Positions 1-40,974 of a stretch of 40,974 nucleotides of DNA are shown piece after piece. Source of the stretch: Bacteroidaceae bacterium (GTDB taxonomy: Bacteria; Bacteroidota; Bacteroidia; Bacteroidales; Bacteroidaceae); NCBI GenBank assembly GCA_017547585.1, contig JAFYPH010000033.1, forward strand, positions 1 to 40,974, read 5' to 3'. The notes below the pieces were generated by a model. That model did not search any database and had not been told where the DNA came from. It saw only the letters and a program-made list of their open reading frames with translations. Position numbers and translations under genes: made by a program. How positions within the stretch are numbered: the first letter of the stretch is position 1; each line of letters starts with the position of its first letter.

Positions 1-200
1 AAATATTCAAGTAAACTTGATATTTCTTGCTCGCTTAATTGTATCTTTAGATAAGATATCCTGCGCTCGCGGTAATAAATATTCAAGTAAACTTGATATT
101 TCTTGCTCGCTTAATTGTATCTTTAGATAAGATATCCTGCGCTCGCGGTAATAAATATTCAAGTAAACTTGATATTTCTTGCTCGCTTAATTGTATCTTT
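1..200. repeat. 76-bp tandem repeat array, about 2.6 copies, promoter-associated
   Basis: Copies begin at 1, 77 and 153. The first two are identical over 76 bp and the third matches for 48 bp to position 200. Each has a palindromic core (TCAAGT-aa-ACTTGA, first at 7-20) followed by TTGCTCGCTTAATTGTATCTTT. In the last copy this runs into G, completing a TATCTTTG -7 box for the S41 peptidase gene; the two upstream copies have A instead of G, so their boxes are imperfect. Read on the minus strand, the unit is clearly related to the array at 9969-10370. The window edge cuts the array, so more copies may lie outside. Confidence 0.93.
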
Positions 201-201
201 G
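194..201 (+). promoter_or_regulatory. Promoter -7 box (TATCTTTG) of the S41 peptidase gene
   Basis: This is an exact match to the Bacteroidetes TAnnTTTG -7 consensus, formed by the end of the last repeat copy. A TTG at 169-171 lies about 22 nt upstream and could serve as the -33 element. The expected transcript start near 207 leaves a leader of about 43 nt and rules out in-frame start codons upstream of 250. Confidence 0.7.
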
Positions 202-249
202 CGGAAATTTTACCATAAAAGAGAAAATAATACCATATTATATATAAAT

Positions 250-1914
250 ATGAAAAGAGGCAAATTCATCTTCATACTCCCTATAGCGCTGCTCGCAATA
301 ATCTCTTTCAGTGCATTCAAAAGAGACAGCCACAATTTCGAGCTTTCCAAGCAGCTTAACATCTTCAACAGCCTTATAAAGGAGATTGACCTTTTTTATG
401 TGGACACAATTATGCCCGAAAAGATAATAGAAACGGGCATTGATGCGATGCTCGAGAAACTCGACCCCTACACTACATACTACACAGAGGAGGAGAGCGA
501 GGAGCTCAAGATGATGATTACCGGAAAATATGCGGGCATCGGCTCGCTCATACGTTTCCACGAGAAGAAGAACACCACCGTAATTGCCGAGCCCTACGAA
601 AATATGCCCGCAGCAAAGGCGGGCCTGCAGATAGGCGACCTTATACAGTCAATCAACGGAGTGAATGTAGTGGGAATGAGCAGCGACAGCGTCAGCAATA
701 TGTTGCGCGGCGAGGCTGGCACCAAACTCACCATTGTTGTCGAGCGCCCCGGCACCAAGCAGCCCGTAACAATAAAGGTGGAGCGCGAGAATATCAGTGT
801 CCCCGTAATTCCCTACTATGGAATTATGCAGGACAGCGTAGGCTATCTGCAGCTTGAGAGCTTCCCCGAAGGATGCGCCAAAGAGATGCGCCGCGCGCTT
901 ATAGACATGAAAAACAAGGGTGCACGAGCATACATCATCGACCTTCGCAGCAACGGCGGCGGCTCGCTCGCCGAGGCGATAGATATTGTAAACATGTTCG
1001 TTCCTAAGGGACTGAACATTGTAGAGACAAAAGGAAAAATCAAGCGCTCGAACGAAATTTACAAGACCACCCGCGAGCCGGTAGACACAGTGTCGCCGCT
1101 GATAGTGCTTGTGGACGGCCAGACAGCCTCGGCAGCCGAAATTGTATCGGGCTCGCTGCAGGACCTCGACCGCGCGGTGATTATAGGAGCGCGCACATAC
1201 GGAAAGGGCCTCGTGCAGGTGACACGCGAACTGCCCTACAATGGATTCCTGAAGGTGACAACCTCTAAATACTACATTCCCAGCGGCCGCTGCATACAGG
1301 CAATCGACTACAGCCACCGCAACGCCGACGGCGACGTTGCCCGCACACCCGACAGCCTGACGAACGTATTCCGCACAGCTGCGGGCCGCGAAGTGCGCGA
1401 CGGCGGAGGAATCTCGCCCGACATTCAGCCCAAAGGCGAGAAACTCACCACCCTGCTCTACCATCTTATTCAGGACATGGCAATCTTTGACTACGCAACA
1501 GACTACAAGCTGAAACACCCCTCGATAGCCTCGGCCGAGACATTCAACCTGAGCGACGAGGAGTACGATGCGTTCAAAAGCTACCTGAAATCTACCGGAT
1601 TCAACTACGACAAAGAGAGCTACAAGGCGCTGAAGCAGCTGAAGAAGATGCTCGACCTCGAGGGATACACAGAGGCCACAAAAACAGAAATCGAAAAACT
1701 CGAGAGCACACTGCAGCACAACCTCGACCACGACCTCAGCTTCTTCGCAAAAGATGTCAAACGACTGATTGCCGACGAGATTGTGAAACGCTACTATAGC
1801 CAGAAGGGAGGCATCATCTACTCGCTGCGCGACGACACAGACGTTGCCGAGAGCCTTTCACTGCTGAAAGACCTTAAAAGATACAGAGAGATTCTGCAGC
1901 CCACAAAAGAGTAA
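250..1914 (+). CDS. S41 family C-terminal processing peptidase (first of two)
   Basis: A 554-residue serine protease of the CtpA/Prc family, expected in the periplasm and anchored by an N-terminal hydrophobic segment (about residues 6-20). A helical N-terminal region is followed by a PDZ domain (about 90-170) and then the S41 catalytic domain. The presumed nucleophile is Ser294 in GQTASAAE and the general base Lys319 in YGKGLVQ. Their 25-residue spacing matches the classic Ctp Ser-Lys dyad. A C-terminal helical extension of about 130 residues follows. The frame is open from 169, but that TTG lies upstream of the promoter, so ATG 250 is chosen. A paralogue of similar size and layout is at 16129. 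The substrate is unknown. Confidence 0.92.
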   Translation: MKRGKFIFILPIALLAIISFSAFKRDSHNFELSKQLNIFNSLIKEIDLFYVDTIMPEKIIETGIDAMLEKLDPYTTYYTEEESEELKMMITGKYAGIGSLIRFHEKKNTTVIAEPYENMPAAKAGLQIGDLIQSINGVNVVGMSSDSVSNMLRGEAGTKLTIVVERPGTKQPVTIKVERENISVPVIPYYGIMQDSVGYLQLESFPEGCAKEMRRALIDMKNKGARAYIIDLRSNGGGSLAEAIDIVNMFVPKGLNIVETKGKIKRSNEIYKTTREPVDTVSPLIVLVDGQTASAAEIVSGSLQDLDRAVIIGARTYGKGLVQVTRELPYNGFLKVTTSKYYIPSGRCIQAIDYSHRNADGDVARTPDSLTNVFRTAAGREVRDGGGISPDIQPKGEKLTTLLYHLIQDMAIFDYATDYKLKHPSIASAETFNLSDEEYDAFKSYLKSTGFNYDKESYKALKQLKKMLDLEGYTEATKTEIEKLESTLQHNLDHDLSFFAKDVKRLIADEIVKRYYSQKGGIIYSLRDDTDVAESLSLLKDLKRYREILQPTKE

Positions 1915-1941
1915 GAAAGTGTAAGAGAAAAAGCGGGCGCC

Positions 1942-2367
1942 CTACTCTTTCACGCGCGAAGAGATTGCGCCGCCATTGTATTTAAGCTGCACTTCGCCGC
2001 GACGGCCAAGCTCAATGATGCTCACGATAATATCGGTAGCATCGTCCACGATGAGCAGAGAATTGTTCTCGGCAATTCTTTTCACACGCACCACCGTATC
2101 GACCTCCACAGGTCTGCCCGCATATATGAGGCTGTCGTTAAGATAGAGTCTGTAGGCCTTGTCCTTAAAATCGGTATCGAAAGCCACCGAATAGTCATAC
2201 TGCGGACGCACAACCGCAGCAACCTTTTTCGCATCGTCCGAGCCGTGCCAATGGTGCTGAAGAGTAAAATAGCTGAAAAGCCCTATTACAATCACAATTA
2301 TAAAGAAGAAAAATACACTGCCAAACAAAAATTTCATATTGGCATCGGCACCTTTTTTTCTGCGCAT
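1942..2367 (-). CDS. Hypothetical single-pass membrane protein
   Basis: A 141-residue protein I do not recognise. A short basic N-terminus is followed by one strongly hydrophobic segment (about residues 11-33, rich in Phe, Ile and Val). The remaining 105 or so residues are soluble, apparently beta-rich and extracytoplasmic. There is no lipobox. A second in-frame ATG at residue 11 is possible, but the first keeps positive charges before the membrane segment. It converges with the S41 peptidase gene, with 27 nt between stop codons. A TATCTTCG sequence just upstream (2390-2397, minus strand) is one base from the usual -7 box. Function unknown. Confidence 0.72.
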   Translation of the reverse strand: MRRKKGADANMKFLFGSVFFFFIIVIVIGLFSYFTLQHHWHGSDDAKKVAAVVRPQYDYSVAFDTDFKDKAYRLYLNDSLIYAGRPVEVDTVVRVKRIAENNSLLIVDDATDIIVSIIELGRRGEVQLKYNGGAISSRVKE

Positions 2368-2421
2368 AGGAATAAATTATTTTGCCGCGAAGATAAGAAA
2401 TATTCCCGTCGGGCGCGCAAG

Positions 2422-2472
2422 AAAAATAAAAAAAGATGGCGGACAAGAGTCTTTTACTCGTTGTCCGCCATC
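2422..2472 (-). terminator. Rho-independent terminator after the 59-residue protein gene
   Basis: A 12-bp perfect stem (2435-2446 with 2461-2472), extended by GAGT/ACTC, is followed on the minus strand by an A/T-only run of T residues (2422-2434). It lies directly behind the small ORF at 2497-2676 and supports that ORF as the end of a transcription unit. Confidence 0.88.
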
Positions 2473-2496
2473 ATAATGTCTAAATAATAACTATTC

Positions 2497-2676
2497 TTAG
2501 TTTAAAATGAATCCCTGCAAAGAGGAATCGACATTTTTAATCACTCGGAAATTCCTTGCAAAATTCTTGATAAAATCAAGTGTAGACTCCTTTGGGGAAA
2601 CACGAAGTTCGTCGCCGAACAAAGAACGCAGTTCCTTTTCCTTATTTTTTGTTTCAGGGGTAAAGAATTTATCCAT
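2497..2676 (-). CDS. Small 59-residue protein downstream of the ECF sigma factor
   Basis: An ATG-to-TAA frame of 60 codons reads MDKFFTPETK at the N-terminus and ends SSLQGFILN. It is hydrophilic, with alternating charged residues, no signal peptide and no cysteines. Codon use resembles its neighbours. It lies 101 nt behind the sigma factor gene on the same strand and is followed at once by a strong terminator, so it is probably the last gene of the sigma unit. I believe similar small proteins occur beside this sigma factor in other Bacteroidales, but I cannot verify that here. It could be a sigma-binding regulator, but nothing in the sequence shows that. Confidence 0.75.
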   Translation of the reverse strand: MDKFFTPETKNKEKELRSLFGDELRVSPKESTLDFIKNFARNFRVIKNVDSSLQGFILN

Positions 2677-2777
2677 AGGCTATCTGTTTTTAAGGTTGTC
2701 TATATTAGAAACGTTACAAAAACAGATATATTATATTTGCCCCTATCTTTTTTACAAAAAGAGTAAAAATTCTTTTC

Positions 2778-3377
2778 CTATACAGCCTCGAGTGCAAGGC
2801 TGATGTTTTTCTCCTCGGCCATGCGGCGGAGATTCATCACTGCGTAACGCACGCGTCCAAGAGCAGTATTAATGCTGACGCCTGTAATTGCAGCAATATC
2901 TTTGAACGAAAGTGACTGATAGTAACGCATATAAATAACCTCGCGCTGGTTGTCGGGCAGGCTGTTCACCAGTCGGCGGACATCCTTCAGCACCTGAGTA
3001 TTCACCATGCGCGCCTCAATGGTACTCTCGGAGTAGGCAGGATTGTTGAAGAGGTCAATCTCGCTCTCGTCGTTCGAAATTACATTCTCGTTTCTCTCTT
3101 GACGGAACTGGTCGATAACTAGATTGTGTGCAATGCGCGTAAGCCACGCCGAGAACTTTCCGTCACTATTGTAGCGACCCTGTTGCAAAGTCACAATAGC
3201 CTTTACAAAAGTCTCCTGAAAAATATCATCGGCCACGTCACGTGAGCGCACAATAAAATATATGTAGGAATATAACCTATCCTTGTGACGATTCAACAAT
3301 TCGTCGAACGCCTGATTATTGCCTTGCAAATAGAGGTTGACCAACGCATCGTCGGTCAGCTTATTCAAATTACCCAT
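2778..3377 (-). CDS. RNA polymerase ECF-type sigma-70 factor
   Basis: A 199-residue sigma factor of the extracytoplasmic-function class. Region 2 spans about residues 25-95, with the core-binding and -10 recognition helices around DVADDIFQETF and FSAWLTRIAHNLVIDQFR. A linker follows, then region 4 (about 138-190), with LPDNQREVIYMRY and the helix-turn-helix IAAITGVSINTALGRVRYA. The length is normal for the class. No anti-sigma factor with a membrane segment lies next to it, unlike the FecI/FecR pairs common in this phylum; only the 59-residue protein follows. The promoter is at 3460-3467, in a degenerate copy of the palindromic repeat family. The regulon cannot be inferred. Confidence 0.95.
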   Translation of the reverse strand: MGNLNKLTDDALVNLYLQGNNQAFDELLNRHKDRLYSYIYFIVRSRDVADDIFQETFVKAIVTLQQGRYNSDGKFSAWLTRIAHNLVIDQFRQERNENVISNDESEIDLFNNPAYSESTIEARMVNTQVLKDVRRLVNSLPDNQREVIYMRYYQSLSFKDIAAITGVSINTALGRVRYAVMNLRRMAEEKNISLALEAV

Positions 3378-3459
3378 TTTTCTTAATTCATTTTATCAGA
3401 GTAACTGTTTTTCTATAGGCAATAGTATTTAAAGGTTAATAGATTGAATTTTCTGTTTG

Positions 3460-3517
3460 CAAAGATAGTGCCAACAAACGTAACGCAAGCCTGCTTGCAG
3501 GTTACAAAGTGAGTGCA
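3460..3517 (-). repeat. Solitary degenerate copy of the promoter-associated palindromic repeat, with -7 box
   Basis: The plus strand starts CAAAGATA (TATCTTTG on the minus strand, the -7 box of the sigma factor gene, at 3460-3467), then ACAAACG and a palindrome (GCAAGC-ct-GCTTGC at 3485-3498, flanked by GTAAC/GTTAC), and ends GTGAGTGCAG. Order and spacing match the units at 9969-10370, but the palindrome arms have a different sequence and still pair. Confidence 0.65.
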
Positions 3518-3628
3518 GCCTATGTTCGCAGTATTTATACTGCAAAGAAAAGTAAATTCTCGGTAAGTTCCAAGAAAAGTTGGTTAAAATTGAGTTTTTC
3601 AACCGTTTACTGCGTGAATATTGTAAAA

Positions 3629-3666
3629 AATGTCCGGCGGAGGCATTAAATTCCCCGCCGGACATT
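3629..3666 (-). terminator. Terminator of fmt
   Basis: An inverted repeat (AATGTCCGGCGG with CCGCCGGACATT) around an AT-rich loop is followed on the minus strand by TTTTT. It sits 18 nt behind the fmt stop codon and closes the prfC-tsaC-clc-fmt run. Confidence 0.85.
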
Positions 3667-3684
3667 CTATATTTTTGCAAAATA

Positions 3685-4674
3685 TTACTGCTGAAGAGTA
3701 TAGCCGTCGAAGCTGAAACCACGAAGAAGATCGCTGACGGGCATACGCTTTTTTCCGGGCAGCTGCAACGAGGTCAGGTGCAGATAACCATCCGCAAGCG
3801 CAACCTTTACATAGCTTTTACCATCGGTGAGAAGAGTACCCGCAGGATGGGCCACCGCGCACAGCTCTTTCTTTGTCTCGTAGACCTTTATCGCAGTCGC
3901 CGCGCCAGTAGCATCGGTAATCTCCATCCACGCTGCAGGATAGGGAGAGAGGCCGCGTACAAAGTCGTATAGCTGTTCGCAGCTCTTGCTCCAGTCTATG
4001 CGGCAGGTGTCGCGAAAAATCTTCGGCGCAGGACGAAGCTCGCCATCGTACATACTCGCCTGAGTGCGCGCCACAGCCTCGCCGCGAACGATGGAGCGAA
4101 CAGTATCGACAACCGTCTCGCCGCCAACCATCATCAGCTTGTCGTGCAGAGTGCCCGCATCGTCAGTGTCGGTAATCTCAACCTCGCGCTGCATAATAAC
4201 GTCGCCTGTGTCAATCTCGTGTTTCAGGAAGAAGGTGGTAACGCCGCTCACTTTGTCGCCGTTGATGATGGCCCAATTTATGGGCGCTGCGCCACGATAC
4301 TGAGGCAACAGCGAAGCGTGCAGATTGAAAGTACCCAGACGGGGCATGTTCCACACACTCTCGGGCAGCATACGGAAGGCAACGACTATCTGAAGGTCGG
4401 CGCCCCACGCTGCAAGAGCAGCCTGAAACTCCTCGTCCTTCAACGACTCGGGCTGCAACAGCGGCAATCCTTGCTCAAGAGCATACTCCTTTACGGGGCT
4501 CATAAGCACCTGATTGCTGCCGCGACGAGTGATTATCCTGTCGGGCATTGTAACCACGCCCACCACCGTAAAGCCGCAATCGGCGTCACGCTGCTCCACC
4601 TCGCGCAGAGAGCGCAGGGGCTCCACAGCAAAGTCGGGAGTACCTATATATACTATACGAAGTTTCTCTTTCAT
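3685..4674 (-). CDS. fmt: Methionyl-tRNA formyltransferase
   Basis: A 329-residue enzyme that formylates initiator Met-tRNA with 10-formyltetrahydrofolate. The N-terminal formyltransferase fold starts IVYIGTPDFAV. The catalytic triad is visible as Asn117 and His119 in FNLHASLLPQYRGAAPI and Asp155 in HEIDTGDV. The C-terminal OB-like tRNA-binding domain covers about residues 215-329. Length is normal. It is the last gene of a tight run with the ClC gene (6 nt between stop and ATG) and tsaC, all three close to prfC, so the cluster is biased to translation functions. A strong terminator follows. Confidence 0.97.
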   Translation of the reverse strand: MKEKLRIVYIGTPDFAVEPLRSLREVEQRDADCGFTVVGVVTMPDRIITRRGSNQVLMSPVKEYALEQGLPLLQPESLKDEEFQAALAAWGADLQIVVAFRMLPESVWNMPRLGTFNLHASLLPQYRGAAPINWAIINGDKVSGVTTFFLKHEIDTGDVIMQREVEITDTDDAGTLHDKLMMVGGETVVDTVRSIVRGEAVARTQASMYDGELRPAPKIFRDTCRIDWSKSCEQLYDFVRGLSPYPAAWMEITDATGAATAIKVYETKKELCAVAHPAGTLLTDGKSYVKVALADGYLHLTSLQLPGKKRMPVSDLLRGFSFDGYTLQQ

Positions 4675-4680
4675 ATTCTT

Positions 4681-6462
4681 TTAATCTGATGTAAAATCCA
4701 ACAAAGTTTTTCTGTACGCACTGAATATCGCCGATTTTGAGACAAAGCCAATGTAGGTTCCATCAACATCCTCGACCGGGAGATTCCATGCTTTTGTATC
4801 CTCGAACTTTTTCATCACCGTCTCCATAGATTCCTCGATACCCAGACGCGCGGGAACAGGCTTCATCAATCCTGCAACATTGTAGCGATGATAAAGTTCC
4901 TGGCGGAACATAATATGTCTGATGTCGTCAAGATAGAGAATACCCACGAGCCTGTTTGCGCTGTTCAGCACAGGGAAAATATTGCGTTTGGTCTTTGCAA
5001 CCACAGCCACAAGAGAGGCAAGATCCATGTCAGGATTAATCTTCATAAAGTTGCGCTCGATGACATCCGAAACTTTAAGAATCGTGAGCACCGCCTGGTC
5101 TTTGTGGTGGGTGATGAGCTCGCCACGCTGCGCCAGACGCACAGCATAGATATTATTCTTGTCAAAGACGCGCACCGTAAGGTAGGAGCTTACCGACACA
5201 ACCATCAGCGGCAGGAAGAGAGCGTAACCACCCGTAAGCTCGGCAATGAGAAAGACTCCCGTGAGCGGAGCATGAAAGACTCCGGACATCAGTGCTGCCA
5301 TTCCAAAAAGAGCAAAGTTCACACACGAAAGGTCGGTCGCAAGAAACGACTGGTTGCACAATGACGAAAAGAGGTAGCCCGAAATACAGCCGAGGAAAAG
5401 GCTGGGCGCGAAAATACCACCACAACCGCCACCGCAGTTGGTAACCGTCGAGGCCACTGCCTTCGAGAGTATCACGAAGAGCATGAACAGCAACAGCAAT
5501 TTAGGATAGCCGTAGAAGAATGAATTATTGAGCACTTCGTACGGGTCGGAGCCGTTGATGAGGGTGTTTATCGTGTGGTAGCCCTCGCCATAGAGCGGCG
5601 GGAAAAGGAATATCAGAATGCTGAGCACCGAGCCTCCAAGAAGCAGTTTCTTGTAGGGATTCTCAATCTTACGGAAGAAACGCTCGATGGCGGTCGTCAC
5701 GTGTGTAAAGTAGAGAGAAATAAGGCCGCAGACTACGCCCAAAAGCACCACGTAGTGCACGCGCGTAATTTCAAAGGCCTTGTCGGGCTGAAAGTCGAAC
5801 ATCGCATCGGTGCCCGTGAACATATAGGCAAGCGTCGCGGCCGTGACACTCGAAATGAGCAAAGGCAACAGCGACGACATTGTTAGGTCGAGCATCAGCA
5901 CTTCGAGTGTAAAGACCAATCCCGCAATGGGAGCCTTGAAGATTCCCGCAATGGCGCCGGCTGCTCCGCAGCCCAGCAACAGCATCATCACCTTCTTCTC
6001 CATGCGGAAGAAATTACCCAGATTGGAGCCTATGGCCGCACCCGTAAAGACGATGGGCGACTCGGCTCCCACCGAACCACCGAATCCGATGGTGACACCG
6101 CTGGCTACCAGCGACGACCACATATTGTGCTTCTTAATCTGTCCCTTGCGGCGCGAGATTGCATAGAGCACCTTTGTAACACCATGGCTGATGTCGTCGC
6201 GCACAATCTTGCGAATGAAGAGTCCCGAGAAAAAGATACCGATTACAGGATAGATAAGGTAGAGCAAGTTTCCCGAAAAGACGCTGAAGCCGCTCGTGAG
6301 CATCTCCTGAATAAACTCGATAAGATGTTTCAAGGTGAAGGCTGCGAGTGCCGAAATTACACCCACAAAGAAGCTCAAGATAAGCACGAACCTATTTTGA
6401 GGAATATGTTTCTCGCGCCACTCGAAAAAGCGGTCGAGCATAGACTTTTCACCCTCTTTCAT
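4681..6462 (-). CDS. ClC family chloride channel/transporter with CBS domains
   Basis: A 593-residue integral membrane protein with about a dozen membrane helices (residues 25-440) and a C-terminal pair of CBS domains (about 460-585). The ClC ion-path motifs are present: GGSVGAESPIV, with the gating glutamate at Glu134, and the later GGIFAPSLFLG. At the internal proton-glutamate position of ClC exchangers (E203 of the E. coli protein), my alignment of FKAPIAGLVFTLEVLM gives Glu187 followed by Val188, so the proton-transfer residue seems to be valine. Channel or exchange function therefore stays open. The start overlaps the tsaC stop as ATGA, indicating coupled translation. Confidence 0.93.
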   Translation of the reverse strand: MKEGEKSMLDRFFEWREKHIPQNRFVLILSFFVGVISALAAFTLKHLIEFIQEMLTSGFSVFSGNLLYLIYPVIGIFFSGLFIRKIVRDDISHGVTKVLYAISRRKGQIKKHNMWSSLVASGVTIGFGGSVGAESPIVFTGAAIGSNLGNFFRMEKKVMMLLLGCGAAGAIAGIFKAPIAGLVFTLEVLMLDLTMSSLLPLLISSVTAATLAYMFTGTDAMFDFQPDKAFEITRVHYVVLLGVVCGLISLYFTHVTTAIERFFRKIENPYKKLLLGGSVLSILIFLFPPLYGEGYHTINTLINGSDPYEVLNNSFFYGYPKLLLLFMLFVILSKAVASTVTNCGGGCGGIFAPSLFLGCISGYLFSSLCNQSFLATDLSCVNFALFGMAALMSGVFHAPLTGVFLIAELTGGYALFLPLMVVSVSSYLTVRVFDKNNIYAVRLAQRGELITHHKDQAVLTILKVSDVIERNFMKINPDMDLASLVAVVAKTKRNIFPVLNSANRLVGILYLDDIRHIMFRQELYHRYNVAGLMKPVPARLGIEESMETVMKKFEDTKAWNLPVEDVDGTYIGFVSKSAIFSAYRKTLLDFTSD

Positions 6463-7031
6463 TGTCTTATAACTGTAACTACTCCACTCTCGGAGAGTTT
6501 GATGATACTCGAAGGCTTGGGCGAGCCCTTCTCAAGCTGTTTGTAGTTCACCACATAATCCACCGCCGCCACAATTTCGGGGTCAATCTCGGCAAAGTAG
6601 CGGGGAGTGGGCTCACCGCTGATGTTGGCCGATGTTGAGACCACCGCACGCTGGAAACGGTAGCAGAGCTCTTTCGAGAAAAGCTCCGACGTTACTCTGA
6701 TGCCCACACTGCCATCCTCGGCAATGAGGTTGGGTGCAAGGTTGCGTGCACCATCATATATAATTGTCAGCGGCTTTGTGGTAAGCTCTATAAGATCCCA
6801 CGCAACAGCCGGGATTTTCGCCACGTAGCGCACAATTCTGTCGGGCGAGTCGACAAGCAGCAACATTGCCTTGTTGTCGACGCGACGCTTAATTTCGTAC
6901 ACTCTTTTGACAGCCTCTTCGTTTGAAGCATCGCAACCGATGCCCCACACAGTGTCGGTGGGGTAAAGAATAACCCCGCCTTTGCGCATAACCTCGATGG
7001 CGCGCTTGGCCTCATCTGCTATTGTTCCCAT
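6459..7031 (-). CDS. tsaC: L-threonylcarbamoyladenylate synthase (YrdC/TsaC family)
   Basis: A 190-residue protein consisting of the YrdC domain only, without the extra C-terminal domain of Sua5. It makes threonylcarbamoyl-AMP from threonine, bicarbonate and ATP for the t6A37 modification of ANN-decoding tRNAs. Typical segments are GVILYPTDTVWGIGCDA near the N-terminus, the basic YEIKRR motif, and STSANISGEPTP in the C-terminal third. The ATG lies 11 nt behind the prfC stop, and the TGA overlaps the ATG of the ClC gene, so the three genes are very probably co-transcribed. Confidence 0.95.
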   Translation of the reverse strand: MGTIADEAKRAIEVMRKGGVILYPTDTVWGIGCDASNEEAVKRVYEIKRRVDNKAMLLLVDSPDRIVRYVAKIPAVAWDLIELTTKPLTIIYDGARNLAPNLIAEDGSVGIRVTSELFSKELCYRFQRAVVSTSANISGEPTPRYFAEIDPEIVAAVDYVVNYKQLEKGSPKPSSIIKLSESGVVTVIRQ

Positions 7032-7042
7032 CCTTTTATATA

Positions 7043-8617
7043 TTAGAATTCACTTGTAAAATGGAATCTTATGCTCTTAAAATCATTCTGTGCCATCTGC
7101 AACACATAGTTGCTGTCGGCGAGGAATACGTCGCGACCCTCAATATCCTTGGCCATATATTGGTACTTGCGTTTCTTGAAGTTCTCGAGCTCAACCTCGT
7201 CGTCGCTTTCTATCCAGCAGGCCTTGTAGAGGTTCACAGGCTCCCAGCGACACTTTGCATTGTACTCGTTCTCGAGACGGTACTCGATAACCTCGAACTG
7301 CAGCTGTCCCACTGTTCCTATGAGCTTGCGGCCATTATGCTGGTTCACGAAAAGCTGTGCAACACCCTCGCCCATAAGTTGGTCGATACCCTTTGCAAGC
7401 TGTTTGGTCTTCATGGGGTCGGCATTCTCAATGTATTTGAACATTTCGGGCGAGAAGCTGGGAAGGCCCTTGAAGTTGAGCATTTCTCCCTCGGTGAGCG
7501 TGTCGCCAATCTTGAAGTTTCCTGTGTCGGGCAAGCCTATGATGTCGCCGGGGTAAGCCTCGTCGATAGTGCTCTTGCGCTGCGCCATAAACTGTGTGGG
7601 CGACGAGAAACGCATATCTTTTCCCAGACGCACGTGGCGGTAGGGAGCGTTGCGCACGAATTTTCCCGAACATATTTTGCAGAATGCGACGCACGAACGG
7701 TGGTTGGGGTCGATGTTCGCTGTAATCTTGAAGATGAAGCCTGTGAACTTGGGCTCTTCGGGTGATACAATGCGACCCTCGGCCTGCACGGGACGGGGAG
7801 AGGGAGCAATCTTCACGAAGCAGTTGAGAAGCTCCTGAACACCGAAGTTGTTCAATGCCGAGCCGAAGAATACGGGGGCAACCTGCGCATCAAGATAGCT
7901 CTGAACCTCGAATTCGGGGTAAACACCCTCGACAAGTTCAAGGTCGTCGCGCAATTTTGCTGCAAGATCCTCGCCTATATTGTCGTCGAGCTCTTTGCTG
8001 TTCACGTCCACTGCCACCTTCTCTGTCACACGCTGCTTGTTGGGAGTGTAGAGGTCGAGCTTCTGCTCGTAGATATTGTATACACCCTTGAAGCGTGAGC
8101 CCTGGTCGATGGGCCAGCTGAGCGGACGCACGGAAATCTGAAGCTCATTCTCGAGCTCGTCGAGAAGGTCAAAGGGGTCGCGGCCCTCGCGGTCCATCTT
8201 GTTCACAAAGACAATCACGGGAGTGTTGCGCATGCGGCACACAGACATCAGCTTGCGTGTCTGCGCCTCGACACCTTTCGCGCTGTCAACAACAATGATT
8301 ACGCTGTCCACAGCTGTGAGTGTGCGGAAAGTATCCTCGGCAAAGTCCTGGTGACCGGGAGTGTCGAGGATGTTTATCTTGTAGCCCTCGTAGTCGAACT
8401 CCATCACAGAGGTTGTCACCGAAATTCCACGCTGTTTCTCAATCTCCATCCAGTCGGATGTTGCCGATTTTTTAATTTTGTTAGACTTTACGGCACCCGC
8501 CACCTGTATCTGGCCTCCAAACAGCAGCAGTTTCTCGGTAAGAGTGGTCTTACCGGCGTCGGGGTGGGACACAATGGCAAACGTTCTTCTTCTTCCTATC
8601 TCTTCTTGTACATTCAT
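7043..8617 (-). CDS. prfC: Peptide chain release factor 3
   Basis: A 524-residue translational GTPase that recycles RF1/RF2 from the ribosome after termination. The P-loop is at residues 17-24 (SHPDAGKT), the G3 motif is DTPGHQDF, and the G4 motif is NKMD. Domain II and the RF3-specific C-terminal domain follow. Length and order fit RF3 rather than EF-G, which is longer. It starts at ATG 8617 in a 65-nt gap that holds a GC-rich hairpin (8645-8663). It leads the tsaC-clc-fmt run. Confidence 0.97.
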
Positions 8618-8644
8618 AGTAATTTCAATTTTAAAAATTCAACA

Positions 8645-8663
8645 GCGCGCCCGAAAGGCGCGC
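8645..8663 (-). terminator. GC-rich hairpin between the DUF4924 gene and prfC
   Basis: A perfect 7-bp stem GCGCGCC/GGCGCGC with a CGAAA loop lies 19 nt behind the DUF4924 stop. The T run on the minus strand starts about 6 nt after the stem, so it may be a weak terminator or attenuator rather than a full stop. Confidence 0.5.
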
Positions 8664-8682
8664 ATCCGACCATTCTCACTTG

Positions 8683-9240
8683 TTAAACTTCGTCGTCCTC
8701 GAGTTTCAGGCGTCCCGCCTCGTCCTCGCCATAGTACAGCGACAGCATGGAGATAAATTTGCTTATTTCGGCAGTCGCCTTCAGCGTCTCCTCGCTTATT
8801 TCGCGTTTCTGCAACTTCATCATCCACACCATATACAGGGCGTCGAAGCAGTTCTCGAGCTCGGGCTTTTCCTGTCCGTTGCTCTTTGTGCGGAACTCCA
8901 CTATAAACGGCAGCGCCTTGTAATATGCAGCCGAATAGAAGGGCACCTTGGGCGACTCCAAGAGACGCAGATGAAGGTCGGTGAGCATTATTATTGTATT
9001 CTTGTTTATCTGCAGATGGCCCGACTGTGCGACACCCTCGGTGCGCATCATTTCCACGAGATTGCCGTACCACTCTGTAAGCTGTGCCCTATCGTCGTCG
9101 CTGAGCCCATAAGCAGAAATAACATTATTCTTAATACTGTCGAGAGAGAGATTATTGGCTCTTATCAAGTCCTCGACCTGCCACATATACAGCAGATACT
9201 CTGCTATATTTTTCTTTCTTAATTCTTTGGAAACAAACAA
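8683..9240 (-). CDS. DUF4924 family protein
   Basis: A 185-residue, mostly alpha-helical, probably cytoplasmic protein. The N-terminal pattern (ELRKKNIAEYLLYMWQVEDLIRAN) matches the Bacteroidetes family DUF4924 as I know it; no function is established. The first ATG in frame comes only at residue 19, inside the conserved N-terminal motif, so the start must be the TTG at 9240, 12 nt behind the LysE-type gene and preceded by a weak AAGG. The close spacing implies co-transcription with the exporter gene. The C-terminus is acidic. Confidence 0.85.
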   Translation of the reverse strand: MFVSKELRKKNIAEYLLYMWQVEDLIRANNLSLDSIKNNVISAYGLSDDDRAQLTEWYGNLVEMMRTEGVAQSGHLQINKNTIIMLTDLHLRLLESPKVPFYSAAYYKALPFIVEFRTKSNGQEKPELENCFDALYMVWMMKLQKREISEETLKATAEISKFISMLSLYYGEDEAGRLKLEDDEV

Positions 9241-9252
9241 AGCCTTAGTATT

Positions 9253-9963
9253 TTAATGGAACGAATATATTCCTGTCAGAAGCAATATCACACTCACTAA
9301 CGAAGCTGTTATCACCACAGCACCGATGATGCGGTTGATTATCCATATTCCGCGAACATCGAAACGGTTGCGCAGTTTATTCACCGCATATGTAATGAAA
9401 AGCCACCACAGCACTGCACCGCCAAAGATTGAAAGATAGCCTATCACCTGCTCGTAGTAGGGAAGGTCGGGCAGCATGAAGGACAATGGGGTGAACATTG
9501 CGAGGAACAAGAATATTATCAAGGGATTGGTGAGTGTAAGACCAAAGCCTGTAAGTGCGTTGCGCACCAGATTACTGCGATTGTGACTCACCTTTATTGT
9601 ATTCTTTGCAGGATTGGTGCGATAGGTGTAGATTCCGAAGAAGAGCAGCATCACACTGCCGCACAACTGCAGCCAGAAGAGATTGCGCTCGTTGTGGATA
9701 AAGTCGTAGATGTACGACAATCCGTAACCGGTTATTACTGCGTAAATAATGTCGCTGACTGCAGCGCCGCAACCTGTCACAAGGCCATACATTCGCCCCT
9801 TGTTGAGTGTTCGCTGCACACACAACACACCTACCGGCCCCATGGGAGCCGATGCCACAATTCCTATGATGATACCTTTTACAACAATTTCGAGTATCGA
9901 CATCTGCGCTACAAGCTGCTGCAAAAAGTCATTCTGCTGTATAAATTCGTTAATTTCATTCAT
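9253..9963 (-). CDS. LysE family amino acid exporter-like transporter
   Basis: A 236-residue inner-membrane protein with about six hydrophobic segments. The family hallmark near the first helix is clear: GIIIGIVASAPMGPVGVLCVQ, then a short loop and GLVTGCGAAVSDIIYA. LysE/RhtB proteins export amino acids or related metabolites; the substrate cannot be read from sequence. The ATG is only 5 nt behind a TATCTTTG -7 box, so the transcript would be leaderless or nearly so. Upstream lies the large tandem repeat array, which supplies four more copies of the -7 box. Confidence 0.9.
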   Translation of the reverse strand: MNEINEFIQQNDFLQQLVAQMSILEIVVKGIIIGIVASAPMGPVGVLCVQRTLNKGRMYGLVTGCGAAVSDIIYAVITGYGLSYIYDFIHNERNLFWLQLCGSVMLLFFGIYTYRTNPAKNTIKVSHNRSNLVRNALTGFGLTLTNPLIIFLFLAMFTPLSFMLPDLPYYEQVIGYLSIFGGAVLWWLFITYAVNKLRNRFDVRGIWIINRIIGAVVITASLVSVILLLTGIYSFH

Positions 9964-9975
9964 CTTTGCAAAGAT
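9962..9975. promoter_or_regulatory. 14-bp perfect palindrome spanning the -7 box and start codon of the LysE-type gene
   Basis: ATCTTTGCAAAGAT is its own reverse complement. One half is most of the -7 box (minus strand, 9969-9976) and the other runs into the ATG at 9963-9961. It could be an operator, or only the coincidence of a box followed by CAAAG. Confidence 0.5.
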
Positions 9976-9976
9976 A
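9969..9976 (-). promoter_or_regulatory. Promoter -7 box (TATCTTTG) of the LysE-type gene
   Basis: This is the exact consensus, with only CAAAG between box and ATG. It is the gene-proximal member of the five identical boxes in the array. Confidence 0.65.
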
Positions 9977-10370
9977 CGACAAACGAGCGAGAAATATGAA
10001 GCTTGCTTCGATATTTTTCGCAGCGAGTGAAATATATTTTCGAGCTTTTGCTCAAAGATACGATAAACGAGCGAAATAAAATCAAGCTCGCTTGATTATT
10101 TTACAGCGAGTGCAACATATTTTCGTCGTTTACGACAAAGATACAATAAACGAGCGAGAAATATGAAGCTTGCTTCGATATTTTTCACAGTGAGTGAAAT
10201 ATATTTTCGAGCTTTTGCTCAAAGATACGACAAACGAGCGAAATAAAATCAAGCTCGCTTGATTATTTTACAGCGAGTGCATCATATTTTCGTCATTTAC
10301 GACAAAGATACAATAAACGAGCGAGAAATATGAAGCTTACTTCGATATTTTTCGCAGCGAGTGAAATATT
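9969..10370. repeat. Tandem array of five palindromic units (A-B-A-B-A), each with a promoter -7 box
   Basis: Units begin at 9969 (A), 10053 (B), 10136 (A), 10220 (B) and 10303 (A, partial). A is 84 bp and B is 83 bp, so the true period is a 167-bp dimer that is almost identical between copies. Every unit opens with CAAAGATAC (GTATCTTTG on the minus strand), then AAACGAGCGA, a palindrome, CAGCGAGTG and an AT-rich spacer. Palindrome cores differ by type: GAAGC-tt-GCTTC in A and ATCAAGC-tc-GCTTGAT in B. All five -7 boxes point at the LysE-type gene. No reading frame of note is present. Confidence 0.95.
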
Positions 10371-10395
10371 TTTTATCACTCACAATAAAGACAGC

Positions 10396-10437
10396 AAAAA
10401 AACGGGCCCTGCAAGAAAAGCTGCAGGGCCCGTTTTT
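10396..10437. terminator. Bidirectional terminator behind the glutamine synthetase gene
   Basis: A 13-bp GC-rich perfect stem (10401-10413 with 10422-10434) has an A run on one side and a T run on the other. It lies 22 nt behind the glutamine synthetase stop and separates that gene from the repeat array and the LysE-type gene. Confidence 0.9.
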
Positions 10438-10459
10438 ACTATGAAACAATAAGTTATTA

Positions 10460-12643
10460 TCAGCTGATGAAGAGCAATTCGCGGTATTTGGGAAGCGGCC
10501 ACTGCTCGTTATCGATGACAAGTTCGAGCTTGTCCACATGTTCTCTAATCTCCTCGAGCATGGGAGCAACAGTATCGTGGTAGGCAACAGCCTTTTCGCG
10601 CTCGATGGCGATGCGGTTGGCCACCTTGCGGCGCTCGACCATCGCACCCACCATTCTTTTAATTTCAGAAATATGCATCGCAATCTCTTTCACGGTAGCA
10701 ATATTTTCGGCCGAGTATTTATCACCCTCCTCCTTTCCAAGCACCGTCTCCATCTTTATGATGTTGTCCAGGAGCGAGCTCTGATACTTCATCGCCGTGG
10801 GCACAATGTGGTTGAGTGCAAGGTCGCCAAGCACGCGCGCCTCAATCTGCACCTTCTTCGTGTACATATCCCATTTAATCTCGTTGCGGGCTTTGAGCTC
10901 AGTCTCACCCATCACCTCCATGCGCGCAAACATGTCTATGCTTGCGGGCTCAAGATAGCGGTCGAACACCACAGGCGCACTCGACTCGCAGTCGAGGCCG
11001 CGTGCGGCAGCCTCGGCCTTCCACTCGTCAGAGTATCCGTTACCGTCGAAGCGGATGGGCTTGCTGTATTTTATATATTTGCGCAACACACTCACAAGAG
11101 CATCCTCTTTTGTAGCACCACCCTCGATGAGCGCATCAACCTCGCTCTTGAAAAGCACAAGCTGCTCGGCCATTGCTGTGTTCAGGGCAATCATCGCCGA
11201 TGCACAATTGGCCTCGGAGCCTACGGCGCGGAACTCGAATCGGTTACCTGTGAAGGCAAAGGGCGAAGTGCGGTTGCGGTCGGTATTGTCTATAAGAAGC
11301 TCGGGAATCTGAGGAATATTCAGACGAAGCTCGCGCTTGCTGAGAATTTTCACAACATCGTCGGTTGTCTCCATATGGTCGAGTACCGAAGAGAGCTGCG
11401 AGCCGAGGAAGCTCGAGATTATCGCAGGAGGCGCCTCGTTCGCACCCAGACGATGGGCATTTGTCGCCGACATTATACTCGCCTTCAGGAGTCCATTGTG
11501 ACGATAGATGGCGGCGAGGGTGTTCACCACAAAAGTGATGAAGCGGAGATTTTCTTTGTCGCTCTTTCCGGGAGCCATCAGCAGAGTGCCATTGTCGGTA
11601 CCCAGCGACCAGTTATTGTGCTTACCCGAGCCGTTCACGCCTTTGAAAGGCTTCTCGTGCAGCAGCACTATAAAGCCGTGCTTGCGGGCAACAACCTTCA
11701 TCAGCGACATTATTATCATATTGTGATCCACGGCTAGGTTACACTCTTCGTAGATGGGCGCAAGCTCAAACTGGTTGGGAGCAACCTCATTGTGGCAGGT
11801 TTTTGCGGGAATTCCCAGCTTCAGAGCCTCGACCTCGAGGTCGGTCATGAAGGCCGCCACGCGCTCGGGAATCGAGCCAAAATAGTGGTCGTCAAGCTGC
11901 TGATTCTTGGCACTGTCGTGTCCCATAAGTGTGCGACCAGTCATTTGAAGGTCGGGGCGCGCAAGGGCCATATCCTCGTCTACAAGAAAATACTCCTGCT
12001 CCCAGCCAAGATAGGTAATCACCTTTTTCACGCTCTTGTCAAAGTAGTGGCAGACATCGGTCGCAGCCTTGTCCACCGCGCGAATAGCCTTAAGCAGAGG
12101 AGCCTTATAGTCGAGAGCCTCGCCTGTATAAGAGATAAAAATTGTGGGCACGCAGAGTGTGTCGCCAATGAGAAAAGCAGGAGAGGTGGGGTCCCACGCA
12201 CTGTATCCGCGAGCCTCGAAGGTGCTGCGGATTCCGCCGTTGGGGAAAGAGGATGCGTCGGGCTCTTGCTGAACAAGCAGCTTACCCGAGAATTTCTCTA
12301 TCACTCCACCTTTACCATCGTGCTCAACAAAAGCATCGTGCTTTTCGGCAGTAGTCTCGGTGAGCGGGTGGAACCAGTGAGTATAGTGGGTAGCACCCCT
12401 CTCTATTGCCCAGCGCTTCATTCCCTCGGCAACGCCGTCGGCAATGGAAACATCGAGCGTCGCTCCATTGTCGATAACATCGATGAGCTTCGCATATATA
12501 TCACTCGAAAGATATTTGAACATCTTTTCGCGATTGAACACGTTCATTGCAAAATAGTCGGACGGACGACCCTCGGGCACTGTAGGCTTTACAGGTTTCT
12601 TGTTAAACGCATCGCGTACAACGTCGAATCTTAATTTTGACAT
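10460..12643 (-). CDS. glnN: Glutamine synthetase type III
   Basis: A 727-residue enzyme that makes glutamine from glutamate, ammonia and ATP in the cytoplasm. The length fits type III, not type I (about 450-470) or type II (about 350). Recognisable blocks are the N-terminal THWFHPLTE segment, EQEYFLVDE, the metal/substrate region CHNEVAPNQFELAPIYEE, and the nucleotide-site stretch FKGVNGSGKHNNWS. The C-terminal 150 residues form the helical type III-specific part. It stands alone between a terminator and its own promoter. The TATCTTTG -7 box at 12737-12744 gives a leader of roughly 90 nt, long enough for post-transcriptional control, though no riboswitch is recognised. Confidence 0.96.
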   Translation of the reverse strand: MSKLRFDVVRDAFNKKPVKPTVPEGRPSDYFAMNVFNREKMFKYLSSDIYAKLIDVIDNGATLDVSIADGVAEGMKRWAIERGATHYTHWFHPLTETTAEKHDAFVEHDGKGGVIEKFSGKLLVQQEPDASSFPNGGIRSTFEARGYSAWDPTSPAFLIGDTLCVPTIFISYTGEALDYKAPLLKAIRAVDKAATDVCHYFDKSVKKVITYLGWEQEYFLVDEDMALARPDLQMTGRTLMGHDSAKNQQLDDHYFGSIPERVAAFMTDLEVEALKLGIPAKTCHNEVAPNQFELAPIYEECNLAVDHNMIIMSLMKVVARKHGFIVLLHEKPFKGVNGSGKHNNWSLGTDNGTLLMAPGKSDKENLRFITFVVNTLAAIYRHNGLLKASIMSATNAHRLGANEAPPAIISSFLGSQLSSVLDHMETTDDVVKILSKRELRLNIPQIPELLIDNTDRNRTSPFAFTGNRFEFRAVGSEANCASAMIALNTAMAEQLVLFKSEVDALIEGGATKEDALVSVLRKYIKYSKPIRFDGNGYSDEWKAEAAARGLDCESSAPVVFDRYLEPASIDMFARMEVMGETELKARNEIKWDMYTKKVQIEARVLGDLALNHIVPTAMKYQSSLLDNIIKMETVLGKEEGDKYSAENIATVKEIAMHISEIKRMVGAMVERRKVANRIAIEREKAVAYHDTVAPMLEEIREHVDKLELVIDNEQWPLPKYRELLFIS

Positions 12644-12736
12644 AGTAATATTTTAATTTCAAAATACATTTATGGCCACAATAACATTTTTGACAATATT
12701 TTTTATCGCAACCACATTTACACTAGCTGTTGTCTG

Positions 12737-12744
12737 CAAAGATA
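12737..12744 (-). promoter_or_regulatory. Promoter -7 box (TATCTTTG) of the glutamine synthetase gene
   Basis: An exact TAnnTTTG match on the minus strand, 93 bp upstream of the ATG at 12643. Confidence 0.65.
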
Positions 12745-13114
12745 CTAACAGCAAGAGACAGATGAAAGAAATTTTCAAAAATTCCACTCACTTTTAAGAA
12801 AAAAATCGAAAAAGAGGGGCGCATTCTTAAATTTGCGGGCACTTTTATCGGCAAAATCACGAAAAAACGTGGAATTTTCCAAAAATGCGGGCAAAGGCCA
12901 CAAAATAGCAAAAGAAATTACGGCCACATTAAACATCCACACAATCCAACATTTTTGTAAACTATTTTCAATCGAAAACTAAAAACCCGGCCCCATAAAA
13001 ATCGCCAACAATATGTAAGGTTGCATAAAAGTGAGAGAAAAAAGTGGCCGCCATACGCACGATATTTGTTTAAATATCAAAAAAAGAGCGTATACGAGGC
13101 AAATTATAAGCAAC

Positions 13115-13133
13115 ATTATTTATTTTAAATAAT
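13115..13133. promoter_or_regulatory. AT-rich palindrome overlapping the -33 region of the M3 peptidase promoter
   Basis: The 8-bp arms ATTATTTA/TAAATAAT around TTT end 9 bp before the -7 box. The position is suitable for a repressor or activator site, but such palindromes also arise by chance in AT-rich DNA. Confidence 0.35.
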
Positions 13134-13142
13134 ATGATTCAT

Positions 13143-13150
13143 TATCTTTG
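13143..13150 (+). promoter_or_regulatory. Promoter -7 box (TATCTTTG) of the M3 peptidase gene
   Basis: An exact consensus match. Transcription would start near 13157, which argues against the upstream in-frame TTG (13148) and ATG (13154) as start codons. Confidence 0.7.
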
Positions 13151-13177
13151 CAGATGCGCCATTATAAAATGAGAAAT

Positions 13178-15259
13178 ATGGACAACAATATAAAAACAAC
13201 CGACGCAACGAAAAACCCGTTGCTGCAACCATACACCACCCCCTTCGAGGCAATCCCTTTCGACAAGATAGAGGTTGCCCACATTCTGCCTGCAATAAAG
13301 GCGGGAATCGAAGAGGAACAGAGGGAGATTGCCGCAATAACCAATAACGGCGAAGCCCCCACATTCGAAAACACCATCGTCCCCTTTGAGAAGAGCGGGG
13401 CGACAACCTCCAAAGTAACGAGCGTGCTCAACACTTTCATGAACGTGCGCAACGACGAGGAGATACAGGAGCTCTCCGAAGAGGCCTATTCACTGCTCAC
13501 CGAACACAGCAACAACATCTATCTTGACGAAAAACTCTTCGCGAGAATAAAGGCCGTGCACGACAATGCCGACCCCACGCTCAACGGCGAGCAGCAACGT
13601 CTGCTGCAGACAATATACGATAGTTTCGTCAGAGCGGGTGCCAATCTCGACGAGACACAGAAAGAAAAATACCGCGAGCTCACACAAAAGCTCAACAAGC
13701 TGGAGCTTAAATTCCAGGAAAATACCCTGAAAGAGACCGACAGCTTCAGCCTTCACATCACCGACGAGAAAAAGCTTGACGGACTGCCCGCAACCCTCAT
13801 AGAGTCGGCGGCAGTGGCAGCAAAAGAGGCCGGAAAAGAGGGATGGATTTTCACTCTGCACCGCCCTAGCTACGTACCTTTCATGTGCTTCAGCACACAG
13901 CGCGACCTGCGTCAGAAGCTGTACATGGCCTATAGCTCATTGGGAGCAAAAGGCGACGAATACGACAACAGGGCACTCGTCGTGCAGATAGTAAACGCAC
14001 GCCTGGAGCTTGCCAACCTTTTGGGCTACAACACCTACTCGGACTATATAACCTCGCAGCGTATGGCCCAGAGCACCGACAATGTATTCTCGTTGTTGGG
14101 CCGCCTCACATGGTCGTACCTGCCAACCGCCCGCCGCGAGACTGACGAAATAAGAGAGCTTGCACGCGAAATTGAGGGCAACAATTTTGAAATGATGCCT
14201 TGGGATTTTCTCTACTACTCCGAGAAACTGAAGCAGAAGAAACATTCGCTCGACGATGAAATGCTGCGTCCCTACCTTTCGCTCGAACAGGTGCTGCACG
14301 GCATTGCCAACCTTGCGACACGTCTCTACGGAATCACCTTCCGCAAGAACGACGAGATTCCCGTATATCACCCGGACGTGAGAGTGTTCGAAGTTTACGA
14401 TTTCGACGGAAAATTTCTCGCCCTGCTCTACTGCGACTTTTTCCCACGCAAGGGAAAGCGTTCGGGAGCGTGGATGGACTCCATAAAAGGACAATACAAG
14501 GACAAGGATGGCACCGACCACCGTCCACACGTCACACTGACGACCAACGCCACAAAGCCCACACCAGGAAAGCCGGCGATGCTGACGATAGACGAAGTGA
14601 ACACCCTGCTGCACGAATTCGGCCACTGCCTGCACGGAATATTCTCGGACGTAACATACGAAAGCCTGTGCAGTCCCGACGTTCTTTGGGATTTTGTGGA
14701 GCTTCCCTCGCAGATAATGGAGAATTTCACCACACTGAAAGAGTTCCTCAACACCTTTGCCTTCCACTACGAGACAGGCGAGACAATCCCCGACGAACTG
14801 CTGCAACGAGTGAACGACGCACGCAACTTCAAGGCAGGATACAACTGCATACGTCAGGTGGGGCTGGGCCTCATCGACCAAGCATGGCACAATATTTCAA
14901 AGCCCTTCGACGGCGAAGTACTCATTTACGAGCAGAAGGCCATCGAAGCACTGAAACTGCTGCCCGAGGTTGCAGGAACAGGAATCACCCCGCAGTTCAG
15001 CCACATAATGACAGGCGGATACTCGGCCGGATATTACAGCTATAAATGGGCCGAAATGCTCGACGCCGATGCCTTTGCGCTCTTCAAAGAGAATGGCACA
15101 TTCTCGACAAAGATTGCGCAATCGTTCCGCGACAATATTCTTGCACGCGGCAACAGCGAACACCCGCAAGTACTTTACAAGAGATTCCGCGGAAGCGAGC
15201 CGCGTCTCGACGCAATGTTGCAGCGCGACGGAATAGACACTATATGCCCCCACTTATGA
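13178..15259 (+). CDS. M3 family zinc metallopeptidase (oligopeptidase A / peptidyl-dipeptidase Dcp type)
   Basis: A 693-residue thimet-oligopeptidase-family enzyme that cleaves short peptides, probably in the cytoplasm because no signal peptide is seen. The helical N-terminal half leads to the zinc site HEFGH (first His at about residue 479), with the third ligand expected in the downstream ENF segment. The C-terminal GGYSAGYYSYKWAEMLDADAF block is typical of the family. Start choice: ATG 13178 or ATG 13169 fit the promoter, while 13148 and 13154 are too close to the -7 box. The stop overlaps the start of the next gene as ATGA, so the four genes from here to 17742 probably form one operon. 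Confidence 0.93.
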   Translation: MDNNIKTTDATKNPLLQPYTTPFEAIPFDKIEVAHILPAIKAGIEEEQREIAAITNNGEAPTFENTIVPFEKSGATTSKVTSVLNTFMNVRNDEEIQELSEEAYSLLTEHSNNIYLDEKLFARIKAVHDNADPTLNGEQQRLLQTIYDSFVRAGANLDETQKEKYRELTQKLNKLELKFQENTLKETDSFSLHITDEKKLDGLPATLIESAAVAAKEAGKEGWIFTLHRPSYVPFMCFSTQRDLRQKLYMAYSSLGAKGDEYDNRALVVQIVNARLELANLLGYNTYSDYITSQRMAQSTDNVFSLLGRLTWSYLPTARRETDEIRELAREIEGNNFEMMPWDFLYYSEKLKQKKHSLDDEMLRPYLSLEQVLHGIANLATRLYGITFRKNDEIPVYHPDVRVFEVYDFDGKFLALLYCDFFPRKGKRSGAWMDSIKGQYKDKDGTDHRPHVTLTTNATKPTPGKPAMLTIDEVNTLLHEFGHCLHGIFSDVTYESLCSPDVLWDFVELPSQIMENFTTLKEFLNTFAFHYETGETIPDELLQRVNDARNFKAGYNCIRQVGLGLIDQAWHNISKPFDGEVLIYEQKAIEALKLLPEVAGTGITPQFSHIMTGGYSAGYYSYKWAEMLDADAFALFKENGTFSTKIAQSFRDNILARGNSEHPQVLYKRFRGSEPRLDAMLQRDGIDTICPHL

Positions 15260-15678
15260 TAAAGACAAAAATCATATTACCGCTGCTGCTCCTTTCGTCG
15301 CTGCTCGTCGCGTGCGACAAAGGCGACGACCTCAGGGAGATTTTCCTGTCCCCCACGTGGAAGCTATCGTTCTTCCAGGAGGGCAGTCAAAAAGTCTCCC
15401 CGGCGAACAATTCGTCGTACACACTGAAGTTCTACGACACTACATTTGCGTTCACCACCAAGAGCGGCACCACAATCACAGGGTATTGGCAGGCCGATAA
15501 CAAAGAGCGCACCTTCAGCTGTTCGCAGGTGAGAGTGAGCAACGGCTCCATCGATGGGGACGACACTGCCCGACGAGCCGAGAAAATATTTAAAAATGCA
15601 CGATACTACGAAGGAGACAGCAACTATCTAAAGATAATGATACAGAAAAACTCCTTCATGCAATTTCACAACAAATAG
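15256..15678 (+). CDS. Small lipoprotein of unknown function
   Basis: A 140-residue predicted lipoprotein. The N-terminus is MIKTKIILPLLLL and the lipobox LLVAC places the lipidated cysteine at residue 20. The mature part starts DKGDD and carries the pattern PTWKLSFFQEG, then GYWQADNKERTF, which suggests a small beta-barrel (META- or lipocalin-like) fold. I suspect a DUF4847-type family, but this is recall only. The ATG overlaps the M3 peptidase TGA (ATGA), and the dCMP deaminase starts 3 nt behind its stop. The lipoprotein probably sits in the periplasm or outer membrane; its partner is unknown. Confidence 0.85.
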   Translation: MIKTKIILPLLLLSSLLVACDKGDDLREIFLSPTWKLSFFQEGSQKVSPANNSSYTLKFYDTTFAFTTKSGTTITGYWQADNKERTFSCSQVRVSNGSIDGDDTARRAEKIFKNARYYEGDSNYLKIMIQKNSFMQFHNK

Positions 15679-15681
15679 ACT

Positions 15682-16113
15682 ATGGAGAATATTGAAAAGA
15701 AACAGGCCGAACTTGACCTCAGATACATACGCATGGCAAAAATATGGGCCGAAAACTCATACTGCAAACGCCGTCAGGTGGGTGCCATCATCGTAAAAGA
15801 CAAAATGATAATCTCGGACGGATACAATGGAACACCCTCGGGATTCGAGAATATATGCGAGGACGAGAGCGGACTCACAAAGCCCTATGTGCTGCACGCC
15901 GAGGCAAACGCAATTACAAAAATAGCCCGTTCGGGCAACAACAGCGACGGAGCGACACTGTACGTGACAGCCTCGCCCTGCATCGAGTGTGCCAAGCTCA
16001 TCATTCAAGCGGGCATCAAGCGTGTAGTCTACTCCGAGGAGTATCGCCTGAAGGACGGAATAGAATTGTTGCAGAGAGCAGGCATCGAGGTTGTTCTTTC
16101 GAAAGAGGATTAA
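15682..16113 (+). CDS. dCMP deaminase family protein
   Basis: A 143-residue zinc-dependent deaminase. Typical reaction: dCMP to dUMP, feeding thymidylate synthesis. The zinc and proton-shuttle motif HAEANA is in the middle of the chain and the second zinc motif PCIECAKLI follows about 25 residues later. The N-terminal AKIWAENSYCKRRQVGAIIV and NGTPSGFENICEDE segments are typical of deoxycytidylate deaminases rather than free cytidine deaminases. It sits between a lipoprotein and an S41 peptidase with gaps of 3 and 15 nt, an arrangement I recall from other Bacteroidales. Confidence 0.93.
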   Translation: MENIEKKQAELDLRYIRMAKIWAENSYCKRRQVGAIIVKDKMIISDGYNGTPSGFENICEDESGLTKPYVLHAEANAITKIARSGNNSDGATLYVTASPCIECAKLIIQAGIKRVVYSEEYRLKDGIELLQRAGIEVVLSKED

Positions 16114-16128
16114 AATAGCAATATACAG

Positions 16129-17742
16129 ATGAAAAAATATCAGCCTACATTATACGTACTTGTAGCACTTTTGGGAGTGCTCACAGGTATCTACATTTCC
16201 AAGAAAGAGAGCATAGAGAAGGTCTTCTACAGTTTCAACAAAGTGGACGAGCTTATGGGCCTCGTACACAGCAACTACGTCGATTCATTGAGCATGGAGG
16301 ATATTATAGAGCAGACAATGCCCAAGATACTCACCGAGCTCGACCCCCACAGCACATACATTCCCGCAAAGGACCTCGAAGCCACAAACGCCGACCTCAA
16401 GAGCAGTTTCAGCGGAATAGGCATCAGATTCATCATTCAGGATGATACGATACACGTGAACGAGGTTATACGCAAAGGCCCGTCCGAGAAGGTGGGACTG
16501 ATGCCCGGCGACCGCATCGTTACAATAAACGACACTCTTTTCGTGGGAAAAATATGCACCAACGACGAAGCGATGAAACGTCTGAAAGGCCCCAAAGGCA
16601 CAGAGGTAAAATTGGGCATCAAGCGCTACGGCGAAAAGGAACTGCTCAGTTTCTCCATCATACGCGACAACATTCCCTTGGAGAGTATCGAGGCTGCATA
16701 CATTATAAACAATAGATGGGGCTACGTGCAGGTCGACCGTTTCGCCGAGAACACCTTCGCCGAGCTTATCATTGCTCTCGCACGTTTCCAGTTCCGCGGA
16801 TGCGACGGAATCATCATGGACCTCAGAGGCAACGGCGGCGGCTGGATGGGCATCGCCCTGCAGATGGCCAACGAGTTTCTGCACAAGGGAGACATGATTG
16901 TCTACACAGAGGGCCGACACCACCCGAAAGTTATTGAATATGCAAACGGAAGCGGCAATTTCATGGAGACTCCGCTTGTGGTGCTCACCGACGAGTCATC
17001 GGCCTCGGCCAGCGAGATTTTCGCGGGAACGATACAGGACAATGACCGAGGCACCATCATCGGACGCCGCACATTCGGCAAAGGTCTCGTGCAGCAGCCT
17101 TTCGAGTTCAGCGACGGCTCGGCCGTGCGTCTGACAATCGCCCGCTACTACACTCCCTCGGGTCGCTGCATACAGAAACCCTATGAGAAGGGCGACAACG
17201 AAGCATACGAAATGGACATTGTCAACCGTTACGAGCGCGGAGAATTTTTCTCACAGGACAGCATCCACCAGAATGACAGCCTCGCCTATAAGACCCGTCT
17301 GGGACGCACCGTCTATGGCGGCGGAGGAATAATGCCCGACATTTTCGTATCTTCGGACACCACGGACGTAACATCATATTACAGCCAGGCTGTTTCGCGC
17401 CGACTGATTATGCAATATTGTCTGCGCTACAGCGATGCCCACCGTCAGGAGCTTTCAAATTACGAGACATGGGAGTCGATGCTTGAGTATCTGCAGACAC
17501 AGCCGCTCCTCGACGAATTTGTTGCATTCGCCGAGAAGAAAGGACTGAAGCGCCGCTACAATCACATTATGAGGTCGCGCCGACTCATTGAGCGTTCAAT
17601 CTACGCGAACGTCATCTACGATATTCTGGGAATGCTTGAGCACGTGAAATATATAAACACATTCGACCCCACAGTGCTCAAGGCTGTCGAAGTGCTCGAG
17701 GAGGGAAAGGCCTTCCCCACTGCACCCGAAGAGAAAAATTAA
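16129..17742 (+). CDS. S41 family C-terminal processing peptidase (second of two)
   Basis: A 537-residue periplasmic serine protease with an N-terminal membrane anchor (about residues 7-23). A helical segment is followed by a PDZ domain (about 85-165) and the S41 core with nucleophile Ser293 in SSASASEIF and base Lys318 in FGKGLVQ, again 25 apart. A C-terminal helical domain of about 130 residues follows. It resembles the gene at 250-1914 in length and order but differs clearly in sequence, so this is an old paralogous pair rather than a recent duplication. It is the last gene of the run from 13178, and a bidirectional terminator lies 10 nt behind the stop. Confidence 0.94.
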   Translation: MKKYQPTLYVLVALLGVLTGIYISKKESIEKVFYSFNKVDELMGLVHSNYVDSLSMEDIIEQTMPKILTELDPHSTYIPAKDLEATNADLKSSFSGIGIRFIIQDDTIHVNEVIRKGPSEKVGLMPGDRIVTINDTLFVGKICTNDEAMKRLKGPKGTEVKLGIKRYGEKELLSFSIIRDNIPLESIEAAYIINNRWGYVQVDRFAENTFAELIIALARFQFRGCDGIIMDLRGNGGGWMGIALQMANEFLHKGDMIVYTEGRHHPKVIEYANGSGNFMETPLVVLTDESSASASEIFAGTIQDNDRGTIIGRRTFGKGLVQQPFEFSDGSAVRLTIARYYTPSGRCIQKPYEKGDNEAYEMDIVNRYERGEFFSQDSIHQNDSLAYKTRLGRTVYGGGGIMPDIFVSSDTTDVTSYYSQAVSRRLIMQYCLRYSDAHRQELSNYETWESMLEYLQTQPLLDEFVAFAEKKGLKRRYNHIMRSRRLIERSIYANVIYDILGMLEHVKYINTFDPTVLKAVEVLEEGKAFPTAPEEKN

Positions 17743-17752
17743 GTTCACTCAT

Positions 17753-17802
17753 ATAATAAAAGAATCAGGCTGCGTCGCGACACAGCCTGATTCTTTTATT
17801 AT
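17753..17802. terminator. Bidirectional terminator between the S41 peptidase and NUDIX genes
   Basis: A 20-bp inverted repeat (17753-17772 with 17783-17802) has A/T-rich outer ends, so a U-rich tail forms in both directions. It lies between two convergent genes. Confidence 0.93.
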
Positions 17803-17812
17803 TGCTTCTCGG

Positions 17813-18313
17813 TTACCCGAATATACGCATAAATTCCTGCTCGAAATTGGGAGTGAGCACTCCCCCGCCGATGGCCGCACGAATCTCTTCGATGCTCCAG
17901 AAACGTCCGCCGTCAAGCTCATCGCTGGGGACAATCTCGCCATCGTATGTAGTGCGGAACACATGAACAAACTCCTTCTCGCGCTCACTCTCAAAGACGT
18001 AACGCTGCAAAAATTGAGGCTCAAAATCGGTGAGCCCAACCTCTTCGCGCACCTCACGCACGAGAGCCTCTTCTATCGTCTCGCCAAAATCCACGTGACC
18101 GCCAACGGCCGTGTCCCACTTTCCCGGTTGAATATCCTTCCACAAAGGTCGCTGCTGCAGATAGATGCGCCCCTCGGAGTCGAAAAGATGAAGATGCACC
18201 ACCGGATGCAACAGTTTGCTGCCATCGTGACACTCGCCGCGCGTTGCACTGCCCACTACATTCCCCTGCTCGTCGACAATGGGGAAAATCTCTTTATTGT
18301 TGTCCTTTTTCAT
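17813..18313 (-). CDS. NUDIX hydrolase
   Basis: A 166-residue protein with a complete Nudix box: GGHVDFGETIEEALVREVRE continuing EVGL, which matches GX5EX7REUXEEXGU. The N-terminal IFPIVDEQGNVVGSATRGECH and LHLFDSEGRIYLQQRP resemble the IPP-isomerase-like Nudix subgroup (YfcD type), but the substrate is not predictable. The frame is open six codons further, to 18331, but that region is the promoter. The TATCTTTG box (18318-18325) ends 4 nt before the ATG at 18313, so the mRNA would be leaderless or nearly so. It stands alone as a monocistronic gene. Confidence 0.92.
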   Translation of the reverse strand: MKKDNNKEIFPIVDEQGNVVGSATRGECHDGSKLLHPVVHLHLFDSEGRIYLQQRPLWKDIQPGKWDTAVGGHVDFGETIEEALVREVREEVGLTDFEPQFLQRYVFESEREKEFVHVFRTTYDGEIVPSDELDGGRFWSIEEIRAAIGGGVLTPNFEQEFMRIFG

Positions 18314-18317
18314 GCTG

Positions 18318-18325
18318 CAAAGATA
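18318..18325 (-). promoter_or_regulatory. Promoter -7 box (TATCTTTG) of the NUDIX gene
   Basis: An exact consensus match with only CAGC between the box and the ATG. This fixes the start codon and implies almost no 5' leader. Confidence 0.65.
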
Positions 18326-18417
18326 ATACAAGCCTGCGAAACAAACAGATTGCCCCGAGATTTTTTATCGAAACCCCGAAGCAATCCTCCTTACAACTAA
18401 CACATTTTATTTTCAGT

Positions 18418-19866
18418 TTACAAGCTCTCGCCGAAGTCCTTGCGGAATTTCTCGGCCAGCTGCTCCTGCCAATATCCTTTCTCTTTCAGACGACCCGAGA
18501 AGAAACGAAGCACCGTAGGCTCCTCTACCCATTCGAGTCCGCCGATGAGCGAGCGGTTGTCCCAAAGCCATTTTACACGGTCGGCAACATATTTAAGCTG
18601 CGAAAGTGTGTACACGCGACGGGGAACTGCAAGACGCATAAGCTCGAGCTCAGAATAAGGCTCGGTGCCGTCGGGGTTGCGCTGTTCGGAGAGTGTGCCG
18701 CGCTCCATTCCTCGAATACCACCGGCTATGTAAAGAGCAGCGGCTACCGCAGCAGCAGGATACTCATTGTGGGGAAGGTCGGGGACAAAGGCTCCTGCAT
18801 TCAGGTGACAGCCGAGGCCTCCGGCGGGAAGAATCACAGGCACTCCGTAGTCGTGCAGTTCTTTTGCAAGATAGTTTATAAATTCGGGGCCCTGATTGAT
18901 GTACTCCATGTCAAGGCTCTCGTAAAGGCCCTGCGCCATTGCCTCCATTGTACGCACGTCTATGCCTCCATAAGTAAGGAATCCCTCGTAGAGAGGAATA
19001 TACTCGACCATCATCTTTGTGTATTTAGGATCTTTGCTGGTGATGATGCCACCCTTTGCGAATCCCAACTTGCGAGCCGAGAAGTAGATAATATCAAAAT
19101 GGTCGGCAAGCAGATGATAGATAGACTTTACCTCCATATATTTGCAGCGAGCCTCGCGAGTCTTCATAAAATAAACATTATCCTGAAGCAGCGATGCGTC
19201 GAGCACACTGATTATTTTATTCTCGTGGCAGATATCTGTAACCGCAAGCATATTTTCGAGCGACACAGGCTGGCCGCCGATGAGGTTGGTACCGGCCTCT
19301 ACGCGCACGAATGCAACATTCTCGGCACCCTTTTCCTTGATAGTCTCGCGCAGCTTCTCAAGGTCAAAATCGCCTTTGAAAGGATCATCCGACTGAGGCT
19401 CGAGGCCCTTCTCGGCCACAAGTTCCTCTACCGCTCCACCCATACGGGTAATATGGGCCTTGGTGGTCGTAAAGTGGAAATTCATCAATGCCGACTGTCC
19501 GGGCTTCACAAGTGCCGACGCGAGGATATTCTCGCAAGCGCGACCCTGGTGCGCAGGAAGAACATTATCTGTTCCGAACACCTCTTTTACGGCAGCCTTC
19601 ACACGGGTAAATGTCTCGGAGCCCGCATAAGAGTCGTCGGCACGCATCGACGCAGCCATCTGCAGGTCGGTCATTGCATTCACGCCCGAGTCGGTGAGCA
19701 TGTCAAGATAAATGTCGCGATTCTGCAGAAGAAAAGTATTGTTGCCCGCCTCCTGAATTCTTTTCAGACGCTCCTCGACGGGAAGAAGCGAGAGTTTCTG
19801 AACCATACGCACCTTGTGCATTTCGAGTGGCACCTGATTCTGTGCCTGGTAAAATTTCACTGCCAT
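18418..19866 (-). CDS. Tryptophanase / tyrosine phenol-lyase family PLP-dependent lyase
   Basis: A 482-residue beta-eliminating lyase. The core is unmistakable: DIYLDMLTDSG, DSYAGSE (Tyr80), AHQGRACEN, GGQPVS and RLAVPRRVYT (substrate-carboxylate Arg near 417). The PLP lysine is probably Lys266 in FSARKLG. Residues that I recall as distinguishing tyrosine phenol-lyase from tryptophanase are of the phenol-lyase kind: Thr133 in FTTTKAH, Arg389 in GMERG, Phe455-Phe456 in LRFFSGR. However, the arginine that contacts the PLP ring (R217 in the phenol-lyase numbering I recall) is Leu226 in LDASLL, so activity may differ from both enzymes. A divergent AraC-type regulator starts 226 bp upstream. Confidence 0.85.
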   Translation of the reverse strand: MAVKFYQAQNQVPLEMHKVRMVQKLSLLPVEERLKRIQEAGNNTFLLQNRDIYLDMLTDSGVNAMTDLQMAASMRADDSYAGSETFTRVKAAVKEVFGTDNVLPAHQGRACENILASALVKPGQSALMNFHFTTTKAHITRMGGAVEELVAEKGLEPQSDDPFKGDFDLEKLRETIKEKGAENVAFVRVEAGTNLIGGQPVSLENMLAVTDICHENKIISVLDASLLQDNVYFMKTREARCKYMEVKSIYHLLADHFDIIYFSARKLGFAKGGIITSKDPKYTKMMVEYIPLYEGFLTYGGIDVRTMEAMAQGLYESLDMEYINQGPEFINYLAKELHDYGVPVILPAGGLGCHLNAGAFVPDLPHNEYPAAAVAAALYIAGGIRGMERGTLSEQRNPDGTEPYSELELMRLAVPRRVYTLSQLKYVADRVKWLWDNRSLIGGLEWVEEPTVLRFFSGRLKEKGYWQEQLAEKFRKDFGESL

Positions 19867-19938
19867 AATCTTATTTTTTTACTTTATTTTTGTTTGTTAC
19901 TTTTACTGTCATCTGCCGCTTCATCCGGCTGATGGGCG

Positions 19939-19946
19939 CAAATGTA
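19939..19946 (-). promoter_or_regulatory. Promoter -7 box (TACATTTG) of the lyase gene
   Basis: A TAnnTTTG match on the minus strand, 72 bp upstream of the ATG. Confidence 0.6.
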
Positions 19947-20064
19947 TCATCTATCTGTAACACTACAGTTACTCATTTTACTGATAAAAATACCTTTTTT
20001 ACTTTTTCGCAAAATTTCTACCCTTTTCAAATACCATTATTACAGATTTTCGGGAAAGTATAAC

Positions 20065-20072
20065 TATATTTG
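20065..20072 (+). promoter_or_regulatory. Promoter -7 box (TATATTTG) of the AraC-type regulator gene
   Basis: A TAnnTTTG match 20 bp before the ATG at 20093. Together with the box at 19939-19946 it makes a divergent promoter pair about 120 bp apart. Confidence 0.65.
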
Positions 20073-20092
20073 TACCACATTTACCGACAAAT

Positions 20093-20986
20093 ATGATAAG
20101 AAAGATAGAAAACATAGAGCAGTTCAACCGATTTTTCGGGCAACCTACGTACCACGCGCAGGTGAGTGTGTGCAATCTTGCCGACGCCGACCCCTCGTTT
20201 TTCGAGCCTACAGATTTTGGAATGTACTGCGTAGTTGTAATGGATGCCGACTTTGGAGAACTGCGTTTACGCGACTCCTGTCTACGCTACCAGCCGGGAA
20301 CAGCCTTCACCATGAAGCCCGGCCATGTGATGAGCATGACCCTCGACCCCAATGTGCACCCCAAAGGGTGGATGCTTGCCTTCCGCCCCGACCTTATTAT
20401 AAATACAGGCCTCGGCAGAGACTTTTACATGTTCAATTTCTTCGATTACGAAGTATTCGAGGCGCTGAAGCTCTACGAGGGCGAGCGACGCATAATGTCC
20501 AACTGCTTCAACACCATCCTCACAGAATTGCGCGCGCCCGACGATGAGTTTACGGGGCATATGCTGCGTTTGGGAATAGGCCAGCTGCTAAGCTATTGCC
20601 GAAGATTCTACGACCGCCAGTTCGACACGAAGAAGGTGAGGGCATCGGAACTTGTGCGACAGCTTGACTCTATGCTCGACAGCTATCTGACCGATGGCAG
20701 CGAACTTCCACGACGTTTCGGCCCGCCGAGCGTAGCATGGTGCAGCGGGCAGTTCCATCTGTCGGCAAACTATTTTGGCGACGTAGTGAAACACGAGCTT
20801 GGAATCACCGCCAAAGAGTATATACGCAACAAGATTATGGAAAAGGCAAAGTCGTTGCTTGCCGACCCTCTGCTGTCGATAAACGTCGTTGCATCGCGTT
20901 TGGGATTCAACTACCCCAACCACTTCACACGCTTCTTCAGAAACGCCTGCGGAGTCTCCCCGTCGGAGTTCCGACAGAATCTATAA
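20093..20986 (+). CDS. AraC family transcriptional regulator
   Basis: A 297-residue protein. The N-terminal 160 or so residues form a cupin-like sensing domain (for example LRYQPGTAFTMKPGHVMSM). The C-terminal 100 carry two helix-turn-helix units: the first around LSANYFGDVVKHELGITAKEY, the second around INVVASRLGFNYPNHFTRFF, ending with the family signature GVSPSEFR. It is transcribed away from the tryptophanase/phenol-lyase gene across a shared 226-bp control region, so regulation of that enzyme is the simplest guess. The ligand is unknown. A terminator with 18-bp arms follows at once. Confidence 0.93.
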   Translation: MIRKIENIEQFNRFFGQPTYHAQVSVCNLADADPSFFEPTDFGMYCVVVMDADFGELRLRDSCLRYQPGTAFTMKPGHVMSMTLDPNVHPKGWMLAFRPDLIINTGLGRDFYMFNFFDYEVFEALKLYEGERRIMSNCFNTILTELRAPDDEFTGHMLRLGIGQLLSYCRRFYDRQFDTKKVRASELVRQLDSMLDSYLTDGSELPRRFGPPSVAWCSGQFHLSANYFGDVVKHELGITAKEYIRNKIMEKAKSLLADPLLSINVVASRLGFNYPNHFTRFFRNACGVSPSEFRQNL

Positions 20987-20992
20987 TAAAAT

Positions 20993-21030
20993 AAAAAAGT
21001 CTCCAAAGTTTGAACTTTGGAGACTTTTTT
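20993..21030. terminator. Bidirectional terminator between the AraC-type gene and manC
   Basis: 18-nt perfectly complementary arms (20993-21010 and 21013-21030) include A6 and T6 tails. The minimal gap implies a small loop formed by opening the top pairs. It serves two convergent genes. Confidence 0.93.
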
Positions 21031-21049
21031 CGTGTATCGTGAATCTATT

Positions 21050-22390
21050 TTACCATTCCCATTCGAAACGTTCAATATCCTCTTCGACAAGAGAGCTACC
21101 CATCTGCACCTCTACAATCTGCAAGTCGGTCGATGCCTTTATTGCATGCTTCTGTCCCTGGTTGATAACAACAACGTCGCCACGAGAAACGTTGCGTGTC
21201 TCGCCATCAAGCACAACCACGCCCTCGCCATCGACAACCGTCCACACCTCTTCGCGGTTATTGTGAATCTGATAGCTTATGTAACGTCCGCTCTTTATCT
21301 GCAGCACCTTTGTGAGTGACATATAGCCATCGGAAAATGTGGTGCTGTCGAGCACTCGGTAGCTGCCCCAGCGACGCTCCTCGTACATGGGGCGCGGCGA
21401 AAGGTTGTCCACGTAGTTCTTTATATTCTCGCTGTACTCTTTTCCGCAGACAAGAATTCCGTCGGGGCTGCTTGCAACCACAATATCCTTGACACCGTTG
21501 CAGAATACAGGCATTCCCAATTCATTTACGACGTGCGTATTCTCTGTCTGCTCGCCAAGAGCCACGTTGCCGATGGCTTTAGACGATAGTTCCTCGGTGA
21601 GCGAATTCCATGTACCCAGGTCCTTCCATTTTCCGTTGAAGGGAAGCACCGCCACCGATTCGGCCTTCTCGGCAACCTCGTAGTCGAAGCTTATCTTGGG
21701 AAGCTCGCCGTAACGGCTGTGCAGTTCCTCGAACGACGATGCTGTAATATATTTCTCGAGCACATTGACCATGTAGCCCAAACGGAAGGCAAAGACTCCG
21801 CCGTTCCAGAAAGCACCTTCGTCGAGAAGAGCCTCGGCACGCTGTACGTCGGGCTTCTCTGTGAAGCGTTTCACGCGGAGAATGCTCTTCTCTGCATCCT
21901 CGGGGCAGGGAACAACGTATCCGAATTTCGTCGAGGGGCACGTGGGAGTGATTCCCATAAGCACAAGGTCGGCAGCATTGTTCTCGACAGCTGTAACCAT
22001 GTCAGCAATAACATCGAAATACTTTGTCTCGGTGTAGGGGTCGCAGGGCATTATCACCACAACCTCGTCGTTGCTACACTTTTTGGCCATTGACAGATAA
22101 CCTGCCGCGAGCGCAATGGCCGGGAAGGTGTCTCGGCGTTCGGGCTCGGTAACAATATCAACTTCGTCGCCCAACTGGTTGATTATAATGTCGCGCTGCG
22201 ATGAGTTTGTAGCGATGGTTATCGTACCCGAAAGGCGCGACTCGCCTATCTGACGCACTACACGTTGCACCATTGATTCTGCATCGCCTGCAGGTGACTG
22301 CAACAAAGGCAAGAATTGCTTGGAACGTGCATTGTTCGACAAGGGCCATAGACGCTTGCCCGAACCTCCTGACAATAATATTATCTGCAT
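21050..22390 (-). CDS. manC: Mannose-1-phosphate guanylyltransferase (with cupin domain)
   Basis: A 446-residue enzyme that makes GDP-mannose from mannose-1-phosphate and GTP. The nucleotidyltransferase domain begins with the signature LSGGSGKRLWPLS and the substrate lysine region RSKQFLPLL; FTEKPD follows in the middle. The C-terminal 110 residues, from ERRWGSYRV, form the cupin module related to mannose-6-phosphate isomerase (HNNREEVWTVVDGEG), usual in longer family members. It is the third gene of a run behind gmd and fcl (21-55 nt gap depending on the start used), so the cluster supplies GDP-mannose and then GDP-L-fucose. No phosphomannomutase is in the window. Confidence 0.95.
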   Translation of the reverse strand: MQIILLSGGSGKRLWPLSNNARSKQFLPLLQSPAGDAESMVQRVVRQIGESRLSGTITIATNSSQRDIIINQLGDEVDIVTEPERRDTFPAIALAAGYLSMAKKCSNDEVVVIMPCDPYTETKYFDVIADMVTAVENNAADLVLMGITPTCPSTKFGYVVPCPEDAEKSILRVKRFTEKPDVQRAEALLDEGAFWNGGVFAFRLGYMVNVLEKYITASSFEELHSRYGELPKISFDYEVAEKAESVAVLPFNGKWKDLGTWNSLTEELSSKAIGNVALGEQTENTHVVNELGMPVFCNGVKDIVVASSPDGILVCGKEYSENIKNYVDNLSPRPMYEERRWGSYRVLDSTTFSDGYMSLTKVLQIKSGRYISYQIHNNREEVWTVVDGEGVVVLDGETRNVSRGDVVVINQGQKHAIKASTDLQIVEVQMGSSLVEEDIERFEWEW

Positions 22391-22411
22391 ACTTTTTTTT
22401 ATTTATGCTTA

Positions 22412-23356
22412 TTATCTTTCGGCACGCATGGGATTGTTAAGAAAATCCTCGTATGCTGCCTTAATTCCATCTTTAAGTTCAGTTCTATATTTCCAGCCCA
22501 TAGCCGCGCTCTTGGAAACGTCGAGCAACTTTCGCGGAGTGCCGTTGGGTTTGGAAGTGTCCCACAGAATTTCGCCATCGTAGCCTATAACCTCGGCAAC
22601 AAGTTCGGTGAGAGCCTTTATGGTTATCTCCTTGCCTGTTCCTGCATTCACAGTCTCGTTGCCGCTGTAGTTGTTCATCAGGAAAAGGCAGAGGTCGGCA
22701 AGGTCGTCAACATAGAGAAACTCGCGCAGGGGTGAGCCGTCGCCCCAGCATGTAACTGTTGAGAGCCCCGCCTCCTTGGCCTCGTGGAAACGGCGGATGA
22801 GTGCCGGAAGCACGTGGCTGTGCGTGGGGTGATAGTTGTCGTTGATGCCATAGAGATTGGTGGGCATCACACTTATAAAGTCTGTACCATACTGACGGTT
22901 AAGGTACTCGCAATATTTGAGACCCGATATTTTTGCAAGAGCATAGGCCTCGTTTGTAGGCTCGAGCGAAGATGTCAACAGGCAATCCTCTTTCATCGGC
23001 TGCGGAGCCAGACGGGGGTATATGCACGAAGAGCCCAGGAACAGCAGTTTCTTGCATCCATTCTGCCACGCAGCGTGTATCACGTTCATTTCGAGAATCA
23101 TATTCTCGTACATAAAATCGGCAAGAGCATTGCTATTGGCAACAATGCCACCTACTTTGGCTGCTGCAAGAAAGACGTACTCGGGACGCTCGGCAGCAAA
23201 GAACTCCTCGACAGCCTGCTGGCGGCAAAGGTCAAGTTCTTTGTGGGTGCGTGTAACAATGTTAGTGTAGCCGTTGCGCTGCAATTCGCGTACAATGGCC
23301 GAGCCTACCATGCCTCTGTGTCCGGCAACATATATTTTTGCACTCTTCTCCATCAT
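22412..23356 (-). CDS. fcl: GDP-L-fucose synthase
   Basis: A 314-residue short-chain dehydrogenase-type epimerase/reductase that turns GDP-4-keto-6-deoxymannose into GDP-L-fucose with NADPH. The nucleotide-binding motif GHRGMVGSA is at the N-terminus. The Ser-Tyr-Lys catalytic set is seen as SSCIYP and the downstream YALAK. The frame opens with a GTG at 23362, and ATGs follow at 23356 and 23353. I chose 23356, which leaves 7 nt after the gmd stop; the choice is not firm. Tight spacing implies co-transcription with gmd. Confidence 0.95.
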
Positions 23357-23363
23357 AAACACA

Positions 23364-24455
23364 CTATTTTACGATGCCCTTCTCAAGATACTCGGCAAGA
23401 TTGGTGCGTATGCGCTCCTCGGCGCGCTCCACGGCAACCTTTGCCATGTCCGCGTCGACCATTATCTTCACAAGCTGCTCGAAAGAGGTTTTCAAAGGAT
23501 TCCAGCCAAGTTTCTTGCGTGCCTTTGTGGGGTCACCCCAAAGGTTGACAACGTCGGTGGGACGGAAAAAGTCGGGAGAGACCTCTATGAGCACGCGGCC
23601 CGTAGCCTTGTCGATACCCTTCTCGTCGATGCCCTCACCCACAAATTCAAGCTCAATGCCTACATTCTTGAAGGCAAGGTAGCAGAAGTCGCGGACAGAA
23701 TGCTGTTCGCCGGTGGCAATAACAAAATCCTCGGGCTGGTCATTCTGCAAAATCAGCCACATACACTCTACGTAATCCTTTGCGTAACCCCAGTCGCGCA
23801 ACGATGAAAGGTTACCAAGATAGAGCTTATCCTGCTTGCCCTGCTTGATGCGTGCGGCAGCAAGAGTAATCTTGCGTGTAACAAAAGTCTCGCCGCGACG
23901 CTCCGACTCGTGGTTGAACAAAATTCCCGAGCAGCAGAACATATTATAAGCCTCGCGATACTCCTTTACAATCCAATAGCCATACAATTTTGCAACAGCA
24001 TAGGGGCTGTAGGGGTGGAAGGGAGTTTCCTCATTCTGAGGCACCTGCTCAACCTTTCCATAGAGCTCGGATGTTGATGCCTGATAGATGCGGCAGGTCG
24101 ATTCAAGACCACACTGGCGCACAGCTTCGAGTACTCGCAGCACTCCTGTAGCATCTACGTCAGCTGTAAACTCGGGAGCATCGAAACTCACCTGTACGTG
24201 GCTTTGAGCAGCCAGATTGTATATTTCGTCGGGGCGAACAGCCGATACAACCTTTATAAGGCTCATCGAGTCGCCCATGTCTGCATAGTGCAAGTGAAAA
24301 GAGGGGTGTCCTTCAAGATGGGCAATGCGCTCGCGGAAATCGACCGACGAGCGTCGTATAGTGCCGTGAACATCGTATCCTTTCTCCAAAAGAAATTCGG
24401 CCAAGAAAGAGCCATCCTGTCCAGTAACACCTGTTATTAAAGCAGTTTTTGCCAT
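23364..24455 (-). CDS. gmd: GDP-mannose 4,6-dehydratase
   Basis: A 363-residue NADP-dependent dehydratase that converts GDP-mannose to GDP-4-keto-6-deoxymannose. The Rossmann motif [16 protein letters not shown] starts at about residue 7. The RRSS segment that binds the cofactor phosphate follows, then STSELYG with the catalytic Thr/Ser-Glu pair and YAVAK with the catalytic Tyr and Lys. It leads the gmd-fcl-manC run. Its product can supply fucose for capsule, O-antigen or glycoprotein, and the adjacent Wzi-like protein hints at surface polysaccharide. No glycosyltransferases are present in the window. Confidence 0.96.
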
Positions 24456-24501
24456 TTTTATATTGTTTGTTTTTACTTTTTCTATTCTAAATATTAAAAG
24501 A

Positions 24502-24509
24502 CAAAATTA
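24502..24509 (-). promoter_or_regulatory. Promoter -7 box (TAATTTTG) of the gmd-fcl-manC run
   Basis: A TAnnTTTG match with a TTG 19 nt upstream, close to the published -33/-7 spacing for this phylum. The leader is about 45 nt. Confidence 0.6.
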
Positions 24510-24604
24510 ATACTTTTTTTTCAATAGGCAATATTCCTGTCAATATATTTACAAAAGCTGCAAGGTTGTGCAGATGAAAAAGCAATAACAATAAGCAACG
24601 TATA

Positions 24605-26068
24605 TTAGAAAAATTTTCCGGTTTTCTTAATGCCAAGCATCACTCCCCTATTGTTTCCATACAATTCGCCATTGTCAAAAGCAAAAGAGAGCGACGCAGC
24701 GAAGCCTTCGGCCCAACGTGGCTCATATGAGAGTTCGAACAATGCCGACAGATTACCTTTTAGTGCAGTGTAAGGAGAATTGTATGTTCCCCAATTATGG
24801 CTCTTTGTAAGCAAGGCACGATAGCCTAACTGCTCAAAGGGATTGCCCGAAAAGCCCAGATGGAAAGCCTCGACACGATTGTTGTATATTTTAAGCCTAT
24901 GATTATTGTCATACAGAGACGAAGTTATCAAAGGAGTACCGATAATCATTCCATACTGCTGCCAGCCGGGATAGGAGTAATGTTCAAAATAATCATCAAC
25001 GGCACTTATCTGGTCGGGAATTTCATCTGTCGTGTCATTATAGACGGGGCCCGCCTGATCGCGCGAATTGAAATATTCCACAACCACATTCTCAATCCAT
25101 TTAAACTTTTTCAGTTGAAGTTCGACACCCACGAGGCAATCCTTCCATAATCCATACTCCCAGAACATCCCCGAATGGTCCTCGAACATATGTTCATAAT
25201 ATCCGCGCAGCGACCAATTTTCGGCAGCCCACTTCAACGACAAATGATAACTGCCAATGTGGTTGCCGACAATATTCTGCTGGTCGTACACTGAATAGTT
25301 TGCGTCGCCTGCCGAGAATAAAAAGACATCAAAAAAGTCTTTCAATCGCACAGGATTCTCAAAATCGACGCCCGGTTGGTTCATATAATTATACATTTTG
25401 CCGCCAAACTGCGACACAAACTGTACTCCACCCTCGTATGTCAGCGGGAAACGCGATTCGTCTCCAACCTTCCAAAAAAGCGACTTTGAATGGTAAAGAA
25501 TATTTTCTGCATAGCGTGTCGCCTCGGCCGCCCAATCTCGTTGCCACTTTCCGTCCGTAAAGAAGCCATAGGCTATATGGCCTCGCAGAGTGAACAAGCC
25601 GTTCGTGCCGAAAAAATCGCGATACTCGGGCACCTCTATTCTCACCTGAGGGATGGGCGCAGCATTGCCCGACTCCACAAGTGCACCGGTGGAGAGAGCC
25701 GCGTTTTTCAATTCTCCTGCACGCTGTTTTTTTCCCACACTCAAACACAGCCAACGCCACGAGACATCAGCATAGGCCTGATGCACAAAAACATCGGACG
25801 AGAGATTTTTTCCACCCACAACATCAGCTCCATAGTTCAACGACCAATCGCCATTCAATGCCGTTGCTCCATCTGCCCCCAGACGAAGATACCCCCAATT
25901 ATTATCGAGGGAAGAGATTCCGTTTCTGTTGGCCGACAGCCAGAAAGGAGAAAAATCGCCCGACGAAGCGACGCCTGCCATCTGTGCATTGTAATTGAGC
26001 ACCGACTGCGCAGAAACATTCAGAAGCAGAAAGCAAAATAGAAGAGTGTGCAAATATCTTTTTATCAT
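24605..26068 (-). CDS. Capsule assembly Wzi family outer-membrane protein
   Basis: A 487-residue protein with a signal peptide (MIKRYLHTLLFCFLLLNVSAQS, cleavage after about residue 20). The mature part is rich in alternating aromatic and polar strands and ends in Phe-Phe, as expected for an outer-membrane beta-barrel. The opening pattern GVASSGDFSPFWLSANRNG and the later GYLRLGADG are what I know from Bacteroidetes Wzi-like proteins; Wzi in E. coli helps hold capsule at the cell surface. An upstream TTG (26110) extends the frame by 14 residues, but ATG 26068 puts the signal peptide at the terminus. It lies behind its own promoter, upstream of gmd. Confidence 0.8.
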   Translation of the reverse strand: MIKRYLHTLLFCFLLLNVSAQSVLNYNAQMAGVASSGDFSPFWLSANRNGISSLDNNWGYLRLGADGATALNGDWSLNYGADVVGGKNLSSDVFVHQAYADVSWRWLCLSVGKKQRAGELKNAALSTGALVESGNAAPIPQVRIEVPEYRDFFGTNGLFTLRGHIAYGFFTDGKWQRDWAAEATRYAENILYHSKSLFWKVGDESRFPLTYEGGVQFVSQFGGKMYNYMNQPGVDFENPVRLKDFFDVFLFSAGDANYSVYDQQNIVGNHIGSYHLSLKWAAENWSLRGYYEHMFEDHSGMFWEYGLWKDCLVGVELQLKKFKWIENVVVEYFNSRDQAGPVYNDTTDEIPDQISAVDDYFEHYSYPGWQQYGMIIGTPLITSSLYDNNHRLKIYNNRVEAFHLGFSGNPFEQLGYRALLTKSHNWGTYNSPYTALKGNLSALFELSYEPRWAEGFAASLSFAFDNGELYGNNRGVMLGIKKTGKFF

Positions 26069-26146
26069 ATTCAATATCAATCTATGCGGTAAAAAAGAAT
26101 ACCGATGCAAAATTAATCACTAAAATCCGCATCACCAAGATAATTG

Positions 26147-26154
26147 CAAATATA
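26147..26154 (-). promoter_or_regulatory. Promoter -7 box (TATATTTG) of the Wzi-like gene
   Basis: A TAnnTTTG match on the minus strand about 79 bp upstream of the chosen ATG. Confidence 0.55.
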
Positions 26155-26328
26155 GCACACATTAAAGAAGAGAGCATAAATTCAACATCACATATTCATA
26201 TAACCACACTTATTTACGCCCTCTTCCTATGAATATACTTCTCCTAACAAAAAAGGGCGGCTAAATGTTCATTCATGCAAATTATTTTTTTGTGATAATT
26301 CTGCACCCTCGCTGCCCGCTGCTGAAAA

Positions 26329-26336
26329 TATCTTTG
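26329..26336 (+). promoter_or_regulatory. Promoter -7 box (TATCTTTG) of the phage-tail-like gene
   Basis: An exact consensus of the host housekeeping type, 16 bp before the ATG at 26353. No good -33 TTG lies at the usual distance. Confidence 0.6.
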
Positions 26337-26352
26337 CAGCAAAAAAAGTATC

Positions 26353-28125
26353 ATGAAAAATCACATTTTATTCAGCAACAGAAATTGGAAGCACGAACTG
26401 AGAGTGGAAATAGAGAGGCAGAATGAGCTGCGGAAAGAGGCCGTAGCTGCGGAACGCGACCGCGCCACAGCCGCCGAAGAGAGTTTGCAGGACAAATTCG
26501 AGGCCGAAAAGACACGTGCAGCGGCAGCCGACGAGAGGCTCGAAACAAACAAGGCCGACAAAGAGGGCTATTATCAGAAAATGACAAGCGGATTCTCGAA
26601 CAACCTTGTGGGACGAGGCGAGGGGAAGTCCGCTCAATTCATTTTTCGCACAAGCGGCAGCACCCAATCGATAGAGGACGGCGTTGCGCACATTGAACGC
26701 ATAAAGGGTAACACCCTCGTGTGGAACCAGCTTGCCCGGGACAAGGGCAGCCACTACGAAAATGAGATTACATTCACAAGCAACGGCGACGGCTCGTACA
26801 GCCTGCAGACTGCGCTCGACTCGTCGGTTACAGTGAACACTGCGTTCGAAGTAGCAAGGGCGAGCAACTGCGTCGGACACAAAATCTTAATCTGTGGAGC
26901 ACCGACAACATCCACAGCTGCCAGCTATTGTCTGAAGAGCGAAGATGGACAAAAGGATACAGGCGACGGAGTAATATTTACATCCTCTATCAACAGCAAC
27001 GGCATTTTCATCCATGTAGCAAAAGGCACAACCATAAACTCTGCAGCAAAATTCAAGCCTCAGGTATTCGACCTCACACGCATGTTCGGCCCGGGCAACG
27101 AGCCTGCAACCGTCGCAGAGTTCCGCAAGCTGTTCCCCGAGGAGTACTACAGCTACAATGCCGGAGAGATGCGCTCGTTCGCTGCCGAGGCCATAGAGAC
27201 AACAGGCTTCAACCAGTGGAACGAAGAGTGGAAGAATGGCCACTACTCTACGACGAACGGAAATTACGCAAAAGAGACAACAAGAATATGTTCGGACGAC
27301 CACATACAAATACTCCCCTCAACTGAATATTTCTGCACGTCACCCGTTGCCACGTGGGCACTCTTCTACACAAGCAAAAAAGAGTTTATTGCAGGCTCAT
27401 ATATGCAGATAAACGGGCGCAAGTTCACCACCCCCACTGCTGCGCACTATCTTACATTTTACGTGCAGCCCGAATATGGTGCAACCTACAAGAACGACAT
27501 CTGCATAAACATTTCACACAGCGGCTACCGCAACGGAGAGTACAAAGAACATGAGAAATTTGTGCGCACACTGCCCATTGCTCAATATTTCCCCGAGGGA
27601 ATGAGAAGTGCGGGCAGCGTTTGCGACGAGCTCACTGCTCACGAGGCAACAACAAGAGTAGGAGTGAGAGCATACGCTACGGGCGACGAGAATGACTCGG
27701 CAGTTACCACCGACGGCACTGTAACTTGCTATGCGTTGGCAAAGGAGGTTGTCGTGAAAATCGACGAGCCTTTGAACCTCGACTACGAAGTGTGCGACTT
27801 TGGAACAGAAAAAATCGTCGGAAACAACGTACCCGTAAAAGCCGATATTGTGTATGGGTTCAACGCCGTGGACGTGATAAGAAACAACAATCTGAACATC
27901 GACGAGCTTACAGGCGCGCTCGAGAGCACTTTTGCCGACACCCTCACAGACAGCGTAAAAAAACTGAAAAAGGCTTTCGACTTTTCAAATATTGCAATAA
28001 TGGACGCGCCGCCGACGGCGGCTCCCGCAAGCGACGGATTGTACATAGACGCCATTAACCTGAAGCTCTACATTGCCGCCGGAGGAATGTGGTTCACCAT
28101 GAATCTGGACGAATATCAAATATAG
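26353..28125 (+). CDS. Phage tail fibre-like protein, isolated gene
   Basis: A 590-residue protein without signal peptide or membrane segment. Residues 12-70 form a charged coiled coil with a near-repeated AAxERxRATAAEE / AEKTRAAAADERLE pattern of the kind seen at the base of phage tail fibres. Residues near 240-275 (FDLTRMFGPGNEPATVAEFRKLFP, then YYSYNAGE) and near 407 (LPIAQYFPEGMRSAGSVCDEL) match segments I know from tail or baseplate proteins of gut phages and prophages. In between are beta-rich stretches that could be carbohydrate-binding. No other phage gene is near, and the promoter is of host type. It may be a phage remnant kept by the host or part of a surface or contractile device. 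Confidence 0.72.
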   Translation: MKNHILFSNRNWKHELRVEIERQNELRKEAVAAERDRATAAEESLQDKFEAEKTRAAAADERLETNKADKEGYYQKMTSGFSNNLVGRGEGKSAQFIFRTSGSTQSIEDGVAHIERIKGNTLVWNQLARDKGSHYENEITFTSNGDGSYSLQTALDSSVTVNTAFEVARASNCVGHKILICGAPTTSTAASYCLKSEDGQKDTGDGVIFTSSINSNGIFIHVAKGTTINSAAKFKPQVFDLTRMFGPGNEPATVAEFRKLFPEEYYSYNAGEMRSFAAEAIETTGFNQWNEEWKNGHYSTTNGNYAKETTRICSDDHIQILPSTEYFCTSPVATWALFYTSKKEFIAGSYMQINGRKFTTPTAAHYLTFYVQPEYGATYKNDICINISHSGYRNGEYKEHEKFVRTLPIAQYFPEGMRSAGSVCDELTAHEATTRVGVRAYATGDENDSAVTTDGTVTCYALAKEVVVKIDEPLNLDYEVCDFGTEKIVGNNVPVKADIVYGFNAVDVIRNNNLNIDELTGALESTFADTLTDSVKKLKKAFDFSNIAIMDAPPTAAPASDGLYIDAINLKLYIAAGGMWFTMNLDEYQI

Positions 28126-28137
28126 CCGCAAAAAAAG

Positions 28138-28168
28138 ATGTTGCCCCGCTTATTAGGCGGGGCAACAT
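28138..28168 (-). terminator. Terminator of the permease gene, shared by convergent genes
   Basis: A 12-bp perfect GC-rich stem (28138-28149 with 28157-28168) is followed on the minus strand by a run of seven T. On the plus strand the tail is only ATTATAAA, so it should work best for the minus-strand permease gene and less well for the phage-tail-like gene. Confidence 0.88.
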
Positions 28169-28176
28169 TATAAAAG

Positions 28177-29415
28177 CTACTCGAAGCGTATCGCCTTTGT
28201 AGGCTCTATGCGCGAAATGAGCATCGACGGCAGCACCAGCATCGCCACCGACAGCAGGAACATCACTATGTTCAAAGGAATGAGCCACCAAGAGAATTCT
28301 ATGGGCACTCTATCCATATAATACATATCCGCATCGAGTTTCACAATGCCATAATGATACTGCAAAAGAGAAAAGCCGAGAGCAATGACATTTCCCCACA
28401 ACATTCCCTTACCAATGATGAACATCGCATAGTAGAGGAATATTTTTCTGATGGAGACATCCTGCGAGCCGAGCGCCTTGAGAACACCTATAAGATTACT
28501 CTTTTCGAGAATAAGTATCAGCAGGCCCGAAATCATCGTGAAGCCCGCAACACCAAGCACCAGCACCAGAATCACCCACACGGTGCCGTCGAGAATATCG
28601 AGCCACGCAAAGAGCGCGGGATTCATCTCCTCCACCGTCTGCACGTAAAGTTTCTCGTAGTTGCGCGAAGCCTCTTCGTCCATCACCCCCACAACCGAGT
28701 CTCTCGTCTGCTCAAGAAAATCGTAATCGGTGAGGGCAACCTCGATACCCGTACATTTATCATCGGCCCAAGCGTTGAGACGGCGCACAGTGTAAATATC
28801 GGTCAGTGCCACAAGATTGTCCATTTCGGAAAGGTTAGTCTCGTAGAGCCCCTCGACCGTGAAACGGCGCGCCTTCACATTATTCTGCACAAAGTAGATA
28901 TTCACCTTGTCGCCAACGGTAACTTTCATTCTGTCGGCCACAGCCTTCGACAGAAGCAGCGAGCCCGACGAAGCAGAATCGCCAAACACCGGCAGCTGCC
29001 CCTCCTTTAGATAGTCGGCAAAGAAAGAGAGGTCGTAACCACTGCCGACACCTTTTAGTATAATTCCATCAAACTCATCGCCCACGGCAATCAATCCAGG
29101 CTTCTGCACATAGGGCTGGGCGTTTCCCACCATCGGGACAGCCTCCAAAGCACGCAGCAGCGAGTCGGTAGCCGTCACAGGCGTCTCGCCCAGCGCGGCT
29201 GTTTCGTAGTTGCGCACCTGAATATGCTGACCGAAGCCCACAATCTTCTCGCGCACCTGATGCTTGAATCCGATGACGATGCACACAGAAAGCATCATCA
29301 CCATGAGACCCACAGCAACGCCCCACTGGGCAATAAGCACAGCGGGCTTCGAAATTCTCTTTTCGCCCTTGCGGGTGGCAAAGAGACGGCGGGCTATAAA
29401 AAGTTCAAGATTCAT
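28177..29415 (-). CDS. FtsX/LolE-like ABC transporter permease
   Basis: A 412-residue inner-membrane protein with four hydrophobic segments: one near residues 30-50 and three in the C-terminal 140. A large periplasmic domain of about 230 residues lies between. This is the MacB/LolC/LolE layout, and the end SRIEPTKAIRFE is typical of the family. Lipoprotein release (LolE-like) is the usual annotation, but no LolD-like ATPase is in the window. The frame is open to 29538, but the stretch before ATG 29415 covers a promoter-like TATCTTCG (29437-29444), so the shorter form MNLELFIARRLF is chosen. Confidence 0.9.
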   Translation of the reverse strand: MNLELFIARRLFATRKGEKRISKPAVLIAQWGVAVGLMVMMLSVCIVIGFKHQVREKIVGFGQHIQVRNYETAALGETPVTATDSLLRALEAVPMVGNAQPYVQKPGLIAVGDEFDGIILKGVGSGYDLSFFADYLKEGQLPVFGDSASSGSLLLSKAVADRMKVTVGDKVNIYFVQNNVKARRFTVEGLYETNLSEMDNLVALTDIYTVRRLNAWADDKCTGIEVALTDYDFLEQTRDSVVGVMDEEASRNYEKLYVQTVEEMNPALFAWLDILDGTVWVILVLVLGVAGFTMISGLLILILEKSNLIGVLKALGSQDVSIRKIFLYYAMFIIGKGMLWGNVIALGFSLLQYHYGIVKLDADMYYMDRVPIEFSWWLIPLNIVMFLLSVAMLVLPSMLISRIEPTKAIRFE

Positions 29416-29548
29416 AATTTCATTTTGCGACGGCGAAGATAGTGCAAATAGCTTGTAAGGAAAAATATATGAGGCTGTAAGTTTGATATTTTTTCTCTTC
29501 GGGCGCAAGTTTATGGCAAAAGCATTGCCGAAATTCAAATTCAGAGAC

Positions 29549-29556
29549 TATTTTTG
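29549..29556 (+). promoter_or_regulatory. Promoter -7 box (TATTTTTG) of the DUF4494-yggS pair
   Basis: A TAnnTTTG match on the plus strand, 94 bp upstream of the DUF4494 ATG, leaving room for a structured leader. Confidence 0.55.
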
Positions 29557-29578
29557 CAAAATATTAGAGAGCAGGCAA

Positions 29579-29613
29579 CCTTTGGGCAAGAAAAAAGCAA
29601 AGCCGCCCAAAGG
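29579..29613 (+). promoter_or_regulatory. Hairpin in the 5' leader of the DUF4494 gene
   Basis: The 9-bp arms CCTTTGGGC/GCCCAAAGG lie between the predicted transcript start and the ATG at 29651. No T run follows, so it is not a terminator; it may stabilise the mRNA or mediate control. Confidence 0.45.
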
Positions 29614-29650
29614 GTGCGATTAATGAAAAACAAAATAAAAATATAGAATT

Positions 29651-30091
29651 ATGTTAGAAAGCTGGTTCGAATGTAAAGTAACATACGAGCGTCCCGGAGA
29701 GAAAGGTGCAAACACAAAAGTGAACGAGTCGTATCTGATGAAGGATTTTACCTTCTCGAGTGTAGAGAAACGCCTTACAATGGAGCTACAGCCGTTCGTT
29801 ACAGGAGAGTTCAACATCAACGAAATGAAGCGCGTGAAGTACGGCGAAATTGTAGACACACAGGACGAGAGTGCCGACAAATGGTACAAATGCAAGATTG
29901 TACTTGTGACAATAGACGAGTCGAGCGCAAAGGAGAAAAAGACTCCTGTGCTGATGCTTGTAAAGGCCGAGAGCGTGCCCGACGCAATCACACGTCTGAA
30001 CATTCACATGACCTCATCGGTTATGGATTATGAGCTTACATCTGTAAACAACAGCCCTATTATCGACATTTTCCAGTATCAGTCATTATAA
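29651..30091 (+). CDS. DUF4494 domain protein
   Basis: A 146-residue, probably cytoplasmic protein. The opening MLESWFECKVTYER and the pattern GEIVDTQDESADKWYKCKI match DUF4494 as I recall it from Bacteroidetes; no function is known. Composition is balanced, without cysteine motifs or membrane segments. It is followed after 6 nt by the yggS-type gene, which suggests a two-gene operon. This is a conserved pairing in my recollection, but I cannot confirm it here. A hairpin is present in the 94-nt leader. Confidence 0.85.
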   Translation: MLESWFECKVTYERPGEKGANTKVNESYLMKDFTFSSVEKRLTMELQPFVTGEFNINEMKRVKYGEIVDTQDESADKWYKCKIVLVTIDESSAKEKKTPVLMLVKAESVPDAITRLNIHMTSSVMDYELTSVNNSPIIDIFQYQSL

Positions 30092-30097
30092 TAGAAG

Positions 30098-30766
30098 ATG
30101 AGCAGTATAGCCGAAAGACTAGACGCGATACGTGCAACCATCCCCTCGGGAGTGCGTTTGCTCGCAATCTCAAAATACTATCCCTGCGAGGCGGTGATGG
30201 AGGCCTACAATGCCGGACAGCGCGACTTTGGCGAGAACAAGGCCCAGGACCTTGTTGCCAAGCAGCAGGCATTGCCTACAGACATCCGATGGCATTTCAC
30301 GGGACATCTGCAGAGCAACAAGATAAAATATATTGCTCCTTTTGTCTATATGATACACAGCATAGACAGTATGCAGCTGCTGCGTGAAATAGACAAGCAT
30401 GGGGCAAAGAACAATCGCACAATCCCCTGCCTGTTGCAGATACACATTGCCCAGGAAGAGACGAAGTTCGGCTTTACGCCCGAGGAGTGCCTCGCTATGC
30501 TCGCCACCGAAGAGTGGAAAGAGCTGAAGAACATCCACATACGCGGACTCATGTGCATGGCAAGCAACACCGACGACCTGCAGCAGGTAGCAACGGAGTT
30601 CAAGGCCGTGAGAGTCCTCTTCGACGAGATTCGCGACAGATGGTTCGCGGGCGACAAAGAGTTCGACACCCTTTCGGCAGGAATGAGCGGCGACTATCTT
30701 ACAGCCATCGAGGCCGGAAGTACCTGCGTGCGCATCGGCTCGAGCATCTTCGAAGATGAAATTTAG
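30098..30766 (+). CDS. YggS family pyridoxal-phosphate homeostasis protein
   Basis: A 222-residue single-domain PLP-binding protein (PLPBP/YggS) that buffers the free cofactor and affects amino acid pools; it has no known catalytic reaction. The PLP lysine is Lys26 in RLLAISKYYP. Conserved DFGENKAQ, WHFTGHLQSNK and the C-terminal GMSGDYLTAIEAGSTCVRIGS (first 20 residues MSGDYLTAIEAGSTCVRIGS) bind the cofactor phosphate. The length is normal for the family. It is the second gene of the pair with the DUF4494 gene, and a strong terminator lies 18 nt behind the stop. Confidence 0.95.
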   Translation: MSSIAERLDAIRATIPSGVRLLAISKYYPCEAVMEAYNAGQRDFGENKAQDLVAKQQALPTDIRWHFTGHLQSNKIKYIAPFVYMIHSIDSMQLLREIDKHGAKNNRTIPCLLQIHIAQEETKFGFTPEECLAMLATEEWKELKNIHIRGLMCMASNTDDLQQVATEFKAVRVLFDEIRDRWFAGDKEFDTLSAGMSGDYLTAIEAGSTCVRIGSSIFEDEI

Positions 30767-30784
30767 ATTATCTGGAAACATATA

Positions 30785-30828
30785 AAAAAATCAAGAGGTT
30801 GCGCTCACGCGCAACCTCTTGATTTTTT
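30785..30828. terminator. Bidirectional terminator between yggS and dedA genes
   Basis: 20-nt perfect arms (30785-30804 with 30809-30828) around TCAC, with A and T tails, lie between two convergent transcription units. Confidence 0.94.
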
Positions 30829-30842
30829 ATAAGGCACTGCAA

Positions 30843-31484
30843 TTATTTTTCCTTTTTATAACCCTTGTAGGCAAGATAGCCGATAACAAACACCACTACA
30901 GCTATAATCACATAACCAATCTCGTGGCTGTACTCTGTGACCCTTTCGAGCAACTGCTCCTCGGTCTCGATTCCGGGCACCGTAGAGAGGTACCAACCGA
31001 TAGTTGCAAGAACAGCGTTCCAGATGCCTGCGCCCAAAGTAGTATAGAGCAGGAAAGTGCTCATCTTCATCTGTGCAAGACCGGCGGGAATTGAGATCAG
31101 CTGACGCACTGCGGGAATGAGACGACCGACAAATGTAGAGAGTGCTCCGCGCTTGTCGAAATACTCCTCGGCGTATTTTACCTTTGCCTCGTCGATAAGA
31201 CACATGTGCCCTACCCTGCTGTTGGCAAATTTATAGACGATGGGACGTCCCAGCCATTTTGCAAGAAAGTAGTTTATCAATGCACCGAGGTCGGCACCAA
31301 GCGTTGCGAAAAGGACAACGAGCAAAATATTCATCTCTCCGTTCACTGCCGCCATATATGCTGCGGGAGGAACAACAACCTCGGACGGGAAAGGAATGAA
31401 AGAACTCTCTATAGTCATCAACAGAGTGATTGTAGCGTAGTTAAGGTGGTCGAGACACCACTGAATGAATGCAACTGATTCCAT
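30843..31484 (-). CDS. DedA family membrane protein
   Basis: A 213-residue inner-membrane protein with about five hydrophobic segments. Family features are the ESSFIPFPSEVVVPPAAYMA segment, the glycine-rich GADLGALINYFLAKWLGRPIV, and the FVGRLIPAVRQLISIPAGLA motif. DedA proteins are implicated in membrane lipid (polyprenyl-phosphate or phospholipid) flipping and in envelope stress tolerance. It is the last gene of the minus-strand run; its ATG is 29 nt behind the P-type ATPase stop, and a strong terminator follows. Confidence 0.94.
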   Translation of the reverse strand: MESVAFIQWCLDHLNYATITLLMTIESSFIPFPSEVVVPPAAYMAAVNGEMNILLVVLFATLGADLGALINYFLAKWLGRPIVYKFANSRVGHMCLIDEAKVKYAEEYFDKRGALSTFVGRLIPAVRQLISIPAGLAQMKMSTFLLYTTLGAGIWNAVLATIGWYLSTVPGIETEEQLLERVTEYSHEIGYVIIAVVVFVIGYLAYKGYKKEK

Positions 31485-31513
31485 TTTACTGTTTCTATTT
31501 TATTTTCTGATAC

Positions 31514-34183
31514 TTACTTTTTAAAAAATCGGACAATCTCGCCCACCAGTAGCACGGGAGAGGTTATTGCGATAATCACTATCCAACTGTGCAGCGACAG
31601 AGGGGTAACGTTGAACATTTCCCCGCCGAAGGTAACAATAAGATACTGTCCCACAAGAATGATGAGTGCCACGAAGATGAAGCTGCCGCTGCCCGACATT
31701 CCTTTGAACGCCGAACGTCCGGTCATGAATGCCTTTGCGTTGAACATATTCCAGAATTGCAGCATCACAAAGAATGTGAAAAACCACGACTGCTCATAGG
31801 CTGTGAGCGCGCCATCGGCATTGAAGTTGTAGAGCACAAGCATCTGCACCGCCACAAAGATAGCTGCCACTAGGAAGATTGTCGTTGCCATGGGCTTTGT
31901 GATTATAAAATCGCCGTTCGCTCCGCTTTTGCGGGGACGATCCTTCATTACATCGGCGCTGGGAGGCAGCGAGGCCAGAGCTCCTGCTGCAAAGGTGTCC
32001 ATTATAAGGTTCACCCACAGCATCTGAGTGATTGTCAGGGGCGAAGAGCTGCCCAAAAGAGAGCCCAGCATCACTATGAAACAGGCTGCCACGTTGATTG
32101 TCAGCTGAAAGAGCAGGAAACGCTGTATATTGCGGTAGAGCGAGCGTCCCCACATTACCGCGCGGGTGATGCTGCCAAAAGAGTTGTCGATGATGGTAAT
32201 GTCGCTCGCCTCTTTCGCCACGGAGGTGCCGTCGCCCATCGAGAGGCCCACCTGCGCAGCCTTTAGTGCGGGAGCATCGTTGGTGCCGTCGCCTGTGACA
32301 GCAACCACCGCGTCGGCCTCTTGCAGCAGACGCACCAGACGCTGCTTGTCCATGGGACGCGCGCGACACATTATCTTCAGCCCTGCTACACGTTTCGCAG
32401 CCTCGTCGTCGGAGAGAGCCTCAAAGTCGGGGCCTGTGATTATAGAATCTTCGGGAGTATCCTCTTTCCATATTCCTATCTGGCGACCAATTTCGCGCGC
32501 AGTGCCGGGAGTGTCGCCCGTTACAATTTTCACATCTACACCCGCATTCAGACAGGTCTGCACAGCCTCGGGAACGTCGGCGCGCACAGGGTCGGAGATT
32601 GCCGCAACGCCAAGGAAGCAGAGACCTTCCACGGCCAGACGTCCATCCACATAGGGTGCGTCATTCTCTTCGGCAGCGAGTATTTTGTATGCAAAGCCCA
32701 GCGTACGCATAGCCTTATTCTGATATTCGAGCAGCTGCGCCTCGATGGCGGCGCTGCGTTCCGCGGCTGCTACGCAGCCATCGGGGGTGCGCACCACCGC
32801 GCAATGTGAGAGTACAATTTCGGGAGCACCTTTTACGTAGAGTACCTTTTTTCCGAGCAGTGGGGAGTCGACCACCGTTGCCATATATTTTCTCTCGGTG
32901 GAGAATGTCAGCTGACTGACCACGAAGGCCTCGGAGCGGAGCGGGAGGTAGTCCTCGCCCTGCGCGTCGAGCCACAGGAGAAGAGCCGCCTCGGTGGGGT
33001 TGCCGATGGTCTTTGTCTCCCCCGCCTCTTTGTTAAGGTTGGCAGTGGAGTTTACGGCAATGCCCTCTTTCACAAGAATACTCTGCTCATTGTCGGCCAA
33101 ACGGCCGCCATCAAGAGAATAGAAAGCCGCTTCGTGCACCTGCATGCGATTCTGTGTCAATGTACCGGTCTTGTCGGTACATATTACCGTTGCCGCACCC
33201 ATTGTCTCGCACGCGTGCATCTTGCGCACAAGATTATTGGTCTTGAGCATGCGGTTCATGCTGAGCGCGAGGCTGAGAGTGACACTCATGGGAAGGCCCT
33301 CGGGGACCGATACCACAATGAGTGTGACTGCTATCATAAAGTTATTCAGAAGCTCCGAAATCACAGCCATGGGCACCATCTGTTCCATCGACAGCAGTCC
33401 TTTGGCTGTCAGCAAAATGAATGTCAATATCGCAACAACGTAGCCTACCTTGCTTATTACCCCTGCCAACTTTTTCAACTGCACCTGCAGAGGGGTGTCA
33501 AGATTATTGTCAATGAGTGAGCCGCGGTGCACCTTTCCATACTCTGTTGCGTCGCCCACAAGTTCCACGAGCATTGTGCCGTAGCCATCGACCACGGTGG
33601 TGCTGCGCATAGCCTTGTTCGACGGGTAGGTTGCCTCTTTGTCAAATTCCGCCTCGTTGGTAGTTTTTGAAATTACAGGCTCGCCGGTGAGTGTCGACTC
33701 GTTTATCTGCAAAGAGTTTGCCGACAGCAGCACTCCGTCGGCGGGGACCTCGTCGCCAGTGTTCAGCAGCACAATGTCGCCCACAACAATATCCTTGCGC
33801 GACACCTGCTGCACCTTTCCCTCGCGCTTCACCGTCACCTGAACATCGTCGTTCACAGTGTTCAGCACCTCAAAAGCGCGTGCGGCCTTCACTTCGAATA
33901 TAAAGCCGATGGTACTTGCAAGCACTATAGCAAGGAAAATGCCCAGAGGCTCGAGAAAGGCCGAAAAGCCTGCCTGTTCGCCACCCCAGCAATGAACGGC
34001 CGAAATTGCCATCGAGAGCAACCACGCCAAAAGCAGGATGCGTATGATGGGGTCCTCGAATTTTTCAAGAAATTGTTTCCACAGAGAGACCTTCTCGGGC
34101 GGAGTCAAGATGTTGGCTCCATTCAGACGGCGACTCTCCTCGACCTCTCTGTTCGTGAGGCCACATGCGGGATTAGTTTTCAT
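31514..34183 (-). CDS. Calcium-translocating P-type ATPase (PMCA/SERCA-like, type II)
   Basis: An 889-residue cation pump of the inner membrane. Order: N-terminal cation-ATPase region (LTNREVEESRRLNG), two membrane helices, the actuator domain with TGEPV, helices with the ion-site motif VPEGLPM, the phosphorylation site Asp337 in CTDKTGTLT, the nucleotide domain with KGAPE, the hinge GDGTNDAPALK, and a C-terminal membrane bundle with NLIMDTFAAGALA. Calcium specificity is by family resemblance only. The frame is open 13 codons upstream, but ATG 34183 lies after the metH stop (23-nt gap) and fits family N-termini. Probably co-transcribed with metH and the DedA gene. Confidence 0.93.
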   Translation of the reverse strand: MKTNPACGLTNREVEESRRLNGANILTPPEKVSLWKQFLEKFEDPIIRILLLAWLLSMAISAVHCWGGEQAGFSAFLEPLGIFLAIVLASTIGFIFEVKAARAFEVLNTVNDDVQVTVKREGKVQQVSRKDIVVGDIVLLNTGDEVPADGVLLSANSLQINESTLTGEPVISKTTNEAEFDKEATYPSNKAMRSTTVVDGYGTMLVELVGDATEYGKVHRGSLIDNNLDTPLQVQLKKLAGVISKVGYVVAILTFILLTAKGLLSMEQMVPMAVISELLNNFMIAVTLIVVSVPEGLPMSVTLSLALSMNRMLKTNNLVRKMHACETMGAATVICTDKTGTLTQNRMQVHEAAFYSLDGGRLADNEQSILVKEGIAVNSTANLNKEAGETKTIGNPTEAALLLWLDAQGEDYLPLRSEAFVVSQLTFSTERKYMATVVDSPLLGKKVLYVKGAPEIVLSHCAVVRTPDGCVAAAERSAAIEAQLLEYQNKAMRTLGFAYKILAAEENDAPYVDGRLAVEGLCFLGVAAISDPVRADVPEAVQTCLNAGVDVKIVTGDTPGTAREIGRQIGIWKEDTPEDSIITGPDFEALSDDEAAKRVAGLKIMCRARPMDKQRLVRLLQEADAVVAVTGDGTNDAPALKAAQVGLSMGDGTSVAKEASDITIIDNSFGSITRAVMWGRSLYRNIQRFLLFQLTINVAACFIVMLGSLLGSSSPLTITQMLWVNLIMDTFAAGALASLPPSADVMKDRPRKSGANGDFIITKPMATTIFLVAAIFVAVQMLVLYNFNADGALTAYEQSWFFTFFVMLQFWNMFNAKAFMTGRSAFKGMSGSGSFIFVALIILVGQYLIVTFGGEMFNVTPLSLHSWIVIIAITSPVLLVGEIVRFFKK

Positions 34184-34206
34184 GCTCAATATCTGTCTAT
34201 TAATTA

Positions 34207-36987
34207 TCAGCAACAGCCACAATCGCAGCCCGATGGGTGCTTGTGCTCGTCGCCATCAAAAAGATTCAAACGATTCTTGCGTGCATCGTCGAGCGACCTC
34301 AGCGCCGACTCCTCGCGAGCGGCCGCCTCGTCACGCAGACGCTGCTGCTCGTCGCGCAGTGCAGCAACAAATGCCGCGCGGCGCTCGTCGCCACCCATAA
34401 GCTCGGCAGCCACAAGAACATTCTGCGACACGTCCTTCACGTGTATCACAGGCGCGTCGTATGCAGGGGCAATCTTCAGCGCAGTGTGCATGGGGCTGGT
34501 CGTTGCTCCGGCAATGAGCACAGGAATGTTGCTGCCCGCAGCCTGCAGCTCTTTCACCACAGTAATCATCTCCTCGAGCGAGGGGGTGATGAGGCCGCTC
34601 AGGGCAATAATATCCACATTGTTCTTGAGTGCCTCGGCCACGATAGTCTCCGAAGGCACCATCACTCCAAGGTCGATAACCTCGTATCCGTTGCAGCCCA
34701 TTACCACCGCGGCAATATTTTTACCAATATCGTGAACGTCGCCCTTTACGGTTGCGATAAGCACCTTTCCGGCCGAAACAGCCGAAGCGCTGCGCTGCTC
34801 TTCGATGAGCGGCTGCAGTATGGCCACCGCCAGTTTCATCGTGCGGGCAGTCTTTACAACCTGCGGCAGGAACAGCTTGCCCTCGCCGAAAAGCTGACCC
34901 ACGTAGCCCATTCCATCCATTAGGGGGCCGCCGATGACATCCACCGCCGTGTGATATTTCTCAACAGCCTCGGCAATATCCTCGTTCAGATAATCGCCCA
35001 TTCCTTTGAGAAGCGAAATTTTGAGTCGCTCCTCGACGCTCGCCGCACGCCACGCATCGTCGGCCTTGTGGGCCTCGCCCGCGCTCTTGTCCTTGAGCGC
35101 CGCCGCAGCAGCTATCAGACGTTCGGTAGCCTCGGCGTCGCGATTGAGGATTACATCCTCCATAATCGCGCGAATATCTGCGGGAATATCCTCGTACTGC
35201 ACAGATGTCTGGGGATTCACGATGCCCATGTCCATGCCCGCAGCAATCGCATGATAGAGGAAGACTGCGTGCAGAGCCTCGCGCACATAGTTGTTTCCGC
35301 GGAACGAGAATGAGAGGTTGCTCACTCCTCCGCTTATGTGTGTGCCGGAAAGATTCTTGTTTATCCATTCACAGGCACGTATAAAGTCGAGTCCGTAGGC
35401 TGCATGCTCTTCGATACCCGTGGCTATTGCAAGAATATTGGGGTCGAAGATTATTTCGTTGGCAGCGAAGCCCACTTTTTCTGTCAGCAATTTATAGGCA
35501 CGTGCGCAGACCTCAATCTTCCGCTCGTAGGTGGTTGCCTGTCCCTGCTCGTCGAAGGCCATCACCACTACCGCCGCGCCCAGACGTTTCGCCTCGGCTG
35601 CGCGCGCAAGGAAAGACTCCTCGCCCTCTTTCAACGATATTGAGTTTACGATGGCCCTGCCCTGCAGACACTTCAGGCCCGCACGGATAACCTCCCAATC
35701 GGACGAGTCGACCATCACCGGCACGCGGGCAATCTCGGGCTCGCTGCCGAGCAGATTAAGGAAATTGACCATTTCGGCCTTAGTATCGAGCAGGCCGTCG
35801 TCCATATTAATGTCGAGCACCTGCGCACCATCCTCTACCTGTCGACGGGCGATGCTCAGTGCCTCATTGTAGTTCTTCTCATTTATCAGACGCAGGAACT
35901 TGCGCGAGCCAGCAACGTTGCATCGCTCGCCTATGTTCATGAAGTTCATTTCGGGCTTCACCACCAGCCTTTCGAGGCCCGAGAGCCACAGTTCGGCAGG
36001 CTGCGCCACGGGACGGTGCGGAGCTCTTCCCTCGACGATTGCCGGGAAACAGGCAATATATTCGTCGGTCGTTCCGCAACAACCGCCAATGATATTTATA
36101 AGACCCTCGTCGATGAACTCCTGCACCTGACGCGCCATTTCTGCGGGTGTCTGGTCATATTTTCCAAGCTCGTTGGGGAGTCCGGCGTTGGGGTACGCGC
36201 TTATGTAGCAGGGGGCAATCTCGGCGAGACGCTTGATGAAGGGCTTCATCTGCGAAGCTCCGAACGAGCAGTTGAGACCCACCGAGAGTATGTTTCCGCG
36301 CACAACCGACGCCACAAATGCCTCGAGAGTCTGTCCCGAGAGGGTGCGTCCGGCAGCGTCGGCCACTGTCATCGACAGCATTATGGGTACTTTCTTACCT
36401 GTCTGCTCCATTGCCTGCTCGGCTGCATAAATTGCAGCCTTCGCATTCAGAGTATCGAAGATTGTCTCTATGAGCAGCGCATCCACTCCTTCGGTTATCA
36501 GCACCTCCATCTGCTCAAGATAGGCCTCGGCAAGCTCGTCGAATGTGAGGTTGCGGTAGGCGGGATTCTCTACGTCGGGGCTTATGGAGCATGTGCGGCT
36601 GGTGGGGCCCACCGAGCCTACCACGAAGCGGGGCTTCTCCTCGGTCGAATATCTGTCGGCAAGCTCGCGTGCAATGCGCACGGCGGCAGCATTCATTTCG
36701 CGGCAAAGGTGCTCGGTCTTGTAGTCACTCTGCGACACTCTGTTCGAATTGAAAGTGTTTGTCTCGATAATATCGGCACCGGCAACAAGATACTTCTCGT
36801 GTATGGCCTTAATAACTTCGGGACGTGTGAGCACCAGCAGGTCGTTGTTTCCCTTGAGCAGCACCGGGTGCGACGCAAAAAGCTCGCCGCGGAAATCCTC
36901 CTCAACAAGATTGTAACGCTGTATCATTGTGCCCATCGCTCCGTCGAGCACCAGAATCCTATCCTTTAAAATATCTTCGAGTCTCAT
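34207..36987 (-). CDS. metH: Cobalamin-dependent methionine synthase lacking the reactivation domain
   Basis: A 926-residue enzyme that transfers methyl from methyltetrahydrofolate to homocysteine. The homocysteine domain has zinc ligands Cys240 (GLNCSFG) and Cys303-Cys304 (GGCCGTT), with the same 63-residue spacing as in E. coli. The pterin domain starts near FMNIGERCNVAGS, then the B12 cap, and the B12 domain with ligand His752 in GDVHDIGKN. The chain ends about 60 residues after the B12 fold. The roughly 330-residue AdoMet-binding reactivation domain of full-length MetH is absent and no fragment of it is in the window. The tail ends HKHPSGCDCGCC, a possible metal site. The 48-nt gap to smpB suggests one operon. 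Confidence 0.96.
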   Translation of the reverse strand: MRLEDILKDRILVLDGAMGTMIQRYNLVEEDFRGELFASHPVLLKGNNDLLVLTRPEVIKAIHEKYLVAGADIIETNTFNSNRVSQSDYKTEHLCREMNAAAVRIARELADRYSTEEKPRFVVGSVGPTSRTCSISPDVENPAYRNLTFDELAEAYLEQMEVLITEGVDALLIETIFDTLNAKAAIYAAEQAMEQTGKKVPIMLSMTVADAAGRTLSGQTLEAFVASVVRGNILSVGLNCSFGASQMKPFIKRLAEIAPCYISAYPNAGLPNELGKYDQTPAEMARQVQEFIDEGLINIIGGCCGTTDEYIACFPAIVEGRAPHRPVAQPAELWLSGLERLVVKPEMNFMNIGERCNVAGSRKFLRLINEKNYNEALSIARRQVEDGAQVLDINMDDGLLDTKAEMVNFLNLLGSEPEIARVPVMVDSSDWEVIRAGLKCLQGRAIVNSISLKEGEESFLARAAEAKRLGAAVVVMAFDEQGQATTYERKIEVCARAYKLLTEKVGFAANEIIFDPNILAIATGIEEHAAYGLDFIRACEWINKNLSGTHISGGVSNLSFSFRGNNYVREALHAVFLYHAIAAGMDMGIVNPQTSVQYEDIPADIRAIMEDVILNRDAEATERLIAAAAALKDKSAGEAHKADDAWRAASVEERLKISLLKGMGDYLNEDIAEAVEKYHTAVDVIGGPLMDGMGYVGQLFGEGKLFLPQVVKTARTMKLAVAILQPLIEEQRSASAVSAGKVLIATVKGDVHDIGKNIAAVVMGCNGYEVIDLGVMVPSETIVAEALKNNVDIIALSGLITPSLEEMITVVKELQAAGSNIPVLIAGATTSPMHTALKIAPAYDAPVIHVKDVSQNVLVAAELMGGDERRAAFVAALRDEQQRLRDEAAAREESALRSLDDARKNRLNLFDGDEHKHPSGCDCGCC

Positions 36988-37035
36988 AATAGCAAATAAC
37001 CGGAACTGAATTCCGGCTAATTATTCTTTTATATT

Positions 37036-37497
37036 TTAATAATGTCTTTTTATTCTATCCATTTCGCGCTTGTCGTCACGCTCTTTTATACTCTCGCGCT
37101 TGTCGTATTCGTGCTTTCCGCGCGCAAGACCTATCACAAGTTTCGCAAGCCCTCGCTCGTTTATGAACAGACGCGTGGGGACAATTGTAAAGCCGGGGCT
37201 CTTCACCGACTGCTTCAGTTTGCGCAGCTCCTTGCGTTCGAGCAGCAGTTTTCTGTCGCGTCGTGCCGTGTGGTTGTTGTACGAGCCATAGAAATACTCG
37301 GCCACATACATATTCTTCACCCACAGTTCGTCGCCCGTAAACACGCAGTATGTGTCCACAAGGCTAGCCTTTCCCAGCCTGATGGATTTTATCTCCGTAC
37401 CCGTAAGCACAATTCCGGCAGTGTAGGTGTCCGAAATTACGTAGTCGAACGTGGCACGCTTGTTCTTTATATTTATAGAAACTTTTCTTTTGTCCAT
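37036..37497 (-). CDS. smpB: SsrA-binding protein
   Basis: A 153-residue RNA-binding protein that works with tmRNA in ribosome rescue. The beta-barrel core carries [28 protein letters not shown] and [14 protein letters not shown]. The basic C-terminal tail that enters the ribosome ([14 protein letters not shown], then [11 protein letters not shown]) is complete. It starts 3 nt behind the Yip1-like gene and precedes metH by 48 nt. No tmRNA gene was recognised in the window. Confidence 0.97.
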
Positions 37498-37500
37498 ATA

Positions 37501-38073
37501 CTATCTTAACAATAACGAGAGTGAGCCCATTATTTTATTAATAACAAAGGGCATGAGCATAAGTATCACCGCAACCACCATCGTGTAGGCCAGGCGTCGC
37601 TCCTCGCCAATTTTCATCAGCACCGCAGCGCCGTCCCATACAATCTTCAGCGTGTAGAATTGGGCGATGAATGCCAATATTCTGAACTCGGGGAAGAGTC
37701 CCAAACAGATATCCAGACACAACAGCACCACCATCGAATAGCCCGTAAACATATCCACCGTCTCTTTCACAGGCTCCTCACCCGTATATTTTGCCGAGAA
37801 GAATGCCACCGCATAGGCCGACACATTATAAGCTATCAGCAACGAGAAAGAGCACAGCGCAGCACTGATGGTGCTCGAGTACAAGCTCTCCCAGCTGAAG
37901 CCGTTGTTGAAGATGCGTCCAAGGAAAAGAGCCGTACCACACAGCATGACAAGCGGATAAAGGAACTCGCCCAGCATTTCGCGCTTCGTTCCTTTATGCA
38001 TCACATGCAGCCACGCCCTTGCAGGGTGGGCAATCAGTTCCAGGGATGTTGCAAACAGCTTCTTATAATCCAT
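37501..38073 (-). CDS. Yip1-like integral membrane protein
   Basis: A 190-residue protein with four or five hydrophobic segments, starting with an amphipathic stretch and the pattern PARAWLHVMHKGTKREMLGEFLYPLV. It resembles the Yip1/DUF1282 family of Bacteroidetes; the function in bacteria is unknown. It lies 15 nt behind the NigD-like lipoprotein gene and 3 nt before smpB, so it belongs to the same run. Confidence 0.8.
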   Translation of the reverse strand: MDYKKLFATSLELIAHPARAWLHVMHKGTKREMLGEFLYPLVMLCGTALFLGRIFNNGFSWESLYSSTISAALCSFSLLIAYNVSAYAVAFFSAKYTGEEPVKETVDMFTGYSMVVLLCLDICLGLFPEFRILAFIAQFYTLKIVWDGAAVLMKIGEERRLAYTMVVAVILMLMPFVINKIMGSLSLLLR

Positions 38074-38088
38074 AAAAACACCCTCTTT

Positions 38089-38799
38089 TTAGAAAGGATT
38101 CTTATATTTTCCGGCAGCGGGAGACATCACTTTCACAGTATCATTTCTCTCGTCGTACCAGCGAAGAGTAATTTTTGTGCTTATAGAGTCAAGCTGCGAG
38201 AGTCGTGTCGCATCCTCGGCAGGCAAAGACTCAACAACAGAAGCAACGTCAAACGAGAGAAGCTGCTCCATATACTCGTCGCCATCCTCAATCTTCGCAT
38301 TCAGAGCAAAGCAGAGAGTGTCGCCCGACAGCCCCACAGGCGAAAGTTTGAAATCGCCCTCGGTACCGTTGCCATAATAGACTACATTAAGATTCTGATA
38401 CTTGTTCCAGAACCAGATACCACCATATTTAGGCTTTTCTCTAAAGCCCAGAATAGCCGACGAATAAAGTGCCTCATCAACATCGCCCGCAGCAGTCAAT
38501 CCGCTCACAGGAATCTTTCCCTCGACCGACTTTATATAATATTTCGCCATGCTCGCGCCATAGTAGTTGTCAACCTCATAGGCAAGAGTAAGATAGACTC
38601 TGTCGCCATTCTTAAGGTCAAAATCGGCCATATTGTCCACCTTGTAGAAAGTATCAACCATTTCGGGACGCAGGAAATTTCTGTCCACTGTGTAAAGCCC
38701 CTGAACATAGCCCTCGGAAACAGAGGTTGCATTATCACACGAAACCATTGCGAATATCGAGAGCAAAAAAGTGCAAAAAACAAAAATATTCTTCTTCAT
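38089..38799 (-). CDS. NigD-like lipoprotein
   Basis: A 236-residue predicted lipoprotein. The signal peptide MKKNIFVFCTFLLSIFAMVSC ends in a lipobox, with the lipidated Cys at residue 21. After a short linker the chain has the pattern LKNGDRVYLTLAYEVDNYY, then IWFWNKYQNLNVVYYGNG, which fits the two-domain NigD-like family (an N-terminal OB-like fold and a C-terminal beta domain) found in Bacteroidales; the role is unknown. An in-frame ATG seven codons upstream (38820) is also possible, but the shorter form gives a cleaner signal peptide. First gene of the six-gene minus-strand run. Confidence 0.8.
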   Translation of the reverse strand: MKKNIFVFCTFLLSIFAMVSCDNATSVSEGYVQGLYTVDRNFLRPEMVDTFYKVDNMADFDLKNGDRVYLTLAYEVDNYYGASMAKYYIKSVEGKIPVSGLTAAGDVDEALYSSAILGFREKPKYGGIWFWNKYQNLNVVYYGNGTEGDFKLSPVGLSGDTLCFALNAKIEDGDEYMEQLLSFDVASVVESLPAEDATRLSQLDSISTKITLRWYDERNDTVKVMSPAAGKYKNPF

Positions 38800-38827
38800 C
38801 GTAACAATAGATTTTATCATTGATTAA

Positions 38828-38902
38828 ACAGCGAGTGCAACACACGGCCGCAACACGCTGCAAAGATAGTGAAAGCCGAGCGAAATATAAAACTTTAATA
38901 CC
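38828..38902 (-). repeat. Degenerate copy of the promoter-associated repeat, with -7 box of the NigD-like gene
   Basis: The plus strand reads ACAGCGAGTGCAAC (the tail of a B unit of the 9969-10370 array), then a 19-bp spacer, then CAAAGATAGTGAAAGCCGAGCGAAATATAAAA (the head of a next unit). So even the junction order of a tandem array is kept. The box at 38861-38868 (minus) is TATCTTTG. The palindrome is no longer intact. Confidence 0.55.
38861..38868 (-). promoter_or_regulatory. Promoter -7 box (TATCTTTG) of the NigD-like to DedA run
   Basis: An exact consensus match on the minus strand, 61 bp before the chosen ATG. No comparable box was seen in the later gaps of the run, so it may drive all six genes. 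Confidence 0.6.
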
Positions 38903-38984
38903 AATACATCTATTTATAAAATATAAATAATTATAAAAAGAGAATATTTTCAAAATATCAGTTCCATTAATCACAAATTTGAAC

Positions 38985-38992
38985 TATATTTG
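38985..38992 (+). promoter_or_regulatory. Promoter -7 box (TATATTTG) of the leucine-rich surface protein gene
   Basis: A TAnnTTTG match. An in-frame TTG at 38990 lies inside the box, so the start codon must be further down, at 39068. Confidence 0.65.
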
Positions 38993-39067
38993 CACGATAA
39001 TGTATATTATGGTAAAATAGAGCCATATAGTAACTACAGGAATATAAACATAAAAAAGATAGTGCGT

Positions 39068-40387
39068 ATGAAACACTTTTTACACAAAATTTCACTTTTC
39101 ACAACCGCAGCAATGCTCTCCCTTGCGTCGTTTGCCCAGAACGTCGAATACAAAGGAATAAACTACATCCTCGACGAAGAGAGCAAGACCGCGGCTGTAA
39201 CCTATCAGGGCACCAACCCCGAAGAGAACAACTACAAGGGAGAAATCACGCTGCCCACAAAATTCAAGTACAACGACGTTTACTACAGAGTAACATCAAT
39301 CGGCGAGAAGGCATTCTATGGTTGCGACAGCATAGAATACATCAACATCGGCGGCCTCATCGAGACAATCGGCTCACAGGCTTTCGGTAACAGCGGAATG
39401 AGCTCGCTCATCATCCCCGAGGATGTAAAAACCATTGCCGAGGATGCATTCAAAGGCAGTAACATCAGCCTTTTCCTTCTCGGAACATTCAGCGACTACT
39501 CTTTCCTGAACAACGTCAGCTCATCAACAGGAGTATTCGCCCCCGAAGCATCGTTGCAGACTATTATGGACGCATGGCCCGGAACAGCAAAAAGCATCGA
39601 GACACCCTATTACATGGAGATTCTCTCATCGATGACAACAATCGCATTCCGTCTGCACAAGACAGAGTACTATTCACTGCCCAACGCCGTACCCTTTGAG
39701 TTTTCGAGCGTAATCACACAGGGCGTCGAAATCTTCGCCGACCCCGAGACAGGCATCTACTCACGCACCAACCTCGCCCCCGGAACACCACTGCAGTTTG
39801 TAATCAACTACAGCGTAAACTACGAGGACTGCAACGAGATTCTCAACCTCAAGGCCACACAGCCCGCAATCGAGTGCACAGAAGCTGTTACAGGTTTCAC
39901 CACATTCACAGCGACAATCACCGCACAAGAGGAGGAGACATACATTGCAACCGAGAAGGGCATTGTAATCAACAACACAAAATACAAGGCCGACGACAAT
40001 GGCAAGGTAGAGGCAAGCAACCTCAGCGAGGAGACAGAGTACACAGCAAAGCCCTACGCTATATATAAAGGAAAGACCTACTACGGCGAAGAGTTCACAT
40101 TCACCACAAGCAGCTCTACAGGCATTGCAAACACAACAGCCGGCAGCGAGCCCAAAGTGACACTTGTAAACAACAGCCGCAACGGCAGCCTCGAAATCTC
40201 TGTCAGCTGCGAAGGCGAGGCCACATACAGCATCGTCAACATCACCGGACAGAAAGAGAGCGAAGGCATCCTCGCAGGCGAGAACAAGGCCAACAGCATC
40301 AGCACAGCCGAACTCTCATCGGGCATATACCTTATAAATGTAAGCGGTAACAAAATCAACAAGACCCTGAAATTTATAATCAAATAA
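39068..40387 (+). CDS. BspA-like leucine-rich repeat surface protein with C-terminal sorting domain
   Basis: A 439-residue secreted protein. The signal peptide MKHFLHKISLFTTAAMLSLASFAQ has cleavage after about residue 24. Residues 60-130 hold LRR_5/BspA-type repeats (VTSIGEKAFYGCDSIEYINI, then IGSQAFGNSGMSSLIIPEDV). A middle domain of unclear type follows, then a fibronectin-like beta domain (about 290-360). The last 75 residues, from VSCEGEATYSIVNITGQ to SSGIYLINVSGNKINKTLKF, match the type A sorting domain used by the type IX secretion system. So the cell probably has type IX secretion and displays this protein on its surface. Confidence 0.85.
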   Translation: MKHFLHKISLFTTAAMLSLASFAQNVEYKGINYILDEESKTAAVTYQGTNPEENNYKGEITLPTKFKYNDVYYRVTSIGEKAFYGCDSIEYINIGGLIETIGSQAFGNSGMSSLIIPEDVKTIAEDAFKGSNISLFLLGTFSDYSFLNNVSSSTGVFAPEASLQTIMDAWPGTAKSIETPYYMEILSSMTTIAFRLHKTEYYSLPNAVPFEFSSVITQGVEIFADPETGIYSRTNLAPGTPLQFVINYSVNYEDCNEILNLKATQPAIECTEAVTGFTTFTATITAQEEETYIATEKGIVINNTKYKADDNGKVEASNLSEETEYTAKPYAIYKGKTYYGEEFTFTTSSSTGIANTTAGSEPKVTLVNNSRNGSLEISVSCEGEATYSIVNITGQKESEGILAGENKANSISTAELSSGIYLINVSGNKINKTLKFIIK

Positions 40388-40410
40388 AAATTTCCCCGAC
40401 ACCCCTTACG

Positions 40411-40444
40411 CAATGCGACCCGAATCCCGATTCCGGTCGCATTG
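40411..40444 (+). terminator. Hairpin behind the leucine-rich surface protein gene
   Basis: A 10-bp stem CAATGCGACC/GGTCGCATTG with an extra inner GAAT/ATTC pairing lies 23 nt behind the stop codon. It lacks a clear T run, so terminator function is probable but not certain. Confidence 0.6.
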
Positions 40445-40553
40445 TTGCATAAATGAGAGCCACCAAAAGCCCATTTTGCAGAAAAAAAACAAACTTTCTC
40501 TGCCACACAGCTAATTTATTTGGAAATATTAATAACAATTCCAATAAAAACAT

Positions 40554-40561
40554 TAAATTTG
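40554..40561 (+). promoter_or_regulatory. Promoter -7 box (TAAATTTG) of the Fe-S scaffold gene
   Basis: A TAnnTTTG match 33 bp before the ATG at 40595. Confidence 0.6.
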
Positions 40562-40594
40562 CAAACGGAAAAATCCCTTTTAAAATATTAAATT

Positions 40595-40974
40595 ATGGTT
40601 TATTCACACGAAGTAGAAAACATGTGTGTTGTTAAGAAAGGTCCCAATCACGGTCCCGCTCCCATCCCCGAAGAGGGTAAATGGGTGAAAGCCAAAGAGA
40701 TTGTTGACATTTCAGGTTTCACACACGGTATTGGTTGGTGCGCTCCTCAGCAGGGTGCATGTAAGCTCTCATTGAACATCAAGAACGGTATCATCCAGGA
40801 GGCTCTCGTTGAGACAATCGGTTGTTCAGGTATGACACACTCTGCAGCTATGGCATCAGAGATTCTTCCCGGTAAGACAATCCTCGAGGCACTCAACACC
40901 GACCTCGTTTGCGACGCTATCAACACAGCTATGCGCGAGTTGTTCCTTCAGATTGTTTATGGTCGTAGCCAGTC
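40595..40974 (+). CDS. Iron-sulfur cluster assembly scaffold protein (NifU/IscU-like), partial
   Basis: The first 126 codons of a gene cut by the window end. It begins MVYSHEVENMCVVKKGPNHG and continues with ISGFTHGIGWCAPQQGACKL, then VETIGCSGMTHSAAM. The conserved cysteines fit the Fe-S scaffold family that in Bacteroidetes and Clostridia is found beside a GGGtGRT protein; that partner would lie beyond the edge. Codon use differs from all neighbours: all 12 glycine codons are GGT, and T-ending codons are favoured for Val and Ala, as in highly expressed genes. It has its own promoter. Confidence 0.85.
   Translation, partial: MVYSHEVENMCVVKKGPNHGPAPIPEEGKWVKAKEIVDISGFTHGIGWCAPQQGACKLSLNIKNGIIQEALVETIGCSGMTHSAAMASEILPGKTILEALNTDLVCDAINTAMRELFLQIVYGRSQ

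Follow-up and report, generated by a model that had tools for sequence, protein, structure and literature searches.

What is the tandem array of palindromic units that stands in front of a LysE-type exporter gene in this stretch of Bacteroidaceae DNA, and how did it come to be there? An earlier note, made from the letters alone, described five tandem units in the order A-B-A-B-A, each with a -7 box facing the gene. It proposed either a promoter multiplier with a changing copy number or a REP/MITE-like element that moves with a promoter.

The lysE array and its surroundings

The array is situated at positions 9969-10374 of the window, which is the whole stretch of 40,974 bases that was analysed. 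It consists of five units of about 84 bp in the order A-B-A-B-A, with a unit length of 83-84 bp and a shorter fifth unit. TRF reports a tandem repeat over these positions with a period of 167 (95% matches) and a period of 83 (77% matches), and a repeat search gives 96% identity between the 167-bp dimers at 9969-10135 and 10136-10302. The minus-strand end of every unit is TATCTTTG, which reads CAAAGATA on the plus strand and starts there at 9969, 10053, 10136, 10220, and 10303. Five of the ten copies of CAAAGATA in the window belong to this array, and all five boxes are oriented toward the LysE gene, identified by Pfam PF01810 (E 9.2e-18). The TRF result, the box positions, and the Pfam match thus confirm the architecture that the earlier note had described. 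Its start of the array at 9969 is correct as well, and the end is 10374 rather than 10370. The features are as follows.

9253-9963, minus strand: LysE-type exporter gene (open reading frame and Pfam PF01810)
9969-10052, minus strand: unit 1, type A, gene-proximal; box TATCTTTG at 9969-9976, 5 nt before the lysE ATG
10053-10135, minus strand: unit 2, type B; box at 10053-10060
10136-10219, minus strand: unit 3, type A; box at 10136-10143
10220-10302, minus strand: unit 4, type B; box at 10220-10227
10303-10374, minus strand: unit 5, type A, distal and shorter; left box and left hairpin not recognisable by reading
10398-10437, minus strand: perfect 16-bp inverted repeat (arms 10398-10413 and 10422-10437), then a T run
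10460-12643: glutamine synthetase III gene, beyond the lysE array
1-200, plus strand: second array of the first family, at the contig start (TRF: 2.6 copies, 76-bp period; three profile matches)

Read by eye, the inverted repeat at 10398-10437 is likely the terminator of the glutamine synthetase III gene. There are no Rfam matches in the window at gathering scores. The last box of the contig-start array, again TATCTTTG, points at an S41 peptidase gene (ATG at 250). Because the contig opens within an array of identical 76-bp units, such repeats may break short-read assemblies, and unit numbers in MAGs may be underestimates. According to the available part of PMC7366714, TAnnTTTG is the deduced -7 consensus of the primary sigma factor in Bacteroides fragilis, with TTTG near -33, a motif not found in Flavobacterium johnsoniae.

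The array is absent upstream of lysE in 21 relatives, as judged by a profile search of the loci, and in three further ones. The 16 named loci with lysE relatives belong to Bacteroidaceae/Bacteroidales or Prevotellaceae MAGs, many of them from goat, sheep, deer, or buffalo hindgut. A TTTG box is present 4-5 nt before the ATG in 18 of the 21 relatives and 26-27 nt before it in the other three. With a box 4-5 nt from the start codon, both in the window and in these 18 relatives (among L051-L072), the mRNA may be leaderless or nearly so. The box of all 21 relatives is CAACTTTG-like and not TAnnTTTG (L066 and L067 by eye), so that the native box at lysE is judged from the nearest relative, L080. 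This locus, with 91% protein identity and without the array, reads TATCTTTGCAGAGATG where the window has TATCTTTGCAAAGATG.

Unit anatomy and the distribution of two families

The units are non-coding. In promoter orientation, a unit opens with hairpin H2, formed by the box TATCTTTG, a short arm, a loop (mostly TAAA), an arm, and the antibox CGAAnATA. This is followed by CTGCACTCGC, the central hairpin H1, GCTCGTTTG, 3-4 variable bases, and the next box. Folded as single-stranded RNA, the lysE array is more stable than 100 of 100 shuffles (z -5.69); the signal for a single unit folded as DNA is weaker (z -1.77), with 8 of 200 shuffles equally good. For a comparative analysis, 53 internal units were excised by their exact TAnnTTTG boxes and one per locus was aligned, giving 32 units from 32 loci in which the constancy of the box is due to selection of the units. 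Standard pairs make up 94.0% of the pair cells (85.5% when shuffled), covariation is 0.210 (0.074 when shuffled), and 62 cells are changed on both sides, compared with 17.6 in shuffles; the pairing and covariation values are reached by 0 of 500 shuffles. Judged by this alignment, the hairpins are real in a comparative sense. The long imperfect hairpin that the earlier note had seen in each unit is therefore supported by pairing and covariation, except that a full unit has two hairpins, one of box and antibox and one central. An asymmetry of G.U pairs was considered as a sign of function at the RNA level, and the 59 G.T and 19 A.C cells proved uninformative, because 55 of the 59 G.T cells sit in two column pairs.

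By reading of the unit alignment, there are no obvious terminal inverted repeats, and the palindromes are subterminal. The majority consensus contains no GTAG or CGTC tag on either strand (by reading). No clear -33 motif coming from the end of the element, and no constant TTTG at -33 within the unit, is seen by eye in the alignment; in the native flanks the signal is weak, with 7 of 44 having a TTG 20 nt upstream of the box. Long unit variants occur at L160, L048, L047, and L171, with a length of about 150 bp or, in genome G023, of 222-224 bp. All have extra palindromes ahead of the central hairpin, and those of G023 have them behind it as well. These variants are the longest forms seen in the fetched loci, where no long autonomous version was found. 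Longer pairs of ends were considered for this role, and they looked like chance matches to the left end or merged units.

A consensus search of the source genome and its relatives, the step to which the earlier note had pointed, reveals a dispersed family. The source MAG (2.26 Mb, 84.9% complete) contains 23 stretches that match the 167-bp dimer, several per array, and dimer matches occur in 44 of 44 genomes of the genus, source included, at 2 to 30 per genome. A covariance model built from the 32 units was used to scan 149 genomes of the order with strict filters and at most 28 candidates scored per genome, so that the counts are minimum values and some weak matches may have escaped it. It gave matches in five genomes, source included. 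Many matches were obtained only in the source MAG, G178, and G185, which represent three different families, whereas G064 (same genus as G178) and G152 gave two weak matches each. None was found in the other 144 genomes, including G102 from the same family. Such a patchy distribution resembles that of mobile DNA. Phage and plasmid records gave no match to the element, and viral contigs gave no match to one exact pattern.

A second repeat family has a different body and the common layout of box, antibox, body, and GCTCG-N8-box. It matches 21 of the 44 genus genomes (loci L279-L298). In 21 of 23 arrays from 22 loci an open reading frame starts at most 330 nt ahead of the box end, compared with 13 of 23 on the other side; this start rule is looser than the one used for the first family below, and L013 and L279 are one place. 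Both families occur within one array at L013 (G000:C8, near 12044-12270). At the S41 peptidase promoter, G000 and G030 have units of the first family and G014 has units of the second; several relatives have neither, as judged by eye. Two bodies with a common end and a common target suggest one shared machinery.

Placement at promoter boxes and duplication of the box

Random placement relative to genes, which the earlier note had named as an observation that would speak against it, is not seen. In a symmetric count of ATG-started open reading frames at 79 arrays (10 locus-edge arrays excluded), a gene start lies within 150 nt on the box side in 63 arrays and on the other side in 26. The start is on the box side only in 43 arrays, on the other side only in 6, on both in 20, and on neither in 10, and the median distance is 30 nt. 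An earlier count on an overlapping set found a same-strand open reading frame next downstream of the box end in 57 of 61 arrays (66 minus 5 with a short flank), the four exceptions being L015, L017, L020, and the first array of L036. A strict box is present at the right end of 71 of 85 arrays and at the left end of 49 of 85, compared with 30 of 1700 trials at random positions. Where the sister species G023 and G041 have orthologous arrays, each was entered as an array of its own in the placement, box, context, and end-identity counts. The tandem arrays contain 1-5 units.

The genes that the arrays face have little in common. The 82 downstream proteins are mostly unrelated, and only three groups of related ones exist outside the sister pairs, which rules against a gene-specific regulon. 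A tRNA-Arg(ccg) gene is faced by arrays in two genomes, at L020 (G000:C12:15208-15344) and at L045 (G020). At L036, two opposite arrays lie about 1.2 kb apart, and a HigBA-like pair (named from reading the sequence) is found downstream of one of them. A composite element was considered here, and by reading there is no transposase-like open reading frame between the arrays.

The state before and after insertion can be compared in front of a conserved gene (no Pfam match in its first 100 residues) in G041 and G023. The empty allele of G041 reads CCAAGATTTTCGTATATTTG directly followed by CAAGAATTTTTT, with a single TTCGTATATTTG and then the leader. In the filled allele of G023, CCAAGATTTTCGTATATTTG and CAAGAATTTTTT are separated by a 530-bp insert that ends in TTCTTCGTATATTTG and is built from long units of 224 and 222 bp and a short one of 84 bp. 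The 12-bp sequence TTCGTATATTTG is present as a direct repeat at both ends of the insert, compared with one copy in G041, and this comparison indicates that insertion duplicates the gene's own -7 box. The gene was matched in 39 of the 44 genomes, and 30 upstream regions were sorted by eye. Eighteen have a single native TATATTTG or TATCTTTG box, and five have units (L158, L160, L164, L171 in decayed form, and L182). The others are remnant-like (L165 and L183), coding sequence (L169, L186, and L187), or ambiguous (L175 and L185). At trpS, a unit is present in G023, G034, G004, and G007 and not in G041; the G041 site appears to hold an older remnant. Where the site is filled, its two boxes differ in context.

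Duplication of the box is thus documented directly at one clean empty/filled pair, and elsewhere statistically. The contexts of the left (native side) and right (gene side) boxes were compared in 37 of 51 rows, after removal of seven without a clean left box (by hand) and of seven whose left flank resembles the tail of another unit. At position 4 of the box, both sides agree in 30 of 37 loci (shuffled mean 17.0, reached in 0 of 5000 shuffles). Agreement at -1 to -5 is 20, 20, 22, 32, and 10 of 37, compared with 12.0, 9.9, 16.5, 26.2, and 5.6 in shuffles, and it does not exceed the shuffles at -6 to -10. The two sides also agree at +1, just past the box (19 compared with 12.2), and because this position is outside the box the exact length of the repeat is uncertain. 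Over all 51 rows, contiguous identity of the ends is at least 12 bp in 13 and less than 8 bp in 17, with a median of 8. In our reading, these values reflect a target duplication of about 12 bp whose copies would erode with age.

The length of the arrays differs between sister species, in line with the change of copy number that the earlier note had proposed. G041 and G023, with 15 loci each, share seven orthologous array pairs, of which six were aligned. Three pairs are equal, two differ by a whole unit, and one differs by a partial unit with changed boxes; these genomes are draft MAGs in which unit numbers may be mis-assembled. Decayed boxes are found in some arrays (L131). In a separate observation, the three aligned boxes of L143 (G041) and L152 (G023) all differ in the same base, TATATTTG in one and TATCTTTG in the other, as if changed in concert.

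Explanations for the arrays and known systems

The lysE array is probably a tandem pile of short, non-coding, MITE-like elements that insert at the Bacteroidales -7 box and duplicate it. The insertion point would lie immediately 3' of the final G of TAnnTTTG, with units always oriented the same way, and each end would afterwards carry one copy of a direct repeat of about 12 bp, made up of the box and roughly 4 nt. The left-hand box would keep the native upstream promoter half, and the right-hand box would keep its native distance to the start codon, leaving the gene with a -7 box; we infer that this would explain why such insertions are tolerated at promoters. The reaction would be carried out by an enzyme acting in trans that recognises the -7 box, its flank, and the common end. 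Arrays would grow in tandem at one box when insertion recurs or when units recombine with one another, and units could be lost again. The 167-bp dimer repeat at lysE would be a later duplication of two units. From the suggestion of a REP/MITE-like element moving with a promoter, the mobile unit tied to the box is retained, but such a unit would use a -7 box that is already in place as its entry point and make a second copy of it. The additional boxes might be active promoters or silent.

The arrays could also be cassettes of a site-specific recombinase, an explanation that we regard as possible but doubtful. Here a tyrosine recombinase would use the -7 box and its flank as the attachment core, and small circles, perhaps dimers, would integrate at identical cores. 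Such integration would entail a fixed orientation, identical cores on either side, tandem growth, and precise excision; the arrays are indeed oriented one way relative to the gene, their end cores match, and they hold 1-5 units. The whole-unit differences in two of six pairs, the 167-bp dimer period at lysE, and the two families with different bodies and the same end also fit. CTnDOT of Bacteroides reportedly has the core GTANNTTTGC, and this target core resembles the -7 box. Against cassettes of this kind, GTANNTTTGC fits only 10 of the 51 right ends, and an 84-bp double-stranded circle is very small. There is perhaps a one-in-four chance that several hairpin families with a common end form a system of tiny cassettes that has the housekeeping -7 box as its attachment site, is served by one site-specific recombinase, and integrates only at such boxes and in one orientation. 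If so, the system would build and lose tandem arrays and rewrite promoters genome-wide without breaking genes. The idea that every box fires and that copy number tunes or phase-varies expression is somewhat less likely still. All five boxes fit the -7 consensus given in the available part of PMC7366714, and array length varies; this promoter multiplier is disfavoured by the lack of a constant TTTG at -33 in the unit by eye and by the decayed boxes in arrays such as L131.

We consider it improbable that the units are REP/REPIN-like palindromes moved by a single-strand Y1 transposase (RAYT or IS200/IS605-like), with the antibox pairing with the target box as a guide. Hairpins near the ends without clear terminal inverted repeats, and one-way insertion directly 3' of a constant sequence, would suit such an enzyme. 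The antibox is complementary to the left box at its variable position in 26 of 35 readable rows, an agreement that could arise by either route, target choice or later correction within the hairpin. A Y1 enzyme does not predict the agreement of box contexts at both ends, however, and the majority consensus is without GTAG or CGTC. Y1_Tnp is found in 5 of the 44 genus genomes and is missing from the source assembly (a MAG about 85% complete) and from 39 of the 44, and REP/RAYT was set aside on this ground. DDE_Tnp_1 (PF01609) is found in 17 of 44 and likewise not in the source assembly. No parent transposon with the same ends was found at the 29 DDE_Tnp_1 and five Y1_Tnp loci examined, none of which has element ends on both sides of the transposase gene. 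Units adjoin such genes on one side only, in L096 and in L276/L278 (one place). An IS4-type DDE parent was rejected, since PF01609 has no match in the source assembly and units lie near such genes only at L276/L278 and not on both sides. Still less credible, and in our view very improbable, is the idea that a single regulon has a conserved cis-regulatory array, either an operator or a 5'-UTR RNA, that was passed on by vertical descent. The palindromes are indeed kept with compensatory changes, the orientation to genes is constant, and orthologous genes with arrays occur in more than one genome (three protein groups, and tRNA-Arg(ccg) in G000 and G020). But most of the 82 downstream proteins are unrelated, and one or two shared groups would be expected by chance (an estimate made without computation). 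Orthologous promoters are often without an array, the distribution is patchy across families, and one locus exists as an empty/filled pair.

If insertion at the -7 box is the correct explanation, elements that target the promoter box and rebuild it as they insert would clearly exemplify safe-site targeting among bacteria, by a logic comparable to that of yeast elements that settle next to tRNA genes. Promoter turnover in gut Bacteroidales would become directly traceable, and the arrays would provide a natural promoter series with one to five units for testing the role of extra -7 boxes. Repeated promoter motifs in these genomes may then signal mobile DNA rather than a regulon.

One of the closest known systems is the BrickBuilt MITE of Porphyromonas gingivalis, which is also a non-coding, intergenic, multicopy Bacteroidales element with internal tandem repeats and reported promoter activity (PMC4596501, available part). 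It has a 23-nt repeat, a leader and a tail, and short terminal inverted repeats like ISPg1, whereas the periods here are 83 and 167. It lies 49-591 nt from genes in a bidirectional manner, and the available part of PMC4596501 does not mention -7 box targeting. REP/REPIN sequences with RAYT are likewise short extragenic palindromes in many copies; in the available part of PMC3733652 they measure 20-40 bp and carry a GTAG or CGTC tag, in contrast to the untagged units of about 84 bp from a source assembly without a Y1_Tnp match. CTnDOT, with its integrase IntDOT, is a large conjugative element of Bacteroidales with an integrase of its own (PMC8138268, available part). Tests for REP/RAYT, BrickBuilt, the Rfam families, and a CTnDOT-type core were all negative for the present element. 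Correia repeat enclosed elements of Neisseria are also short and multicopy with inverted repeats and can generate a promoter at their ends (PMC2649163, available part). They belong to another phylum than the present element and are not known to form tandem arrays at a pre-existing promoter box. The invertible promoters of Bacteroidales place a promoter in a palindromic setting and flip it between inverted repeats, whereas all five boxes of the lysE array point one way. No description of the present element was found in the open-access literature that was searched. Judged from sequence, it appears to work like a promoter-associated MITE, being short, non-coding, and dispersed, with a target site duplication in one clean case. 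Small hairpin elements that settle at promoter boxes, copy the box, and pile up in tandem appear to represent an unusual lifestyle of mobile DNA.
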